From the NCBI RefSeq assembly GCF_024398035.1, contig NZ_CP073748.1, forward strand, positions 3,649,001-3,713,000: DNA of 64,000 nucleotides, in the 5' to 3' direction. The stretch is from Kordiimonas sp. SCSIO 12603 (GTDB lineage Bacteria > Pseudomonadota > Alphaproteobacteria > Sphingomonadales > Kordiimonadaceae). A model generated the notes under the pieces. That model saw only the letters and a program-made list of their open reading frames with translations, ran no database searches and was not told the DNA's origin. Made by a program: the position numbers and the translations under genes. Positions within the stretch are counted from its first letter, which is position 1. Every line of letters begins with the position of its first letter. Shown here in pieces: positions 1 through 64,000 of the stretch.

Positions 1-1705
1 CATCACCTTCAAGCCGGCTATCCCGCACAGCAAGAAGTTCGGCTTCCGGGAATTGTGCGAGCAAAGCTTTCACGATCGGTTCCTCAAGCGCTTCATCCCG
101 GCGCTGTTTGGTGCGAACCTGCTCTTTTTCCTTAACGGTGATATCGCCCTGCTGTTCGCTTACCGCGATCATCCAGTCAGCACCTGTCCAGTGTTTCAGG
201 CAGGTTTTCACACGCATCAAGAAATCAGGCGGTGTTTTCCGGGTGATATTCATTTCAATCGAACCCGGTTTATAGCTTACCACCCGCACGTAATCTTTCA
301 GCAGTACCGCGAGCTGAGCCTCGCGTTCCTTAGTGAACATGGCTACGAGTTTTTCAAAATCAACAGGCATCGGGTATGGCGCATGATGCTCATCACCACC
401 GTTTGGATTAAGCGCGATAACCTGTGCGCCCTGCTGCATAGTTGGCCCTGCTTGTGGTGCGGTCGCTTGCGGCCCCGCAGCCCCCATAGCCTGAACATTA
501 CCGCCACCGCCTGCTGGTATTTGTGCTGGCGCACCTGCTCCCGCTGGAGCGGTTTGAAGTTTCTTCACCAGATCAGCCGGGTTTGGTAGTTCAGCCGCAT
601 ACGCAAGGCGAATAAGAACCATCTCTGCCGCGGCAATAGGGCTAGGAGCCACCTTAGTTTCGCCTAGACCCTTAAGAAGCATCTGCCATGCGCGCGTCAA
701 GTGCGGCATCGATAGCTTTTTCGCCATCTCGCCACCTTGGCTTTTTTCAGCCTCAGACACCAGTGCATCCGTACCGGTATCTGGTGTTACCTTTAGGCGG
801 GTAAGCCAGTGAGCTACTTCCAGAAGATCATTTAGAACAACTGTCGGGTCAGCACCACTATCATACTGGGAACGAAGGGTTGTAAGTGCTTCAGCAATTT
901 TGCCTTCCATCACCAGTTCAAAAAGATCAAGTACCTGCGCCCTATCCGCAAGACCAAGCATGTCCCGCACCTGCGTTTCCGAAACATTCCCGGCACCATG
1001 GGCAATAGCCTGATCAAGAAGGGATAAGCTATCCCGTACTGAACCTTCAGAAGCCCGCGCTACAAGTTTTAGGGCACCCTCTTCCGCTGAACAACCTTCT
1101 TTCTCCACAAGGTTTGCGAGATGCGCCACTAGCACATCTGCTTCCACACGTTTCAGATCAAAACGCTGACAACGGGAAAGAACTGTAACGGGAAGTTTGC
1201 GAATTTCTGTGGTCGCGAAAATAAACTTCACATGCTCTGGCGGCTCTTCAAGCGTTTTAAGAAGTGCGTTAAACGCGTTCTTTGAAAGCATGTGTACTTC
1301 ATCGATGATGTAAATTTTAAAGCGCGCGGAAACAGGTGCATACCGCACACTTTCAATAATTTCGCGGATATCATCCACACCTGTGCGAGACGCAGCATCC
1401 ATCTCTAGCACATCTACATGGCGCGATTCAGCGATAGAGACACAGTTTTCACATGTACCACACGGACTGATCGACGGACCATCATGGGAGGTACAGTTAA
1501 GCGCTTTGGCAATAATTCGGGCAGTTGTTGTTTTACCAACTCCGCGAACCCCGGTCATAATAAAAGCATGCGCAAGGCGGCCCGTATCAATGGCGTTCGA
1601 TAGAGTACGAACCATTGCTTCCTGGCCGATAAGTGTATCGAAATCCGCCGGGCGGTACTTACGGGCAAGAACCCGGTAACCCTGATCCTGATCTGCTGCG
1701 GTCAT
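1..1705 (-). CDS. dnaX: DNA polymerase III subunit gamma/tau (partial, 3' end outside window)
   Basis: This is the clamp-loader ATPase of the replicative polymerase, which opens the beta clamp and, in the tau form, links core polymerases. Reading from ATG at 1705 (GGGAG 10 nt upstream), the protein has the DnaX N-terminus (YRPADFDTLIGQ), a Walker A GVRGVGKTTTA near residues 52-62, four zinc cysteines near 71, 82, 85 and 88, and a Walker B DEVHML near 133. The frame stays open to base 1. The region before the edge is Pro/Ala/Gly/Gln-rich and then resembles the tau C-terminal domain. About 568 codons are visible and the stop lies outside. The SRP RNA and a TonB_C protein lie upstream on the same strand. 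The identification is secure. Confidence 0.97.
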   Translation of the reverse strand, partial: MTAADQDQGYRVLARKYRPADFDTLIGQEAMVRTLSNAIDTGRLAHAFIMTGVRGVGKTTTARIIAKALNCTSHDGPSISPCGTCENCVSIAESRHVDVLEMDAASRTGVDDIREIIESVRYAPVSARFKIYIIDEVHMLSKNAFNALLKTLEEPPEHVKFIFATTEIRKLPVTVLSRCQRFDLKRVEADVLVAHLANLVEKEGCSAEEGALKLVARASEGSVRDSLSLLDQAIAHGAGNVSETQVRDMLGLADRAQVLDLFELVMEGKIAEALTTLRSQYDSGADPTVVLNDLLEVAHWLTRLKVTPDTGTDALVSEAEKSQGGEMAKKLSMPHLTRAWQMLLKGLGETKVAPSPIAAAEMVLIRLAYAAELPNPADLVKKLQTAPAGAGAPAQIPAGGGGNVQAMGAAGPQATAPQAGPTMQQGAQVIALNPNGGDEHHAPYPMPVDFEKLVAMFTKEREAQLAVLLKDYVRVVSYKPGSIEMNITRKTPPDFLMRVKTCLKHWTGADWMIAVSEQQGDITVKEKEQVRTKQRRDEALEEPIVKALLAQFPEAELLAVRDSRLEGD

Positions 1706-1769
1706 GCGTTATTATCTCCCTAGCGCTAGAGCATCATGACTAGCAGGATAACGCGAAATGGGAAACATA

Positions 1770-1788
1770 TTTGATCGCTAAATGATCA
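1770..1788 (-). promoter_or_regulatory. inverted repeat between TonB_C gene and dnaX
   Basis: TTGATC and GATCAA arms with a 7-nt spacer lie directly after the stop codon of the upstream small gene. A second perfect palindrome, CTAGCGCTAG, is at 1720-1729 in the dnaX leader. No T-tract follows, so a terminator is unlikely. Either could be an operator or a processing hairpin. The function is unknown. Confidence 0.3.
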
Positions 1789-1791
1789 ATT

Positions 1792-2190
1792 TTAGAGCTT
1801 ATAATCGAAACGAAGCTCAACAACTTTAACTTCCACTATATTTCCTGCTTGGTCCTTGGGTGGAGTATACAAGGTATATTTCACCACCCTGCATGTTTCT
1901 TCCTCAAAACCATACCCTGATCGAGATACCTCTAGGATTTCACATCCCTTTGTTACCCCTTTTGGTGTAATGGAAAATCGAACCAGAACCTCAGCCTTCT
2001 TGATCTTTGCATCTAAAGCTTTGCGAGGAAACTGGGGCACAGGCCCTGCTCTACGTTTATAGGTTATTTTTTGCTCTTCAGTATTCGCACCTGAATCCCC
2101 AACATTATTTGGGATTGCTTGCCCAGCTTCTGCATTTGCAAAAGCAGCCAACACTACTGCAATAAAAGTAAATCGAATAAAAACATGCAC
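1792..2190 (-). CDS. small exported protein with TonB C-terminal-like domain
   Basis: A 132-residue protein with a signal peptide (hydrophobic stretch about residues 4-18, likely cleavage after AEA near 22). Residues about 45-130 resemble the energy-transducer TonB C-terminal fold: a PQFPRKALDAKIKKAEVLV segment, then VRFSITPKG and a closing VVELRFDYKL strand. Such domains normally contact outer-membrane receptors. This one has no proline-rich linker or uncleaved membrane anchor, so it should be a free periplasmic domain. The ATG at 2190 has a strong GAGGTGGGGG ribosome site. It lies between the SRP RNA and dnaX on the same strand. The fold assignment is by pattern and the role is unknown. Confidence 0.7.
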   Translation of the reverse strand: MHVFIRFTFIAVVLAAFANAEAGQAIPNNVGDSGANTEEQKITYKRRAGPVPQFPRKALDAKIKKAEVLVRFSITPKGVTKGCEILEVSRSGYGFEEETCRVVKYTLYTPPKDQAGNIVEVKVVELRFDYKL

Positions 2191-2263
2191 AGCTAATCCC
2201 CCACCTCATCAACACAATGAGAGGAAAATATAGCATCGATATTTTTTTGGAAGTAAATTTAGA

Positions 2264-2358
2264 AGGTGGGAGAACCGAATGACCCATTCGAAACCCGTTA
2301 CGGCTGCTTCCTTTCGGACCTGACCGGATTGGCGGGCGGAATGTCCACCGGCCTCCCG
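2264..2358 (-). ncRNA. ffs: signal recognition particle 4.5S RNA (bacterial small type)
   Basis: The RNA that binds Ffh and FtsY for co-translational membrane targeting. The minus strand carries the near-invariant apical motif GGTCAGGTCCGAAAGGAAGC followed by AGCC, at about 2304-2325. Flanking strands pair: GGGAG near 2353-2357 with CTCCC near 2268-2272, plus internal GAC/GTC, ATTC/GAAT and CCCG/CGGG helices. Length is about 95 nt, as usual for the small SRP RNA. Exact ends are estimated from the closing helix. Its position next to dnaX is common in bacteria. Confidence 0.93.
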
Positions 2359-2362
2359 CGGC

Positions 2363-2392
2363 TTATATGGCGATTTTATTCTGGACTTGCAA
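2363..2392 (-). promoter_or_regulatory. candidate promoter of the SRP RNA
   Basis: On the minus strand, TTGCAA (2387-2392) and ATATAA (2363-2368) are separated by 18 nt and end 5-7 nt before the predicted 5' end of the SRP RNA. The placement matches a sigma-70 type promoter. It is not experimentally supported. Confidence 0.5.
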
Positions 2393-2442
2393 GTAGAATC
2401 CTTCCGCCCTACCTAATTCAGGTATTACTCGGGAGGAATTTT

Positions 2443-3405
2443 ATGGCTTTAGCCGATATTACCACTGCATTTTCAGGCAATCCGCTGGACCGCGCGGACC
2501 ATCTGCGTACTGATCCAGAGATTTTCGGGGACTATATGCAGCGAGAAGATGCACGAATCGTCCTGCTGGCTGGTGAAAGCAAGCAAGCGGAAGGAGAAGT
2601 TCGTGTTTCTCTTACCTCTGAAAGCCGTATCCTCACCGACGTAGTAGGTGATATCGCGTGGCAAAGTCCGCGCAAATGTCGCTTTCTTCCAGTTGGCACT
2701 ACCATTTTTTTAGGCCTTGATAATGGCGCTCCCCGCTATGCGGCGATGCTCAATGGCAGCGCTGATGATTTCGCTGAAATGTTTGAAGCCGATGGTGCCA
2801 AGTTCAGAGACGGTCGCGGCATTGCTTTTAAACTAGGGGGCGCTCATCCTTCGCTCGGCATTATCGCACAAGCCAAAAGCATGCTCTTATGGCATGAAAG
2901 CCACCGCTTTTGTGCGAAATGCGGCGAAGAAAGCAAGCTTGTAAAAGCAGGTTATGAGCGCAAGTGTGAAGCATGTGAAACCAGTCACTTCCCGAGGACT
3001 GATCCTGTCGTGATTATGCTGGTACGTGCTGGGGAAAAGGCACTTGTTGGGCGTGGCAACGGCTGGCCAGAAGGACACTATTCAGCGCTTGCAGGCTTTA
3101 TGGAGCCAGGTGAGAGCATGGAAGAAGCTGTTGCTCGCGAAGTGTTTGAAGAGGTGGGCCTCAAAACTACAAAGGTACACTATAAAGCAAGCCAACCTTG
3201 GCCATGGCCTTCAAGCCTAATGATTGGCGTAGAGGCATGGGTTGAAGAAGGTGAACTGAATATTGATAGTTCTGAAATTGAAGACGCTATCTGGATCACA
3301 AAAGAAGATGTGTTAAAAAGCATGCGTGAAGAACACCCTTACCGTTTAGTGCCACCACCATTTGCCATTGCGCACAATCTAATCAAGGCCTGGATCGAAG
3401 AATAA
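2443..3405 (+). CDS. nudC: NAD(+)/NADH pyrophosphatase (Nudix hydrolase)
   Basis: Hydrolyses NAD(H) to NMN(H) and AMP, and in several bacteria removes NAD caps from RNA. It has 320 residues from ATG at 2443, chosen because GGGAGGAATTTT precedes it; the longer open frame runs back into the SRP RNA. It has a zinc-ribbon with CxxC pairs near residues 157-160 and 174-177, and a complete Nudix box (GFMEPGESMEEAVAREVFEE) near 218-237. The family-specific SQPWPW motif is near 250. All signature residues are present. A small unknown gene follows after 2 nt, so the two are probably co-transcribed. Confidence 0.95.
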   Translation: MALADITTAFSGNPLDRADHLRTDPEIFGDYMQREDARIVLLAGESKQAEGEVRVSLTSESRILTDVVGDIAWQSPRKCRFLPVGTTIFLGLDNGAPRYAAMLNGSADDFAEMFEADGAKFRDGRGIAFKLGGAHPSLGIIAQAKSMLLWHESHRFCAKCGEESKLVKAGYERKCEACETSHFPRTDPVVIMLVRAGEKALVGRGNGWPEGHYSALAGFMEPGESMEEAVAREVFEEVGLKTTKVHYKASQPWPWPSSLMIGVEAWVEEGELNIDSSEIEDAIWITKEDVLKSMREEHPYRLVPPPFAIAHNLIKAWIEE

Positions 3406-3407
3406 GT

Positions 3408-3713
3408 ATGACGGCAGCTGTAAAAGAGAAACTTGGGCAAGACTTTGCCGCTCTACTGGATGCGGAAGAACATGAATTTGAGCAAAAACTTGAAGCACTA
3501 ATTCCCAAGATTAAAACACGTGAAGAGTTTATGGCAGTTCTTTCAGCGGTGACTGAAAGGAAGTTTTCTTGGGGGTATGTAGAACATACAGACCCGCACA
3601 GCTATATAGGGGCTATACTATCGCTCATGGATGAAAACGATATCGGCGCAGGGAAAGAAAATCCTTGGTCTGCCATGGCACAAGCGCTTATCGGTGGTAT
3701 ATCTTACGAATGA
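3408..3713 (+). CDS. small hypothetical protein in operon with nudC
   Basis: A 101-residue acidic, mostly helical protein without signal peptide or membrane segment. I do not recognise a family. It starts 2 nt after the nudC stop, so translation is likely coupled. It has a charged helical N-half (EEHEFEQKLEALIPKIKTREE) and a C-half with SWGYVEHTDPHSYIG and NPWSAMAQALIGG. Nothing in it points to catalysis. Its link to NAD metabolism is only by position. Confidence 0.75.
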   Translation: MTAAVKEKLGQDFAALLDAEEHEFEQKLEALIPKIKTREEFMAVLSAVTERKFSWGYVEHTDPHSYIGAILSLMDENDIGAGKENPWSAMAQALIGGISYE

Positions 3714-3755
3714 TCCTGCCAGATTTTGTCATGGCGGTTCGCTATAGAGGTCGCC

Positions 3756-4562
3756 ATGAAATATATTACAGTAATTCTTTCTCTGATCTTTCTTTCAAAC
3801 ACCTTGAAAGCAGATACTTTCAACCACAATGGCGTAACTCTTGATTATGCAGTGAGCGGTTCTGGCCCCGCGCTTTTCATGCTTCATGGCGGCATGGTTT
3901 CGAGAGATGACTTATCCCCCCAAATCACTGTGCTTTCTGCTACACATAAGATCATTGCGCTGGATAGCCGCGAGCAAGGCCGCAGCAGCCAATCACCAGA
4001 ACAGATATCATATGAACTAATGGCCAGCGATGTACTAGCGCTTGCCAACCATCTTGGTATTCAAGAATTTAGCCTGTTCGGGCAATCGGACGGCGGTATT
4101 ACAGCCCTGCATATCGCAATCAACCATCCAGAACGTGTTAAAAACCTCATCCTCTTAGGCACACTTTATAATCATTCTGCAGTTTCTGAGGAGGCGAAGA
4201 GCTATCTACAAAATTATCAGTGGCAACCTGATATGGCTGATGAAGGATTTGCAGGAATTTTCACGGAAAACTGGCTCAAGCATCACGGCTCGATGGAAGG
4301 CTTTAACAGTCAACTTCAGGAAATGATTTCCATGTGGGTATCAAGCCCAAACTTTACGGCCGAGGATCTGCAGCGCATTACCGCAAAAACGCTTATCATA
4401 AATGGGGATCATGAGGATGTTGATCTCGCGCACACACTTACCATGTATGAGGCCATAAAAAACGCCCAGCTCTTCATCGTGCCGGGCGCTACGCACTTTC
4501 TGCATCAGGAAAAACCTGAGTTGCTGAATAACGTTATCAGTAGATTTTTAGCGGAAGATTAA
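3756..4562 (+). CDS. exported alpha/beta hydrolase
   Basis: A 268-residue secreted alpha/beta-hydrolase of unknown substrate. ATG at 3756 is chosen over the upstream TTG at 3726 because it has GAGG just upstream and begins a clear signal peptide (hydrophobic residues about 3-18, cleavage near LKA-D). It shows the oxyanion loop HGGMVS near residue 46, the nucleophile elbow GQSDGG near 109-114 and a C-terminal GATHFLH with the catalytic histidine. An acid in the GDHEDVD segment is plausible. It converges with phhB, and both stops share the tetranucleotide TTAA. Confidence 0.85.
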   Translation: MKYITVILSLIFLSNTLKADTFNHNGVTLDYAVSGSGPALFMLHGGMVSRDDLSPQITVLSATHKIIALDSREQGRSSQSPEQISYELMASDVLALANHLGIQEFSLFGQSDGGITALHIAINHPERVKNLILLGTLYNHSAVSEEAKSYLQNYQWQPDMADEGFAGIFTENWLKHHGSMEGFNSQLQEMISMWVSSPNFTAEDLQRITAKTLIINGDHEDVDLAHTLTMYEAIKNAQLFIVPGATHFLHQEKPELLNNVISRFLAED

Positions 4563-4858
4563 GCCGCAAACTTTTCCATGGCTGTCGCCATTTCAATATC
4601 AAGGGATGTTACACCATCTGCATCATGGGTCGTCATCTTCACTTCTACACGGTTATAGACATTGAACCACTCTGGGTGATGATCCATTTTCTCTGCGAGT
4701 AACGCCGCACGGTTCATAAACGCCCATGCTTCGCTGAAATCAGCGAACTGGAATGTTTTATTAATGGCTTTTGCATCTGCATCATATGCCCATCCGCTCA
4801 GGCCTGTGAGAGCTTTGCTACGGTCCTGTTCGGTCATTTCAGATGGTCTATCAGACAT
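4559..4858 (-). CDS. phhB: 4a-hydroxytetrahydrobiopterin dehydratase
   Basis: Pterin-4a-carbinolamine dehydratase, which recycles the hydroxylated pterin made by aromatic amino-acid hydroxylases. It has 99 residues, the normal family length. The signature is MDHHPEWFNVYNRVEVKMTT followed by TTHDADG, containing the catalytic histidines and the conserved tryptophan. No phenylalanine hydroxylase gene is in the window. The sirtuin gene lies just upstream on the same strand (9 nt gap), suggesting co-transcription. Confidence 0.93.
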   Translation of the reverse strand: MSDRPSEMTEQDRSKALTGLSGWAYDADAKAINKTFQFADFSEAWAFMNRAALLAEKMDHHPEWFNVYNRVEVKMTTHDADGVTSLDIEMATAMEKFAA

Positions 4859-4867
4859 GTATACTTC

Positions 4868-5572
4868 CTAATTCAAAAGTTCTTCAACAAGGGCTGGTAG
4901 AAGTTCCCCTGCTTTCCCGTGGCGATGTTCCGCAAACATACTCGCCCCCTCGCTAGGTTCAAGGTTTACTTCAATAGTATGTGCATTTCCCTTTGCGCGC
5001 ACCTCAGCAACAAAGCCAGCGGCAGGATAAACGTTCCCGCTGGTACCAATTGAGATAAACAGATCGCACTCAGCTAAATATTCGGCGATTCTATCCATGA
5101 AAAATGGCATTTCCCCAAACCATACGATATGCGGCCGCAAAGACGGTGCACGCCCACAGGATGGGCACTCTGTTTCCTGCGTACAGTCTTCCCACCAATC
5201 ATGAACCGATGAGCAAGCCTTACAGCGCACTTTTCTCAATTCACCATGCATATGGATAATATCCGCGCCACCACCACGTTCATGCAGATCATCTACATTC
5301 TGGGTAATGATCGTTACTTTGCCGTCCAGTTCACGCTGCAATTTTGCGAGCGCCCTATGCGCAGCATTTGGCTCAACTTCATTCAACTGTGTGCGTCTTA
5401 GGTTATAGAAATGCTGAACTAAATCCGGATCACGTGCAAACGCTTCAGGCGTTGCTACATCTTCAATACGGTGTTTTTCCCAAAGCCCGTCATTATCCCT
5501 GAAAGTTGCTACACCAGACTCTGCTGATATCCCAGCGCCCGTCAGGATTACAATATTTTTATACTGCCCCAC
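4868..5572 (-). CDS. cobB: NAD-dependent protein deacylase (sirtuin, CobB-like)
   Basis: Removes acyl groups from protein lysines using NAD. It has 234 residues from a GTG at 5572 (AAGGGG 8 nt upstream). It shows GAGISAESG near the N-terminus, TQNVDDLHERGG, the catalytic HMHGE, and four zinc cysteines (CKAC and CPSC). FYNLRR supplies a Y-x-x-R pair, which in class III sirtuins favours succinyl/malonyl substrates, so deacylase rather than strict deacetylase activity is inferred. It diverges from the phosphatase/kinase pair across about 70 bp. phhB follows on the same strand. Confidence 0.93.
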   Translation of the reverse strand: MGQYKNIVILTGAGISAESGVATFRDNDGLWEKHRIEDVATPEAFARDPDLVQHFYNLRRTQLNEVEPNAAHRALAKLQRELDGKVTIITQNVDDLHERGGGADIIHMHGELRKVRCKACSSVHDWWEDCTQETECPSCGRAPSLRPHIVWFGEMPFFMDRIAEYLAECDLFISIGTSGNVYPAAGFVAEVRAKGNAHTIEVNLEPSEGASMFAEHRHGKAGELLPALVEELLN

Positions 5573-5643
5573 GTAACTAGCCCCTTGTTTTGCCCCGCAA
5601 GCAGGCTACTAATAATTTGGAAAAGTACAAGTGGGAGATCATC

Positions 5644-6120
5644 ATGGTTGCTGTTCTTTTTGTTTGCATGGGGAATATTTGTCGGTCTCCTATGGCAGAA
5701 GGTACATTCAGAGACGCCGTAAAAAGTATTGGATTGGAAGCACAATTCATGATCGATAGCGCTGGCACAACAGGCTACCACGCGGGTGAAGCACCTGATC
5801 AACGCGCCAGAGAAACCTCAAAGAAGAACGGTATTGATATAGGCGGGCAACGTTCCCGCAAAGTTACGCAATCTGACTTCGAGGAGTTTGATTACATTCT
5901 TGCAATGGATGAGGATAACATGTCTGACCTGTTCTCCCGTTGCCCACCAGAACACCAACATAAAATCACATTATTCCTCAGCCACGCACCGCATCTGCCC
6001 ATTAATGAAATGCCAGATCCATACTATGGTCACGATCGCGGCTTTGATATGTGTTTTAACGCAGCAGTGGATGCTTCTGACGGCCTCCTAAACCTCATTA
6101 AGAAAGAACAATCTCTCTGA
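5644..6120 (+). CDS. low-molecular-weight protein tyrosine phosphatase family
   Basis: A 158-residue cysteine phosphatase. The start at 5644 is chosen because GGGAG lies 6-7 nt upstream and the family begins with the beta strand VAVLFVCMGN. The C-x5-R loop is CMGNICRS at residues about 8-15, and the general acid is in MPDPYYGHD near residue 123. Its stop overlaps the start of a fructosamine-kinase gene (TGATG). LMW phosphatases of this type are known to dephosphorylate protein-bound ribulosamine 5-phosphates, so a role in protein deglycation is as likely as protein tyrosine dephosphorylation. That function is inferred from the pairing. Confidence 0.9.
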   Translation: MVAVLFVCMGNICRSPMAEGTFRDAVKSIGLEAQFMIDSAGTTGYHAGEAPDQRARETSKKNGIDIGGQRSRKVTQSDFEEFDYILAMDEDNMSDLFSRCPPEHQHKITLFLSHAPHLPINEMPDPYYGHDRGFDMCFNAAVDASDGLLNLIKKEQSL

Positions 6121-6986
6121 TGTCTGGTAGTGCACTATCAAAAAAACTGCACAAAGCACTGGGCGCCCGCATTATTCGCAGCCAAGCGCTACCAGGGGGA
6201 GATATCGCTGATGTCTCACTCCTTGAGCTTGAGAACCACACCTATGTGGTGGCTAAACGGCCTCGGATGGATCAACCCGACACTACCGCTACTGAAGCTA
6301 TGATGCTTAAGTATCTGGCAAAAAATAGTGCATTACCAGTTCCAAAAGTATTGTTTCAAACCCGTGGCATGCTGGTGATCAGTTATATTCCCAGCAATAC
6401 CCAGACAGATCGTAGAGCCACAGCAGAAAGTGCGGCGAAACATATAGCGAAACTTCACCGAACTACGTCAGGCCAATTTGGTTTTAAAGAGGATACCTGT
6501 ATCGGCCCTCTGCCTCAACTCAATACCTTTGATAATAGCTGGGCCAATTTCTTCAAAGAACAGCGCCTTCTCGCTATGGCACGATCGTGCTTAAACACCG
6601 GGAAAATTGATCAAGCCTTCTATGAGCGGATCACTCAATTTTCCGAGAAGCTTTACGACCTGATACCTGAAAAACCCATGGCATCACTTCTGCACGGTGA
6701 TCTATGGTCCGGGAATATGCTTTTCTCACAAGATAAAGTTGTTGGTTTTATTGACCCTGCAATTTCATATGGTCACAATGAAATGGATCTTGCATTCATA
6801 GAGCTTATGGGTGGGCTTAGTGATCATTTCTTTGATGCTTATCAGCATACAATACCCATTGATGCTGGCTTTCACGAAGAGCGGAAATTCATTTACCAGT
6901 TATGGCCACTTCTTGTGCATGTTCGCCTATTCGGTGGTGGCTACGTACAGGATGTTGCTAACATTCTTTCTAAATTCGGATGTTAA
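6120..6986 (+). CDS. fructosamine/ketosamine 3-kinase family protein
   Basis: Phosphorylates sugars attached to protein amines at C3, after which the sugar falls off. Bacterial members usually act on ribulosamines and erythrulosamines. It has 288 residues and an aminoglycoside-phosphotransferase-like fold: N-lobe YVVAKRP lysine, hinge near LVISYIPSN, catalytic LLHGDLWSGNMLF near residue 195 and FIDPAISYG as the metal-binding aspartate. ATG overlaps the phosphatase stop by one base, so the two are translationally coupled. A short hairpin with a T-run follows at 6999-7020. Confidence 0.9.
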   Translation: MSGSALSKKLHKALGARIIRSQALPGGDIADVSLLELENHTYVVAKRPRMDQPDTTATEAMMLKYLAKNSALPVPKVLFQTRGMLVISYIPSNTQTDRRATAESAAKHIAKLHRTTSGQFGFKEDTCIGPLPQLNTFDNSWANFFKEQRLLAMARSCLNTGKIDQAFYERITQFSEKLYDLIPEKPMASLLHGDLWSGNMLFSQDKVVGFIDPAISYGHNEMDLAFIELMGGLSDHFFDAYQHTIPIDAGFHEERKFIYQLWPLLVHVRLFGGGYVQDVANILSKFGC

Positions 6987-6998
6987 TTTCACGCAGCT

Positions 6999-7022
6999 GT
7001 GAAGGCGTTTTCACTTTTTTCC
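6999..7022 (+). terminator. candidate intrinsic terminator after fructosamine-kinase gene
   Basis: GTGAA (6999-7003) pairs with TTCAC (7010-7014), with a 6-nt loop, and six T follow immediately. The 5-bp stem is short, so it may be weak. An alternative hairpin, TTCAC-GCAGCT-GTGAA, overlaps its left arm. Confidence 0.4.
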
Positions 7023-7082
7023 GCCACAACATTTCCTATACTATAAGCTATAACCATAAGTAATACTGCGACTGAGGCTGTG

Positions 7083-7961
7083 ATGCGTTTTATGAAGAAG
7101 CTCGTAAAATCTCTAAAATTCTGGATCGTTATCCTACTGCTTCCAATGGTTCTTGTTGGATGTTCTAGCTGGATTATGGATTTTGATTCCGATTTTGTAA
7201 GCGATGAATTCGTAAGTCGTGAACAGCTTCAAGTGGGTGATATCAGTCTCAGTTACCTAATCAGTGGTGACCCTAACGGTCAACGAGTTATTTTCCTACA
7301 CGGTACGCCCGGGGATGCTGGTGGTAACTGGTATGAAATGCTGAGAAATGTTCCTGATGGATACCAGTTTATTGCCATTGATCGCCCAGGTTTTGGTCAC
7401 ACCAAACCACGCAAGCAAGTTGTAGAACTTGACAGGCAGGCAGCCGTGTTGGAGCCACTCCTTGTCACTCGTAACGGAAAAGGAACAATCCTTGTTGGGC
7501 ACTCCCTTGGCGGTCCAGTAGTTACAAATGCCGCTGCTAATTTCCCAGATAAAGTTGCTGGTATTGTCGTAGCTGCAGGCGCACTAGACCCTGACCTTGA
7601 AGAAGTGTTGTTTATCCAGCACGTGGGGAATGTACCACCATTTGTGTGGTTGCTTGATAAAACTGCCAAACATTCCAATAAGGAATTAATCGCGCTTGAA
7701 GATGAACTTCGCCTTCTTCAACCAAAACTCGCTGGCATCAAACAACATGTTCGTATTGTGCACGGCACAGCGGATGAACTGGTGCCTTATGAAAACGTAC
7801 CCTTCATGGAAAAGGAAATGACGGGTGCTGCATCCTTCAAGGTAACCACTATTGACGGTATGAACCATTTCCTTCAGTGGCGGTCACGGAATGAACTTCG
7901 TGAAGCTGTCTTTGACATTACCAAAAGCCTTGAAGACGAACGGAAAACAGCTGCCCGTTAA
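7083..7961 (+). CDS. alpha/beta hydrolase, putative lipoprotein
   Basis: A 292-residue alpha/beta hydrolase with an N-terminal membrane-targeting segment ending in the lipobox LVGC near residue 27, so likely a lipid-anchored envelope enzyme. ATG 7083 is preferred (GAGG 5 nt upstream); a GTG sits one codon earlier and another ATG at 7092. The oxyanion loop is HGTPGDAGGNW, the nucleophile elbow GHSLGG near 139, the acid in HGTADELVPY and the histidine in DGMNHFLQW. The substrate is unknown. It converges with the 2',3'-cyclic phosphodiesterase gene, with stops sharing TTAA. Confidence 0.88.
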   Translation: MRFMKKLVKSLKFWIVILLLPMVLVGCSSWIMDFDSDFVSDEFVSREQLQVGDISLSYLISGDPNGQRVIFLHGTPGDAGGNWYEMLRNVPDGYQFIAIDRPGFGHTKPRKQVVELDRQAAVLEPLLVTRNGKGTILVGHSLGGPVVTNAAANFPDKVAGIVVAAGALDPDLEEVLFIQHVGNVPPFVWLLDKTAKHSNKELIALEDELRLLQPKLAGIKQHVRIVHGTADELVPYENVPFMEKEMTGAASFKVTTIDGMNHFLQWRSRNELREAVFDITKSLEDERKTAAR

Positions 7962-8527
7962 GCAAATTCCGCTTCAGCGTACATATCACCAAATACATCA
8001 CCAAATCGGCTTTCCACAGTATAGTAAGAGCCATTCTGTGTAAGTTGGCTTGAAAACAGGCTAAAATGTGAAACGGTCTCAGCAGGCGTTTTCAGGGCTT
8101 CGTTAACAGAAAGCCAATCCCCGACCCGCGACTGTGCTTGCTTGCGAAAACGAGCCAACGTTACATGCGGCCTATATTTGCGGTAATCCAGTTCAAGTTC
8201 CAAAGGCTCTAGAGCTTGTAATATTTTTTCATGAAGATGTTTGAGCGGCTTTTTGTTCCCAACTCCAGCCCATAGAGCTTTAGGATTACCTGGCTTTCCA
8301 AACATACCAACGCCAGAAAGGCTGAGCTCAAAAGGGTCAAAACTGACACGAGCAAGCTCATCTTCCACTTCGCGCATCGTATTTTTGGAAACGTCGCCAA
8401 TAAAGGCCAACGTGAGATGAAGCTGGTCATCTCGCTGCCAATGGGCTTCCTCAACGCCACCTCGTGTCTCATCAAGAGCAGCGTGCATAGTATCTGGAAT
8501 TTCCAGACCAACAAACAGGCGTACCAT
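7958..8527 (-). CDS. thpR: RNA 2',3'-cyclic phosphodiesterase
   Basis: A 2H-phosphoesterase (LigT/ThpR) that opens 2',3'-cyclic phosphates on RNA ends. It has 189 residues, the normal length. Both catalytic H-x-T-x motifs are present, HLTLAF near residue 42 and HVTLARF near 125. The N-terminus VRLFVGLEIPD is typical. AAAGGAGGG lies just before the ATG at 8527. It is 41 nt downstream of tesA on the same strand and is probably co-transcribed with it. Confidence 0.93.
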   Translation of the reverse strand: MVRLFVGLEIPDTMHAALDETRGGVEEAHWQRDDQLHLTLAFIGDVSKNTMREVEDELARVSFDPFELSLSGVGMFGKPGNPKALWAGVGNKKPLKHLHEKILQALEPLELELDYRKYRPHVTLARFRKQAQSRVGDWLSVNEALKTPAETVSHFSLFSSQLTQNGSYYTVESRFGDVFGDMYAEAEFA

Positions 8528-8568
8528 AGGGCCCTCCTTTTACTGGTCCATTAATGATACTCTTTATT

Positions 8569-9249
8569 TCAGTCGTGTGAAAGAGCCTCTATTACATAAG
8601 GGCCAATCTTTTCGATGATGATTGCTACACCTTCTTTTGTTGGGTGGAGGCCATCCGATTGATTTAGGCTTTGATCCGCCGCTACACCATCAAGGAAAAA
8701 TGGGTAGAAATCAGCGCCATATTTCTTAGCCATATCAGGGTAGATACTATCAAAAGCTTTACCATACTCCGGTCCCCAGCTTGGTGTTGCCAACATTCCT
8801 GCAAGCAAAACTTTGATCCCCTTATCAGACAAGCTTTTCATCATGGCATCCATATTTTCCCGAGTAATCTCAGGCTGAATACCGCGCAGTGCATCATTGG
8901 CCCCAAGTTCAAGAATTACTAGGTCAGGTCGACCATCTTTGAAAGGCGCCAATGACCAATCAAGACGAGATCTACCGCCTGATGAAGTGTCCCCCGAAAC
9001 ACCACCATTTGTAATTTTAACTGCTTTTCCAAGTTTTTCTGTAAGCCAAACCTGAAGCTGATCCGTAAAACCATCACCAGCGGGCAAGCCATAACCAGCT
9101 GTTAAGCTATCGCCGAACGCGAGAATCTCCACGGCACCAGTCACATTCTCGTTATTTTGTGCGGCATTAGCCTTTTCTCCGGAAAAAACGGTGAAAAAAC
9201 TGGTAATCGCTACGAGAACGAATATCTTTAGTGAGCTTGCAACTTGCAT
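8569..9249 (-). CDS. tesA: arylesterase / acyl-CoA thioesterase I, SGNH hydrolase
   Basis: A periplasmic SGNH-fold esterase (TesA/lysophospholipase L1 family) that cleaves acyl thioesters and lysophospholipids. It has 226 residues with a signal peptide (cleavage near ANA-AQ, about residue 30). Block I is FGDSLTAGYGL, block II has GGVSGDTSSG, block III LGANDALRG, and block V SDGLHPTKEG with catalytic Asp and His. GGAG precedes the ATG. It is divergent from ybbA-ybbP, the same arrangement as in Escherichia coli, which supports orthology. Confidence 0.94.
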   Translation of the reverse strand: MQVASSLKIFVLVAITSFFTVFSGEKANAAQNNENVTGAVEILAFGDSLTAGYGLPAGDGFTDQLQVWLTEKLGKAVKITNGGVSGDTSSGGRSRLDWSLAPFKDGRPDLVILELGANDALRGIQPEITRENMDAMMKSLSDKGIKVLLAGMLATPSWGPEYGKAFDSIYPDMAKKYGADFYPFFLDGVAADQSLNQSDGLHPTKEGVAIIIEKIGPYVIEALSHD

Positions 9250-9327
9250 AATCTGCTCCTTGGACCTGAAAAAAGGTGCGTTGAGTACAATAAATAAAAT
9301 ATTTGGCAGCGAAGGATAAAAATTACA

Positions 9328-10068
9328 ATGGTGAATAAAGCTGACGTGATCAAATTGTCGGATGTAACACTCACGCTTGAAAGCGGCGCGGGTCCGGTAA
9401 ACATCTTAAAAGGCATCAATTTCGCAATCTCGGAAGGGCAGTCCGTAGGAATTGTCGGGCCATCCGGTTCTGGTAAATCATCCCTAATGAGTTTGATGAC
9501 TGGCCTTGAGCAGGCAACAACTGGTGACGTTGTTGTGGACGATCTTTCTTTCACAGGTGCCGATGAAGATACCTTAGCACGCCACCGGCTCAGCCGGGTT
9601 GGTATTGTGATGCAGGCTTTTCACCTGATCCCAACCATGACAGCCCTCGAAAATGTGGCAGTACCGCTTGAACTTGCTGGTAAAAACGATGCCTTCGAGA
9701 TCGCTGCTAAAGAACTAGAGCTGGTTGGCCTTGCTCACCGTATGGATCACTATCCAACACAGCTTTCTGGTGGCGAACAACAACGTGTAGCCCTTGCTCG
9801 CGCCCTTGCTCCGCAACCAGCTATTCTGTTCGGAGACGAACCAACCGGTAATCTTGACGGTAAAACAGGCCGCGCTGTTATTGATCTGATTTTTGAACTC
9901 GCAAAAGAACGCGGTTCTACGCTTGTAATCGTAACACATGACCCAGCCCTCGCTGACCGCTGTGACCGTGTGATTTCAATGGCCGATGGTAACATTATTG
10001 ATGATACAGGTGACACAAGCTCAGTATCTGGCACTACAGACGCTGTTCGTGAAGTGGCTCAAAGCTAA
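9328..10068 (+). CDS. ybbA: ABC transporter ATP-binding protein, YbbA/LolD type
   Basis: The nucleotide-binding subunit of a MacB/LolCDE-class (type VII) ABC system. It has 246 residues. Walker A is GPSGSGKSS near 44-52, the Q-loop is in VMQAFHLIPTMTALENV, the signature is LSGGEQQRVALARAL, Walker B is ILFGDEPTGNLD and the H-switch VTHD. It is coupled to the permease gene by a one-base overlap (TAATG). Divergent neighbour tesA suggests the YbbAP system, proposed to act in envelope lipid or hydrophobic-compound handling; the substrate is not established here. Confidence 0.93.
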   Translation: MVNKADVIKLSDVTLTLESGAGPVNILKGINFAISEGQSVGIVGPSGSGKSSLMSLMTGLEQATTGDVVVDDLSFTGADEDTLARHRLSRVGIVMQAFHLIPTMTALENVAVPLELAGKNDAFEIAAKELELVGLAHRMDHYPTQLSGGEQQRVALARALAPQPAILFGDEPTGNLDGKTGRAVIDLIFELAKERGSTLVIVTHDPALADRCDRVISMADGNIIDDTGDTSSVSGTTDAVREVAQS

Positions 10069-12602
10069 TGTTTACCCGTTCAGCTAGTTTACCAGTTTCC
10101 TTAAAACTGGCGCTAAGAGAGCTTCGCGGCGGGCTTAGCGGCTTTAAAATTTTCATGGCGTGCTTGATCTTAGGTGTTACAGCGATTGCTTCCATTGGCT
10201 CGCTTACACATGCCATTCAGGACGGTATGCAACGCGAAGGACAATCCATCCTTGGCGGTGATATTGAAATTAACATCTTTCAGGCTCAGGCAGGGCCAAA
10301 CCTTGAAGCATGGATGGCGGCTGAGGGAGAAGTTTCAACAACGGCCCGCTTCCGCACTATGGCTCGGGTCGATGGTGTTTCTAAATCAACACTCTCTGAA
10401 CTGCGTGCTGTGGATGATCTTTATCCACTATACGGCACATTCAAAAGCACCGCATCCGCCCCTCTGGCAGAACTTCTTGCAAAACAAGGAGATGTTTGGG
10501 GCACTGTGATTGATCCGCTGCTTGCTGACAAACTTGAAGTAAGTGTTGGTGACAAGCTAGTTTTTGGGCGCGTAACAGCGGAAGTTAGAGCGCTGATTGA
10601 GACAGAACCAGACAAGGCCAATCTTGGCTTCCAGCTTGGCCCTTCAGCATTCCTGGACATTGATGCACTTAACGAAACGGGCTTGGTTACCACAGGTTCT
10701 CTAATCAATTATCTTTACCGTATCAAGGTACCAAACCCTGATAATGTGAAAGCCATCAGAGAGAACCTAAAGGAAGCATTCCCGGATGCTCGCTGGCGGG
10801 TAAGAGACCGCACAACGGCGGCCCCCGGGCTTCGCCGGTTCATTGACCAGATGGGTATGTTCCTCACGCTTGTTGGTATCGCAGCGCTCGTTGTAGGTGG
10901 TGTAGGTGTTGGTAATGCCGTGCGCGGTTATATGGACCGTAAAACAAAAACCATCGCAACTTTTAAAATTCTTGGTGCTGATGGAAGTACCATCTTCAAA
11001 GTTTACTTCTATCAAATCATGATTATTGGCCTGCTTGCCATTGCTATCGGTTTAACCGTTGGCGCTATGCTTCCTGGAGTATTAGCACAGCTGTTACCAG
11101 ACAGCTTACCCGTTAAGCCTGAAGGTGGCATTTATCCACTTGCCCTTATACAAGCAGCTACTTACGGCATCATGATTACGATTGCCTTCACAGTTTGGCC
11201 TCTTGGTAAAGCACGCGATCTACCAGCTGTTCACCTTTTCCGGTCTATCGTTTCTTCGGAGAATAAATGGCCGCGCAAAAGATACATCTCTGCAATTGCC
11301 GTTGCCGGCATTACTGTAGTTGGCCTAGCTGTAGGTCTATCCACCAATATGGTACTGGCTGCGTTCTTTATTGTAGGTGCTGGAGTAACACTTGGCATCC
11401 TAAGGCTAACAAGCTGGCTGATCATTCGTTTTGCAGCCCGCCTACCACGCCCTAAGAATGCTATTCGCCGGATGGCTATTGCTAACCTGCACCGTCCCGG
11501 AGCGGCCACCAATGCGGTTGTTGTCTCAATGGGCCTTGGCCTCACTTTATTTGCCAGCATTTCATTGATCGAAGGCAATCTGGATAAGCAAATCAGCGAA
11601 CAGGTACCAGAAGATGCTCCTGCTTTCTTCATGGTGGATATCCAACCTAGCCAGATAGATGAATTCAAAAGCATTGTGAATTCCGTCGAGGGCATGGACG
11701 AGCTTGTGATTACACCAAATCTTCGCGGACGCGTTATAAGGCTCAACGACACACTAGCACAAGATGCTGAAGTTGATCCTGAGGTACGCTGGATTCTTCG
11801 AGGCGATCGAGGCTTAACATACCAAGATACGCTTGAGGAAGGCAGCACTATCGTGGAAGGCGAATGGTGGCCTGAAGGTTACAGCGGTGAACCAGAAATC
11901 AGCCTCGGGAAAGAAGCTGCTGATGGTCTTGGCCTTACGATTGGCGACACTATGACCATTGCCGTTCTTGGCCGCGAGATCACGGCAACAATCCGTTCAA
12001 TCCGTGAGATAAACTGGGGTTCGTTTGGTTTTAACTTTGTGATTATCTTTGATCCGCACACACTCAAAGCCGCACCTCACACCTTGATGGCAACCATTCG
12101 TGCAAGCGGCGAGGCAGAAGCAACCTTGAACCGGCAGATCACATCTAAGTTCGCAAATATCACTGCGATTAGAATGAAAGAGGTGCTTTCAAGCGTGAAC
12201 AATATGATGGACCAAATTGGCCAAGCCATTGAAGCTACTGCCCTTGTTGCTATCGCAGCTGGCGTGCTTGTGCTTGCTGGCGCAATCGCTGCCGGATTCA
12301 GGCAACGGGTTTATGAAAGCGTAATCCTGAAAGTAGTTGGTGCCGTAAGAAGTCAGGTACTGAAAGCATATCTGATGGAATACACATTGATCGGTGTGAT
12401 TACCGCCGTAATTTCACTCGGCCTTGGTAGCCTTGTAGGCTGGCTGGTTGTTGAAATCAGTATGGAACTGGACTTTAGTTTCCTAACAATACCTATGCTT
12501 ATAACGGTTGCTGGGAGCCTCGGATTTACGATCCTTTTAGGCTTGTCTTCAAGCTTGAAGGCACTTTCCATCAAGCCAAATGAAGTGCTTCGGAACGAAT
12601 AA
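10068..12602 (+). CDS. ybbP: FtsX-type ABC transporter permease, YbbP
   Basis: An 844-residue permease with an N-terminal transmembrane helix (about 25-45), a large periplasmic domain, a first FtsX core of three to four helices (about 260-390), two extra helices (about 405-460), a second periplasmic domain and a C-terminal FtsX core (about 720-840). This ten-helix layout is typical of YbbP. MacB-like mechanotransmission is known for the class. Translation is coupled to ybbA. The C-terminal sequence LKALSIKPNEVLRNE matches FtsX-family ends. Confidence 0.93.
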   Translation: MFTRSASLPVSLKLALRELRGGLSGFKIFMACLILGVTAIASIGSLTHAIQDGMQREGQSILGGDIEINIFQAQAGPNLEAWMAAEGEVSTTARFRTMARVDGVSKSTLSELRAVDDLYPLYGTFKSTASAPLAELLAKQGDVWGTVIDPLLADKLEVSVGDKLVFGRVTAEVRALIETEPDKANLGFQLGPSAFLDIDALNETGLVTTGSLINYLYRIKVPNPDNVKAIRENLKEAFPDARWRVRDRTTAAPGLRRFIDQMGMFLTLVGIAALVVGGVGVGNAVRGYMDRKTKTIATFKILGADGSTIFKVYFYQIMIIGLLAIAIGLTVGAMLPGVLAQLLPDSLPVKPEGGIYPLALIQAATYGIMITIAFTVWPLGKARDLPAVHLFRSIVSSENKWPRKRYISAIAVAGITVVGLAVGLSTNMVLAAFFIVGAGVTLGILRLTSWLIIRFAARLPRPKNAIRRMAIANLHRPGAATNAVVVSMGLGLTLFASISLIEGNLDKQISEQVPEDAPAFFMVDIQPSQIDEFKSIVNSVEGMDELVITPNLRGRVIRLNDTLAQDAEVDPEVRWILRGDRGLTYQDTLEEGSTIVEGEWWPEGYSGEPEISLGKEAADGLGLTIGDTMTIAVLGREITATIRSIREINWGSFGFNFVIIFDPHTLKAAPHTLMATIRASGEAEATLNRQITSKFANITAIRMKEVLSSVNNMMDQIGQAIEATALVAIAAGVLVLAGAIAAGFRQRVYESVILKVVGAVRSQVLKAYLMEYTLIGVITAVISLGLGSLVGWLVVEISMELDFSFLTIPMLITVAGSLGFTILLGLSSSLKALSIKPNEVLRNE

Positions 12603-12613
12603 CCAGTATATAT

Positions 12614-12653
12614 GGTTAAAATTTAACCTGAAGGCGGTTGCAAGATCGCCTTC
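12614..12653 (+). terminator. palindrome and hairpin after ybbP
   Basis: A perfect 15-base palindrome, GGTTAAAATTTAACC (12614-12628), is followed by a hairpin with GAAGGCG (12630-12636) pairing with CGCCTTC (12647-12653). No T-run follows, so this is a weak or factor-dependent end, or a control element of the next gene. Confidence 0.35.
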
Positions 12654-12703
12654 AAATGCCCATATTATATGGGAATGTAAGTTTATTCCTATGGGGAGTT
12701 GAC

Positions 12704-13417
12704 ATGGAACGTTACAACACTGCCTACCGGGCTGGCACAGCTACCCAAACGGCTGAATTTGATGCGGGCCTTCGCGCTTATATGCTGAAGGTCTATAACT
12801 ATATGGCATCTGGTGTACTGCTGACAGGTATCATTGCGATGATTGTTGGTACAAACCAAGATCTGATGGTTGCTATTTATGGCGGCGGCCTTCGCTGGAT
12901 CGTGGCACTTGCACCTCTTGCTTTCATTCTCGTGATGAGCTTTGGTGCACATAGAATGAGCTCTGGCACACTTCAAATGGTCTTCTGGGCCTTTGCTGCG
13001 GTTATGGGCCTTTCGATGGCTAGTATCTTTGCTGTATACAGCGCAGAAAGCATCGCACGCACCTTCTTTATCACGGCTGCATCTTTTGGTGCACTTAGCC
13101 TATATGGTTACACCACGAAGAAATCTCTTTCTGGCATGGGCACATTCCTGTTTATGGGCCTGATTGGTATTATCATTGCCAGCATTGTGAACTTCTTCCT
13201 GGCATCTTCTATGATGGCATTTGTGATCAATGTAGCAGGTGTACTGATCTTTGCTGGTCTTACAGCTTATGACACACAGCGCATTAAAGAGAGCTACTTT
13301 ATGACCACAACAGGTGAAGCTGTTGCTAAAGGCGCTATTATGGGTGCTGTGAACCTTTATCTGGATTTCGTGAACCTGTTCATGTTCCTACTGAACTTCC
13401 TCGGTGAACGCGAATAA
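12704..13417 (+). CDS. Bax inhibitor-1/YccA family membrane protein
   Basis: A 237-residue inner-membrane protein of the TMBIM (BI-1) family with about seven transmembrane helices. ATG 12704 is chosen because GGGGAG lies upstream and the longer frame adds an unrelated N-terminus. The signatures are the YMLKVYNYMASGVLLTG start, ITAASFGALSLYGYTTK in the middle and the C-terminal GLTAYDTQRIKESY region with the conserved acidic pair area. Family members act as pH-sensitive calcium leak channels or modulate membrane proteases. The role here is unknown. It ends at a strong bidirectional terminator. Confidence 0.92.
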   Translation: MERYNTAYRAGTATQTAEFDAGLRAYMLKVYNYMASGVLLTGIIAMIVGTNQDLMVAIYGGGLRWIVALAPLAFILVMSFGAHRMSSGTLQMVFWAFAAVMGLSMASIFAVYSAESIARTFFITAASFGALSLYGYTTKKSLSGMGTFLFMGLIGIIIASIVNFFLASSMMAFVINVAGVLIFAGLTAYDTQRIKESYFMTTTGEAVAKGAIMGAVNLYLDFVNLFMFLLNFLGERE

Positions 13418-13436
13418 TCGGTTCAATACAATCATT

Positions 13437-13470
13437 AAAAAAGCCCGGTCAAATTGGCCGGGCTTTTTTG
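13437..13470. terminator. bidirectional intrinsic terminator
   Basis: AAAAAAGCCCGG and CCGGGCTTTTTT flank a short loop. The stem is GC-rich and each strand ends in a T-run. It serves the BI-1 gene from the left and the convergent thioredoxin-fold gene from the right. Confidence 0.9.
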
Positions 13471-13475
13471 TTATT

Positions 13476-14330
13476 TTATACTGGTGCGATGCCGTGTTCT
13501 TTTAGCACCTCAATATAGGTTTCAGGTTCTGGTCGCACACGATAGTTATCCGTTTCATGGGTCCAGAGCACTTTACCTTCTCCGTCAGTAATGATAACCG
13601 TAGGCATTACCGTATCACTATCATACCCCATCGCCTGCATACCCATTGGGGTACCGTAAGCGGAGAAAATCCCAAGCGCTTTTGCCGCTTTGTTATCTTC
13701 ATCCTGATAAAACTCAATTCCATCTACACCAAACTTCTTCGCTAGAGATCGGCTATATTTCTGTGGTTGCGGAGAGATAAAAGCGACAGTCGCCCCGGCC
13801 TCTTTAATGCCCGCGTAACCTGCTACCATTTCCTTCACTTGCGCTACACAAAGTGGACACCAATTGCCTCGATAAAAAACAAAGATTTTCGCACCAGATG
13901 AAAGGCTTTCGCTTGTAACAGCTTCACCATCTGTGGTTCTCAGTTCGAAGGGTGGCAACTCTTCGCCAACGACCAGTTTAGAAGAACTACGATCCAGCTT
14001 TGAATACCAATGATCATAAAGAAGGAATAAAGCTGTCATACCAGTGGCTAAGTAAAGTGGCTCAATATCATCGCCTTTTAACACACCATTAAAAAGCGTA
14101 AGCCCCACGCCGAAGACTGCCAGCAGCAAAACAATATTCAGGTTATTACTCGTGCGCGCTCTATCTTTCAAAATCATGATGCGCATAACAAACAGCGCAA
14201 TAGGTGCAGATGTGAAAAGCACCCCCAAATAAGAATAAAGCTGATTTCCCGAAATAATATGTTGAATACTACTGATAGATACAACAGTCGCTATCGTAAG
14301 ATAAGCAACAATGAATATAGATTTCAGCAC
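13476..14330 (-). CDS. membrane-anchored peroxiredoxin-like thioredoxin-fold protein
   Basis: A 284-residue protein with about four N-terminal transmembrane helices (roughly 4-22, 30-50, 60-78, 85-105) and a C-terminal AhpC/TSA-type redoxin domain (about 120-275). The active site is FYRGNWCPLCVAQ, a C-x-x-C pair in a thioredoxin fold. The GTG at 14330 is preferred over the TTG at 14348 because GGAGGG lies 7 nt before it. The membrane anchor plus redoxin suggests a thiol reductase or peroxidase held at the membrane; orientation cannot be told from sequence alone. The terminator at 13437-13470 is shared with BI-1. Confidence 0.8.
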   Translation of the reverse strand: MLKSIFIVAYLTIATVVSISSIQHIISGNQLYSYLGVLFTSAPIALFVMRIMILKDRARTSNNLNIVLLLAVFGVGLTLFNGVLKGDDIEPLYLATGMTALFLLYDHWYSKLDRSSSKLVVGEELPPFELRTTDGEAVTSESLSSGAKIFVFYRGNWCPLCVAQVKEMVAGYAGIKEAGATVAFISPQPQKYSRSLAKKFGVDGIEFYQDEDNKAAKALGIFSAYGTPMGMQAMGYDSDTVMPTVIITDGEGKVLWTHETDNYRVRPEPETYIEVLKEHGIAPV

Positions 14331-14409
14331 GAACCAGCCCTCCAGCAATTCCCTATAAACCGAGGATATAGCTGGAAGGCCCGATTAAACCAGTGATAAA
14401 TCATCACAT

Positions 14410-15678
14410 TTATGTCTGATTGGCTTTTAACACCTGATAAATAGTGTTTGTAAGCTTAATGAGATCATCGTCACTAATCACCAGTGGCGGGGTTAGATAG
14501 ACAATATCCCGGAACGGCCTGATCCAGACACCAGCTTCAACAAACTGCGGCTTCAACGCTTCAATATTAGAGGCATCCTCAAGCTGCACCACACCAATCG
14601 CGCCCAACGTGCGCACATCTTTCACGTTTGGTAGTGCACGGCAAAGCTCAAGCCCCTCAACAAGAAGCTCGTTAATTCGCTTTGCTTTTGCGCCGTAGTC
14701 TTCCTGCTCAAACAAATCAAGAGAGGCGTTCGCGGCTGCACATCCAAGAGCGTGCCCCATATAGGTTGGCCCGTGCATCAAAGCTTTCATCGGATCATCA
14801 TCATAGAAAGCATCAAAGATTTCATCTCGCGCCACACATACAGAAAGCGGTGACGCTCCGCCAGACAGTGCCTTGGAGAGCGTTACCATATCCGGCACAA
14901 TATCCGCCTGCTCTATAGCAAAACGGGTACCTGTACGGTAAAAACCAGTGAAAATTTCATCCACAATGAAAAGCACACCCGCTTCATCACATGCTTCGCG
15001 GAGCCACTTAAGCGTTTCAGGACCGTGCATCACCATGCCGCCTGCACCCTGCACAAGGGGCTCAGTGATCACAGCAGCAACGTCGGATGCATGTTCTTTG
15101 AGATATGCTTTAAACGCAGTTGCTTCCGTCTCATTGCGAGGCAGATCAGTAAGCATATTATCCATAAGGATATCCGAGAACAGACTGTGCATACCTTCAT
15201 CAGGGTCACACACTGCCATGGTACCAAGAGTATCGCCGTGGTATGTGCCGCGGAAATGCACAAATTTACTACGGCGCTCCCCCCGGTTAAGGAAATACTG
15301 CACTGCCATTTTCATGGCTACTTCTACAGAAACAGAGCCTGATTCTGCAATAAAACAGCGATTAAGATCACCAGGAAGCATATCAGCAAGACGTTTTGAA
15401 AGCTTAAGGGCAGGTTCGTTAACTAACCCGCCAAACATCACATGCGCCGCTTTATCAAGCTGGGCTTTCATCGCTTCAACGATATGCGCATTACCATAAC
15501 CGTGAGACGCTGCCCACCAGCTGGAAATACCGTCAATAAGCTCGCGACCATCCGCAAGCTTCAAGCGCACACCACCCGCAGATTCCACGGGAAGCGGTAG
15601 GCGTGTCGTTTTCATTTGGGTGTAAGGGAGCCAGATATGCCCTAGCCCCTCAGAATACCATTCTGGGTTATTTGGCAT
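14410..15678 (-). CDS. bioA: adenosylmethionine-8-amino-7-oxononanoate aminotransferase
   Basis: Makes 7,8-diaminononanoate from KAPA using S-adenosylmethionine as amino donor (biotin pathway). It is a class III PLP aminotransferase of 422 residues. The N-terminal [12 protein letters not shown] is diagnostic of Bio[13 protein letters not shown] is a substrate-binding segment, the PLP lysine is in TLSKALSGG near 273, and IFTGFYRTG follows the catalytic aspartate. It overlaps the end of bioB by 11 bp, so the two are one transcript. Confidence 0.97.
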
Positions 15679-16693
15679 GACACTCTTTTTTAGCGTTCAC
15701 TTCAGCCGGCTTCAGACCAAGTTTATTGAACAGCATCATGTCTTTATTATTTTCAGGGTTTGCCGTTGTCAGCAATTGCTCACCATAGAAGATGCTGCTT
15801 GCACCTGCCATAAAGCAAAACGCCTGTGTTTCTTCTGACATTTCCTGACGGCCAGCGGAAAGACGTACTTCCGATTTCGGCATCATAATGCGCGCAACAG
15901 CAATAGTGCGCACGAATTCAAACGGGTCAAGGCGTTCAAGGTGCTCCATCGGCGTGCCCGGTACAGCAACCAGCATGTTAATCGGCACACTATCAGGGTG
16001 ATGCGGCAGGTTCGCAAGCGTCATAAGCATACCAGCACGATCTTCCGGCTTCTCGCCCATACCCACGATACCGCCAGAACAAACATTCATGCCTGCATTG
16101 CGTACACGTTCAAGCGTATCCAGACGCTCCTGATACGAGCGCGTTGTGATAATCTCTTTATAATATTCCTCAGACGTATCCACATTGTGGTTGTAATAGT
16201 CGAGGCCAGCGTTCTTAAGGCGCAGTGTCTGCTCGTCATCTAGCATGCCAAGCGTCATGCATGTTTCCATACCAAGGTCTTTCACACCTTCAACCATGGC
16301 GATGATACTGTCCATATCCCGATCTTTCGGGCTGGTCCACGCCGCTCCCATACAGTAACGGGTCGCACCGCCTTCTTTTGCTTTCTTGGCAGCATCCACA
16401 ACACGCTGCACTTCCATAAGCTTGGTAGCGTCGAGTCCCGTAGTTTTCTTGTATTTAGCTGACTGGGAACAATAAGAGCAATCTTCCGCACAGCCACCAG
16501 TTTTAATTGAAATAAGCTGGGATAGCTGAACCTGATTTGGGTTGTGGTACAGGCGGTGAACCCGCTGTGCTTCAAATACCAAGTCCATGAAAGGTAAGGC
16601 AAAAAGATCCATGATCTCTTTCTTACTCCAGTCATGACGGATTTCTGGTTCTTGGTTCATATCAGTTGTATCAATTTTAACCGGGGCGTTCAT
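15668..16693 (-). CDS. bioB: biotin synthase
   Basis: A radical SAM enzyme inserting sulfur into dethiobiotin. It has 341 residues from ATG 16693 (AAGGAG 11 nt upstream); the GTG four codons earlier almost touches that ribosome site and is less likely. The [11 protein letters not shown] cluster motif near residue 66 binds the 4Fe-4S/SAM centre. Later cysteines (CMGAAW, CMTLGML) and the YNHNVDTS and RLSAGRQEM motifs complete the 2Fe-2S-site family pattern. It is first in the bioBA operon and divergent from bioFD. Confidence 0.97.
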
Positions 16694-16777
16694 ACTCGTA
16701 GCCACTCCTTAAAAGCATAGGCTCTGTTTGTGGGCAAAGTCGCGATATAGAGCCATGAAGTCAAGCAAAATCACTGG

Positions 16778-16806
16778 TTGACGTATGGGTATCTAAACAC
16801 TATCTG
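16778..16806 (+). promoter_or_regulatory. candidate bioF promoter giving a leaderless mRNA
   Basis: TTGACG (16778-16783) and TATCTG (16801-16806) have a 17-nt spacer. The -10 ends six bases before the bioF ATG, which predicts transcription starting at or next to the start codon. No Shine-Dalgarno sequence is present upstream of that ATG. No clear BirA or BioR operator was seen in the 107-118 bp bioB-bioF gap. Confidence 0.5.
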
Positions 16807-16812
16807 ACCCGC

Positions 16813-17991
16813 ATGAGCACAGAAAACAAAGCACCCGCCAGCCTGAATGATTTTGCATCCGGCAAGCTTCAAGCGTTGGAAGCCAAAAACCAGCGCCGTA
16901 CTTTGGTGAACACAAGCCGCACACAGGATATGGCCCTCTCCGTTAACGGTGGCCCTCGCCTGATCAGTTTTACAGATAATGATTATCTGGGCTTATCCAC
17001 ACACCCTGATGTAGTGGCTGCCGCACAGGAAGCAAGTGCCCGCTACGGTGCAGGCACAGGCGCGAGCCGTTTGGTTACAGGCAACTGTCCACTGTACGCG
17101 GAACTGGAAGCTACGATAGCCCGTATTAAAGGCACGGAAGATGCCGTTGTGTTTGGCTCTGGTTACATGGCGAACGTTGGCATTATTCCAACGCTTATTG
17201 GCCCCAAAGATCTGATTATTGCGGATGAACTGGTCCACACTTGCATTCATGCAGGTATCACGCTCTCACGTGCCACTTGCCATTTCTTCAGGCATAATGA
17301 TGTTGAATATGTGAAAGAACTGCTCCGCGGGCACCGTCATGACTATGAACGTGTTCTAATCGTTGTAGACGGTATCTATTCTATGGACGGTGATCTGGCT
17401 CCGCTTCTGGAATTAGGCAGGCTGGCCAAGGTATTTGATGCCTGGTTGATGAATGATGACGCCCATGCACTTGGTACTGTTGGCGGAGGCCGTGGTTCAG
17501 CCCATGCACTTGGTGCTGAAGGTTATGTACCACTGCAGATGGGCACCTTATCAAAAGGTGCTGGCTCATATGGCGGTTATCTGGCCGCATCAAAGCCTGT
17601 CATCGACCTGATGAAAACTCGTGCTCGGTCATTTATTTACACGACGGGCCTGCCACCAGCTGCTCTTGGTGCCAGCATCAAAGCGCTTGACCTGATTGAG
17701 AATGACAAAGCGCTCACGGAGCGCCCGCTTAAGCTTGCAAAGCAATTTGCTGCGGCACTTGGCTTGCCAGAACCTCAATCCCCTATCGTACCATTAGTGA
17801 TTGGCGCTGAAACTGCTGCGCTAGATGCTTCCGCTCAACTTGCTGAAAAGGGCTATAAAGTGATCGCTTTCCGTCCACCTACCGTACCAGAGGGTACTTC
17901 ACGTTTGCGTTTCAGTTTTTCCGCAAGCCATAAAGACGAAGACGTTGAGGGCTTAATTATGGCCTGTAAGGCTTTAGGGTATGGAGCATAG
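16813..17991 (+). CDS. bioF: 8-amino-7-oxononanoate synthase
   Basis: A PLP enzyme condensing pimeloyl-ACP/CoA with L-alanine to KAPA, the first ring-forming step to biotin. It has 392 residues. The signatures are DYLGLSTHPDV, GTGASRLVTGN, HTCIHAG, the NDDAHALGTVG cofactor segment and the PLP lysine in GTLSKGAGSYGGY near residue 245. The ATG lacks a ribosome-binding sequence and is likely read from a leaderless mRNA. The stop overlaps the 5' end of the bioD region; bioD begins one base later. Confidence 0.97.
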   Translation: MSTENKAPASLNDFASGKLQALEAKNQRRTLVNTSRTQDMALSVNGGPRLISFTDNDYLGLSTHPDVVAAAQEASARYGAGTGASRLVTGNCPLYAELEATIARIKGTEDAVVFGSGYMANVGIIPTLIGPKDLIIADELVHTCIHAGITLSRATCHFFRHNDVEYVKELLRGHRHDYERVLIVVDGIYSMDGDLAPLLELGRLAKVFDAWLMNDDAHALGTVGGGRGSAHALGAEGYVPLQMGTLSKGAGSYGGYLAASKPVIDLMKTRARSFIYTTGLPPAALGASIKALDLIENDKALTERPLKLAKQFAAALGLPEPQSPIVPLVIGAETAALDASAQLAEKGYKVIAFRPPTVPEGTSRLRFSFSASHKDEDVEGLIMACKALGYGA

Positions 17992-17992
17992 T

Positions 17993-18667
17993 ATGAACGG
18001 TCTTTTCATTACCTCTACAGGTACCGAAATTGGCAAAACCTTTGTAACTGCCAGCCTTTGCCATCAACTGAAAGCCGCTGGCAAAACCGTGCATGCTATC
18101 AAAGCTATTATCAGTGGCATCGAAGATGACATGACAGATACGGATACTGCCGTGATTGCTGAAAGTCTCGGGCTTGAGCCAACAGAGGCGACATGGAATG
18201 CCATTTCTCCATTCCGCTATAAAGCGCCACTAGCACCAAGCATGGCAGCGAAACTCGAAGGTAAAACGCTAGATTATGATGCCCTTATTGCTTTTTGCCG
18301 GAAACAACTAAATGAAAACCCATTCACCCTTGTAGAAGGTGTTGGCGGCAGCTTTGTACCGCTTAATGATGATAAACTCGTTGCCAACTGGATTGCGGAC
18401 CTGAAGCTGGATTCCATTCTCGTTGCTGGTAGCTATCTAGGAACCTTATCCCATATCACCGCAACACTTGAAGCTATGCAGGCACGCAAACTGCCTGTAA
18501 GAGCCATCGTGATCAGCGAGACAGCCGGAGACGACCACCCGGATTTCATCGCCACCATTGAGCAGGTTAAGCATTGGACAGATCTTCCGGTAATCGCGCT
18601 ACCTCGTATCAAAACGCCTGACCTATGGCGTGCAAGCCCTGACATGCTCAGCCAATTAAATCTCTAG
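17993..18667 (+). CDS. bioD: ATP-dependent dethiobiotin synthetase
   Basis: Closes the ureido ring of dethiobiotin from DAPA, CO2 and ATP. It has 224 residues from ATG 17993, chosen for GGAG 6 nt upstream; an in-frame ATG at 17981 lies inside bioF. The P-loop is GTEIGKTF, with Glu-Ile where most BioD have Asp-Thr. VEGVGGSFVPL is the second nucleotide/substrate motif. It is 1 nt after bioF. bioC or an alternative pimeloyl-ACP pathway gene is not in the window. Confidence 0.95.
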   Translation: MNGLFITSTGTEIGKTFVTASLCHQLKAAGKTVHAIKAIISGIEDDMTDTDTAVIAESLGLEPTEATWNAISPFRYKAPLAPSMAAKLEGKTLDYDALIAFCRKQLNENPFTLVEGVGGSFVPLNDDKLVANWIADLKLDSILVAGSYLGTLSHITATLEAMQARKLPVRAIVISETAGDDHPDFIATIEQVKHWTDLPVIALPRIKTPDLWRASPDMLSQLNL

Positions 18668-18823
18668 CAGGCAAGCCTTTCCCTGCTGGGCCATATATGC
18701 CCGGCAGCTTTCACCATCCATGATACGAGCTTGATCAAAACCCCAGTATTCCAACCATTTCAAAACTGGCACAGCAGTTGCTCTTAATGTTCCAAACGTA
18801 ATCACCCTGTGATGGAGCAACCA

Positions 18824-19051
18824 ATGCAACAAGAGCAATTACCTTTCGACCCGAATGTCTACTATGGTATCGTCGCTGATAACCTACTGAAGAACCTTGG
18901 TCCAAAGGCACTGCACTATGCAGATCATGCTCTGGCAAAAATGAAATCACTCGGTGATGAAAAAGGTTTGGATATCTGGCTTAATATTCATGAACACTTG
19001 ATCATGCGCTCTATGCCAGAACATCACGCAGATACTGCAATGATCCACTAA
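18824..19051 (+). CDS. small hypothetical protein
   Basis: A 75-residue soluble protein I do not recognise. ATG 18824 has GGAG 6 nt upstream; in-frame alternatives are GTG 18809 and ATG 18812. It is mainly helical, with a central LLKNLGPKALHYADHALAKM segment and a helix IWLNIHEHLIMRSM near the C-terminus. No signal peptide is seen. A strongly structured segment with a terminator starts directly after its stop, so the mRNA carries a long folded 3' end. Confidence 0.7.
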   Translation: MQQEQLPFDPNVYYGIVADNLLKNLGPKALHYADHALAKMKSLGDEKGLDIWLNIHEHLIMRSMPEHHADTAMIH

Positions 19052-19176
19052 AAACACCCAGATACAGACAGGGCATCTCTCAGCACCCGGCACCCGAAGT
19101 CCTGTCTGTGACCGGAACATACCCAATTCCGGTCATAAGGCCCGCCCTTTCACCCAAGGGGCGGGTCTTTAACATT
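19052..19176 (+). ncRNA. candidate sRNA or 3'-UTR RNA with three hairpins and C-rich loops
   Basis: Three consecutive stem-loops: ACAGACAGG/CCTGTCTGT (19064-19072 with 19101-19109), TGACCGGAA/TTCCGGTCA (19109-19117 with 19127-19135, so the first two compete for one base) and GGCCCGCCC/GGGCGGGTC (from 19139 to 19167). The third is followed by TTTAACATTTT and acts as a terminator. CACCC recurs at 19055, 19084, 19091 and 19151, with ACCC at 19121, nearly always in predicted loops. Such C-rich loops in sRNAs often pair with purine-rich ribosome-binding sites. It could be a free sRNA, a 3'-UTR-derived sRNA, or only a stable mRNA end. Confidence 0.4.
19139..19176 (+). terminator. intrinsic terminator
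   Basis: A stem of about 12 bp including two G-T pairs (19139-19150 with 19156-19167), a 5-nt loop CACCC, then TTTAACATTTT. It is the end of the small-protein gene and of the candidate RNA. Confidence 0.75.
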
Positions 19177-19215
19177 TTACCCACACCTGCATAAAATTCG
19201 ACAATTATGGTGAAA

Positions 19216-19234
19216 CACTATTGAAAACATAGTG
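19216..19234 (+). promoter_or_regulatory. inverted repeat upstream of luxR-type gene
   Basis: CACTAT (19216-19221) and ATAGTG (19229-19234) form a 6-bp dyad with a 7-nt spacer, 50 nt before the GTG of the LuxR-family gene. TATATAAC near 19250 could be a -10. It may be an autoregulatory box. Support is only the symmetry. Confidence 0.3.
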
Positions 19235-19284
19235 CGCTAAAGGCTATTTATATAACTATGGGGGTCAGATAGAGATTGTAGAAA

Positions 19285-20070
19285 GTGCAATTAATTCATA
19301 GTTTTATTGAAAGCTTGGAGGCTTGCCAGTCAAATCTTCAAGTCTGGGAAGAATTCCTGGAATTTATTAGAGAGCGTAATTTTACACACGCTTCCTATAG
19401 CTACGGCTACGCCACCCGAGAAGTTCCTTCACACACTATTGAAGGCAGTTCTAATCTACTTCATGTGTCCTTAGCCGGTAAAAGCTGGATTACCAGTATT
19501 GATGCAACTGTTATTGAGGGATATCGAAAAAAACGCGCAAAAAATCTGGACCCAACCAGGAACTATCTTGTGTCACCTACATTGAAACCATCCTTTCACG
19601 GCAAAACAAAACTGGAACCAAACGACCCGTTCTATGACGTTCGTTTTGAATTCATGGATCATATGCATGAAAATGGCCTTCGTTCCTTTTTACTTATTCC
19701 TATCAAACATTTGTTTGGTCGTAATAATGCAGATGTCAGCCTTTTCTGTGATATGGAAGTAGAAGATTTAGAAAATCAAATCGCACCGTCGGCAGTAAAT
19801 GAATGCCATATTGCTGCACTTTACATGCATACGGTTTTCCAAAATCATATGCGCTATGTTTATGCCGAAGCACTTGGCATTAAGGGCAGACCATACGAAG
19901 TTCTGCAAAAGCTACATGCCGGTTACACCAACACACAAATCGGCGAAATGCTGGGCATGTCAACTCCCACTGTATCTTTTCATCTAAAGGAACTTCGAGA
20001 AACGCTTGATGTTGCATCAACACGCGAGATATTACCCACTGCCTTAAGGCACGGTATTCTGGATGGGTAA
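19285..20070 (+). CDS. LuxR-family regulator with autoinducer-binding-like domain
   Basis: A 261-residue transcription factor from GTG 19285 (an in-frame stop precedes it). Residues about 20-170 resemble the LuxR autoinducer-binding fold. Residues about 200-255 form a LuxR helix-turn-helix: LQKLHAGYTNTQIGEMLGMS, then TPTVSFHLKELRETL. No LuxI synthase is in the window, so it is a solo LuxR or a sensor of another small molecule. The N-domain is divergent and I cannot align the ligand-binding Trp/Asp/Tyr residues with confidence. It is upstream of tusA by about 85 bp. Confidence 0.75.
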   Translation: MQLIHSFIESLEACQSNLQVWEEFLEFIRERNFTHASYSYGYATREVPSHTIEGSSNLLHVSLAGKSWITSIDATVIEGYRKKRAKNLDPTRNYLVSPTLKPSFHGKTKLEPNDPFYDVRFEFMDHMHENGLRSFLLIPIKHLFGRNNADVSLFCDMEVEDLENQIAPSAVNECHIAALYMHTVFQNHMRYVYAEALGIKGRPYEVLQKLHAGYTNTQIGEMLGMSTPTVSFHLKELRETLDVASTREILPTALRHGILDG

Positions 20071-20155
20071 AATACCTGCATTCATTAACGTGCTATTGAG
20101 AATTTAATTTTAAAGTTATCTTAGTAGTAAAGGCAGCGAGAGGATTGCCGGGTTA

Positions 20156-20413
20156 ATGAGTAAACATCCAAACAAAGTTGCTGTTGAATTAGATGCAACG
20201 GGCCTTATGTGCCCTATGCCGGTGCTGCGTGCACGTAGATTTCTTGACGATATGACAGTTGGTGAAATTTTACAGGTAACAGCGTCTGATCCCGCATCGG
20301 TGCATGATATGCCCGCTTTCTGCCGCATGGCAGGCCATAAGCTTTTAATGGCATATGTAGAAGACGATAATTATATCTTTGAAATTGAGAAATGTCTGCC
20401 CGCGGAGACATAG
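20156..20413 (+). CDS. TusA family sulfurtransferase
   Basis: A persulfide carrier of the SirA/TusA fold, 85 residues. The LDATGLMCPMPVLRARRFL motif carries the active cysteine and CPxP at about residues 20-23, and ASDPASVHDMPAFC is typical of the second half. TusA proteins pass sulfur for tRNA thiolation or in sulfur oxidation. It converges, with an 8-bp gap, on a TIGR02186/TauE pair that also belongs to sulfur metabolism. Confidence 0.92.
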   Translation: MSKHPNKVAVELDATGLMCPMPVLRARRFLDDMTVGEILQVTASDPASVHDMPAFCRMAGHKLLMAYVEDDNYIFEIEKCLPAET

Positions 20414-20421
20414 GGAAGAAA

Positions 20422-21180
20422 TTATTTCTTCCCTAAAACACCAGCAAGCCAGCCAGCACTTAAAGCCACAACAACGGCGGTTAAACCGTATAGAAACGGG
20501 GACCCATGAGCGAAATCATAAGCAGCCCGCTCGAAACCTTCTTTACCAACATCTAACTTGATACGACTACGATCTTTGATTTTACCGTCCTGAAACAAAA
20601 ACGTTTCAACAATAAAATCACCAACGGGTACGTTCGCTGGCAAGTGAATATCTGTTCTGAAAAGCCCCTGCGTTAGCTTGGTAACGCTATCAAGTTCCTG
20701 CCGGAACAATTCTTCTCCAGCACGAAGGCGAAAAAGAGCCTCTCTAAAAGCGGGCTCAGGGGCTGCTACATCACCACCTGAGCGCACAACAAGCGGCAGA
20801 TAATCAAACCCAATACCGTATTTTTCAAACACAGCTGCCGGAGCAATTTCATCCAGGGACGCAGTTGCAGCAACAGCATAGTATCCTGGGGCGGAGGGGA
20901 AAGTGATATTCTGGTTATTCACCCAGATAACGCCAACCCTTTCTTTCTTGCGCACCACAGTTTCGCTATTTGGTCCGCGGACCACAACAACAACTTCATA
21001 CGGCGCGCTGTCTGGGTCTTTAAGCGATGTGCCCACCGCTCCAAACAAGATCAACTGTGCACCATCAAAACTGTAACGTATCTCAATTTTATTGTTCGAG
21101 AGATCGGTTACCAAAGCCATGACGGGCGACGGCAGGACCACAGTTACAAACAGCATGTAAATAAGAACGAGCAGACGCAT
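20422..21180 (-). CDS. TIGR02186-type membrane-anchored periplasmic protein
   Basis: A 252-residue protein with a signal peptide (about 1-22), a long predicted periplasmic beta-rich domain and one C-terminal transmembrane helix (about 226-247, LYGLTAVVVALSAGWLAGVLG). The pattern (DLSNNKIEIRYSFDGAQLILFG near the start, then VVVVRGPNSETVVRKKERVGVIWVN) resembles the TIGR02186 family. These proteins are usually encoded with TauE/SafE exporters, as here, where the genes overlap by one base. The function is unestablished; a partner for anion export is inferred. Confidence 0.8.
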   Translation of the reverse strand: MRLLVLIYMLFVTVVLPSPVMALVTDLSNNKIEIRYSFDGAQLILFGAVGTSLKDPDSAPYEVVVVVRGPNSETVVRKKERVGVIWVNNQNITFPSAPGYYAVAATASLDEIAPAAVFEKYGIGFDYLPLVVRSGGDVAAPEPAFREALFRLRAGEELFRQELDSVTKLTQGLFRTDIHLPANVPVGDFIVETFLFQDGKIKDRSRIKLDVGKEGFERAAYDFAHGSPFLYGLTAVVVALSAGWLAGVLGKK

Positions 21181-22118
21181 TAGTGGCCACCCTGTTCTGC
21201 TGCTTCTGCAACACTGTATAGCTCTTCTGGCTCAATCACCAAACCAAAGCCCATCTTGATACACACACCTAGCACCATAACAGCAAGAAGTGCTCGCAGC
21301 TGCTCGCCTTTCATTTTAAGGCCAACACGCGCTCCAACTTGTGCGCCAATCACCGCACCGAACAACAACAGAACTGCAAGGAAAATATCCACCGTTTGGG
21401 TATTCACTGAATGGAAGATTGTGGTTAGTGCTGTAACAAAAATAATCTGGAACAGAGATGTTCCCACAACCACATTGGTCGGCATACCAAGGATATAAAT
21501 CATGGCAGGAACCATGATGAAACCACCACCAACACCCATAATCGCCGCAAGAACACCAACTAACATACCAATAGCAAGTGGCAGGATTGCAGAGATATAA
21601 AGGCGAGATTTACGGAAACGCATCTTAAATGGCAGTGCATGTATCCACGCTTTATGGCGATCTTCCCGAGAAAGCTTTGGTGGCACATATCCTGTGTACT
21701 GACGATATATGGCCCGCATACTTTCCCAGAACATCAACCCACCAACAGACCCAAGGAAAACCACGTAAGCAAGGGCGATCATCAGGTCAACCTGCCCCAG
21801 TGATTTCAGATACGTAAAGACCTGTGCCCCAAAGAAGGAGCCAATAGCGCCGCCGACAATAAGGACAGCCCCCATCTTCACATCTACACCTTGCCTTCGC
21901 CAGTGCGCCAGCGCACCCGATACAGAAGCGGCGGTAATTTCATTGGATTCAGTTGCCACAGCAACAGCAGGCGGCACGCCAGAGAAAATTAACAGCGGTG
22001 TCATAAGGAAACCACCACCAACTCCAAACATACCCGAAAGAAAGCCAACGACAGCCCCCATTCCAATCACCAAAAATATGTTCATGGAGAGTTCGGCAAT
22101 CGGCAGATAAAGAGGCAT
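21180..22118 (-). CDS. TauE/SafE family sulfite/organosulfonate exporter
   Basis: A 312-residue inner-membrane protein with about eight helices. Two family repeats are visible: GFLSGMFGVGGGFLMTPLLI near residue 25 and GVLAAIMGVGGGFIMVPAMI near 205. TauE/SafE proteins export sulfite, sulfoacetate or related anions. The start at 22118 gives the common MPLYLPIAELSMN N-terminus. It is first in a two-gene operon with the TIGR02186 protein and is divergent from the MerR-fad cluster. Confidence 0.92.
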   Translation of the reverse strand: MPLYLPIAELSMNIFLVIGMGAVVGFLSGMFGVGGGFLMTPLLIFSGVPPAVAVATESNEITAASVSGALAHWRRQGVDVKMGAVLIVGGAIGSFFGAQVFTYLKSLGQVDLMIALAYVVFLGSVGGLMFWESMRAIYRQYTGYVPPKLSREDRHKAWIHALPFKMRFRKSRLYISAILPLAIGMLVGVLAAIMGVGGGFIMVPAMIYILGMPTNVVVGTSLFQIIFVTALTTIFHSVNTQTVDIFLAVLLLFGAVIGAQVGARVGLKMKGEQLRALLAVMVLGVCIKMGFGLVIEPEELYSVAEAAEQGGH

Positions 22119-22438
22119 ACTGTTTCGGCCCTGAAAATAGCATGAAGTACGGAAGGAAGTCCGGTACCTGACATTCAGTTATTCTTAACACCCTAAGCTA
22201 AAAATAGAATTAAGATCAATCCCGCATAAGGTCTTTTATGCAATTCAGATAAGTTTTTTTATCTATTCAAACCCGAAAACCACACGATTCGGTGACTTTC
22301 CGTTATTTCCCAACATTCCTCTTTGGCTAAAATCCATAATTCCCACGGGAATCCAGTGCTTTATAAAAGTGACTGAGAAATACTTGACGTTAACGTCAAC
22401 GGAACATATTTTAATGTTCAGCATTAAAGGATGGTTTC
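22119..22438. other. intergenic region between tauE-like and merR genes
   Basis: 320 bp without a gene. It holds the divergent promoters. Visible elements are the MerR-side promoter and palindrome (22384-22412) and, near 22147-22167, an imperfect inverted repeat GTACGGA/TCCGGTAC in the leader of the exporter gene. No RNA gene was seen. Confidence 0.6.
22384..22412 (+). promoter_or_regulatory. promoter of merR-fad operon with overlapping perfect palindrome
   Basis: TTGACGTTAACGTCAA (22384-22399) is a perfect 16-bp palindrome whose left half is a -35 element (TTGACG). A -10 TATTTT lies at 22407-22412, 17 nt away. The palindrome is probably the operator of the adjacent MerR protein, resembling TTGACGT-ACGTCAA-type sites of LiuR-like MerR regulators of acyl-CoA catabolism. 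Placement over the -35 suggests repression. Confidence 0.7.
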
Positions 22439-22885
22439 ATGTCAAAACAAGAAAACAGAACCTATTCAATTCAGGATCTCGCAACAGAGTTCCATATAAC
22501 CCCCCGGACCTTGCGGCACTATGAAGAGCAAGGGCTTATCGCACCGCAGCGCCAAGGCCAAACACGTGTCTATAGCGGTGCTGACCGCGCCCGTCTTTCC
22601 TGGATACTCCGGGGCAAGCGAGTTGGTTTCTCCCTTGCCGAGGTGGGTGAGATGTTGGACTTGTATGATATTGGCGATGGCCGCCAAACCCAACGTGAAG
22701 TCGCCGAAAACCGTTGCCGCGAAAGGATAACAGCCTTGAAGGCCCAACGGGACGATATTAACGCAACCATCGTAGAGCTCGAAGGCTTCTGCGATCTGCT
22801 TTCCAATTTGAAACGCTGTGAAAAAACCGGCCAGTGGGTTGATACCACAACCGGCGAAATCATGAGCAGCTTCAACCCTGAATAA
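22439..22885 (+). CDS. MerR-family regulator of the beta-oxidation cluster
   Basis: A 148-residue DNA-binding protein. The winged HTH at residues 8-75 contains YSIQDLATEFHITPRTLRHY, YEEQGLIAPQRQGQTRVYSGADRAR and WILRGKRVGFSLAEVGEML. It continues into a dimerising coiled coil (about 85-125), as in LiuR-like MerR proteins that control fatty-acid or branched-chain acyl-CoA genes. AAAGGA precedes the ATG. The acyl-CoA dehydrogenase gene starts 37 bp downstream, so autoregulated co-transcription is likely. The effector is unknown; an acyl-CoA is inferred. Confidence 0.88.
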   Translation: MSKQENRTYSIQDLATEFHITPRTLRHYEEQGLIAPQRQGQTRVYSGADRARLSWILRGKRVGFSLAEVGEMLDLYDIGDGRQTQREVAENRCRERITALKAQRDDINATIVELEGFCDLLSNLKRCEKTGQWVDTTTGEIMSSFNPE

Positions 22886-22922
22886 ACAAATTAATAAGAT
22901 CTCAACATAGATAGGAACACCC

Positions 22923-24716
22923 ATGCCAAGCTATAAGGCCCCTGTAAAGGACATGAGTTTCGTTTTGAACGAGGTACTGAACCTCAGCCAATATTCCCAC
23001 CTTCCGGGTTACGATGAAGCAACCCCTGATCTAATCTCCGCTATTCTTGAAGAAGGTGCGAAGCTTTGTGAAAACGAGCTAGCTCCACTTAACCTTTCAG
23101 GTGATCAGGAAGGCTGTCACCGCGCAGAAGACGGTTCTGTAACAACACCGAAAGGCTTCAAGGAAGCATACGCAAAATACACTGAAGGTGGCTGGCCTGG
23201 CCTTACAGAAAACCCAGACTTTGGCGGCCAAGGCATGCCACACACGCTCGGTTTTTGCCTTGAGGAAATGATGGTTTCTTCAAACATGGCGTTTGCTATG
23301 TACCCGGGCCTTACAGCTGGTGCACGTGCCGCTATCAATATTGATGGTACCGACGAGCAAAAGCAAACATACCTACCGAAAATGATTTCAGGTGAATGGA
23401 CAGGTACCATGAACCTGACTGAGCCACACTGTGGTACAGATCTTGGTATGCTGCGCACTAAAGCAGAGCCAAATGATGATGGTTCTTACGCAATCTCCGG
23501 CACAAAGATTTTCATCTCCGCTGGCGATCACGATATGGCTGATAACATCATCCACCTTGTTCTCGCACGCTTGCCAGATGCACCCAAGGGCGTGAAAGGT
23601 ATTTCGCTCTTTATCGTGCCGAAATTCAATCTGAATGAAGACGGCTCCGTTGGTGAGAAGAACGGCGTCTCTTGTGGTTCCATCGAAGAAAAAATGGGCA
23701 TCCACGGCAACTCTACTTGTGTGATGAACTATGATGGCGCCAAAGGCTTCTTGCTTGGCGAACCGCACAAAGGCCTACGCTCTATGTTCATTATGATGAA
23801 CGCTGCGCGTATTGGTGTTGCTGTTCAGGGTTATGGCCTTTCTGAAGTTGCTTACCAAAACGCTGTTGAATATGCGAAGGACCGTATCCAAGGCCGTGCC
23901 CTTACTGGCCCTAAAATGCCGGAAAAAGTAGCTGATTCAATTATCGTACACCCAGATGTACGCCGTAACCTTATGAACGCCCGCTCTTTCAATGAAGCAG
24001 CACGTGCTGCTGCTATATGGTGTGCTCTGCTTGTTGATGTATCACATAACGAGCCTGACGAAGAAAAACGTCAGTGGGCAGACGATATCGTTGGTCTTCT
24101 AACTCCTGTGATGAAAGGCGTGTTCACAGACCGCGGTTTTGAATATTGCGCTAGCTCTCAGCAAGTATTTGGCGGCCACGGTTATATCTCTGAATGGGGT
24201 ATGGAACAGTTTGTTCGTGATGCACGTATCACTCAGATTTACGAAGGTGCAAACGGTATTCAGGCGCTTGATCTTGTGGGCCGTAAACTTCCCGCAAATG
24301 GTGGTCGCGGCATTCAGGCCTTCTTCAGCTATGTAGGCAAGTTCCTATCTACCAACAAAGAGAATGAAAAGCTTGCTGATTTCGTGAAACCACTCAGCAA
24401 AGCGCTGACTGATCTTCAAACAGCAACAATGTGGCTTGTGCAAAATGGCATGGCAAACCCAGACAATGCAGGTGCCGCTTCCACGCCATATATGCACCTG
24501 TTTGGTCACGTACTCCTTGGTTTCCAGTGGGCACAAATTGCAAAAATTGCAACTGAACAACTGGACGCAGGCACAAGTGACCCTACCTTCTATGAAAACA
24601 AGTTAATCACAGGCCGTTATTACATGAACCGCCGCATGCCGGAAACTGCAGCCCTTCTTGGTGAACTGCAAACGGGTGCAGAAGATGTAATGGCGCTTGA
24701 CGCAGCAAATTTCTAA
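22923..24716 (+). CDS. acyl-CoA dehydrogenase (597-residue type)
   Basis: An FAD enzyme for the first oxidation of an acyl-CoA. The 597-residue length and N-terminal PVKDMSFVLNEVLNL match the long acyl-CoA dehydrogenase group that includes DmdC. The FAD/substrate motif MNLTEPHCGTDLG is near 160, and the C-terminal domain has GHGYISEWGMEQFVRD and ITQIYEGANGIQALDL with the catalytic glutamate region. Substrate chain length cannot be read from sequence. It is followed by thiolase and a FadJ-like enzyme. Confidence 0.93.
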   Translation: MPSYKAPVKDMSFVLNEVLNLSQYSHLPGYDEATPDLISAILEEGAKLCENELAPLNLSGDQEGCHRAEDGSVTTPKGFKEAYAKYTEGGWPGLTENPDFGGQGMPHTLGFCLEEMMVSSNMAFAMYPGLTAGARAAINIDGTDEQKQTYLPKMISGEWTGTMNLTEPHCGTDLGMLRTKAEPNDDGSYAISGTKIFISAGDHDMADNIIHLVLARLPDAPKGVKGISLFIVPKFNLNEDGSVGEKNGVSCGSIEEKMGIHGNSTCVMNYDGAKGFLLGEPHKGLRSMFIMMNAARIGVAVQGYGLSEVAYQNAVEYAKDRIQGRALTGPKMPEKVADSIIVHPDVRRNLMNARSFNEAARAAAIWCALLVDVSHNEPDEEKRQWADDIVGLLTPVMKGVFTDRGFEYCASSQQVFGGHGYISEWGMEQFVRDARITQIYEGANGIQALDLVGRKLPANGGRGIQAFFSYVGKFLSTNKENEKLADFVKPLSKALTDLQTATMWLVQNGMANPDNAGAASTPYMHLFGHVLLGFQWAQIAKIATEQLDAGTSDPTFYENKLITGRYYMNRRMPETAALLGELQTGAEDVMALDAANF

Positions 24717-24747
24717 GCCGCTTGGCACACTGAAAGGGATATTAAGA

Positions 24748-25953
24748 ATGACTGATGCTTATATTTATGATGCTATCAGAACACCGCGCGGACGCGGTCG
24801 TAAAGATGGCTCGCTCCACGAAATTACACCAGTTCAGCTTGCCACTCAGGCGCTAGAAGCAATTCGTGACCGGAATGATCTTGATACATCCGTTGTAGAT
24901 GACGTGGTTATGGGGTGTGTGGCACCAGTTGGTGAGCAAGGTTCAAACATCGCACGTGTTGCAGCAATCAATGCTGGTTACGCAGAAACTGTTGCCGGCT
25001 TCCAGCTGAACCGTTTTTGTGCGTCCGGCCTTGAAGCTGTAAACGTAGCAGCAGCAAAAGTTATGTCTGGTGAAGCAGATATGGCAATCGGCGGCGGTGT
25101 TGAAAGCATGTCACGCGTACCAATGGGCTCTGATGGCGGTGCTTGGCCGATGGACCCATCTGTAGCGTTCGACAGTTACTTCGTACCACAAGGTATTTCA
25201 GCTGACCTTATCGCAACAAAATACGGCTATAGCCGTGATGATGTTGATGCTTACGCTGTTGAATCCCAAAACCGTGCGAAAGCATCTTGGGATGATAACC
25301 GTTTTGCTAAATCAATCGTGCCAGTGAAAGACGTGGTTGGCATGACTGTGCTGGACCATGACGAGTTCATGCGCCCTGAAACAACAATGCAGTCTCTTGG
25401 CGCTCTTAAGCCATCTTTCGTACAGATGGGTGAATTTGGTTTTGATAACGTTGCAATCCAGAAATACCCGGAAATTGAACGTATCAATCACGTACACCAT
25501 GCTGGTAACTCATCCGGTATCGTAGACGGCTCTTCTGCTATCCTCGTTGGTACAAAAGAAATGGGCGAAAAGCTTGGCCTTAAGGCACGTGCACGCATCC
25601 GTTCTATGGCATCTGTTGGTTCTGAGCCAACAATCATGCTTACTGGCCCATCTTTTGCGGCAGAAAAAGCACTGAAACGCGCTGGTATGAGCACATCAGA
25701 CATTGATGTTTGGGAACTGAACGAAGCGTTCGCTTCTGTTGTTCTGCGCTTTATGGAAGCACTGAATATTGATCACAGTGACATCAACGTAAACGGTGGA
25801 GCTATCGCGATGGGTCACCCACTTGGTGCAACTGGTTCCATGATCCTTGGTACTGTTCTTGATGAGCTTGAGCGTTCAAACAAAGAAACAGCGCTTGCAA
25901 CACTTTGTATTGGTGCAGGCATGGGTACTGCAACAATCATCGAACGCGTTTAA
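24748..25953 (+). CDS. fadA: acetyl-CoA C-acyltransferase (thiolase)
   Basis: Cleaves 3-ketoacyl-CoA with CoA to give acetyl-CoA. It has 401 residues from ATG 24748, preceded by AAGGGATATTAAGA; the longer frame overlaps the dehydrogenase gene and has no ribosome site. Nucleophile cysteine in NRFCASGLEAV near 90, GGAIAMGHPLGATG with the histidine near 355, and the second cysteine in CIGAGMGTATIIE. Located between the dehydrogenase and the FadJ-like gene, it acts as the last step of the cycle. Confidence 0.93.
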   Translation: MTDAYIYDAIRTPRGRGRKDGSLHEITPVQLATQALEAIRDRNDLDTSVVDDVVMGCVAPVGEQGSNIARVAAINAGYAETVAGFQLNRFCASGLEAVNVAAAKVMSGEADMAIGGGVESMSRVPMGSDGGAWPMDPSVAFDSYFVPQGISADLIATKYGYSRDDVDAYAVESQNRAKASWDDNRFAKSIVPVKDVVGMTVLDHDEFMRPETTMQSLGALKPSFVQMGEFGFDNVAIQKYPEIERINHVHHAGNSSGIVDGSSAILVGTKEMGEKLGLKARARIRSMASVGSEPTIMLTGPSFAAEKALKRAGMSTSDIDVWELNEAFASVVLRFMEALNIDHSDINVNGGAIAMGHPLGATGSMILGTVLDELERSNKETALATLCIGAGMGTATIIERV

Positions 25954-25985
25954 TCGCCAACTGATATTTTCGGGGATATTTGAAA

Positions 25986-28196
25986 ATGACTGAAACAATT
26001 CGTTTTGAAGTAGATGGCGACGGCATTGCACTTCTAACAATCGATCTGCCAAACACGGGCATGAACGTATTCAACGCACAGCTTATCGAAGACCTGGACA
26101 CATGTGTGGATAAGGTTCTTGCTGATGACGCGATCAAAGGTGCGGTTATCACATCTGGTAAGCCGGCGTTCCTTGCAGGTGCCGACCTTAACATGCTTGG
26201 CGGCCAGGCTGGCGGCGATGCAACACCAGAAGAAGCTTTTGAAAGCGCTTTCCGCCTGAATAAAATCCTTCGCAAGATGGAAACAGGTGATAAGAACCGT
26301 AAAGTTCTAGCAAAAGAAGGCACAAAGCCTTTTGCAGCTGCTGTTAACGGCCTTGCGCTTGGTGGTGGTTTCGAACTTGTTCTTGGCTGTCACTACCGTG
26401 TGCTAGCAGACGTGCCTAGCATGCAACTTGGTTTCCCAGAAGTTCAAGTTGGCCTGCTTCCGGGTGCTGGCGGTACCCAGCGTCTACCACGCCTGATTGG
26501 TATTCAGGCAGCAGCACAAGCAATTACAACAGGCAAGCCTTTCAAAGGCCAAATGGCTGTTGGTCTTGGCATTGCTCAAGAAATCGCACCGCTTGAAGAT
26601 GTGGTAACGAAAGCCAAAGAATGGGTTAAAAAATCTCCTTCTGCGCTCGCTCCGTGGGATAAGAAAGGCTTTAAATACCCAGGCGGCTCTGGCGCAATGC
26701 ATCCAGGCAGCGTGCAAACATTTGTTGGCGCGAACGCTATGGCTCAAAAGCAAACACAGCATAACTATCCTGCTGTGCAGGCGATCCTTTCTTGCCTGTT
26801 TGAAGGTGGTGTTGTTGATTTCGATACAGCGATCCGTATTGAAAGCAAATATTTCATGAGCCTTCTTGCTGATCCGGTTGCCGGCAACATGATCCGCAGC
26901 CTGTTCATTAACAAGCAAGCTGTTGAAAAAGGGTCCCTTCGTCCTGAAGGTATCGAGCGCAAGAAAGTGAAACGTCTTGGTATGCTTGGTGCTGGTCTTA
27001 TGGGTGCTGGTGTTGCTTATGTTTCAGCGAAAGTAGGCATGGAAGTTGTGCTGTTAGACCGCGATGAAGCATCTGCTGAAAAAGGTAAAGACTACAGCCG
27101 TAACCTTGTGAAAAAGGGTGTTGAGCGCGGTAAGGTTTCTCAGGAAAAAGGCGATGCCCTTCTTGAGCGCATCACAACAACATCAGATTATGCTGACCTT
27201 AAAGACTGTGATTTGATCATCGAAGCAGTGTTTGAAGCGGAAGACATCAAGAAAGATGTAACAGAGAAAACAGAAGCCGTTATTGGTGATGATATTGTGT
27301 TTGCTTCAAACACATCCACACTGCCAATTACTGGCCTCGCGAAAAACTTCTCTCGCCCACACCAGTTCATCGGTATTCACTTCTTCTCACCAGTAGACAA
27401 GATGCCTCTTGTTGAAATCATCATGGGTGAGAAAACTGACGATGCAACACTTGCTCTAGCGCTTGACTATGTAAGCCAGATCAAGAAAACACCAATCGTT
27501 GTGAACGATAGCCGTGGTTTCTACACAAGCCGCTGTTTCGGTACATACGTAACTGAAGGTTACGCGATGGTGAAAGAAGGTGTGAACCCTGCGCTTATCG
27601 AAAACGCTGGCAAGATGGCTGGTATGCCTGTTGGCCCACTTGCTGTGGGTGATGAGGTTGCGCTTGATCTATCCTACAAAGTAGGCATGGCAACGAAGAA
27701 GGCGCTCGGTGACGCATACGTGGAAAGCCCAGCAGACGGTTTCGTTGAAAAAATGGTTGTTGATCTTGAGCGCTTCGGCCGCAAGAACGGCAAAGGTAAC
27801 TATGTGTATCCTGAAGATGGTGGTAAGAAATACCTGTGGCCTGGTCTTCAGGACCATTTCCCGCTGTCAGACGAGCAGCCAACTGTAGATGAAGTGAAAT
27901 CACGTTTCATGGTCCGTCAGGCTGTTGAAGCAGCTCGCTGTTTTGAAGAAGGCGTTCTTATTGATGCGTCCTCTGGTGATATCGGTGCGATCTTCGGCTG
28001 GGGCTTTGCACCATTCACTGGCGGCCCGTTCAGCTTTATTGACACATACGGCGTTGCTGAATTCGTAGCAGAAGCAGACCGCTTAGCTCAAGCATACGGC
28101 GCGCGCTTCACACCACCGCAAATACTGCGCGATATGGCTGAAAAAGGTGAAACTTTCTACAGCAAAGGCGACACACGCGGCCGCCTCGCTGCATAA
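25986..28196 (+). CDS. fadJ: bifunctional enoyl-CoA hydratase / 3-hydroxyacyl-CoA dehydrogenase
   Basis: Catalyses the second and third steps of beta-oxidation. It has 736 residues from ATG 25986. A crotonase domain occupies about 1-200, with oxyanion segments PAFLAGADLNML and NGLALGGGFELVLGC and the catalytic glutamates in FPEVQVGLLPGAGGTQ. The NAD domain starts at LGMLGAGLMGAGVAYVSA near 332, and the catalytic histidine is in GIHFFSPVDKMP. Two C-terminal dehydrogenase repeats follow. The domain order is that of FadB/FadJ; FadJ or a related paralogue is the best name. A UUCG-loop terminator follows. Confidence 0.93.
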   Translation: MTETIRFEVDGDGIALLTIDLPNTGMNVFNAQLIEDLDTCVDKVLADDAIKGAVITSGKPAFLAGADLNMLGGQAGGDATPEEAFESAFRLNKILRKMETGDKNRKVLAKEGTKPFAAAVNGLALGGGFELVLGCHYRVLADVPSMQLGFPEVQVGLLPGAGGTQRLPRLIGIQAAAQAITTGKPFKGQMAVGLGIAQEIAPLEDVVTKAKEWVKKSPSALAPWDKKGFKYPGGSGAMHPGSVQTFVGANAMAQKQTQHNYPAVQAILSCLFEGGVVDFDTAIRIESKYFMSLLADPVAGNMIRSLFINKQAVEKGSLRPEGIERKKVKRLGMLGAGLMGAGVAYVSAKVGMEVVLLDRDEASAEKGKDYSRNLVKKGVERGKVSQEKGDALLERITTTSDYADLKDCDLIIEAVFEAEDIKKDVTEKTEAVIGDDIVFASNTSTLPITGLAKNFSRPHQFIGIHFFSPVDKMPLVEIIMGEKTDDATLALALDYVSQIKKTPIVVNDSRGFYTSRCFGTYVTEGYAMVKEGVNPALIENAGKMAGMPVGPLAVGDEVALDLSYKVGMATKKALGDAYVESPADGFVEKMVVDLERFGRKNGKGNYVYPEDGGKKYLWPGLQDHFPLSDEQPTVDEVKSRFMVRQAVEAARCFEEGVLIDASSGDIGAIFGWGFAPFTGGPFSFIDTYGVAEFVAEADRLAQAYGARFTPPQILRDMAEKGETFYSKGDTRGRLAA

Positions 28197-28218
28197 ATCA
28201 CTCCCCAATTAGCTAAAA

Positions 28219-28247
28219 GAAAAGGTCGCTTCGGCGGCCTTTTTTAT
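28219..28247 (+). terminator. intrinsic terminator of the merR-fad operon
   Basis: AAAGGTCGC and GCGGCCTTT close a TTCG tetraloop (28221-28242), followed by a run of T. It lies 25 nt after the FadJ-like stop. Confidence 0.9.
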
Positions 28248-28455
28248 TGGAAGCACCTGCACCATAAAGGGTAGTGCCAGCCCATAGACTAAAGAGAAAT
28301 GAACCACCAGAAAACCGGATGATTCTAATGAATGAGCCAATACAGGGGAAGAGAGCAGCTCAATCATTACCCTATCTGATGACAACTAACCTCTTCGCAT
28401 TCCAAGAGAATTTTCTAAGCCGTAACTATTTTTCAAAAACCTCTTGCTTTTAACA
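28248..28455. other. intergenic region before gntR
   Basis: About 200 bp without a convincing gene. No hairpin or promoter stood out until the large dyad at 28456. Confidence 0.5.
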
Positions 28456-28497
28456 TGTTCCGTATGTACCCATTAGTCACACGGTACATATGGAACA
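28456..28497 (+). promoter_or_regulatory. long inverted repeat, likely operator of the YtrA-type regulator
   Basis: TGTTCCGTATGTACC (28456-28470) and GGTACATATGGAACA (28483-28497) are 15-bp arms with one mismatch and a 12-nt spacer. It lies just before the gntR start. Such long dyads upstream of YtrA-subfamily regulators are typical autoregulatory operators. Confidence 0.75.
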
Positions 28498-28505
28498 ACA
28501 TAAAA

Positions 28506-28901
28506 ATGCAAATAATGATAGACATCGACAGCAACACCCCAATGTTCGCCCAACTGATTGAACAGATCAAAAAGGCGGTGCAGACGGATTCCATCAAGCC
28601 GGGAGATGGGTTGCCATCAATCAGGCAGCTCGCCAACGACTTGAATGTGAACAATAAAACAGTGGCAAAAGCATACCAATTGCTCGAGCGCGACAATGTT
28701 ATTCAAACCAAGGGCTATAGAGGCACCTTTGTGCATCCTGATGCCAAGGCAAACTGCAGCTTTGATTTGAATGCATGGGTTTTCGAAAAACTCAGCGAGA
28801 CGATAGAGACACTCCGAAAAGCAGGTGCAACAGACAGTGAAATCCGTATCGCCTTCGGGGATGTAATCAACAATAGAACCTTCAAAGAAAAAGAGGCGTA
28901 A
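28506..28901 (+). CDS. GntR-family transcriptional regulator, YtrA subfamily
   Basis: A winged-HTH repressor of 131 residues. The ATG at 28506 is used since the ATG at 28455 begins next to the operator dyad; ATG 28515 is also possible. No Shine-Dalgarno is visible for either. Motifs: NTPMFAQLIEQIKKAVQ, GDGLPSIRQLANDLNVN and NKTVAKAYQLLERDNVIQT, then a short C-terminal helical dimerisation segment (about 85-130) too small for a ligand domain, which defines the YtrA group. YtrA regulators usually control an adjacent membrane transporter or envelope gene. Here the next gene begins 1 nt after the stop. Confidence 0.85.
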   Translation: MQIMIDIDSNTPMFAQLIEQIKKAVQTDSIKPGDGLPSIRQLANDLNVNNKTVAKAYQLLERDNVIQTKGYRGTFVHPDAKANCSFDLNAWVFEKLSETIETLRKAGATDSEIRIAFGDVINNRTFKEKEA

Positions 28902-28902
28902 C

Positions 28903-29787
28903 ATGGCTATCACGACACTCATTCTGTATCTAGCTTTCCTTAGCCAGATATTCCTGCTTTCCTTTTACTATCCATCGAGATTTATAAAACGTGCTCGGTA
29001 TGTAATTGAAACATATCCGCCTACGGATTACCCAAAACTGTATCCCAGTTCATTCGGGTATGATTCTAAGGCTGCATATACAAGTGGATTAACCACTTAC
29101 AAAGTCATGAATGGTATCGCTATTTTGGTGGGCCTAGGGCTCCTCATCTGGGCAATCTACACAGGATATACACCGAGCCCAACAGGCGGTGAAGAAGTCA
29201 TCATAGTAGGATATCTGTTTGTGCAATCTTTCCCGCATATAAGGGCAGAAATAGCCGCCTACCAGCAACTTAAAGCAATGCAATATTTCGACAAAAGCAC
29301 CAAGCGAGTAGCCGAGCTAGCACCAAGAAAATTATTTGATTTCGTTTCACCAATAGCGGTGTTGGTCGCAGCGGTTCTTTTCATCAGTTGGCTTATGTTC
29401 TTCATTTCATCAGAAGGTTCCATTACAGAATGGCAAGACAACGTTTATATCTCGCTGACAATACTTATCGCTGTTCATGTCGGCTATATCTTCGCGATAC
29501 AGCAAGCTCTACACGGCAAAAAGCAAGACCCTCATCAAGCTACGAAAGACCAACTGGGTGCAATTGAAACCAAAGTGAAAATGTATGTTTATTCTCTGAT
29601 TTTCATGAACCTGTTTCTACTGCTCAATACGGCGATTGAAATATCAGGGCATGAGGTTCTCGACCCTATCGCTACTACTATATATTTTCAGGTCTTGGTT
29701 GGCTGCATCATGGAACTATTATTCCGTACCCACAAGGTTGAAGCCATTGATTATGAGGTATACCGGGAAACCAGCTCCCAACAATAA
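28903..29787 (+). CDS. multi-spanning membrane protein under GntR control
   Basis: A 294-residue protein of unknown family with six or seven predicted transmembrane helices (about 3-22, 66-88, 97-112, 148-170, 182-203, 230-248, 256-275). It has cytosolic-looking charged loops, such as RAEIAAYQQLKAMQYF and HGKKQDPHQATKDQL. It has no ATPase partner here. Coupling to a YtrA regulator suggests induction by a compound acting on the membrane or cell wall, as for other YtrA targets; this is inference. A terminator is at 29807-29833. Confidence 0.8.
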   Translation: MAITTLILYLAFLSQIFLLSFYYPSRFIKRARYVIETYPPTDYPKLYPSSFGYDSKAAYTSGLTTYKVMNGIAILVGLGLLIWAIYTGYTPSPTGGEEVIIVGYLFVQSFPHIRAEIAAYQQLKAMQYFDKSTKRVAELAPRKLFDFVSPIAVLVAAVLFISWLMFFISSEGSITEWQDNVYISLTILIAVHVGYIFAIQQALHGKKQDPHQATKDQLGAIETKVKMYVYSLIFMNLFLLLNTAIEISGHEVLDPIATTIYFQVLVGCIMELLFRTHKVEAIDYEVYRETSSQQ

Positions 29788-29806
29788 CAATACCCTAGCT
29801 CCAACT

Positions 29807-29833
29807 GGTGGCTGCCCCTACGGCCACCTTTTC
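29807..29833 (+). terminator. intrinsic terminator of gntR-membrane protein unit
   Basis: GGTGGC (29807-29812) pairs with GCCACC (29823-29828), followed by TTTTCT. The 10-nt loop is C-rich. It lies 20 nt after the stop. Confidence 0.65.
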
Positions 29834-29915
29834 TAACTCCGTAATACACACCTTTTCACTCCTGCCAAAAACTGTCATGCTCCTTCCCTATCCTTTACTG
29901 AGAAAAGGAATAACC

Positions 29916-30260
29916 ATGGCCTATGATGAATATTTAACCGACCGTTTCAGAACATGCCTAGAAGGTATTATGGATATCTCTGAAAAACGCATGATGGGCG
30001 GCGTTTGTTTTCTCATGAACGGGAATATGATTGGTGGAGCTGACCGCACTAAATCTGGCGAAGGCCGCTTTATGTTTCGTGTGGGCAAAGAAAATGAAAC
30101 CGAAGCCCTAACAAGAGAAGGGGCAACTATCATGGAACAAGGTGGCAGGCGTATGAGCGGCCTCATTTTTGTTGCAGAAGAAACTTGCGAAGCAGATGAA
30201 ATATTACAGGATTGGGTTTCACTTGCTTTAAGCTTTGTCTCTACCCTTCCGCCTAAATAA
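29916..30260 (+). CDS. TfoX N-terminal domain protein
   Basis: A 114-residue protein with the TfoX/Sxy N-terminal fold: EKRMMGGVCFLMNGNMIGG near residues 25-43 and RFMFRVGKEN after it. Full-length TfoX regulates competence; solo N-domain proteins are widespread and functionally unassigned. ATG 29916 follows AAAAGGAATAACC. The longer frame crosses the preceding terminator and has no ribosome site. It is 10 nt upstream of a DUF2461 gene, so probably co-transcribed. Confidence 0.85.
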   Translation: MAYDEYLTDRFRTCLEGIMDISEKRMMGGVCFLMNGNMIGGADRTKSGEGRFMFRVGKENETEALTREGATIMEQGGRRMSGLIFVAEETCEADEILQDWVSLALSFVSTLPPK

Positions 30261-30270
30261 GGATAACATC

Positions 30271-30930
30271 ATGGCTGGTTGGCATTTTGACCCAGAAATC
30301 ATTGTATTTCTGAATGACTTGAAAGCGAACAATACCAAAGATTGGTTCACAGAAAATAAGGCTCGTTTCACTGCAGATTACAAAGAACCGGCTGATTTCT
30401 TTAAAAACATTATGCAACACCAACTGGAAGACGCATTTGGCGAAAGCTATAACGCTAAAATATTCCGTATTTATAGGGACTTGAGATTTTCCAAAGATAA
30501 AACTCCCTATAATACCCATCTTCATATCTCTTTTGTACCATCAGGGCTGAAAAGCCTCGCCTGGTATTTTGGCCTACAGGCTGAAAATTTGGTGCTTGGT
30601 ACGGGTGTATTTGGTTTTGAAAAAGACCGCTTGAATAGTTTCAGGGAAACCATTGTCAGCAAAAAAGGGGATCAACTTGCAGATATCCTGGCTGATTTAC
30701 AGGAAAATGGTTTCCGCATTGGTAAACCAGATCTGAAAAAGATACCGCGGGGTTTTGATGCAGACCACCCCAACGCCTACCTACTTCGCTATAAAGGTTT
30801 AACGGTATGGCGCGACTTTGCTGATACCACACCAGCTACATCTGGAGATCTGACTGCTCTATGCACTGAAACCTACCGGGAGATGAAACCCTTCTTTGAT
30901 TGGATGCAATCTTTCTATCAAAGTTCTTGA
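30271..30930 (+). CDS. DUF2461 domain protein
   Basis: A 219-residue protein matching the DUF2461 pattern: an N-terminal LNDLKANNTKDWFTENKARF, then FRIYRDLRFSKDKTPYNTHLH, then a GVFGFEKDRL segment. The function of the family is unknown. It starts 10 nt after the TfoX-N gene with AAGGATAACATC upstream. Its 3' end overlaps the convergent ABC-transmembrane gene by 13 bp. Confidence 0.88.
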   Translation: MAGWHFDPEIIVFLNDLKANNTKDWFTENKARFTADYKEPADFFKNIMQHQLEDAFGESYNAKIFRIYRDLRFSKDKTPYNTHLHISFVPSGLKSLAWYFGLQAENLVLGTGVFGFEKDRLNSFRETIVSKKGDQLADILADLQENGFRIGKPDLKKIPRGFDADHPNAYLLRYKGLTVWRDFADTTPATSGDLTALCTETYREMKPFFDWMQSFYQSS

Positions 30931-31811
30931 ACTTCTTTCGCAGGCTCTTCAGCCTCCTCTATTGCCGGTGCATCTTTAAGGCGCCCCGTGATCTCTTGTG
31001 TACGAATATACTGCTGGTACATATAGGGAAGAATAATCACCCCTTCAGCAAACTGAGACGCATAGGTGATTATGGCGAATACATCCCCCATATTAGCACC
31101 AATAAGAAGTACGGAATCGTAAAGAGAAAAAGCAATCATCAACACCACAAACATATAGGTCAGGCCAAAGTTTCTGGCTTCAAGATCAGAAAGAGCAATC
31201 CTGTGTTTAACAAGGCTTCCGAAATGACCTTCAAGCTTTTCCTTCTGCCGGCTCATGAAAACCCGCGCCCTTGCCTCAAGCTCATTGTTGATGAGTTTAT
31301 TCAAGGAAATCATACGCTTCTTAGACAAGAGAAAAACCAGACCAATAAGAAGCGCAGCGCCCACAGCCACCGTCCCTGTTAAAGGTGCAATGATAAAGAG
31401 CATGATAAGTGCGCCGCCGATAGCGAACACTGACGACAATCCCATCGGCAGTTCATTCTCAAAAAAATCAATCACTTCCTTTAGAAGGTCTGCCCGGCCA
31501 ATGGCAGGAGACAAATCATCGTGGTTTTCAATGGCTTCGCCGGAAATATCTTCACTGATTTCCCGGTAAATAGCCCCATAAGCACGAGTATCATAGAAAC
31601 GCCGGAGGGTGCCAACCACGATCATTCCCACTTCAACGCCAAGGAATATATAAATCCCCAACCATTCTTTCTCCACAAGGCCGTTAATTGCCATACCAAG
31701 GGCCAAGGGCTCAAGAACCCTTAACAAGTTCTCGAGCACCAACATTAAGAATGTAATGGATATCTTGCCGCTAAATTTCTTTAGAATTTTACCGTGCGTA
31801 ATGTTTTCCAA
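30918..31811 (-). CDS. orphan ABC-exporter-type transmembrane domain protein
   Basis: A 297-residue membrane protein with the six-helix type IV ABC exporter fold (helices about 18-40, 50-70, 130-150, 152-172, 235-255, 262-280). The coupling and linker areas resemble exporter domains (YGAIYREISEDISGEAIENHDD and ARARVFMSRQKEKLEGH). There is no nucleotide-binding domain in this gene or in the neighbours, and the protein ends in an acidic, Pro/Glu-rich tail. It is third after DUF2141 and desaturase genes on the same strand (61-bp gap). It may use a distant ATPase or be a domain with a new role. Confidence 0.75.
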   Translation of the reverse strand: MENITHGKILKKFSGKISITFLMLVLENLLRVLEPLALGMAINGLVEKEWLGIYIFLGVEVGMIVVGTLRRFYDTRAYGAIYREISEDISGEAIENHDDLSPAIGRADLLKEVIDFFENELPMGLSSVFAIGGALIMLFIIAPLTGTVAVGAALLIGLVFLLSKKRMISLNKLINNELEARARVFMSRQKEKLEGHFGSLVKHRIALSDLEARNFGLTYMFVVLMIAFSLYDSVLLIGANMGDVFAIITYASQFAEGVIILPYMYQQYIRTQEITGRLKDAPAIEEAEEPAKEVQEL

Positions 31812-31872
31812 AACTACCTCCCCATCAAACCTGTACCCTATGTAAAGGCTTGCATATCCTTTTCAAGGAATT

Positions 31873-32751
31873 CTAATCTTTCCTAGGTTCCCAATCAGGC
31901 GGTAGGAAAAATGCTTTGATTTTATTGCCGAGACCAGGCGCGTTCCACATGCGTTTAGCGAGCCATGTAAAACCGCAAAAGAACACTACAAACGGATTTA
32001 CGCTGTTGATTGGCTCTGTCACGCCGTAAACAACCTTCTCTTTTTCTTCTTCAAAGGTACCGAACATACGGTCCCAGATAATGAAAATACCGCCATAGTT
32101 TTTATCCAGATACTGTGGGTTAGATCCATGATGTACTCGGTGATGAGAAGGCGTGTTCATCAAATATTCAATCGGCCGAGGAAACTTGCCGATGGTTTCT
32201 GTATGCAGAGCCGTTTGATATAGCTGAACCATAGCTTCAGCAAATAAAATCAAGAAGGGATTAAAGCCCATCAATGCCAATGGCAGATGGAAGAGAATTG
32301 GCATTACGCCATCAAGCGGTCCAAACCGGTACGCCACCGAAATATTAAAATATGGCGAGCTATGATGAACCGCATGTGTGGCCCATCCAAAGCCTACCCG
32401 GTGCATAAAACGGTGCTCCCAATAATAAGCAACATCGGCGAGAACGAGTCCTGCTAATATCGTCCATCCATTGATCGGTAGCTGCGTAACACTAAAATAA
32501 TCAAATGCAATAAAGAACGCAGATGTATAAATACCGATAAATGCCAAGCCAATCCCAAGAAAACCAACAAGCGTTAGAAAGTTAGCCACAGTATCGCCAA
32601 TAATATTCCAAGTAAGAGCTTTTTTGACCAAAAGCCGCAGCATTTCAAAGCCGAGAAAAATCATAGCAAACAGGAAGAACCAATCATCAATGGCAATCTC
32701 AAGACCATAGATTTCCATTTCAGTGAAAGGAGTATTCAGAAATTCCATCAT
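31873..32751 (-). CDS. sterol desaturase / fatty acid hydroxylase family protein
   Basis: A 292-residue diiron membrane enzyme. The histidine boxes are HRFMH near 118, HAVHHSS near 131 and HHRVHHG near 204, with four to five membrane helices (about 22-42, 55-85, 96-112, 150-175). Family members hydroxylate or desaturate sterols, fatty acids or carotenoids. The substrate is unknown. It is 15 bp after a DUF2141 gene and opposite a TetR regulator. Confidence 0.9.
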   Translation of the reverse strand: MMEFLNTPFTEMEIYGLEIAIDDWFFLFAMIFLGFEMLRLLVKKALTWNIIGDTVANFLTLVGFLGIGLAFIGIYTSAFFIAFDYFSVTQLPINGWTILAGLVLADVAYYWEHRFMHRVGFGWATHAVHHSSPYFNISVAYRFGPLDGVMPILFHLPLALMGFNPFLILFAEAMVQLYQTALHTETIGKFPRPIEYLMNTPSHHRVHHGSNPQYLDKNYGGIFIIWDRMFGTFEEEKEKVVYGVTEPINSVNPFVVFFCGFTWLAKRMWNAPGLGNKIKAFFLPPDWEPRKD

Positions 32752-32766
32752 ATCCGCCTCCTCTTA

Positions 32767-33240
32767 CTATTTATAATAATGCATTTTTACAGACACCGTC
32801 CGTGTTTCATTGCCAACAGGTACGCTGGCCTTACGGAAGGATGGCTGATCAAGCGCATGCCTCGCCCCCGACATACCATATCCTTCAAGCGGTTCGTCGC
32901 CTCTGATATCGAAAACCCCATTTGCGTTTTCATCATGAAATAAAACCACAGCATAGTTACCTTGCGGTAAATCATGAAAACTAAAACCAGCAGCCTTACT
33001 CTTCAGCTTCATGGTGATAGCCGCGTATGCTGCGCGCTCATTATTATCATCATAAGCACGTTTGGTATCATGAATAGCCACCATCAACTGGCCTTTTGCA
33101 TCCCTGATATTGGTTACATGCACAGTTAAAGTTCCTGTCTGCTCCTTTTTGGTAGATTTTACTTCTGTACTTTCCGCGGAACAAGCAGTTGTACTTGCCA
33201 GGATAAAAAAGCTAGAAACAAGCAAGTTTTTAATATTCAT
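32767..33240 (-). CDS. exported DUF2141 family protein
   Basis: A 157-residue secreted protein with an N-terminal signal (hydrophobic about 6-18, ending TTACSAE, a weak lipobox). A DUF2141 domain covers about 40-157: LTVHVTNIRDAKGQLMVAIHDT, then FHDLPQGNYAVVLFHDENANG and DEPLEGYGMS. ATG 33240 (or 33243) is preferred because AAGGA lies 4-7 nt upstream. First gene of the operon with the desaturase, facing a TetR gene; operators are between them. Confidence 0.85.
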   Translation of the reverse strand: MNIKNLLVSSFFILASTTACSAESTEVKSTKKEQTGTLTVHVTNIRDAKGQLMVAIHDTKRAYDDNNERAAYAAITMKLKSKAAGFSFHDLPQGNYAVVLFHDENANGVFDIRGDEPLEGYGMSGARHALDQPSFRKASVPVGNETRTVSVKMHYYK

Positions 33241-33260
33241 CATACGATCCTTCATTTATG

Positions 33261-33316
33261 ATCAATTTTGACAATAAATAGGGACTGAATAATAAATTGT
33301 CAACATTGACAATTTA
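33261..33316 (+). promoter_or_regulatory. TetR operators between DUF2141 and tetR genes
   Basis: A perfect inverted repeat, TAAATTGTCAA (33293-33303) and TTGACAATTTA (33306-33316) with CA between, lies 12 nt before the tetR start. A related, less perfect site, ATCAATTTTGACAAT, is at about 33261-33275 near the divergent gene. Both are likely bound by the adjacent TetR. Confidence 0.75.
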
Positions 33317-33327
33317 TGGAGATATAT

Positions 33328-33903
33328 ATGGCACGCCCAAGTGTGAAGGAAAAACGTACCGAGGAAATTTTAAACGCGTTTGAAAAATGCGTTGCTCGCT
33401 TTGGCGTGGAAGGTTCAACGCTTGAAAAAATTGCTGAAGAAGCAGGCCTCAGACGCAGCCTTTTGAGACACTATGTCGGTAACCGAGACGAACTGATCGA
33501 TGCCCTTATTGCACGCTATATTGAACGTTCAGATGCTGACATGCAATTGCTGACCACCACACTCAAAGGCGCATCTGCTGAGAAATTTATTGACTATTTA
33601 TTCTATGAAGAAGGTGATCTCACAGCACAGGTTTCACAGGCTTTGATGGTGGCGGCCGCAGAACATGAAAACATTCGACAACAACTCTCGCTGTGGAACC
33701 AAAAATTTCACACTCAGTTAATCCATATTCTCCTTACCATGTATCCTGATGTTGCGAAGGAGGACCTTCATATTATCAGCACTGGCATAGAAGGGATTTA
33801 CCTGAATGCCGTTTCCTTCAATGTACTTGATGACATGGACAATATGAAAGCTGCTTCAAAAATTGCAGCCTTACGTTTGTTGAAAACTCTAGAAGCGAAA
33901 TAA
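33328..33903 (+). CDS. TetR-family transcriptional regulator
   Basis: A 191-residue repressor. ATG 33328 has GGAG 6-7 nt upstream; the ATG at 33316 is inside the operator. The HTH is at about residues 12-55: EEILNAFEKCVARFGVEGST, then LEKIAEEAGLRRSLLRHYVG and NRDELIDAL. The C-terminal half is a helical ligand/dimer domain. It is divergent from the DUF2141-desaturase-ABC operon and shares its control region. The ligand is unknown. Confidence 0.9.
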   Translation: MARPSVKEKRTEEILNAFEKCVARFGVEGSTLEKIAEEAGLRRSLLRHYVGNRDELIDALIARYIERSDADMQLLTTTLKGASAEKFIDYLFYEEGDLTAQVSQALMVAAAEHENIRQQLSLWNQKFHTQLIHILLTMYPDVAKEDLHIISTGIEGIYLNAVSFNVLDDMDNMKAASKIAALRLLKTLEAK

Positions 33904-33905
33904 CA

Positions 33906-33933
33906 TTGCCAATGTAACCTCTGGATATATACT
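33906..33933 (+). promoter_or_regulatory. candidate promoter of TPR/oxygenase gene
   Basis: TTGCCA (33906-33911), a 16-nt spacer and TATACT (33928-33933). Transcription would start near 33940, 50 nt before the proposed TTG start. Confidence 0.35.
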
Positions 33934-33988
33934 TTCTGAATATTCCAAAAAAACTGATCCCACGGATCCCAGATATCTGAGCTTTTCA

Positions 33989-35821
33989 TTGACTAACGCC
34001 GGACAACTTATTCAATCCACACTGCAGAGAGCTCATACTCTCTTGCAAAACAATCAAGCTGAAAACGCTGAACAACTAGTTCGTAATATCCTTAAGCAGT
34101 ACCCGAATGAGCCTAACAGCTTACATCTTTTAGGATTGATTTTAAAACATCTGGGTCAGTTTGAAGAAGCAATCAATCTCCTACAGAAGGCAATAAGCCA
34201 CGGCACTAACGCGTTAGCTATACAGAACAGCCTTGGCAGCACATACTATGCACAGGGCAATCACCCTGAAGCTCTTGCAATTTACGATGAGATTTTAAGG
34301 CAACAACCAAACCATCTTGACGCTCTCTATAACAGCGCACTAGCTGCTATAGCGCTAGATAAACCCAACACAGCACTTGAGAAGGCGTTGCATGGCGCTA
34401 AAACACATCCTGATCATATAAAATTTATCTATCTGGAAGCTCAAGCACTGGCACTTACCGGACAGATAGAAGCTGCAGTCACAAAATATAAAAAGCTCCT
34501 GAGCAAAGCCCCTGATTACTTTCAGGCAACATATTCGTTCGCTTTACTTCTGCGCGAAAATGGCCGGTTTGAAGAAGCAAAATCCTATATTCTTCAAGCA
34601 ACCAAGCTTCAGCCCAAATCCAAAGAAGCATGGTTTATGCTCGCTAATCTACATTATCAAATCGGCGAAGCAGAAGAGGCAGACATCGCTTTCAGGCGCT
34701 TGTTGACACTAGACCCAACACATGTCGAAGCTCACCGCTTGTTAAACAATCTATATTTCGAATTTGGTTATACCGATAAATTTGCCAAATCTTTCTCAAT
34801 TGGTATTCAACACGCGCCAACATCCATACCTATCCGGCTTGCACAGATAGATAGCCTCCTGCAAGCGGAGCGCTACCAAGATTGCGCTAATGCAATAAAA
34901 CAAGCTGAGCAAGTAACTGGAAATCATGCAAGCCTGATGGTTCGCTCAGGCATGCTTAAAGCCAAACAAAACGACTTTCATAGTGCGGTAGAACTGTTAG
35001 AAAAAGCTCATGAGCTGGCACCTGATATTCCCACCATAGCTATTACTCTCGCGCGATACATGATTAGCGCAAGCCGAGAAAACGATGCACTTTCTGTTCT
35101 GGATACCGCGGAAAAACTCTCCCCGTTTGATCAAAACTTATGGGCCCTTCGCGGTACTGCGTGGCATTTGATGGGAGATCATAAAAAAGCTGATTGGCTT
35201 TTTGGATATGATCGTTTCGTTGATGTTAGAACCATCCACACTCCGGATGGATATACAAATATTCAGGAATTCCTAGAACATTTAACCAATCATCTGGAAA
35301 CCTTACACACAACACAGCATGCCCCAATAGACCAAACATTACGGAACGGTACACAAACCGTAGGTCAGTTATTTGACCACAACGACCCTATTCTTCAACT
35401 TTATAAACATGCTCTTAATGATACCGTTAAATATTTCATAGACACCTTGCCAACGGACAGTGAGCACCCCTTCTTAAAAAGAAACACAGGCGCTTTTCGA
35501 TTTTCTTCCAGTTGGTCAGTTCGACTAACGAAAACTGGTTTTCACGTAAGCCACGTTCATCCCGCAGGCTGGTTATCAAGTGCTTTCTATGTTGCATTTG
35601 ACAAATCCACAGTCAGTGACGACCCAAAAAAACCAGACGGCTGGCTTCATTTTGGTGTACCTGGTCTCGCTTTGCCTGGGAGAGATATCAGTCCAGCGCG
35701 TTTGGTTAAGCCTGAACCAGGACTGTTGGCATTATTCCCATCATACTGTTGGCACGGCACACACCCTATCGCAAACGAAGGCATGCGCTTAACCGCTCCT
35801 TTTGATGTTATCCCGATTTAG
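33989..35821 (+). CDS. TPR-repeat protein with C-terminal 2OG-Fe(II) oxygenase-like domain
   Basis: A 610-residue protein. Residues about 1-370 are tandem tetratricopeptide repeats (for example LLGLILKHLGQFEEAINLLQKA and AWFMLANLHYQIGEAEEAD). Residues about 400-610 match the putative 2OG-Fe(II) oxygenase type found behind TPRs, with HVHPAGWLSSAFYV and CWHGTHPIANEG as probable iron-binding histidines. The start is a TTG at 33989 with no clear Shine-Dalgarno, so the true start could differ. Such enzymes may hydroxylate peptides or small molecules; the target is unknown. Confidence 0.8.
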   Translation: MTNAGQLIQSTLQRAHTLLQNNQAENAEQLVRNILKQYPNEPNSLHLLGLILKHLGQFEEAINLLQKAISHGTNALAIQNSLGSTYYAQGNHPEALAIYDEILRQQPNHLDALYNSALAAIALDKPNTALEKALHGAKTHPDHIKFIYLEAQALALTGQIEAAVTKYKKLLSKAPDYFQATYSFALLLRENGRFEEAKSYILQATKLQPKSKEAWFMLANLHYQIGEAEEADIAFRRLLTLDPTHVEAHRLLNNLYFEFGYTDKFAKSFSIGIQHAPTSIPIRLAQIDSLLQAERYQDCANAIKQAEQVTGNHASLMVRSGMLKAKQNDFHSAVELLEKAHELAPDIPTIAITLARYMISASRENDALSVLDTAEKLSPFDQNLWALRGTAWHLMGDHKKADWLFGYDRFVDVRTIHTPDGYTNIQEFLEHLTNHLETLHTTQHAPIDQTLRNGTQTVGQLFDHNDPILQLYKHALNDTVKYFIDTLPTDSEHPFLKRNTGAFRFSSSWSVRLTKTGFHVSHVHPAGWLSSAFYVAFDKSTVSDDPKKPDGWLHFGVPGLALPGRDISPARLVKPEPGLLALFPSYCWHGTHPIANEGMRLTAPFDVIPI

Positions 35822-35864
35822 GAAACATATTTCAGCTATACTGCAAACATGCTTTCTGCCAAAA

Positions 35865-35893
35865 AAAATGCCCGGCCATTAGCCGGGCATTCG
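35865..35893 (-). terminator. intrinsic terminator of the TonB-dependent receptor
   Basis: ATGCCCGGC and GCCGGGCAT enclose a 5-nt loop. On the minus strand eight T follow, and on the plus strand the stem may also stop the TPR gene transcript. Confidence 0.88.
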
Positions 35894-35926
35894 TGTTTAG
35901 GGAGATTAAGCTTCTCTATCTAGGGA

Positions 35927-38900
35927 TTAGAAGCTGAATTTAGCACCGAAGAAGATGAAACGACCACCAGCTTCATAAGTACCAGCAATAGTGTTTGCTT
36001 CAACATTCACAGTCGGTGAAGGACCGAATGTTGGAAGTACTGGAGGATCATTATCAAACAGGTTACGTACACCAGCACGTAGTTGTACGTTCTCTGTTGC
36101 ATCCCAGAATACTGTCAGATCGAAGTAATTCTGCGCACCAAGTCTCGCGCCTAGTAGATCACCATCACCGTTATCAGCAAATGTAGTGATAATCCGGTCT
36201 ACTGGATCAACCTCTACAGAAGCGATACGGTCAAGGGCACCAAAGTAACGCCAGTTTGCTGCAACAGTAATATCCCATGGTGTCTGCCAGTTAACATTCA
36301 CAATGTGACGGTATTCGAACGATGGGTTTGTACAAGTAATGTCAAACAAACCAACACAATCCACTCTACCTTGTTCAGGAACAGGTACGAGAGAATTCTC
36401 GATCTGATATGTAGCTGTATATGTAAACGCAATGTCACCATAACCTTCACCAAGAGCGAAGTTATATGCAACCTGTGCATCGACACCAGATACAGTACTA
36501 GCACCAATGTTCTGGTTTGTTGCTCTTACGAACGCCAACTCGCGTGGGAAGAAAGTAAGAGAGCCATCTGGGCCACGCTGAACGTTGTTACAGAATACTG
36601 GGTTACCTGTTGTTAGACAGTTATTCAAAGTATCCTGAGCAGGAATTGTGCTAATCACGTCTTTCAGATCAATGTTGTAGTAATCTAGAGAAACGCTCAG
36701 ACCAGGGATTGCTTCTGGCTGAATTACAACACCAACAGTGAATGTATCAGATGTTTCCGGCACCAGACCAATGTTACCACCAGTCTGTGTATTCAACTGG
36801 CCTGAATCCTGTGGAATATTACCAAACAGATCTGCTGTTACACCTGTGTTTGCACACTGTGAAGCTGTAGCAGTCAGGTTTTCTGAACCGATAGCACCAG
36901 AACATGGGTCAGATGCACTTTGTAGACCTGTGTTTACAGGAATGAAAAGCTCACCAATGTTTGGTGCACGGATCGCACGCTGATACTGAACACGGAAGCG
37001 AATGTCATCAATTGGAGCCCAAGAGAGACCAAACGCATATGTATCTGTACCAAGATCACCACCTTCAACACCATTCAGAATATCTTCTGATTGATATTCA
37101 GAACGACGGTAAGCACCAGTGAATGTAAGCTCTTTCGCAAATTCAGCACCCTGGATAATAGGAACCTGAACCTCTGTGAAGAAGTCATACACTTCTGTCT
37201 GACCGTTTGTCGGTAGTACAGCAGCACCAGAACCTACAAGGTCACCAGATTGGTTAGTACCATCAGCCTGCGTTTGAAGGCTATCACGGCGGAATTCGAA
37301 ACCGAATAGAACCGCAACGCCATCATCAGCCCATGGTGTTGAGAAACCGTAGTCAGTTAGGTCACCATTAATAGTACCACCGAATACTGTCTGTTTAATT
37401 GAACCTTGAGTAAGCGTTGGTGTATCAACATACTGACGTAGAGCATCAGCATCAACAGCTGCGTTTGGATCATAGGCAGTAGTGAATGGAATACACGAAG
37501 GATCAGTACCATCTACAACAGAACGACAAACTGGGTTACCAGTTACCGGATCTGAAACGATATCAAGAGCACGGCCAAGGTTAGTTAGTGTAACCTGGTT
37601 AAACTGAAGACGTGTAAGATCTGTACGACCAAGCTGACCGAAGGCATCCCAGTTCCAGTTTTCATCCAGTTCACCACGTAGACCATATACCAAGCGGTAG
37701 TTAGCAAGAGTACGTGTATCTGTACGCGGGCCACCTTCTACGAAACGACGGCGAACCTGTGCCTGCACAACGCCATCACCATCCGGGTCACGTGCAAAGT
37801 TACCATCAGCATCTTGAACACCACAAATAGCTGTAAGGTTATCACCTAGAAGTGGGTTATCACAGCTCACCTGGTTAATTGTTGAACCGAATGCAGCTGA
37901 AGGTGCAATGATCTGCGGTGAGTTAGAACGCGTGTACCCAAAATCAGCGTATGCCTCAATGCTGTCCGTAATATTGTAACGGCTAGAGAAGCCAGCGTTG
38001 ATACGCTCGATCGCACGACGAATTGGGTTAAACGGGTTGAAGTTGAATGGGTTATTTTGCCCTTCAGAAAGAGAGCCATCGCCATTCAATGAGAAGTTCT
38101 GCGCTGGAATTTGGGTTCCGTCAGCCGCTGTTACCGCTGACAGTACGAATACTGTCGGGAATGGGCCCTGACCAGAACCAAGACAGCGAGGAGATGCACC
38201 GCCAACTAGCGCACAACGGGCAAAGTCACGATCGCCCTGTTGAGTACCGTTAGAATCAAGATAGCGGAAGTAAGCTGTTACGTTACCACGGCCATCATCT
38301 AGATTTGCACCAATAACACCTGAAATATCTACAGTTCCGTTATCTGTTACGCTACCCTGTACAGGGTCTTCGCCCACGGCTTCAAGAGCCTGACGAGCAA
38401 AGTCTGAACTGTTGTTACTCTGGTTGAAACCATATAGAGCATCAAGCTCAATGCCTTCAAAGTCTTTCTTCAAAATGAAGTTTGCTACACCGCCGATCGC
38501 GTCGGAACCGTATACCGCAGATGCACCACCTGTAACGATTTCAACACGCTCAACAAGCTGAGCTGGAATAAGGTTAAGGTCAGATGGGAAACCACCTGCT
38601 GTTGGTGAACCATATGGTAGACGCTTACCATTTGCCAGAACGAGTGTCCGGATAGCGCCCAGACCACGAAGGTTCAATGTTGATGTACCGTTCGCACCGT
38701 TCGCAAAAGAGCTATCCTGTGCTACAAACGCTTGTGGCAGCTGATTTACCAGATCGATGGTATCTACAGCACCTAGAACGTCAAATGCTTCTGCTTCCAG
38801 AACCGTGATTGGGCTTGAAGATGTGATATTTGGGCGCGAAATACGTGAACCCGTTACAACTACTTCCTCTACCTCGGTGTCGTCTGCATCTTGTGCGGCC

Positions 38901-38986
38901 ACGGACACACTACACATGCCCATAGCAATTGCAGCTGTACTCCCCAGTAATGCTGCGCGGCGGAATAAAGATAGATTATCTATCAC
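35927..38986 (-). CDS. TonB-dependent outer-membrane receptor
   Basis: A 1019-residue active transporter of the outer membrane. A GTG at 38986, with AAGGA 8 nt upstream, is used; longer frames include a non-secretory segment. The signal peptide ends near SVAA-QD (about 33), then acidic EVEEVVVTGSRISRP leads the plug, with LNLRGLGAIRTLVLANGKR and RVEIVTGGASAVYGSDAIGGVANF. The barrel follows, ending in FFGAKFSF with the C-terminal phenylalanine needed for assembly. This sphingomonad/marine-type receptor resembles importers of peptides or oligomers. The substrate is not predictable. Confidence 0.9.
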   Translation of the reverse strand: MIDNLSLFRRAALLGSTAAIAMGMCSVSVAAQDADDTEVEEVVVTGSRISRPNITSSSPITVLEAEAFDVLGAVDTIDLVNQLPQAFVAQDSSFANGANGTSTLNLRGLGAIRTLVLANGKRLPYGSPTAGGFPSDLNLIPAQLVERVEIVTGGASAVYGSDAIGGVANFILKKDFEGIELDALYGFNQSNNSSDFARQALEAVGEDPVQGSVTDNGTVDISGVIGANLDDGRGNVTAYFRYLDSNGTQQGDRDFARCALVGGASPRCLGSGQGPFPTVFVLSAVTAADGTQIPAQNFSLNGDGSLSEGQNNPFNFNPFNPIRRAIERINAGFSSRYNITDSIEAYADFGYTRSNSPQIIAPSAAFGSTINQVSCDNPLLGDNLTAICGVQDADGNFARDPDGDGVVQAQVRRRFVEGGPRTDTRTLANYRLVYGLRGELDENWNWDAFGQLGRTDLTRLQFNQVTLTNLGRALDIVSDPVTGNPVCRSVVDGTDPSCIPFTTAYDPNAAVDADALRQYVDTPTLTQGSIKQTVFGGTINGDLTDYGFSTPWADDGVAVLFGFEFRRDSLQTQADGTNQSGDLVGSGAAVLPTNGQTEVYDFFTEVQVPIIQGAEFAKELTFTGAYRRSEYQSEDILNGVEGGDLGTDTYAFGLSWAPIDDIRFRVQYQRAIRAPNIGELFIPVNTGLQSASDPCSGAIGSENLTATASQCANTGVTADLFGNIPQDSGQLNTQTGGNIGLVPETSDTFTVGVVIQPEAIPGLSVSLDYYNIDLKDVISTIPAQDTLNNCLTTGNPVFCNNVQRGPDGSLTFFPRELAFVRATNQNIGASTVSGVDAQVAYNFALGEGYGDIAFTYTATYQIENSLVPVPEQGRVDCVGLFDITCTNPSFEYRHIVNVNWQTPWDITVAANWRYFGALDRIASVEVDPVDRIITTFADNGDGDLLGARLGAQNYFDLTVFWDATENVQLRAGVRNLFDNDPPVLPTFGPSPTVNVEANTIAGTYEAGGRFIFFGAKFSF

Positions 38987-39552
38987 TTTGAAATTCCTTC
39001 CCTTTGTTGTTGCCTTTAGTTGAATATTGGCAAGCCCCCAACTAGCCCTGCGGCGACTTGCTAATAGGCATAAAGTTTCACGGTCGGCGGGAATTTTCCG
39101 AGCTAAATGGTTAGTATAGATTGAGAGGATCACAACATTTTCAAAGCATTGTGATCTTTAAGTCACGCCTTTTACTTATGTTAATTACAGTTTATTTATA
39201 GATATAAATTTGTAAGTAAATATTAGTTAATTATGATTCATAAATTATGTATATAATATTTAATTAATAGTATTATTTAAAAATAAATACTTATCTAAAC
39301 TTACAAAAAAAATTGTATAAAAAATTAAATCCAAAAAATAAACTTTCATTGAATTATTTTACTATTCAAAATTAAATAATTTTCTGATTACTTTTATACT
39401 TTTATGATTAATACTATAAATTTATAACTATGGTTTATAATATATAAACTATAAATTAACACGTTAAGCGCGTATTTTTATATAATAAACTAATAGTATA
39501 TTTTGAAAATGAATGCGTTTATGAGAGAAAAGAATCAATCAAGGAAGCCTTC
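38987..39552. other. long AT-rich intergenic region
   Basis: 566 bp without a supported gene. It holds the receptor leader and promoter and the region upstream of the B3/4 gene. 39181-39460 has only about 12% G+C by hand count, far below its surroundings. An inverted repeat, ATCACAA (39129-39135) and TTGTGAT (39149-39155), lies in the receptor upstream region. It is a plausible site for a nucleoid protein or for promoter DNA curvature. Confidence 0.7.
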
Positions 39553-40191
39553 ATGCAATTACACATCGACCCTATTTTCTCTCAGAAAAACCTACCCATT
39601 CACATGGGTATTTTAGATTATTCCGTTGAGGTTAAAACGTCAGGACCAGCGCTTATCCACACTATGGAAGACGGTGCTGAAGTACGGATGCAAGAATTGC
39701 TTGGCGAGGCCGCGTCAGCAGACCCTGTAATTAACGCGGTACGTACAGCATTCAAAACGCTTGGTAAAGACCCAAGTCGTTATCGCCCATCCTCTGAAGC
39801 ACTCACCCGTAGAGTTCTGGCAGGAAAGAACTTATATCTTGTTAATAACATTGTAGATTGTGGCAATTTGGTCTCCCTAATGACGGGAGTCCCCGTAGGT
39901 TGTTACGATGCAGATAAGATATCTGGCGACATTACCCTCAGAAAAGGTCACGAAGGAGAATCATACCCCAGCGTTAGCAAAGGCAATATCAATATAGAAA
40001 ACCTCCCGCTTTTAGCTGATGATAACGGCTCTTTTGGCACCCCTTTTTCTGATAGCGCAAGAACGGCGATAACACCTGAAACTACCAAACTTCTATTCGT
40101 ACTATATGGCATCAATATAGATGTTGAACATATAGAAGCAGCTGCAGAAATCGCAGATACGCTCATAAGCAGATTTTGCACACCCGATTAA
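39553..40191 (+). CDS. free-standing B3/4-domain protein
   Basis: A 212-residue protein with the B3/4 domain found in the phenylalanyl-tRNA synthetase beta subunit (about residues 60-205). Signatures are KDPSRYRPSSEALTRRVL, then LVNNIVDCGNLVSLMTGVPVG and the late GTPFSDSARTAITPETTKLL. The B3/4 fold edits mischarged tRNA in the synthetase; solo versions are uncharacterised and could act in trans. No synthetase gene is nearby. It starts after a very AT-rich region. Confidence 0.82.
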   Translation: MQLHIDPIFSQKNLPIHMGILDYSVEVKTSGPALIHTMEDGAEVRMQELLGEAASADPVINAVRTAFKTLGKDPSRYRPSSEALTRRVLAGKNLYLVNNIVDCGNLVSLMTGVPVGCYDADKISGDITLRKGHEGESYPSVSKGNINIENLPLLADDNGSFGTPFSDSARTAITPETTKLLFVLYGINIDVEHIEAAAEIADTLISRFCTPD

Positions 40192-40248
40192 AGCTTGATC
40201 TATAAAAGAACATGATACAGTATAACATACATAAAGAAGGGCTATGTT

Positions 40249-41697
40249 ATGCGTATCATTTCACTACTATTTTTTTCATTCACTCTGCTATTGCAAGGTC
40301 AGGCAACAGCTGCAGATGATAAGTATTTTCAGATTTTAAACACCTATCACGCTCTTAAACTCCATCTCGACAAAACACCTGAAACCGGCAAAATGAAAGC
40401 TGCTTCTTGGCTGCGTTTGCGCAATCAAACAGGAAAAGCAACAAAGACCATACCAGCACTTCTGAACCCAGGCCTTCGCATTTCCAAAGTCACAAAAAAC
40501 AACAAACCTCTTCATTTCACACAGCAAGTCACAGGCATAAAAGATTGGCCTACCCTTGAACTAAATACTGTTTCAATTGATTTACCAACTGCATTGAAAA
40601 AACAAGAAATAGTGGAGATTACTCTCTATTTCGAAGGAAGTTTATTACCACTTACCTCAAGTGGTATGGAATATGTGAAAGAGTATCTCTCTTCAGAGTT
40701 TACTATTTTAAGAACAGAAAATTTTTCACTTCCAGTCATCACCGAGCCAAAACAATCAAGCCTCGGTGCAGCCGCTCGTCTTCAAAATTATTCCACGAGA
40801 ATAACACTGGAACTTCCGGAGGGATACATCCCTGCGGGCAACCTGAACATACAAGCCACCAAACTACTTGAAGGTCGAGTGGAATATGATCTCAAGAGTA
40901 ATGGAAAGATACCCTTCACTGTAATTCCCATTGCACCCTATCACCAGTTCAAGAATACATCTGCAACCCTTAACCATTTCAAAGGTCAGGCAACTGCAGC
41001 CAGTTCTTTACATAAACAATCAGAAAAAACGCTAGCGCTTCTGGAAAATTGGTTCATGGCCCCTCACGGCAAAAGCCAATTAACTATTACAGCCATTCCT
41101 GAAGGATATGGCTCTCAGAGGATGCCAGGACTTATCATTCAGGATAGTGCTGCATTCTCTGAAGAAAACTACAATGAACTCTATCATGAGCTCGCTCACA
41201 TCTGGCATCCAAAAGAACGCGTAAGCAAACCAAGCCGCTGGAACGAAGGTTTAGCTACTTTTCTGGAAGGTGTAATTTCCAAACATTTCGATGCAGAATA
41301 TAATCTCCCCAACTACAAAGAAGATCTTTTTCAGCGCGCAAAAAAACGGCTATTGAATATACCTGATCATGCAGCGACTCCACTACAGAACTATGGTGAA
41401 GAAGATATAACGGATTTAGCTTACCTAACCGGCGCGGTTTATTTTGCGGTACTGCATGATAGCCTTGGGCAGGAGCGTTTCCTTGACCTTATCAAAGAAC
41501 TTCAGATCACATATGCCTCAACAGGCATTTTGAACGAAGATTTTGCAGACTTTATGAAAAAAAACCTCAAAAATCGAAACCTCCGCAAATTTGCAAAAAA
41601 CTGGTTTTCAAAAGGTACAATTGGCACAGATCTAACAAAAGCCAATTCATTCACTGAGCTTATGTCCCTCTATAAGCAATCTAGTTTTCAAAAATAG
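40249..41697 (+). CDS. exported gluzincin-type metallopeptidase
   Basis: A 482-residue protein with a signal peptide (cleavage near ATA-AD, about residue 22). The zinc site is YHELAHIW near residue 311-318, followed by RWNEGLATFLEG, giving HExxH and a downstream glutamate as in M1-type aminopeptidases. The spacing from the second His to the Glu is 15 residues, not the usual 18, and no GAMEN motif is visible, so it is a divergent relative. AGAAGG is 8 nt before the ATG. The substrate is unknown. Confidence 0.75.
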   Translation: MRIISLLFFSFTLLLQGQATAADDKYFQILNTYHALKLHLDKTPETGKMKAASWLRLRNQTGKATKTIPALLNPGLRISKVTKNNKPLHFTQQVTGIKDWPTLELNTVSIDLPTALKKQEIVEITLYFEGSLLPLTSSGMEYVKEYLSSEFTILRTENFSLPVITEPKQSSLGAAARLQNYSTRITLELPEGYIPAGNLNIQATKLLEGRVEYDLKSNGKIPFTVIPIAPYHQFKNTSATLNHFKGQATAASSLHKQSEKTLALLENWFMAPHGKSQLTITAIPEGYGSQRMPGLIIQDSAAFSEENYNELYHELAHIWHPKERVSKPSRWNEGLATFLEGVISKHFDAEYNLPNYKEDLFQRAKKRLLNIPDHAATPLQNYGEEDITDLAYLTGAVYFAVLHDSLGQERFLDLIKELQITYASTGILNEDFADFMKKNLKNRNLRKFAKNWFSKGTIGTDLTKANSFTELMSLYKQSSFQK

Positions 41698-41763
41698 CCT
41701 TTAACTGGTCGGTAGACGAATTTGCCCAATATTCAGGAAAACAGCTTCTTGAAGGGTAATTTT

Positions 41764-42606
41764 ATGAGCGCAGAAAACTTCGAATATGAAACACTAGATG
41801 TAGCGGTAGATGGTCATGTCGCTACAGTCACCCTTAATCGTCCAACCAAACTGAATGCCATGAACGGCGCCATGTTCCGTGAAATTGGCGAAGCCTTCCG
41901 AAAACTAGATACTATCCCCGCTGTAAGAGCGATCATTTTAAACGCAAACGGAAAACATTTCACAGCAGGCCTTGATCTAAAAGAAAGCGGTTCAGTTCTC
42001 GGAGGCAATGATGGTGACCCTGCTCGTGTTCGGGAAAAACTGCGCCGCCACATTTTATTTCTACAAGATTGCTTTACCGCTCTAGAAGAAACACGCGCTC
42101 CCGTAATTGCCTGCATACATGGCGCCTGCCTGGGAGGTGGTATTGATCTTATTTCCGCCGCGGATATGCGGGTATGTACGGAAGATGCATACTTCACCAT
42201 ACAGGAAGTGAATGTCGGAATTGTAGCCGATGTTGGCACACTACAGCGCATGCCTCATCACCTACCCCAAGGAATACTTAGAGAGCTTTCCTATACTGGC
42301 CGCAAATTCACCAGTGCAGAAGCCGATAAATACGGTTTTGTAAACCGAGTTCTGCCAACAGCAGAAGCTGCATTAGATACAGCAAAAGAAATGGCACAAC
42401 TCATTGCATCAAAAAGCCCTCTTGCAGTAAGTGGTACAAAAGCGGTACTTAATCATTCTAGGGATCATACCGTTCGCGATGGGCTGGACTATGTAGCAAC
42501 ATGGAATAGTGGCCAATTGCTGGGCGAAGATTTAATGAAAGCTGCGAGTGCGGCCCTCACACGTCAGGAGGTCGAATTCGCCGATTTGCTCGAAAGTGAC
42601 GACTAA
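41764..42606 (+). CDS. delta(3,5)-delta(2,4)-dienoyl-CoA isomerase-like crotonase
   Basis: A 280-residue crotonase-fold enzyme. The start at 41764 follows AAGGGTAATTTT. Oxyanion segments are HFTAGLDLKESG and CIHGACLGGGIDLISAADMR. The acid pair typical of dienoyl-CoA isomerase is present in TIQEVNVGIVADVGTLQRMP (Glu and Asp), which separates it from enoyl-CoA hydratases. It helps degrade unsaturated fatty acids. The next gene starts immediately after its stop (no gap). Confidence 0.9.
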   Translation: MSAENFEYETLDVAVDGHVATVTLNRPTKLNAMNGAMFREIGEAFRKLDTIPAVRAIILNANGKHFTAGLDLKESGSVLGGNDGDPARVREKLRRHILFLQDCFTALEETRAPVIACIHGACLGGGIDLISAADMRVCTEDAYFTIQEVNVGIVADVGTLQRMPHHLPQGILRELSYTGRKFTSAEADKYGFVNRVLPTAEAALDTAKEMAQLIASKSPLAVSGTKAVLNHSRDHTVRDGLDYVATWNSGQLLGEDLMKAASAALTRQEVEFADLLESDD

Positions 42607-43548
42607 ATGCTGGAATCGTTAACGCCGATCATTGAATGGCTAAAAGAATATGGTGATGTCCTTGGGGGCATCGCCGCAATTTTCGCAATAACAACGGTTG
42701 CGTTAACGAACGGCAAAATCATCATGCAGCGCATGCGTGGTGAAACACCTACACAAGCTCTTGGCATCGCCCCTAATGCAGGATCAACTGCCCTAGCAAC
42801 AGGCGTACGAGATACAAGTTTCATTGACGCACCAGGGCCTTCTCCAGAATTCGGCGGAAAAACCGCAATCGCTATTTTGCCCATAAAAGAAATTGGTGAT
42901 ATCCAAGAGCACTTCTCTGATGGTCTAATTGAAGAGCTTCTTGCAGATCTACAAAAAGCAAAATTAGCGACACCTGAAAAAAACACTGTCGCTCAGTTAG
43001 CGTCCCAAGGCCTTGGCCCCCAGGAGATTGCACGGACATTAAGTGTTGGCTATGTGCTTTCAACAAGCGTGCGCATGCAAGACGATAAAATCCGTGTATC
43101 AGCACAGCTTGTGGATCATTCTGGCGCTAATATCTGGTCTGATCGTTTCACTGCAGTTGGCGATGATTTATTTGCTATTCAGGAATCAATCGCTGCAAAA
43201 ATTGTTGCTCGTATCTCTCAAGAATTAAAACCAACACAAGTGGGAAAAAACCCAGAAACTGGCCGCTCTTACACAACACAAAAAGAAGCACTATACGCAA
43301 CATCTTCTCCCAAAAATCGCTCTGTTGCCCTTATTCTTTGTTTCTTAATTGGTATTTTTGGTATTCACCGCTTTTATGTAAGGCGTCCTTTTACAGGGTT
43401 TCTTTATCTCATTACTATCGGCTTCCTTGGGATTGGTTTCTTGATTGATCTTGTGCTTATTCTCTTTGGTGTCTTCACTGATGGTAAAGGCCGCCCTGTA
43501 CGTCTATGGGCACCTGATCCACTCCTTACAAAACAACATCACGCCTGA
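42607..43548 (+). CDS. TolB-like domain protein with C-terminal TM2 domain
   Basis: A 313-residue fusion. One N-terminal transmembrane helix (about 17-36) precedes a TolB-N-like soluble domain (about 85-205) of the type found after adenylate-cyclase or response modules: FSDGLIEELLADLQ, LSVGYVLSTSVRMQDDKIRV and QLVDHSGANIWSDRF, ending in FAIQESIAAKIV. Residues about 238-290 form a TM2 domain with GIFGIHRFYVRRPFTG. ATG 42607 abuts the isomerase stop, and its stop overlaps trpF. The function is unknown. Confidence 0.78.
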   Translation: MLESLTPIIEWLKEYGDVLGGIAAIFAITTVALTNGKIIMQRMRGETPTQALGIAPNAGSTALATGVRDTSFIDAPGPSPEFGGKTAIAILPIKEIGDIQEHFSDGLIEELLADLQKAKLATPEKNTVAQLASQGLGPQEIARTLSVGYVLSTSVRMQDDKIRVSAQLVDHSGANIWSDRFTAVGDDLFAIQESIAAKIVARISQELKPTQVGKNPETGRSYTTQKEALYATSSPKNRSVALILCFLIGIFGIHRFYVRRPFTGFLYLITIGFLGIGFLIDLVLILFGVFTDGKGRPVRLWAPDPLLTKQHHA

Positions 43549-44192
43549 TGACTGCTGACGTTAAAATCTGCGGCATTACGGAAGTTGAGCATGCCGACAC
43601 GGCTGCCCACGCTGGTGCGCGCTGGCTTGGCTTTGTGTTCTTTGAAAAAAGCCCGCGTAATCTTACCATAGAAGCGGCTCGCTCTCTCGGCCCGAAATTA
43701 CCTTCAGGCCCCAAAAGGGTTGGCGTGTTTGTAAACGCTTCTGACGAACTTCTCGAGCAGGCAATCAATGCCCTTTCTCTTGATGTCGTACAACTGCACG
43801 GCAGTGAGACTCCAGAGGACGCAAAACGTATCAAAGAAAAGTTCGGTGTACGCATCATCAAAGCGTTGGGCGTTAGTACATTAGAAGATCTTAAGAAAGC
43901 TGATCCATTTACCGGAATTGCAGATCGCATTCTCTTTGACGCTAAACCACCAAAAGATGCCGTCCTCCCGGGCGGAAATGCGGTTTCCTTCCCTTGGAAT
44001 ATCTTAAAAGGTCAGGAATTACCTTACCGCTGGATGCTGGCCGGTGGTCTTTCTGCGGAGAATGCACAGCAGGCAATTGAAGAAAGTGATGCTCAAGCCC
44101 TTGATATCTCTTCTGGTGTGGAGAGTTCACCGGGTAAAAAATCTAATGTGATGATCGAAGCCTTTCTTCAAGCCGTAAAAAGCGCTACATAA
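43548..44192 (+). CDS. trpF: phosphoribosylanthranilate isomerase
   Basis: Converts phosphoribosylanthranilate to CdRP in tryptophan synthesis. A 214-residue TIM barrel. [11 protein letters not shown] at the N-terminus carries the catalytic cysteine, GVFVNAS and [10 protein letters not shown] are barrel strands with a conserved histidine, and [16 protein letters not shown] plus [14 protein letters not shown] bind phosphate. Its ATG overlaps the preceding stop (TGATG). trpB follows by 29 bp. Confidence 0.97.
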
Positions 44193-44221
44193 ACTCCCCA
44201 AACAGTAAGAGTGAGCAAGTT

Positions 44222-45430
44222 ATGGCGCTGAACAGTTATCGCACTGGCCCGGATGAAAAGGGCCATTTTGGTATTTATGGTGGACGGTACGTGTCTGAGA
44301 CACTGATGCCGCTCGTGATGGATGTTGAAAAAGAATATCAGAAAGCCATCAAGGACCCAGCTTTTCTGGCGGAGCTGGATGAACTTAACCGAGTTTATAT
44401 TGGCCGCCCAAGCCCACTTTATTACGCTGAACGCCTTACGGAACATTTAGGCGGCGCCAAGGTTTACTTCAAACGTGAAGAGTTGAACCATACTGGCGCC
44501 CACAAAATTAACCATGCGATTGGGCAGGTACTGCTTGCTAAACGTATGGGAAAAACCCGTGTGATTGCCGAAACAGGTGCTGGTCAGCACGGTGTGGCAA
44601 CAGCTACTGTTGCAGCGCGCTTTGGCCTTAAATGCACGGTCTTTATGGGCGCTGTGGATATTGAACGCCAGAAACCAAACGTGTTCCGCATGAAAATGCT
44701 GGGTGCTGAGGTTCAGCCTGTTACATCTGGCTCTGCGACGCTTAAAGACGCAATGAATGATGCGCTCAGAGACTGGGTGACCAACGTTCACGATACCTTT
44801 TATATCATCGGTACAGCTGCAGGCCCTCACCCATACCCAATGATGGTGCGGGATTTCCAAAGCATCATCGGTCGCGAAACCCGCGAGCAAATCCTTGATC
44901 TTGAAGGTCGCCTGCCAGACAGCCTTGTAGCTTGTATTGGTGGTGGCTCAAACGCGCTTGGCCTTATCCATCCGTTCCTTGATGATCCTGAAGTTGAAGC
45001 TTACTGCGTGGAAGCATCAGGCCACGGCGTAGATACAGATAAAAATGCAGCCTCCATCGCGGGCGGCACACCCGGTGTCCTCCACGGTAACCGTACATAC
45101 CTTCTGCAAAGTGAAGACGGTCAAATTCAGGAAGCTCACTCTATCTCAGCGGGCCTTGATTATCCTGGCATTGGGCCGGAACATGTATGGCTGCATGAAC
45201 AAGAGCGCGTACATTATGTATCAGCGACAGATGATGAAGCACTGGAAGCATTCCAACTTTGCTGCAAGATGGAAGGGATCATCCCTGCTCTTGAATCAAG
45301 CCATGCGCTTGCCCACGTAATGAGAATGGCACCAACGCTTCCAAAAGATCATATCATGGTTATGAACCTATCCGGTCGCGGCGACAAAGATATCTTCACT
45401 GTCGCTGAAGCACTTGGTGAAGAAATTTAA
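44222..45430 (+). CDS. trpB: tryptophan synthase beta chain
   Basis: Condenses indole with serine using PLP. It has 402 residues. The PLP lysine is in [13 protein letters not shown] near residue 95, [13 protein letters not shown] follows, and [15 protein letters not shown] is the phosphate loop. GRGDKD is near the end. It pairs with trpA 14 bp downstream for indole channelling. Confidence 0.98.
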
Positions 45431-45444
45431 GGGCGGAAATAGTT

Positions 45445-46266
45445 ATGTCTCGTTTAAAGCCTTGTTTTGAAGCCCTTAAAGCTGAAGACCGCGCAGCCTT
45501 CGTAACCTACATACAGGCTGGTGACCCTAACCGGGAAATCTCAACGGAAATTTTCAAAGGCCTGCCTGCCGCTGGCGCGGATATCATCGAGCTTGGTATG
45601 CCTTTCTCTGACCCAGCAGCCGATGGCCCAGCCATTGACCGCGCAGCACAGCGTTCCCTCGCAGCTGGCGCTTCTATGAAGCAAACGCTTGAAATGGTGC
45701 GTGAGTTCCGCGAAGAAAACGATAGCACACCGATTGTACTAATGGGGTATTTCAACCCAGTATACGCATATGGTGTTGAGCGCTTCTGCTTAGATGCTGC
45801 TGAAGCTGGCGTTGATGGTTTGATCGTCGTTGACCTACCACCAGAAGAGGATGATGAACTACGCATTCCAGCAAACGCGAAAGGCGTTGATATTATCCGC
45901 CTTGCGACACCAACATCTGACGATGAACGCCTTCCTGCGGTTCTGAACGGCGCCAGTGGTTTTGTTTATTACGTAGCGGTTGCTGGTGTAACCGGCGGGA
46001 AATCTGCAACTGCTGATGATATTGGCACTGCAGTTCAGCGTATTAAATCACATACAGACTTGCCAGTTGCCGTAGGATTCGGTATCCGCACCCCTGAACA
46101 GGCGGCTGCCGTAGCGGCAAGAGCCGATGCCGCCGTTGTTGGATCGGCAATCGTTGATCTGATTGAAGCAGGCATAAATGATGATGGCACCATCCGCGAT
46201 GGTGTAGTACAAGAGGTTCTGGACTTCACCCGCGAATTAGCGGATGGTGTTAAGAGCGGACGTTAA
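45445..46266 (+). CDS. trpA: tryptophan synthase alpha chain
   Basis: Cleaves indoleglycerol phosphate to indole. A 273-residue barrel. The catalytic glutamate is in [18 protein letters not shown] near residue 49 and the aspartate in [22 protein letters not shown] and [11 protein letters not shown] hold the phosphate. It is in the order trpF-trpB-trpA-accD-folC common to alphaproteobacteria. Confidence 0.98.
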
Positions 46267-46285
46267 GTAGAGAAAGGGTGGTCTC

Positions 46286-47158
46286 ATGAGCTGGCTCACC
46301 AACTATGTAAAACCGAAACTTCAAAAAGTGCTGAATGCACGGGAAACGCCAGATAACCTTTGGCACAAGTGTAAAAACTGTGGGCAGATGATTTTCCAGA
46401 AAGAATTCATCGCGAACCAATATGTTTGTGCACACTGTGAACACCACGACCGTGTACCGCCAAAAGATCGTTTCGATGCTCTCTTCGATAACGCCAATTA
46501 CACACTTCTTGATCTTCCAAAGGTGAATATTGATCCACTGAAGTTCAAAGACACAAAAAAATATACTGACCGCCTGAAAGCAGCGCGTGCATCAACTGGC
46601 GATGAAGATGCCATCAAAGTTGGTGTTGGTAAAATCGGCGGCCAGGAAGCTGTTGTTGGTATCCAGAACTTCTTCTTCATGGGCGGTTCTATGGGTATGG
46701 CGCTTGGTGAAGGCATTATTGCTGGCGCCAAAGAAGCACTACGCCTTGGCCTTCCGTTTGTGATGCACACGGCCTCTGGTGGCGCACGTATGCAGGAAGG
46801 TATTCTGTCTCTTATGCAGATGCCGCGTACAACGGTTGCCCTCCAAATGCTTCGTGATGCTGGCCTGCCGTACATTGTGGTTCTAACAGATCCAACAACA
46901 GGTGGTGTTTCTGCGTCATATGCGATGCTTGGCGATATTCAGATTGCAGAACCAGGTGCGATGATCGCTTTCTCTGGCCCACGTGTGATTGAGCAAACAA
47001 TCCGTGAGAAACTACCTGATGGTTTCCAGCGTGCAGAATACCTACGTGACCACGGCATGGTTGATATGGTGGTACACCGCCATAACATGCGTGAAGAACT
47101 TGGTAAGGTTTTGTCGCTATTAATGGGCGGTAGAAACGTTAAAGCAGCCGCTGAGTAA
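46286..47158 (+). CDS. accD: acetyl-CoA carboxylase carboxyltransferase subunit beta
   Basis: Part of the carboxyl transfer half of acetyl-CoA carboxylase, starting fatty-acid synthesis. It has 290 residues. A zinc ribbon near residues 28-53 has CKNCGQ and CAHCEHH. The transferase domain has [25 protein letters not shown] and [17 protein letters not shown]-type AccA is elsewhere. The gene is 19 bp after trpA and is followed by folC. Confidence 0.97.
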
Positions 47159-47185
47159 TCTCAGCCCTAGTGGTGCCGAGTTTAA

Positions 47186-48526
47186 ATGACAACAGACCAA
47201 TCACGGTATGATACCTCCGCGTCAGATGCTGTTCTGGCGCGGCTGATGAAGCTTCACCCAAAGCTGATCGACCTCTCGCTTGATCGGATGCACAGCATCC
47301 TTGAAGCGCTCGGTAATCCTCAAGATAAACTACCACCTGTTATCCATGTCGCTGGCACGAATGGCAAAGGCTCCACCACGGCTACTATTCGCGCTATTGC
47401 AGAAGCTGCGGGCCACCGCGTTCATGTTTATACATCACCTCATCTCGTGCGCTTTGCAGAACGCATTCGCATTGCAGGCAAAATTATTGAAGAAGACGCC
47501 CTTACAGAGCTTTTAGAACGCTGCGAAGAAGCAACAGGCGGTGAACCTATCACTTTCTTCGAAATCACTACCGCCGCCGCTCTCCTGGCCTTCTCAGAAA
47601 CACCCGCTGATCTCTGCATACTGGAAGTGGGTCTTGGTGGCAGATTAGATGCCACTAATGTTGTTACGAAACCAGTTTGTACAGTGATTACACCTATCAG
47701 CATTGATCACGAACAATTCCTAGGCGACACCATCACTGCAATTGCAGGTGAAAAAGCCGGTATCATCAAAGAAGGCTGCCCCCTTGTTGTCGGGCCTCAG
47801 CCAAAAGATGCGCTTACCCGCATCAATGAAATTGCTGCCGAACGAAATGTAAAGCCACTCCACTGCGATGAATCCTGGCACGCAGAAGCGACCCAAAATG
47901 GCGAAGGTTTCCTGTTTGAAGATTGGAAAACAGTTTTAAGCCTGCCGTCACCAAACCTCGCTGGTGACCACCAGATTTTAAATGCTGCAACAGCTATCGC
48001 CGCACTACACGCACAAAAAGCCGTACATATTCCTGATGCCGCTATTAAAGCAGGGCTTGGCTGGGTACGCTGGCCTGCACGCATGGAAAGCCTGAACGGT
48101 AGTAGTCTGCACAAGATACTCCCTGAAGAGGCCGACCTATGGCTTGATGGCGGCCATAATCCCGCTGCCGCACGTATTATCAAAAGCCATCTCAGGAAAT
48201 TGGACCCTGTCGAAAAATCAGTAACACTCATTCTTGGTATGATGGGCACAAAAGATGCGGCAGGGTATTTAAAATCTCTCTCAGGAGTTATTGACCGCGT
48301 CATCGCCGTTGCAATCCCCGGTGAAGAAAATACGGCAGAGCCTTCCTTCCTGGCCGCAGCAGCAACAGATATTGGCATCAGTGGCACCATCGCCAAGGAT
48401 GTGGAGAGCGCACTGAAAATGGTCGCCAACCAACCGGATCTAAACCGCAAGCAATTTGTACTCATTGGCGGTTCACTCTACCTGGCTGGCCATGTCCTTC
48501 GTGAAGCAGAGCTTTATCCAGAATAG
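47186..48526 (+). CDS. folC: bifunctional folylpolyglutamate/dihydrofolate synthase
   Basis: Adds glutamate to dihydropteroate and folates. It has 446 residues. The P-loop is VAGTNGKGSTTATI near residue 57, with SPHLVRFAERIRI, LEVGLGGRLDATNVV and ISIDHEQFLGDTI following, and DGGHNPAAARI in the C-terminal domain. It is 27 bp downstream of accD and the last gene of the trp-acc-fol run. Confidence 0.97.
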   Translation: MTTDQSRYDTSASDAVLARLMKLHPKLIDLSLDRMHSILEALGNPQDKLPPVIHVAGTNGKGSTTATIRAIAEAAGHRVHVYTSPHLVRFAERIRIAGKIIEEDALTELLERCEEATGGEPITFFEITTAAALLAFSETPADLCILEVGLGGRLDATNVVTKPVCTVITPISIDHEQFLGDTITAIAGEKAGIIKEGCPLVVGPQPKDALTRINEIAAERNVKPLHCDESWHAEATQNGEGFLFEDWKTVLSLPSPNLAGDHQILNAATAIAALHAQKAVHIPDAAIKAGLGWVRWPARMESLNGSSLHKILPEEADLWLDGGHNPAAARIIKSHLRKLDPVEKSVTLILGMMGTKDAAGYLKSLSGVIDRVIAVAIPGEENTAEPSFLAAAATDIGISGTIAKDVESALKMVANQPDLNRKQFVLIGGSLYLAGHVLREAELYPE

Positions 48527-49072
48527 TTATAAAACTTCTGCAAGCTCGAGTATCTTGCCCACTGAACGCAAGTTCCTCGCGGTAACAGGTACGCCGAGCA
48601 GACGCTCAAGTTTCTCGGCAAGTTTGGATCGGCCAATACCTTTTGGTGCATAAAAATAAAATGTATCCCCCTTAAGCTGAAACTCTTCAGTATCTGCCTG
48701 CAGTTCCTTCATGTTATCAAAGTTTGGCGCATCAGGCTCTCGTTCTAAAAAGCAGATCATCAGCGTTTTCGGTTCATCTTCAGCTTGAGGAAATGGATTG
48801 TCAGTGAACTTTTGCCGAAACGCCTCTCGTTTCAACACCATAATTTGCGGCAAGAAACCAAATGTACGCTCAATAGCTTCACCTACTTCTTGCTTGATAG
48901 TTCCTGCGCTAGTTCCGGAAGTACTGAAAACCGCGTTACCACTCTGGATATAAGTTTTCACACCTTTGTACCCAAGCCCTTCAAGCATAACCTTGAAGTC
49001 TTTCATAATGATGGTGTTATTTTTGCCACCGCCAACGTTCACGCCGCGAAGCAGCACGATCCAAACTGTCAT
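48527..49072 (-). CDS. DUF1697 domain protein
   Basis: A 181-residue protein matching DUF1697: WIVLLRGVNVGGGKNN at the start, LEGLGYKGVKTYIQSGNAVFS, and a C-terminal TFYFYAPKGIGRSKLAEKLE followed by TARNLRSVGKI. The function is unknown. ATG 49072 follows AGGTGG; the TTG at 49090 overlaps the upstream gene. It is 8 nt after the DUF1801 gene and abuts folC, converging on it. Confidence 0.88.
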   Translation of the reverse strand: MTVWIVLLRGVNVGGGKNNTIIMKDFKVMLEGLGYKGVKTYIQSGNAVFSTSGTSAGTIKQEVGEAIERTFGFLPQIMVLKREAFRQKFTDNPFPQAEDEPKTLMICFLEREPDAPNFDNMKELQADTEEFQLKGDTFYFYAPKGIGRSKLAEKLERLLGVPVTARNLRSVGKILELAEVL

Positions 49073-49080
49073 ACGTCCAC

Positions 49081-49518
49081 CTATCCGCAAACAGGGTTAT
49101 CTTTATGATAATTATCTACCATATGCTGCACAGATGCTTTGATCAGCTCCTCAAGCACTTCCATATCAACATCTTCAAGCTTGTTTACATAAAGGCAGCT
49201 TTTCCCGGTTTTATATTTTCCAAGCCTGGACATTAATTCTTCATACCTGCCGAAACCCGGCATGATATACAGGGTAAGTGATGTTTTTCTGGGGGAAAAA
49301 CCAGTGATCATCCATGTACCCGTTCGGCCGGTAGGGTATTTATAATCATAAGACCCATACCCAACGATTGAAGCTCCCCACATTTTAGCGGGCCAGCTAG
49401 TAATACGGTCAAACACTTCTTTTATGACAAGCGCATCTTCGCGGCGTTTTTTATGCTCAACAGCTTCCAAAAATGCCTCAACACTCGCATCATTTTCTTT
49501 GGTTTTCAGTTCCGCCAT
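49081..49518 (-). CDS. DUF1801 domain protein
   Basis: A 145-residue protein of the DUF1801 (YdhG-like) fold: VEAFLEAVEHKKRREDALVI, WGASIVGYGSYDYKY and GFSPRKTSLTLYI. Members resemble a binding fold without known activity. It is co-directional with and upstream of the DUF1697 gene. The trxA terminator lies between it and trxA. Confidence 0.88.
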   Translation of the reverse strand: MAELKTKENDASVEAFLEAVEHKKRREDALVIKEVFDRITSWPAKMWGASIVGYGSYDYKYPTGRTGTWMITGFSPRKTSLTLYIMPGFGRYEELMSRLGKYKTGKSCLYVNKLEDVDMEVLEELIKASVQHMVDNYHKDNPVCG

Positions 49519-49583
49519 CTATATCTCCCACTTCCACTGGAAATACTATCTGGAAACCGCCTTCCAAGAAAGAGGTAACCCAA

Positions 49584-49612
49584 AAACAAAAAAGGCACCC
49601 AATAGGTGCCTT
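49584..49612 (-). terminator. intrinsic terminator of trxA
   Basis: AAGGCACC and GGTGCCTT (49592-49612) with a 5-nt loop, followed on the minus strand by TTTTTTGTTTTTG. It is 28 nt after the trxA stop. Confidence 0.9.
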
Positions 49613-49639
49613 CTAATTCACTAAGAGTTCTAATCTCTA

Positions 49640-49957
49640 TTAGAGCGACTGATTAATCCAAGCTTCAAGCTGTGCTTTTGGCTTTGCACCCATTGTTGTT
49701 GCAACAGATTCGCCACCTTTAAAAATCAGCATTGTAGGGATGGAGCGAACACCAAAGCTTGTCGGTGTTTCTGGATTTTCATCAATGTCCATCTTAGCGA
49801 TTACAATATCATCACGACCGTTGGAAATCTCTTCCAGTACAGGGCCAATCATTTTACATGGGCCACACCACTGTGCCCAAAAATCAAGAAGAACTGGCTT
49901 GTCTGATTCTAGTACAAGCTCTTTAAAGTTCGCATCAGTTACTGTGATAGTAGCCAT
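49640..49957 (-). CDS. trxA: thioredoxin
   Basis: The general dithiol reductant. It has 105 residues. The active site is FWAQWCGPCKMIGPVLEEI near residues 27-45, and GVRSIPTMLIFKGGE carries the cis-proline. It is downstream of addAB, as in many alphaproteobacteria, but has its own promoter and terminator. Confidence 0.98.
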   Translation of the reverse strand: MATITVTDANFKELVLESDKPVLLDFWAQWCGPCKMIGPVLEEISNGRDDIVIAKMDIDENPETPTSFGVRSIPTMLIFKGGESVATTMGAKPKAQLEAWINQSL

Positions 49958-50022
49958 TGGTACAATCTTTCTGTTTGTGCATACGCATCATAAATACTCG
50001 CCCTTCAGGGCCTTGGTTTCAT

Positions 50023-50051
50023 AAAGTAAGTACCCGGCCCCTCAGGGTCAA
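50023..50051 (-). promoter_or_regulatory. candidate trxA promoter
   Basis: On the minus strand, TTGACC (50046-50051) and TACTTT (50023-50028) are separated by 17 nt, about 65 nt before the trxA ATG. Confidence 0.5.
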
Positions 50052-50094
50052 GGTTTAGTAACGGAGCCGTGAATATTTCTATATATTGTAATAT

Positions 50095-53000
50095 TTAAAC
50101 ACTGTTCAGGGCAGCATCTAACATAGGCTTGGGAAGTTCCATCAGGCGTGATGCGTCTGTCCACAGCAAGGCACCTCGCACTGTTTTATCCTTATAAATA
50201 CCTTCCAAAGCTTTGGCATAAAGCGCCATCTGCCGAACATACACTTGCTGTACATCTTCAACGCGTTCGGGTGGCGGGCGGTTGGTTTTATAATCCACCA
50301 CCAGCACTTCATTTTCAGTTACTACGAGCCTGTCAACCTGCCCTGAAATCGCTCGACCAGCCACAATACCTGCAATAGGAACTTCTGCTTTGCTTCCCGA
50401 AGTAAAGAGAGCACCGAAACTCTCATCACTCAGGATATGATTAACTTCCTGCCAAAGCTGCTCATGCTGAGCATCGGTAAGATCACTTGCTGTGCGCTTC
50501 AAATATCTGAAGGCCGCTTCTTCACGATCAGCGACAGATAAATCAGGTAGCCACTGTAGGAGCGCATGAATATATCTGCCGCGCTGGAAGCGCTTCTCAT
50601 CTGTCCGCACCAACGGGCTGGAAACCGATGGTTCTTCTTCCGGCTTTGAAGGCGCAAGTGGTTTTGGCGGCACAGGTTCTTCAGGCATGATATCAAACAG
50701 CCAGTCAGGTGCTACTTGCTCCACAGCCGCATCCTGCTTCAGTTCCTTTGCAACTACTTCAAGTGTTTGAGGAACCTCATAACGCAGCACTTCCATATCA
50801 CCCGCTTGCACCTTTTCAGCGCCAAGCCTGTGGAAACCTTCTTCAATTGCAACCGCCCAACAGTCATCAGACGGTTCATCGCGCCCCTGCCAGCCTGCAA
50901 TATAAAGTCTGTCTTCAGCCCGTGTCAGCGCTACATACAGAAGCCTGCGATATTCAGCAAGCTGCCTATGCTTCACATCTGCCTTCATACTATCCACAAG
51001 CGGAAGCCCCTTTGCGGGTGATGTCCAGAACGGGATAGGACTGCCCCCTGTTGCGCTTTCTAGAGGAAGAAGACGAGTATCTCGGGTTACATCGGGCAAA
51101 CCAACAAGATCAGACAAAAATACGATAGGAGCCTGGAGGCCCTTCGCGCTATGTGCCGTCATGATCCGTACATTATCGCCAGCGGCTTCAAGGTCACGTT
51201 TGATTTGCATACCGCTATCATCCACCGCCTTCACAAAGGCCTGCATGGACGCAGCACTTGTAAGCTCAAACCGTAGAGCTTCTTCAAGCAGTTCATCAAC
51301 CGGATCATGAATATCCTCACCAAGGCGCGATACCAGCAATTTCCTGCCTCCCAAATCAGTCAGCAGATAACTAAAAAACTCAAAGGGTGTTTTCAGGTCA
51401 ACTGCATTAAGGAGCTTGGTCAAAAGTGTAGCAGCACGGGCAAACTTGGGTTCCTTCGCCTTGGCAAGAAGTGCATTCCAAAGAGATGCCTTTCTGCCGT
51501 AGGCCAGTTCGAACAGCGCATCATCATCAAACCCAACAAACGGGCCTTTCAGCACCGTTGCAAGGCTCAAATCATCCCTCGGCTGCAAGACAAAACGGGC
51601 AAGTACAAGAAGGTCCATCACTGCAAGTTCTTCCGTAAGCACCATACGGTCACGCCCCGCAACCGGGATACGGAGGCTTTTGAACGCTTTCACGAGATGA
51701 TCCACAAAGCCCGTACGCCTGCGCACAAGCACCAATACATCACCAGCACGGATAGGACGCCCCTGGCTTTCAAGTAGTTCACCACTGGTGATCATGGCCT
51801 TCACACGGCGGGCAATCCGCCATGCAGTACGTTCTTCCGCGTCATCCACGCTTTCTTGCGTGAGCGGCAGCGCCCATTCAGGCGTATCTTCCTTGGCTGT
51901 AGATTGCGGTGCTTCAAGTGGCCACATCTCCACAAGGCCGCCATGCCCTTTGCGGATAAAATCATGTTTCACGTCTTCATCATCAGGCGAAAGCCCGATG
52001 GATGCCCGGTGTTCCCGTTCAAAAACTTTATCCACAAGGCTAAGCACAGCTTCGCCTGAGCGGAAAGAGAGATTTAGAGGCACATTATCCGCATACATGC
52101 CTGCTTCAAAAGCTTGGCGGAACACCCGGTCTCTTGCGGCGATAAATTCTTTGGGGTCAGCACGCTGGAAAGAGAAAATAGATTGCTTCGCATCGCCCAC
52201 TGCGAAAAGCGTGCGCACTTTATCTGTCGTACCTTCACCAGCAAAAAACTCAGCGGCTAGCGCCTCTACCACACGCCATTGATCACGGTTAGTATCCTGT
52301 GCTTCATCCACAAGGATATGCTCGACCTCTGCATCCAGTTTAAAAAGCACCCAAGGTGCAATATCCGCTCGGCGAAACAGTCCAACGGTTTTCTGGATCA
52401 TATCATCAAAATCCACAAGCCCCCGTTCGGACTTAAGGAAATGGTACCGCGCGAGCTGAGATGATCCAAGTTTCAAAAGTGATGCAGTCGCTGCCGTAGC
52501 TTTCAGCCGGAGCATAGTGTCTGCGATATGGATAAGACGACGTTGTTCTTTTTCAATTACATCAACAAGCCCCGGATCACCTTCCACCGTCTTCTTATTA
52601 GCAACTCGGGCACGGGCTTCGTCCTTAGCCGTCAGGAAAACAAGCTTGTAATCACCAAATAACTGCTCACGCTTTGCCGTATCGGCATTAATAAAGGCAC
52701 AGAGTGCATCGCCTTTTTTCGCTTCCGCAGCACTCCCTTCAAGCATTGCCATGCCGAGTTTATGAATGCCGTTCGTATCAAACACCTGATCATCAAGTGC
52801 TGATTTCACAACGCGCGAAGGGCTATCCCCCGGCGTGACTTCCAGCGCTCTATAAAGCGCCGCGATAAGTCCATCAATACCACCATATTCTGCTTCAGCA
52901 CGACTCAGTGTTGACGCCTCGAATGACAGGCGATCAATCACCTCATCGAAAGTATTTTCAGTAACCAGTTTTGCGACATCAGAAAGTGCGTCTTGCAGGT

Positions 53001-53517
53001 CTTTATTTTTCGGCTTTCGGGTGGCTGCCAGCATCTGATCTTTGGCGCCCGCCATAAGGTCCCGGGCTTCGGCTTCATCCACACCTTCAAAACCGGGAGC
53101 CATCCCAGCCTCAAGTGGAAAACGCCCAAGAAGGGACTGACAAAAGCTGTGGAATGTTTGGATCTGAAGCCCCGGAGATAAATCAAGCACTTCTGCAAAC
53201 AACTGCCGGGCACGTACGAGCATTTCTTCATCCGCATACTCTTCAGTACGCCGGTTAATTTCAGCGCTTAACTCCTCATCTGGCATCAACGCCCAACGGC
53301 CTAATTCTTCGAAAATACGGTTTGTCATCTCCGCTGCCGCGGCCTTGGTGAAAGTGAGGCAAACAATATTTTCAGGCCGTGTTCCTGTGAGCATAAGCCT
53401 CAAAACACGTGCGGTCAGTACGTGGGTTTTCCCTGTACCTGCCGACGCCCCCACCCATGCAGTGAGGTCAGGTGTTGTAGCGCGAGCTTGCTCGTAGGTC
53501 ATCCGGGGTTTAGCCAT
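50095..53517 (-). CDS. addA: double-strand break repair helicase/nuclease AddA
   Basis: The UvrD-like helicase and nuclease subunit of AddAB, which resects breaks for RecA. It has 1140 residues. Walker A is VGASAGTGKTHVLTARVL near residue 22, motif II DFDDMIQK and HILVDEAQDTNRDQW near 405, motif VI VALTRAEDRLYIAG near 900, and the PDDEXK nuclease VLVVDYKTNRPP near 1085. It overlaps addB by 8 bp, so the two are coupled. Confidence 0.97.
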   Translation of the reverse strand: MAKPRMTYEQARATTPDLTAWVGASAGTGKTHVLTARVLRLMLTGTRPENIVCLTFTKAAAAEMTNRIFEELGRWALMPDEELSAEINRRTEEYADEEMLVRARQLFAEVLDLSPGLQIQTFHSFCQSLLGRFPLEAGMAPGFEGVDEAEARDLMAGAKDQMLAATRKPKNKDLQDALSDVAKLVTENTFDEVIDRLSFEASTLSRAEAEYGGIDGLIAALYRALEVTPGDSPSRVVKSALDDQVFDTNGIHKLGMAMLEGSAAEAKKGDALCAFINADTAKREQLFGDYKLVFLTAKDEARARVANKKTVEGDPGLVDVIEKEQRRLIHIADTMLRLKATAATASLLKLGSSQLARYHFLKSERGLVDFDDMIQKTVGLFRRADIAPWVLFKLDAEVEHILVDEAQDTNRDQWRVVEALAAEFFAGEGTTDKVRTLFAVGDAKQSIFSFQRADPKEFIAARDRVFRQAFEAGMYADNVPLNLSFRSGEAVLSLVDKVFEREHRASIGLSPDDEDVKHDFIRKGHGGLVEMWPLEAPQSTAKEDTPEWALPLTQESVDDAEERTAWRIARRVKAMITSGELLESQGRPIRAGDVLVLVRRRTGFVDHLVKAFKSLRIPVAGRDRMVLTEELAVMDLLVLARFVLQPRDDLSLATVLKGPFVGFDDDALFELAYGRKASLWNALLAKAKEPKFARAATLLTKLLNAVDLKTPFEFFSYLLTDLGGRKLLVSRLGEDIHDPVDELLEEALRFELTSAASMQAFVKAVDDSGMQIKRDLEAAGDNVRIMTAHSAKGLQAPIVFLSDLVGLPDVTRDTRLLPLESATGGSPIPFWTSPAKGLPLVDSMKADVKHRQLAEYRRLLYVALTRAEDRLYIAGWQGRDEPSDDCWAVAIEEGFHRLGAEKVQAGDMEVLRYEVPQTLEVVAKELKQDAAVEQVAPDWLFDIMPEEPVPPKPLAPSKPEEEPSVSSPLVRTDEKRFQRGRYIHALLQWLPDLSVADREEAAFRYLKRTASDLTDAQHEQLWQEVNHILSDESFGALFTSGSKAEVPIAGIVAGRAISGQVDRLVVTENEVLVVDYKTNRPPPERVEDVQQVYVRQMALYAKALEGIYKDKTVRGALLWTDASRLMELPKPMLDAALNSV

Positions 53518-56497
53518 CAGCCTTCTCCCCTAACGCGCCGCTCAAGTTATCTTCGGTGTTTTCACTACCGCGCCATTCCTTGGCCCGCGCAAGATGATCA
53601 TAATCCCCGTACCCTGCCTCGCTTGGACGTGGGTTAGATAGATAAGGTGTTCCCTCATTACTAAAAGCTTCCACAAGGCGTCTGAGACCATCTTCAGCAG
53701 CCCAAACAGCATGCTCAATATCTTTGATAGGCTTCGCCTGCCGCTGGATAGGGTCACCGCCCTTCAGTTCCCAGAAAATAAGGTCTTCCACCGCACTTGC
53801 GGTGATGCCGTCAAAGCCACCTACTTCAGCGAGCCATGCCTCAAGTGGCAACTGAGGAGCAAATCCCGCCGCAACACGCTTGGCTGTTGGAATATTTCCC
53901 GTTTTGTAGTCGATAATTTCCAGCTTGCCGCTTTCTTTCACACGATCAATACGGTCCGCTTTGGCAAACACTTTGAAATCCGTATGCGGAACTGTTGCTT
54001 CTCCCCAGCCCTCTACAAGTGCAACTTCATGAGACTTCTGGCGCTTTTCCTCATTGGCTACAAACCACTTAGCGATATGCTCAAACCGGGGCCACCAGAA
54101 TGCATAAACGGCAGGCTGGGTAATTACGGGTTCGAATACACGACGCCCTACAGCAATAAGGCGCTCCAAGCCTTCATCACCGTATTTAGCACCCCTCTCT
54201 TTCAGGAAGAGTTCAAGCGCTTCGTGAAGGAGTGTACCCTTTTGCGCTGCGTTTGGTCTGTCATCTACAGGATCAAGCGTTCTGAGGCCCAGTACCTGTT
54301 TCGCATAAAGCCCATAAGGGTCACGCATCCATTGTTCCACTTGCGTAACAGATAAGCGTTTAGGCCGTGCTTCAAGCGGCGGCCTAGGCGCCGGTGCTCG
54401 AACAGGCTTGGTTTCTGTTTTGGCAAGCAAGCCTGCCCACTGAACATATTTTTCAGCGCGTGGTATCTCGCGTCCTGCAAGCGCTTCAATACGGAACCAC
54501 CAACGGCTCGGCACAGTTGGAGAACCGTCTACTTTTTCAGCGCGCGTAAGGTAAACCTTGCCTCCCGATGCAGCCTGCATAAAATCATGAGCTGATTGCC
54601 CCATACGCCGTTCCAGAGGTGGCAAGCCGTACTCCCGGCGCATCTGGCGGTTCATCCAGCTGTCAGCTTTAATTTCGCCGGGCCACACGCCTTCATTCAA
54701 ACCACCCAATACCATCACATCTGCACGCTGCAAACGCGCCTCAAGCGGACCCCATATGCTTAACCGTGGGTGTTTACGCCATACGGGGCGGACCATTGCA
54801 GGCGACAGCATTTCAGCGAACAACGGAGCATAGCTTTCCGCAGAGATTTCCTTCAGGTCAGCCGTCTGCTCAATATGTTCTGCAAAACTATCCGCAAGCG
54901 CCAATCCTGCTTCACCTCGCCACAAAGCATCACTGCCCGTCTCAGTATCATTTGCAGCCAGCATTTCTGCACATTCAATATGCGCTCTTAAAAGCTCAGA
55001 AAGGGAAGCATCGCTATCAAATGCGCCAAGAAGCGGCAAGAATGCATCCAGTGCTTCTTCAAGAAATGGAATATCATCTTTCTGGAAGCGATTACGGCCA
55101 TCTTCTGCAGCAACCGACGCTCGTTTCAAAAGACCATCAGCGCCGCCCGCAGGTCTAACGCCTCTGAGCACACCGTGATCTAATCGGTGGACAAATTCGA
55201 GATATTCTTGTCGGGATCGCCCAAGGGAAACCAAAGGGTGCTGTAATACCGCTAAAAACGGCACTGGTGCCAAACGGTCAGAAACAGCGGTTGCAATTAA
55301 ACCAAACAAGCGTCCCGGGACTGTATTTAAAGCGCGGTCACCACCAGAATCGTCAATATCAATTCCCCAACGACCAAGACTAGCACGCACATGCCGTGCT
55401 AGCTGGCGATCAGGTGTTACAAGCGCTGCGGTTTTACCTGGCTCTTCAAGCACCTCACGCATCAAAACCGCAATACTATCTGCCTCCTCGCGGCGGGTTG
55501 GTGCAACAATGGCATCGATACCAGCAAAGAGCTCTTCAGTGGCCTTATCCCTGTAATTCATTTGCCGCCAATTGCGGGTCAGTGCAGCAGGGAGTAATGC
55601 ATCCCTGAAAAACTTACTACGGCCATAATTGGCATCCAGGAGATCATGTGACCATGGTTCAATTTCATGCCGTGAAGCACCCATTGTTTCCAACAGGTTC
55701 TTCATCGCTGTTTGCGGATGGGTAGGATCAATCAGGTCCCAGCATTCATCGCTCGCTATGTGATCTACTCCGGGTAGAATGACCATGCCTTCCGGCAATC
55801 GCGCCACCACAGATAACAGTTCCGCTGTGGCAGGAATAGAACCTGTAGAACCCGCTGCAACTAGCTTACCTTTAGGCGGATTTTCATGCCAAACAGATGC
55901 AAGCATACGAAGGAGTGCATCTCTACGCACTACAGGATTAATCGCCCCTTCTGCTTCAAGAATAAGCGGCCAGGCTTCAGTTACAATTTTTAAAAACTGC
56001 AGCGTGATATCCCAATGCTCAGAAAGGCTTTCCGGTACAAGTTCAGTAAGAGTTTCATAGCTCAAGTTTTTCGTATCCACCTGATCCATAAATTTCGCTA
56101 GTTCTTCAGCGAGCCTCCACCCTTGCGCGGGCGCAAGCTTTTCACCAAAGCCCCCCCATGCCATGACCTGCCGCATTAACAGAGTTTGCCGCCGTGCTGA
56201 TGCAATTGCGGGCGGAATATCTGAAGGATCAACCGGCATCCCAGCACCCAGGAAATTGATTTCCTCTTCGTCCACATCACCAATAGGCCGCATTACAGGT
56301 AGAAGTGTGGTGCGGTGCTCAAGCAGCCGCAAGAATGCATCCTGCAATGAACGTTGTGCCCTGCGGTTTGGCACAAGCACTGTCATCTCCGCGAGGCCTA
56401 CAGGATCTCCACCTGCCATTTTAAGAAGGCCACTTGCAAGTGCATCCACGAACGAAACAGAAGGATCAACCGTATATATGGTGGGTGAAGAAACCAC
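53510..56497 (-). CDS. addB: double-strand break repair protein AddB
   Basis: The partner of AddA. It has 995 residues from a GTG at 56497, 3 nt from the murU stop. The N-terminal half is an inactivated helicase: VLVPNRRAQRSLQDAF replaces a Walker A. The C-terminal nuclease domain has LSVTQVEQWMRDPYGLYAK and LEIIDYKTGNIPTAKR. This matches the alphaproteobacterial AddB type. It is in an operon between murU and addA. Confidence 0.95.
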   Translation of the reverse strand: MVSSPTIYTVDPSVSFVDALASGLLKMAGGDPVGLAEMTVLVPNRRAQRSLQDAFLRLLEHRTTLLPVMRPIGDVDEEEINFLGAGMPVDPSDIPPAIASARRQTLLMRQVMAWGGFGEKLAPAQGWRLAEELAKFMDQVDTKNLSYETLTELVPESLSEHWDITLQFLKIVTEAWPLILEAEGAINPVVRRDALLRMLASVWHENPPKGKLVAAGSTGSIPATAELLSVVARLPEGMVILPGVDHIASDECWDLIDPTHPQTAMKNLLETMGASRHEIEPWSHDLLDANYGRSKFFRDALLPAALTRNWRQMNYRDKATEELFAGIDAIVAPTRREEADSIAVLMREVLEEPGKTAALVTPDRQLARHVRASLGRWGIDIDDSGGDRALNTVPGRLFGLIATAVSDRLAPVPFLAVLQHPLVSLGRSRQEYLEFVHRLDHGVLRGVRPAGGADGLLKRASVAAEDGRNRFQKDDIPFLEEALDAFLPLLGAFDSDASLSELLRAHIECAEMLAANDTETGSDALWRGEAGLALADSFAEHIEQTADLKEISAESYAPLFAEMLSPAMVRPVWRKHPRLSIWGPLEARLQRADVMVLGGLNEGVWPGEIKADSWMNRQMRREYGLPPLERRMGQSAHDFMQAASGGKVYLTRAEKVDGSPTVPSRWWFRIEALAGREIPRAEKYVQWAGLLAKTETKPVRAPAPRPPLEARPKRLSVTQVEQWMRDPYGLYAKQVLGLRTLDPVDDRPNAAQKGTLLHEALELFLKERGAKYGDEGLERLIAVGRRVFEPVITQPAVYAFWWPRFEHIAKWFVANEEKRQKSHEVALVEGWGEATVPHTDFKVFAKADRIDRVKESGKLEIIDYKTGNIPTAKRVAAGFAPQLPLEAWLAEVGGFDGITASAVEDLIFWELKGGDPIQRQAKPIKDIEHAVWAAEDGLRRLVEAFSNEGTPYLSNPRPSEAGYGDYDHLARAKEWRGSENTEDNLSGALGEKADG

Positions 56498-56500
56498 GTA

Positions 56501-57235
56501 TTATTCAGCCCCCAATTCTTTGAGTTTAGCTTCCGCTTCTCCTACCGCTTCTGGTGTGCCTACATGCATCCAAGTACCATCAATCACGAGGCCATATAGT
56601 CGGCCCTTTTGAGCGGCTTTTTTGAATATTTCCAAGTTGGAAAAAGCGCCATCTGGCATGTCGTCATACATTTCGGATTTTACGATTTGCACACCCGCAT
56701 ACATATTTGGCGCAGCTTGGGCTTCTGCCCGAAACTCAATTGGAAAAGCGCCGTCGCCTGCCCCTAAGAAATCGCCAACACCGTCGTAACCAAGCGCTTC
56801 ATTTGTTGGCGCGAGCAAAAGAAGAACATCCATCTCCTCAGAATTCCAGTGCTCGGCTAAACGGTTAATATTACTTCCAGCCCGATCGACCCAGAGCGCA
56901 TCACCATTCATTACCAAAAACGGTTCATTTCCGAGTTTTGGCAGCGCTTTTTTTACACCACCACCTGTTTCCAAAAGCTCACCACGTTCATCAGACACCT
57001 CGACAAACCCATCAGATGTATAGGGCGCCAAATGATGTTCAAGCATACCTGCCAGATGATGAACATTTATGATCACTTTCTCAATTCCGGCCTGTTCAGC
57101 ATGAGCAAGAAGCCTATCTACGAGTGAGATACCGTTAACGAGCACCATTGGTTTCGGCATTTGTTCAGATAACTCACGCATGCGCGTACCTTTTCCTGCT
57201 GCCAAAATCATTGCTGTTTGAAGCTTGGTCATCAT
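56501..57235 (-). CDS. murU: nucleotidyltransferase, N-acetylmuramate-1-phosphate uridylyltransferase-like
   Basis: A 244-residue sugar nucleotidyltransferase. ILAAGKGTRMRELSEQMPKP near residue 10 is the nucleotide-binding motif, followed by VINVHHLAGMLEHHL and VMNGDALWVD. The C-terminal IDGTWMHVGTPEAVGEAE is typical of MurU. MurU makes UDP-MurNAc in the cell-wall recycling path bypassing MurA. In many alphaproteobacteria amgK, its partner, lies between tsaE and murU; here it is absent. The start overlaps the tsaE stop (TAATG). Confidence 0.82.
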   Translation of the reverse strand: MMTKLQTAMILAAGKGTRMRELSEQMPKPMVLVNGISLVDRLLAHAEQAGIEKVIINVHHLAGMLEHHLAPYTSDGFVEVSDERGELLETGGGVKKALPKLGNEPFLVMNGDALWVDRAGSNINRLAEHWNSEEMDVLLLLAPTNEALGYDGVGDFLGAGDGAFPIEFRAEAQAAPNMYAGVQIVKSEMYDDMPDGAFSNLEIFKKAAQKGRLYGLVIDGTWMHVGTPEAVGEAEAKLKELGAE

Positions 57236-57720
57236 TATTCGCCCAACGCCATTATCGTATCATCATCACTTGTAATCATTACAGTCCGAGCTTCATCATC
57301 GCCTTGCTGCCCGCCAACTTTCTCAGCACGAACAAGGGAGATTTCGGAAGCTTCCTGAAGCCATTCTTCTGGCAAACGGTCGGGCCACTCTATCAGCATC
57401 ACCGCTTCAGCCCGTTCATCATCAAGCCCTAAATCATATACTTCTTCTGGATCATGTAATCGGTACAAATCAGCATGATACACGGGATAGTCAGGGCCTT
57501 CATATGCCTGCACAAGTGTAAAGGTTGGACTTGGCACTTCTGCCTCTGGGCTATCAAGAAGAGACCGAATAAAAGCGCGTGCAAAGGTGCTTTTCCCCGC
57601 TCCTAAATCTCCGGTTAGGGCAAACAGATCGCCCGGTTTTGCGATTTGCGCCAATTTAGCTGCAAGTCCTTCTGTTTCTGTTTGGGAATTACAATGAATT
57701 TGAATTTTACGTTGAGCCAT
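57235..57720 (-). CDS. tsaE: tRNA threonylcarbamoyladenosine biosynthesis ATPase TsaE
   Basis: The ATPase of the TsaBDE complex for the t6A tRNA modification. It has 161 residues. Walker A is LTGDLGAGKSTFARAFI near residue 38, then SPTFTLVQAYEG, HADLYRLHDPEEVYDLGLDD and LIEWPDRLPEEW. It lies between divL and murU in one operon. Confidence 0.95.
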   Translation of the reverse strand: MAQRKIQIHCNSQTETEGLAAKLAQIAKPGDLFALTGDLGAGKSTFARAFIRSLLDSPEAEVPSPTFTLVQAYEGPDYPVYHADLYRLHDPEEVYDLGLDDERAEAVMLIEWPDRLPEEWLQEASEISLVRAEKVGGQQGDDEARTVMITSDDDTIMALGE

Positions 57721-57731
57721 AACTGCTTAGC

Positions 57732-60083
57732 TTAAGAAGGTTGTTTTCGCGGAAGGGTACAGCTGAGCGCCAATCCTTCTTCGCCGAATGGTTCTAATGA
57801 AATTGACCCGCCATGCAACTGAACAATACTACGTACAAGCGCCAGATCCAGACCTGTCGCGTTCCGACCGCCCGGGGTAGCACCCATTTCAACAGCCGAA
57901 ATAAGCCTGTCCCGCTCCCGCTGTGCGAGGCCAGAGTCTGCATTACTGATGGTCACCTTCACGGTTTCGGTTTCGCCAATCAATTCCATCATGAATTTAC
58001 CGCCGTATCTGGCAAAGTTCAGCATAGAGGAAACCATATTATAAAAAGCTTGTTTCAGACGGCGCTGATCACCTTCAATTGGCTTGATCGGGGCAGGGAT
58101 ATTCAGCATCAGAATAATGTCTACTTTATGCGCTAAATCCTGCGCCAGTGCCGCAGACTCCTGAAGGGCATCAGCTACATCTACCTGCGAAAGGCTAAGA
58201 GCTACTTCTCCTGCTTCAATAACAGCTAGATCAAGAACGTCCGAGATAAGATGTTTCAAGCCATCCGCTGCACTCAAAATATCTTTTACATATTCGCCTT
58301 GCTGGTTGGTAAGATCACCAAAAATACGCTTATCAAGCAGTTCAGCAAACCCAATAATACTGTTAAGCGGTGTTCTGAGTTCATAAGACATATTGGTGAT
58401 AAACTCTGATCTTAGCCTGTCCGCTGCTTCAAGTGCATTAGAGCGTTCCCTGAGCGCCTTTTCCACCTGAAAACTATCAGTAACATCACCTTGGGTAAGC
58501 ATCATACCCCCATCAGGTAGAGGCGCGAGCGAACATTCGATCACCGTACCTTTTTGCATGATTAAACGGCCACTTTTATGAACCCGTTCAGTGGCCCACA
58601 CAGCTAGATTAGAGATAAATTGATTTTCATCTCCGGCCAACTCGTTTCGCCCTTCGATTGCTACGACCAAATCGGAAAGATGCGGATGTCCTGAAATATC
58701 ATTATCGGCCAAATTCCAAATGCTTTTGAAGGCGGGGTTAGATAACTCTAATCTACCATCGGTTCCGAACACCGCAATCCCTTCGCGCATATTGTCCAGC
58801 GTTTCCTGCTGAACAGCGATAAGCGTATTGTAAGATCGTTCAAGAGCCAACTTATCTGTTACATCCTCAAACAAAATAAGAAGACCACCCAAGGGATGTG
58901 GTTGTGTCACCACTCGGTGAGCTGTTCCATCTGGCAAATGCCACATTTCCTCAAACGGTTCGAGGAGCGAGGTATATTGCTTTAGCAGATTATCCTTCCA
59001 AGCCCTGAAATCAGCTTGTTCCGGCAAACGTCTCTTTTCTCGCATCACATCAAGCAGTTCACTATGCGACAGCTCAGATGAAAGACGTTCTTCGGGGATA
59101 TGCGTAAGGCGTGCGAAAGCGCTATTATAAAATCTGAGAATTTGCCCTGGACCAAAAATTGCCACAGGGCTTCTTAACCGGTTCAATGTTTCTGACTGGC
59201 TTTCGAGTACTCTGGCAAGTTCTGATAGCGCCTCTTCTTCACCTGTCACATCAATAGCAATTGAAAGTACAGTACCACCACTATCCAGAGGAGAATGGGT
59301 AACAGCGAATGCTCTTCGTTGCCCTTCGGTAACCCCGAACTTACGCTCCCGAACTGCGTGACCATTTTCACGAGCATGATCAAGCGCATTCACACCTGTT
59401 CGGCCAAAAAGCTCCAACTTTTCATCAAGTGTTTTTTGCTGAGTTTCTCCATCCACAGCCTTCACATAGGCTTCATTCACTTCCAATATTGCGTTATCGG
59501 CACCTCGGATCCATACAGGATAAGGCAAGGTATTGAAAACTCGCGATAAATCCTTCAGCCTCAATTCAAGAGCACGTACGCTTTGTTTTGTAGAACGCGC
59601 TGTATTTTCAAAGGTTTCTTCAACCCACATAATACAATGGGGCCAACGAGGGTCTTTACCGTGAAGCCATTGAATATCAATAATAAGGCCCAATTGATCT
59701 TTTTGACGTTCTACTACAAGAGGACCAGGCAGATCTGCGTCTTCCTGCATGCTTGAGCGGACGATATTTAGAACATCAGCAGGTAACCCGGTATCTTCAA
59801 TCCCCTGTAAATCCTCCAGATTTGTAACAACCCCAGAGATACCAATAAGCGATAATGCACCAGCATCTGCCTGCAAACGACCATCAGGCCAAACCCAAAT
59901 TGGGTACCTGTGATCAGTTTTAATCATGGTATCAAGAAATTCAGCTAGATCTTGCAGTGAGCTGGCACGATCAGTCATTCGACCTGCGCGCCAAAAGGCA
60001 TAAAGACTTAATGCGACCCAAATTATGCCCACAAGTGTGAACACTATGATCAGGCCTGTATCCATCCAGCTATCAGCGCTCAT
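57732..60083 (-). CDS. divL: DivL-type PAS sensor pseudo-histidine kinase
   Basis: A 783-residue membrane protein with one N-terminal helix (about 10-35), three to four PAS domains (about 50-540) and a HisKA/HATPase pair (about 560-783). The phospho-acceptor site reads TNMSYELRTPLNS, with tyrosine (58383-58385) where histidine is expected, the hallmark of DivL. The HATPase is degenerate, with no clear G-rich loops (NATGLDLALVRSIVQLHGG remains). In Caulobacter, DivL controls CckA-CtrA signalling. ATG 60083 follows AAAGGG; the ATG at 60107 is an alternative. It heads the tsaE-murU-addB-addA run. Confidence 0.88.
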   Translation of the reverse strand: MSADSWMDTGLIIVFTLVGIIWVALSLYAFWRAGRMTDRASSLQDLAEFLDTMIKTDHRYPIWVWPDGRLQADAGALSLIGISGVVTNLEDLQGIEDTGLPADVLNIVRSSMQEDADLPGPLVVERQKDQLGLIIDIQWLHGKDPRWPHCIMWVEETFENTARSTKQSVRALELRLKDLSRVFNTLPYPVWIRGADNAILEVNEAYVKAVDGETQQKTLDEKLELFGRTGVNALDHARENGHAVRERKFGVTEGQRRAFAVTHSPLDSGGTVLSIAIDVTGEEEALSELARVLESQSETLNRLRSPVAIFGPGQILRFYNSAFARLTHIPEERLSSELSHSELLDVMREKRRLPEQADFRAWKDNLLKQYTSLLEPFEEMWHLPDGTAHRVVTQPHPLGGLLILFEDVTDKLALERSYNTLIAVQQETLDNMREGIAVFGTDGRLELSNPAFKSIWNLADNDISGHPHLSDLVVAIEGRNELAGDENQFISNLAVWATERVHKSGRLIMQKGTVIECSLAPLPDGGMMLTQGDVTDSFQVEKALRERSNALEAADRLRSEFITNMSYELRTPLNSIIGFAELLDKRIFGDLTNQQGEYVKDILSAADGLKHLISDVLDLAVIEAGEVALSLSQVDVADALQESAALAQDLAHKVDIILMLNIPAPIKPIEGDQRRLKQAFYNMVSSMLNFARYGGKFMMELIGETETVKVTISNADSGLAQRERDRLISAVEMGATPGGRNATGLDLALVRSIVQLHGGSISLEPFGEEGLALSCTLPRKQPS

Positions 60084-60188
60084 AAACAGATGCCCTTTAC
60101 CCCACATCCCGGCACAATACCGGAATGAAGGGAGATTAGCCTTTAACTACCTGCATGGGCAAGAGCAGACAGAAATAACAGCTTATTT

Positions 60189-61355
60189 TTAAACGCCAAA
60201 CTCTGATTTCAGAGCTTCAACCAGATCAGTGCGCTCCCAAGAGAAGCCACCATCCTCTGTTGGTGTACGGCCAAAGTGACCATAAGCAGCTGTGCGTTTG
60301 TAAATTGCCCGGTTAAGCTGGAGGTGCTCGCGAATACCGCGTGGGCTGAGATCAACCATTTCCTGAAGAACCTTAGCAAGTCGGCTAGGGTCCACTTTCG
60401 GGTTATCACCCCAAAGATCAACATAAACCGCAAGCGGCTTCGACACACCGATCGCATATGCAAGTTGGATCGTACAGTTGTTGGCCAGGCCTGCTGCCAC
60501 AACATTTTTCGCTAAGTAGCGAGAGGCATATGCCGCAGAACGGTCTACTTTGGTTGGATCTTTACCAGAGAAAGCACCACCACCATGAGGTGCTGCACCG
60601 CCATATGTATCGACAATGATCTTACGGCCAGTTAAACCACAATCACCATCGGGGCCACCAATTACGAAATTGCCCGTTGGGTTCACATAGAACTCATCAT
60701 CAGGGCACATCCAACCATCCGGGAGAACGCCTTCAACATGTTCACGTACAATCTCACGCAGCGCATCTTGAGAAACACCTTCTTTATGCTGTGTGGACAC
60801 AACAACACTTGTTGCACCAACGGGACGACCATCTACATAACGAAGTGTCACCTGGCTTTTGCTGTCTGGCTCAAGTTCAGTTGTACCGCTATGACGGGCA
60901 TCAGCCAGAGATTTCAAAATACGGTGTGAAAAATCAATCGGCGCGGGCATCAGGCTTTCTGTTTCATCACATGCGTAACCAAACATAATACCTTGGTCGC
61001 CAGCGCCTTCGTCTTTACTACCAGCGGCATCAACACCAACTGCAATATCAGCTGACTGCTCATGAAGGTGGTTTTCAAAAACAGCATTTTTCCAATGGAA
61101 ACCGTCTTGCTCGTAACCGATTTCTTTTACGGCTTCACGAGCAACAGCTTCGATATCATCAGCGGTAATACTTTCCGGACCACGTACTTCACCGGCAACC
61201 ATAATACGGTTTGTGGTAACCATAGTTTCAGCAGCAACACGTGCCTCAGGCATCTGACCAAGATATAGATCAACAATACCGTCAGAAATACGGTCAGCTA
61301 CCTTATCTGGGTGACCTTCTGAAACAGATTCACTTGTGAAGAGATATTCACTCAT
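60189..61355 (-). CDS. metK: S-adenosylmethionine synthase
   Basis: Makes SAM from methionine and ATP. It has 388 residues. The signatures are [15 protein letters not shown] near the N-terminus, [12 protein letters not shown] near residue 115, [20 protein letters not shown] near 255 and the final [12 protein letters not shown]. It is 43 bp after ahcY on the same strand, making a SAM-recycling unit. No SAM or SAH riboswitch fold was recognised upstream. Confidence 0.98.
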
Positions 61356-61398
61356 GGGCGTTTCCTTTACTAAAACTGCTCAAGTGGGCAACCACCGC

Positions 61399-62724
<1,326 letters not shown>

Positions 62725-62811
62725 TTATAACAGCAGAAGCTAAAAAGATAAAGATTTCTTTATATAATGGTTAATTGATACTTAACGGCAAATATTAAAG
62801 CCTTGATTTTA

Positions 62812-63093
62812 CTATTCTTCTTCGCCAAACAAATCACTCACAAGAGCAATAAGTGTATCGAGAGCCTGTTGTGCCTGCAGGCCAGATGCCGCAATCGTAA
62901 TACTATCGCCCTTGGCAGCACCCAGCATCATCAACCCCATAATAGATGTACCAACAACACTGTTCCCATCTTTGGAGACCTGGACTTTTGCATCAAAAAG
63001 CCCAGCTTCCTTAGCAAAGCGAGCAGAAGCACGTGCATGCAAACCACGACGATTCGCAATCTGCACTTCATTTGAAATTTCTGTATCGGTCAT
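62812..63093 (-). CDS. ptsH: HPr phosphocarrier protein
   Basis: A phosphocarrier of the PTS. It has 93 residues from ATG 63093 (7 nt after the EIIA stop). The active histidine is in NRRGLHARASARF near residue 16, and the regulatory serine region is GTSIMGLMMLGAA near 47-59, as in HPr controlled by HprK. With EIIA and RapZ it forms a regulatory rather than transport PTS. Confidence 0.95.
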   Translation of the reverse strand: MTDTEISNEVQIANRRGLHARASARFAKEAGLFDAKVQVSKDGNSVVGTSIMGLMMLGAAKGDSITIAASGLQAQQALDTLIALVSDLFGEEE

Positions 63094-63100
63094 AAAAGAA

Positions 63101-63499
63101 TCAAGCTCCAAGAACTTGGCTAGCTACATTAATATATTTGATACCTGCTTCTTTCGCTGCTTCAACTGCTTCCTGCAGAGAAAGATCAGCCCGAACACTT
63201 GCAAGCTTGATAAGCATTGGTAGGTTGATGCCAGCTACGACCTCTACACGATCTTTTTCAAGAAGCGATATCGCAAGATTGGAAGGTGTCCCTCCAAACA
63301 TATCTGTAAGAAGTACAACACCATCACCTTTATCGGTGTCCTTGATAGCATCCATAATATCCTGGCGGCGCTTTTCCATATCATCATCAGGACCAATACA
63401 TATTGCTTTCATTTGATCCTGTGCGCCAACTACATGTTCTGTAGCAGCTACAAATTCATCGGCCAAACGTCCGTGGGTTACTAGCACCATGCCTATCAT
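63101..63499 (-). CDS. PTS EIIA component, mannose family (regulatory)
   Basis: A 132-residue EIIA-Man-type domain. The phosphorylated histidine is in IGMVLVTHGRLADEF near residue 9, and TDMFGGTPSNLAISLL and AGINLPMLIKLAS are conserved. No EIIB/EIIC genes accompany it. In alphaproteobacteria this protein works with HPr, HprK and an EI in regulation. GAGGAATCCTT precedes the ATG. Confidence 0.94.
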   Translation of the reverse strand: MIGMVLVTHGRLADEFVAATEHVVGAQDQMKAICIGPDDDMEKRRQDIMDAIKDTDKGDGVVLLTDMFGGTPSNLAISLLEKDRVEVVAGINLPMLIKLASVRADLSLQEAVEAAKEAGIKYINVASQVLGA

Positions 63500-63537
63500 A
63501 AGGATTCCTCTATATACTCTACTTACCCAAACACGGG

Positions 63538-64000
63538 TTACCTCTTTTCATCACCAATCAACTCACGGTGATAAAGATTAACAGCCATATTATCGCCTGT
63601 TGCGCGTGCGGCAAGTGCTTCTGCTGTTGCTACAGATCGGTGGCGACCACCAGTGCACCCAAATGCAATGGTCAAATATGATTTTCCTTCATCTTTATAG
63701 CGCGGCAATAGAAAATCAAACAAGTCCTCAACCTTATTTAAAAACGGTGCAAACCCTTCATCTGCCCTTACATAGTTGGAAACCTTTTTATCCCTACCCG
63801 TGAAGGGGCGTAGCTCTTCTACATAGTGAGGGTTACGGAGAAAGCGCACATCCAGAACCAAATCTGCATCACGTGGTACACCATTGGAAAAGCCAAACGA
63901 CATAAAGGTTACAATGAGTTTTGGTTCATTATCGCCAGCGAATCTTCGGCGAATAATACGTCTGGTTTCAGCGCCTGTTCGAGCACTTGTATCAAGAATA
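63538..64000 (-). CDS. rapZ: RNase adapter protein RapZ (partial, 5' end outside window)
   Basis: A P-loop protein; RapZ in Escherichia coli binds GlmZ sRNA. Only the C-terminal ~154 codons are in the window, and the frame stays open to 64000. It shows LIVTFMSFGFSNGVPRDADL, DVRFLRNPHY and TIAFGCTGGRHRSVATAE, all diagnostic. The ATG near 63903 is internal. It is upstream of the EIIA and HPr genes, the usual alphaproteobacterial order (with hprK before it). Confidence 0.96.
   Translation of the reverse strand, partial: ILDTSARTGAETRRIIRRRFAGDNEPKLIVTFMSFGFSNGVPRDADLVLDVRFLRNPHYVEELRPFTGRDKKVSNYVRADEGFAPFLNKVEDLFDFLLPRYKDEGKSYLTIAFGCTGGRHRSVATAEALAARATGDNMAVNLYHRELIGDEKR

Follow-up and report, generated by a model that had tools for sequence, protein, structure and literature searches.

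The RNA NrsZ of Pseudomonas aeruginosa folds into three hairpins with C-rich loops, and the RNAs CsrB and RsmZ, which titrate CsrA, carry GGA motifs in their hairpin loops. Expression of NrsZ is described as sigma-54-dependent (PMC8395346). Small RNAs tied to flagellar sigma factors have already been described in Escherichia coli, where UTR-derived sRNAs are reported to be controlled by the flagellar sigma-28 (PMC10578931), and in Campylobacter, where CJnc230 (FlmE) of C. jejuni is reported to depend on RpoN and to arise by processing of the flgE mRNA (PMC11187230). Among the open-access titles and abstract openings that were listed, none concerns an sRNA under a flagellar sigma factor in the Alphaproteobacteria. 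Two flagellar regulators that bear on the present case are described in Caulobacter, namely FlbD, an activator of the flagellar sigma-54 kind (PMC3930126), and FlbT, a regulator of flagellin mRNA that is proposed to bind flagellin mRNA leaders (PMC4347634).

The locus considered here lies in a window of 64,000 nucleotides of the genome of the marine bacterium Kordiimonas sp. SCSIO 12603, and consists of a small gene and a three-hairpin RNA at its 3' end, for which no describing paper appears among the same titles and abstract openings. What is new in this locus is that the gene hosting the RNA has a sigma-54 promoter and an upstream palindrome that are common to flagellin genes. Comparison of sequences by itself yields a strongly covarying RNA family, a likely regulon and the exact loop residues to mutate, and because the family occurs in named cultured species (Kordiimonas gwangyangensis and Eilatimonas milleporae among them), the question of its role is directly testable.

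A three-hairpin RNA after a small gene

The RNA lies just 3' of the stop codon (19049-19051) of an uncharacterised gene for a 75-residue protein (MQQEQLPFDP..., 18824..19051, forward strand), an arrangement that an earlier, sequence-only reading of the locus had described correctly, and this gene is the sole open reading frame of the proposed transcript. Folding of 19064-19169 with RNAfold gives three adjacent hairpins at -56.2 kcal/mol (z -7.12), a stability attained by none of 200 shuffles. Hairpin 1 (19064..19109, forward strand) has an 11-bp stem (19064-19074/19099-19109) and a 24-nt loop region with UCAGCACCCGGCACCC at 19080-19095, hairpin 2 (19110..19134, forward strand) has an 8-bp stem (19110-19117/19127-19134) closed by the loop CAUACCCAA (19118-19126), and hairpin 3 (19137..19169, forward strand) has a 14-bp stem (19137-19150/19156-19169) with a CACCC loop. 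The sequence-only reading had proposed three stems of about 9, 9 and 12 bp, the last a terminator; the number of hairpins stands and the lengths are amended. Hairpin 3 is GC-rich and followed by a short U tail, and by this form it is a probable terminator, although a simple terminator scan did not include it in its list. ACCC does occur five times in 19052-19176, as had been counted, and four copies fall within the three loops, but the fifth (19056-19059), 5' of hairpin 1, is not conserved, with only two copies at that place across an alignment of 24 rows.

Of 296 genomes from the order, 46 encode a homologue of the small gene, among them all 29 that belong to the family Kordiimonadaceae, and an alignment of the protein (A3) contains 17 invariant columns over 20 rows. 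Its product is predicted to form three helices (mean pLDDT 83.5), has no match in Pfam or NCBIfam and matches in PHROGs at chance level only, and a search of PDB folds with the predicted model returned nothing at E <= 0.001.

Across 20 genomic contexts from the family, a bio gene lies upstream in 17, TusA, Alph_Pro_TM and TauE lie downstream in 19, and a LuxR-type gene separates the RNA from TusA in 4. These arrangements bear on the proposal that the RNA acts in cis, as a leader or attenuator, on the gene that follows it, which is LuxR-type here and TusA in most relatives. The RNA of the window does stand upstream of the next gene and on the same strand, as such a leader would, but the identity of that gene varies and the start of TusA is found anywhere from 0.4 to 3.3 kb from the small-gene start (19 of 20 contexts), and the RNA is nonetheless present in 19 of the 20 context genomes, linked to the small gene whatever lies beyond it. 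Since that neighbour changes, a leader function is disfavoured and must be regarded as very improbable. The LuxR-type gene of the window (19285-20070) has a match to an autoinducer-binding domain that is sub-threshold only, and the window further contains a bacterial small SRP RNA at 2262-2360 on the minus strand.

Covarying stems and nearly invariant loops

Covariation was assessed on two alignments. The first (A1) is a sequence-only MAFFT alignment of 21 RNAs, made with no structural fitting and excluding four loci, namely L003 (a sister genome, 99% identical), L006 (at a contig end), L017 (missing the third hairpin) and L019 (missing the RNA). It shows two-sided changes at 25 of 29 pairs, a level reached by none of 500 shuffles, and 91.6% of its cells are paired, as against 54-56% when the partner is slid by one column. 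The second (A2), of 24 rows with the window included and the copy of genome G016 and the weaker copies L056-L058 excluded, was fitted to the covariance model R1 and so leans towards the model; 96.1% of its cells are paired, and two-sided changes affect 27 of 29 pairs, comprising all 10 modelled pairs of hairpin 1, 7 of the 8 pairs of hairpin 2 and 10 of the 11 modelled pairs of hairpin 3. Chance hairpins are ruled out by the shuffle z-score together with covariation on both alignments.

The loops behave differently from the stem of hairpin 1. Nearly invariant cores are UCAGCACCC-CACCCA in loop 1, ACCCAA in loop 2 and ACCC in loop 3, and column identity is 0.88-1.0 in UCAGCACCC, in CACCC and in the A-N-ACCCAA of loop 2, the N excepted, whereas the two sides of the hairpin-1 stem average 0.60 and 0.56. 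Hairpin 2 has kept the sequence of its stem as well, with a mean column identity of 0.86-0.87 where stem 1 has 0.56-0.60. Over the 24 rows ACCC is enriched, at 4.79 copies per RNA versus 1.8 in dinucleotide shuffles, and 92 of the 115 copies lie wholly in unpaired columns; loops 1 and 2 each have the motif in 23 RNAs, and loop 3 has it in 20. The existence of a structured RNA whose C-rich loops are conserved is thus confirmed, and of the two observations that the sequence-only reading had named as counting against it, one, the absence of covariation or conservation in relatives, is excluded. Nearly invariant loops on covarying stems, in turn, suggest recognition of RNA or protein through the loops.

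Distribution within the Kordiimonadaceae

A BLASTN search with 18700-19300 matched 24 of 40 genomes, the Kordiimonas genome itself included, all from one family, and sister genome G016 is 99% identical to the window over this query. At E <= 0.01 model R1 finds the RNA in 28 of the 29 Kordiimonadaceae genomes, 27 of which are clear by score alone (>= 40 bits). The copy in G042 scores 26.3 bits, inside the range of 22-33 bits that is reached by secondary matches within family genomes and treated as background, and it was accepted on its position immediately 3' of the small gene and its retention of CACCC in both loop 1 and loop 2. In 27 of the 28 genomes the RNA is directly 3' of the small gene; in the other, G009, gene and RNA are split over two contig ends. 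The copy of G021 (locus L017) lacks the third hairpin. A DNA-pattern scan of genome contigs found 15 loci above 100 bits among 80 of 94 stretches, all from Kordiimonadaceae/Kordiimonadales and including K. gwangyangensis, K. marina, K. laminariae and E. milleporae, with no convincing match at the remaining loci of these 80 stretches. Genome G022 (L226, L019) has kept the small gene and its sigma-54 site and has no RNA, with other predicted hairpins 3' of the gene instead. The RNA is therefore dispensable there, and this gene without an RNA provides a natural comparison for the RNA's role.

Beyond the family, 267 genomes of the order were searched with R1, and 38 gave matches at E <= 0.01, the best at 36.1 bits. 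Three of the 38 were inspected by alignment: in L062 and L063 it is mainly the terminator-like hairpin that aligns, and in L061, the 36.1-bit match, a C-rich loop is in addition aligned over stem 1, without the UCAGCACCC core. In 385 genomes of the class, a search at E <= 1e-4 returned the Kordiimonas genome itself and one 33.9-bit match, which was rejected as chiefly a terminator-like hairpin without the UCAGCACCC core. Following small-gene homologues of families f2, f4, f6 and f7 (15 loci), no RNA was found either by eye or by model, and a sixteenth locus, from family f5, where the protein match is not reliable, gave no model match. The RNA is found only in Kordiimonadaceae, with no convincing copy outside among the genomes searched.

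In agreement with the sequence-only reading, which recognised no known family, no Rfam family reaches its gathering score at the RNA, which is new to Rfam. Two models of alphaproteobacterial sRNAs, CC1840 (RF01521; 21.5 bits against a cut-off of 50) and BjrC68 (RF02353; 13.2 bits against a cut-off of 39), overlap weakly with hairpins 2-3 and were rejected as far below the gathering score.

The distribution also bears on another reading of the locus, in which the hairpins form a 3' untranslated region only, protecting the mRNA of the small gene and ending its transcription, with no action in trans. Such a role would suit the constant attachment of the RNA to the small gene (all 27 genomes with both on one contig), the terminator-like hairpin 3 and the finding that no sigma-70-type promoter is predicted just 5' of the RNA. 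Stability and termination need stems, yet it is the loop cores that are invariant while stem 1 drifts with compensation, and in four other families of the order the small gene (15 loci) has no model match nearby. A role as 3' untranslated region only is accordingly judged improbable.

A promoter shared with flagellin genes

The consensus of sigma-54 promoters is TGGCAC-N5-TTGC. Upstream of the small gene lies the predicted sigma-54 promoter TGGCACAGCAGTTGCT (18767..18782, forward strand), which scores at least 10 of 11, preceded by the palindrome GGCAAGCCTTTCC (18670..18682, forward strand), a presumed sigma-54 activator site with one mismatch to GGCAA-N3-5-TGCC, and beside the palindrome is a second half-site, CCGGCA (18701-18706, forward strand). 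The sequence-only reading was silent on both promoter and palindrome. A site scoring at least 10 of 11 is found in all 21 small-gene upstream regions considered (one from the window and 20 from further genomes of the family, sister G016 having an entry of its own), and only 8 other sites of such score occur in the 616 kb of 20 context loci, both strands included. With at most one mismatch, the palindrome lies within 150 nt upstream of the small-gene promoter in 19 of the 21 regions, as against 2.5 in shuffles, and 2 of the 21 have no palindrome even at this stringency; exact copies number 8 of 21, versus 0.05 in shuffles. In other families of the order (L094-L110), a sigma-54-like site, often TGGCCC and of lower or equal score, precedes the small gene, and the RNA model finds nothing there.

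The same two elements were sought at flagellin genes, of which 67 were sampled by regular expression in 40 stretches; 20 family genomes supplied 64 of them and two other families the remaining 3. At a looser score (>= 9), a sigma-54 site precedes 64 of the 67 (62 from the family, 2 from elsewhere). Palindromes with at most one mismatch accompany 40 of these 64 flagellin promoters, versus 3.95 in shuffles, at -18 to -142 from the promoter, and exact palindromes 14 of 64, versus 0.2; the other 24 promoters have none even at one mismatch. As a composite pattern, GGCAA followed after 68-98 nt by TGGCAC-N5-TTGC has 65 matches in 25 of the 29 family genomes and its reversed counterpart 14, in a count that was summed by hand and in which a few promoters matched twice. 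Among the 28 composite loci listed, 8 belong to the small gene, 5 to flagellins and 5 to GGDEF proteins, and 10 have no evident flagellar link; judged by the coordinates of flagellin matches, further composite sites fall directly 5' of flagellins. The GGDEF proteins (diguanylate cyclases, Pfam-confirmed) with this GGCAA/sigma-54 pair are those of L299, L304, L317, L321 and L325.

Within the Kordiimonas genome itself, strict sigma-54 sites number nine against five in the reversed control, and include those of the small gene and one flagellin. The palindrome alone, at one mismatch, is common in this genome (123 matches versus 50 in the control), so it is its position by a promoter that counts. 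One of the strict sites, L235 (G000:C1:3297070-3297085), which recurs as L307 in the sister genome, has no open reading frame of at least 60 residues within 350 nt downstream, and the sequence that follows it forms, when folded, a hairpin whose loop is G-rich. Because the sigma-54 promoter and the palindrome at the small gene are common to flagellin genes, the transcript bearing the RNA is most likely part of the flagellar sigma-54 regulon.

Search for targets and a proposed mode of action

Pairing of C-rich loops with purine-rich ribosome-binding sites, as the sequence-only reading had proposed, is not supported so far; of that interpretation it is the structured RNA with C-rich loops that is supported. 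CACCC complements GGGUG and not the AGGAG core, and the loops pair with the 67 flagellin leaders at a mean duplex energy within 0.7 kcal/mol of that of shuffled loops. Prediction of targets with the loops, another suggestion of the earlier reading, gave no convincing conserved target either in these leaders or in 59 ortholog groups around the flagellar cluster, where the top candidate was rejected since its starts were not aligned between genomes. Family-wide, complements of loop 1 with at most three mismatches were more numerous than in the reversed control among the matches listed, some of which are the RNA gene itself.

The flagellin leaders have a character of their own. They fold into hairpins with A-rich loops (CAAAA) at L347-L386, for example at L347 upstream of 1862, and AAA falls in a predicted hairpin loop in 59 of the 64 leaders with a sigma-54 site as a raw count; these A-rich loops are possibly the binding site of a flagellin mRNA regulator. 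Of the 67 flagellin start regions, 7 contain ACCC at any position, and the start region of one flagellin of the Kordiimonas genome itself (L347, start 1862) reads ACACCCAATG, which has the letters of loop 2 in several relatives and not their complement.

The main rival to base pairing is that the RNA serves as a decoy, its ACCC loops binding an RNA-binding protein that would be titrated during flagellum assembly. The recurrence of one short motif in all three loops of most members (23, 23 and 20 of 24) is what such a decoy would display, as is the retention of stem sequence in hairpin 2, and a possible candidate protein is FlbT, the proposed binder of flagellin leaders (PMC4347634), which is encoded in 28 of 29 family genomes. 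Loop 1, however, is conserved over about 15 nt, beyond the need of a short protein motif, ACCC is missing from loop 3 in 4 of 24 RNAs, and a protein that binds the mostly A-rich loops of flagellin leaders would not obviously see this RNA; the specific proposal that flagellin-like loops act as a decoy for FlbT was rejected because those leaders do not generally carry ACCC loops. Titration of a protein is, in sum, rather unlikely.

Base pairing through the loops is favoured instead, by analogy with CJnc230 and the UTR-derived sigma-28 sRNAs of E. coli, and on balance, with moderate confidence, the RNA is read as the conserved 3' end of a flagellar-regulon sigma-54 mRNA that most likely acts as a trans-acting sRNA. 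A flagellar sigma-54 activator, putatively of FlbD type, would bind GGCAA-N-TGCC and switch on flagellin genes and the small gene alike, and transcription would pass the 75-residue gene and stop at hairpin 3, to judge from the form of that hairpin. The three-hairpin RNA would then be retained or excised as a stable RNA, some 110-125 nt long, whose C-rich loops (UCAGCACCC-CACCCA, ACCCAA and ACCC) may pair with RNAs containing GGGU and so tune genes for motility or lifestyle during synthesis of the filament. Against this reading count the absence of a convincing target in the flagellin leaders and the 59 ortholog groups, the small gene without an RNA in G022, the flagellin and small-gene promoters that have no palindrome, and the 10 composite loci with no evident flagellar link. 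A bolder and more tentative extension is that the RNA is a family-specific checkpoint of alphaproteobacterial flagellum assembly, made together with flagellin through the same activator and sigma factor, whose near-identical ACCC loops might capture one RNA-binding protein or silence several mRNAs and thereby couple filament synthesis to, for example, c-di-GMP signalling, a coupling that is proposed because GGDEF proteins have the same promoter pair.

Comparison with known systems

The Kordiimonas RNA resembles CsrB and RsmZ in that a single short motif recurs from loop to loop, but the conserved motif is ACCC here and GGA there. NrsZ resembles it in its three hairpins with C-rich loops and in sigma-54 control, which is predicted here, and differs in its locus, which is beside ntrC, whereas the neighbours here are bio genes, LuxR and TusA. 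The sRNAs of E. coli are UTR-derived and under a flagellar sigma factor, as is proposed here, although that factor is sigma-28, and their description is not known to include a three-hairpin ACCC design (PMC10578931); no homology is claimed. In arrangement the RNA resembles CJnc230, which is described as following flgE and as having two stem-loops and a CCUU anti-SD sequence in a length of about 98 nt (PMC11187230). CJnc230 lies 3' of, and is co-transcribed with, a flagellar gene and has a conserved single-stranded pairing region (PMC11187230). The Kordiimonas RNA is similarly placed, after a gene with a flagellar-type sigma-54 promoter predicted from sequence, and its conserved unpaired loops may serve likewise for pairing. 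The two differ in that the host gene in Kordiimonas encodes 75 residues, the hairpins number three, the loops repeat ACCC, the bacteria are Alphaproteobacteria, and dependence on RpoN is predicted from the DNA sequence.
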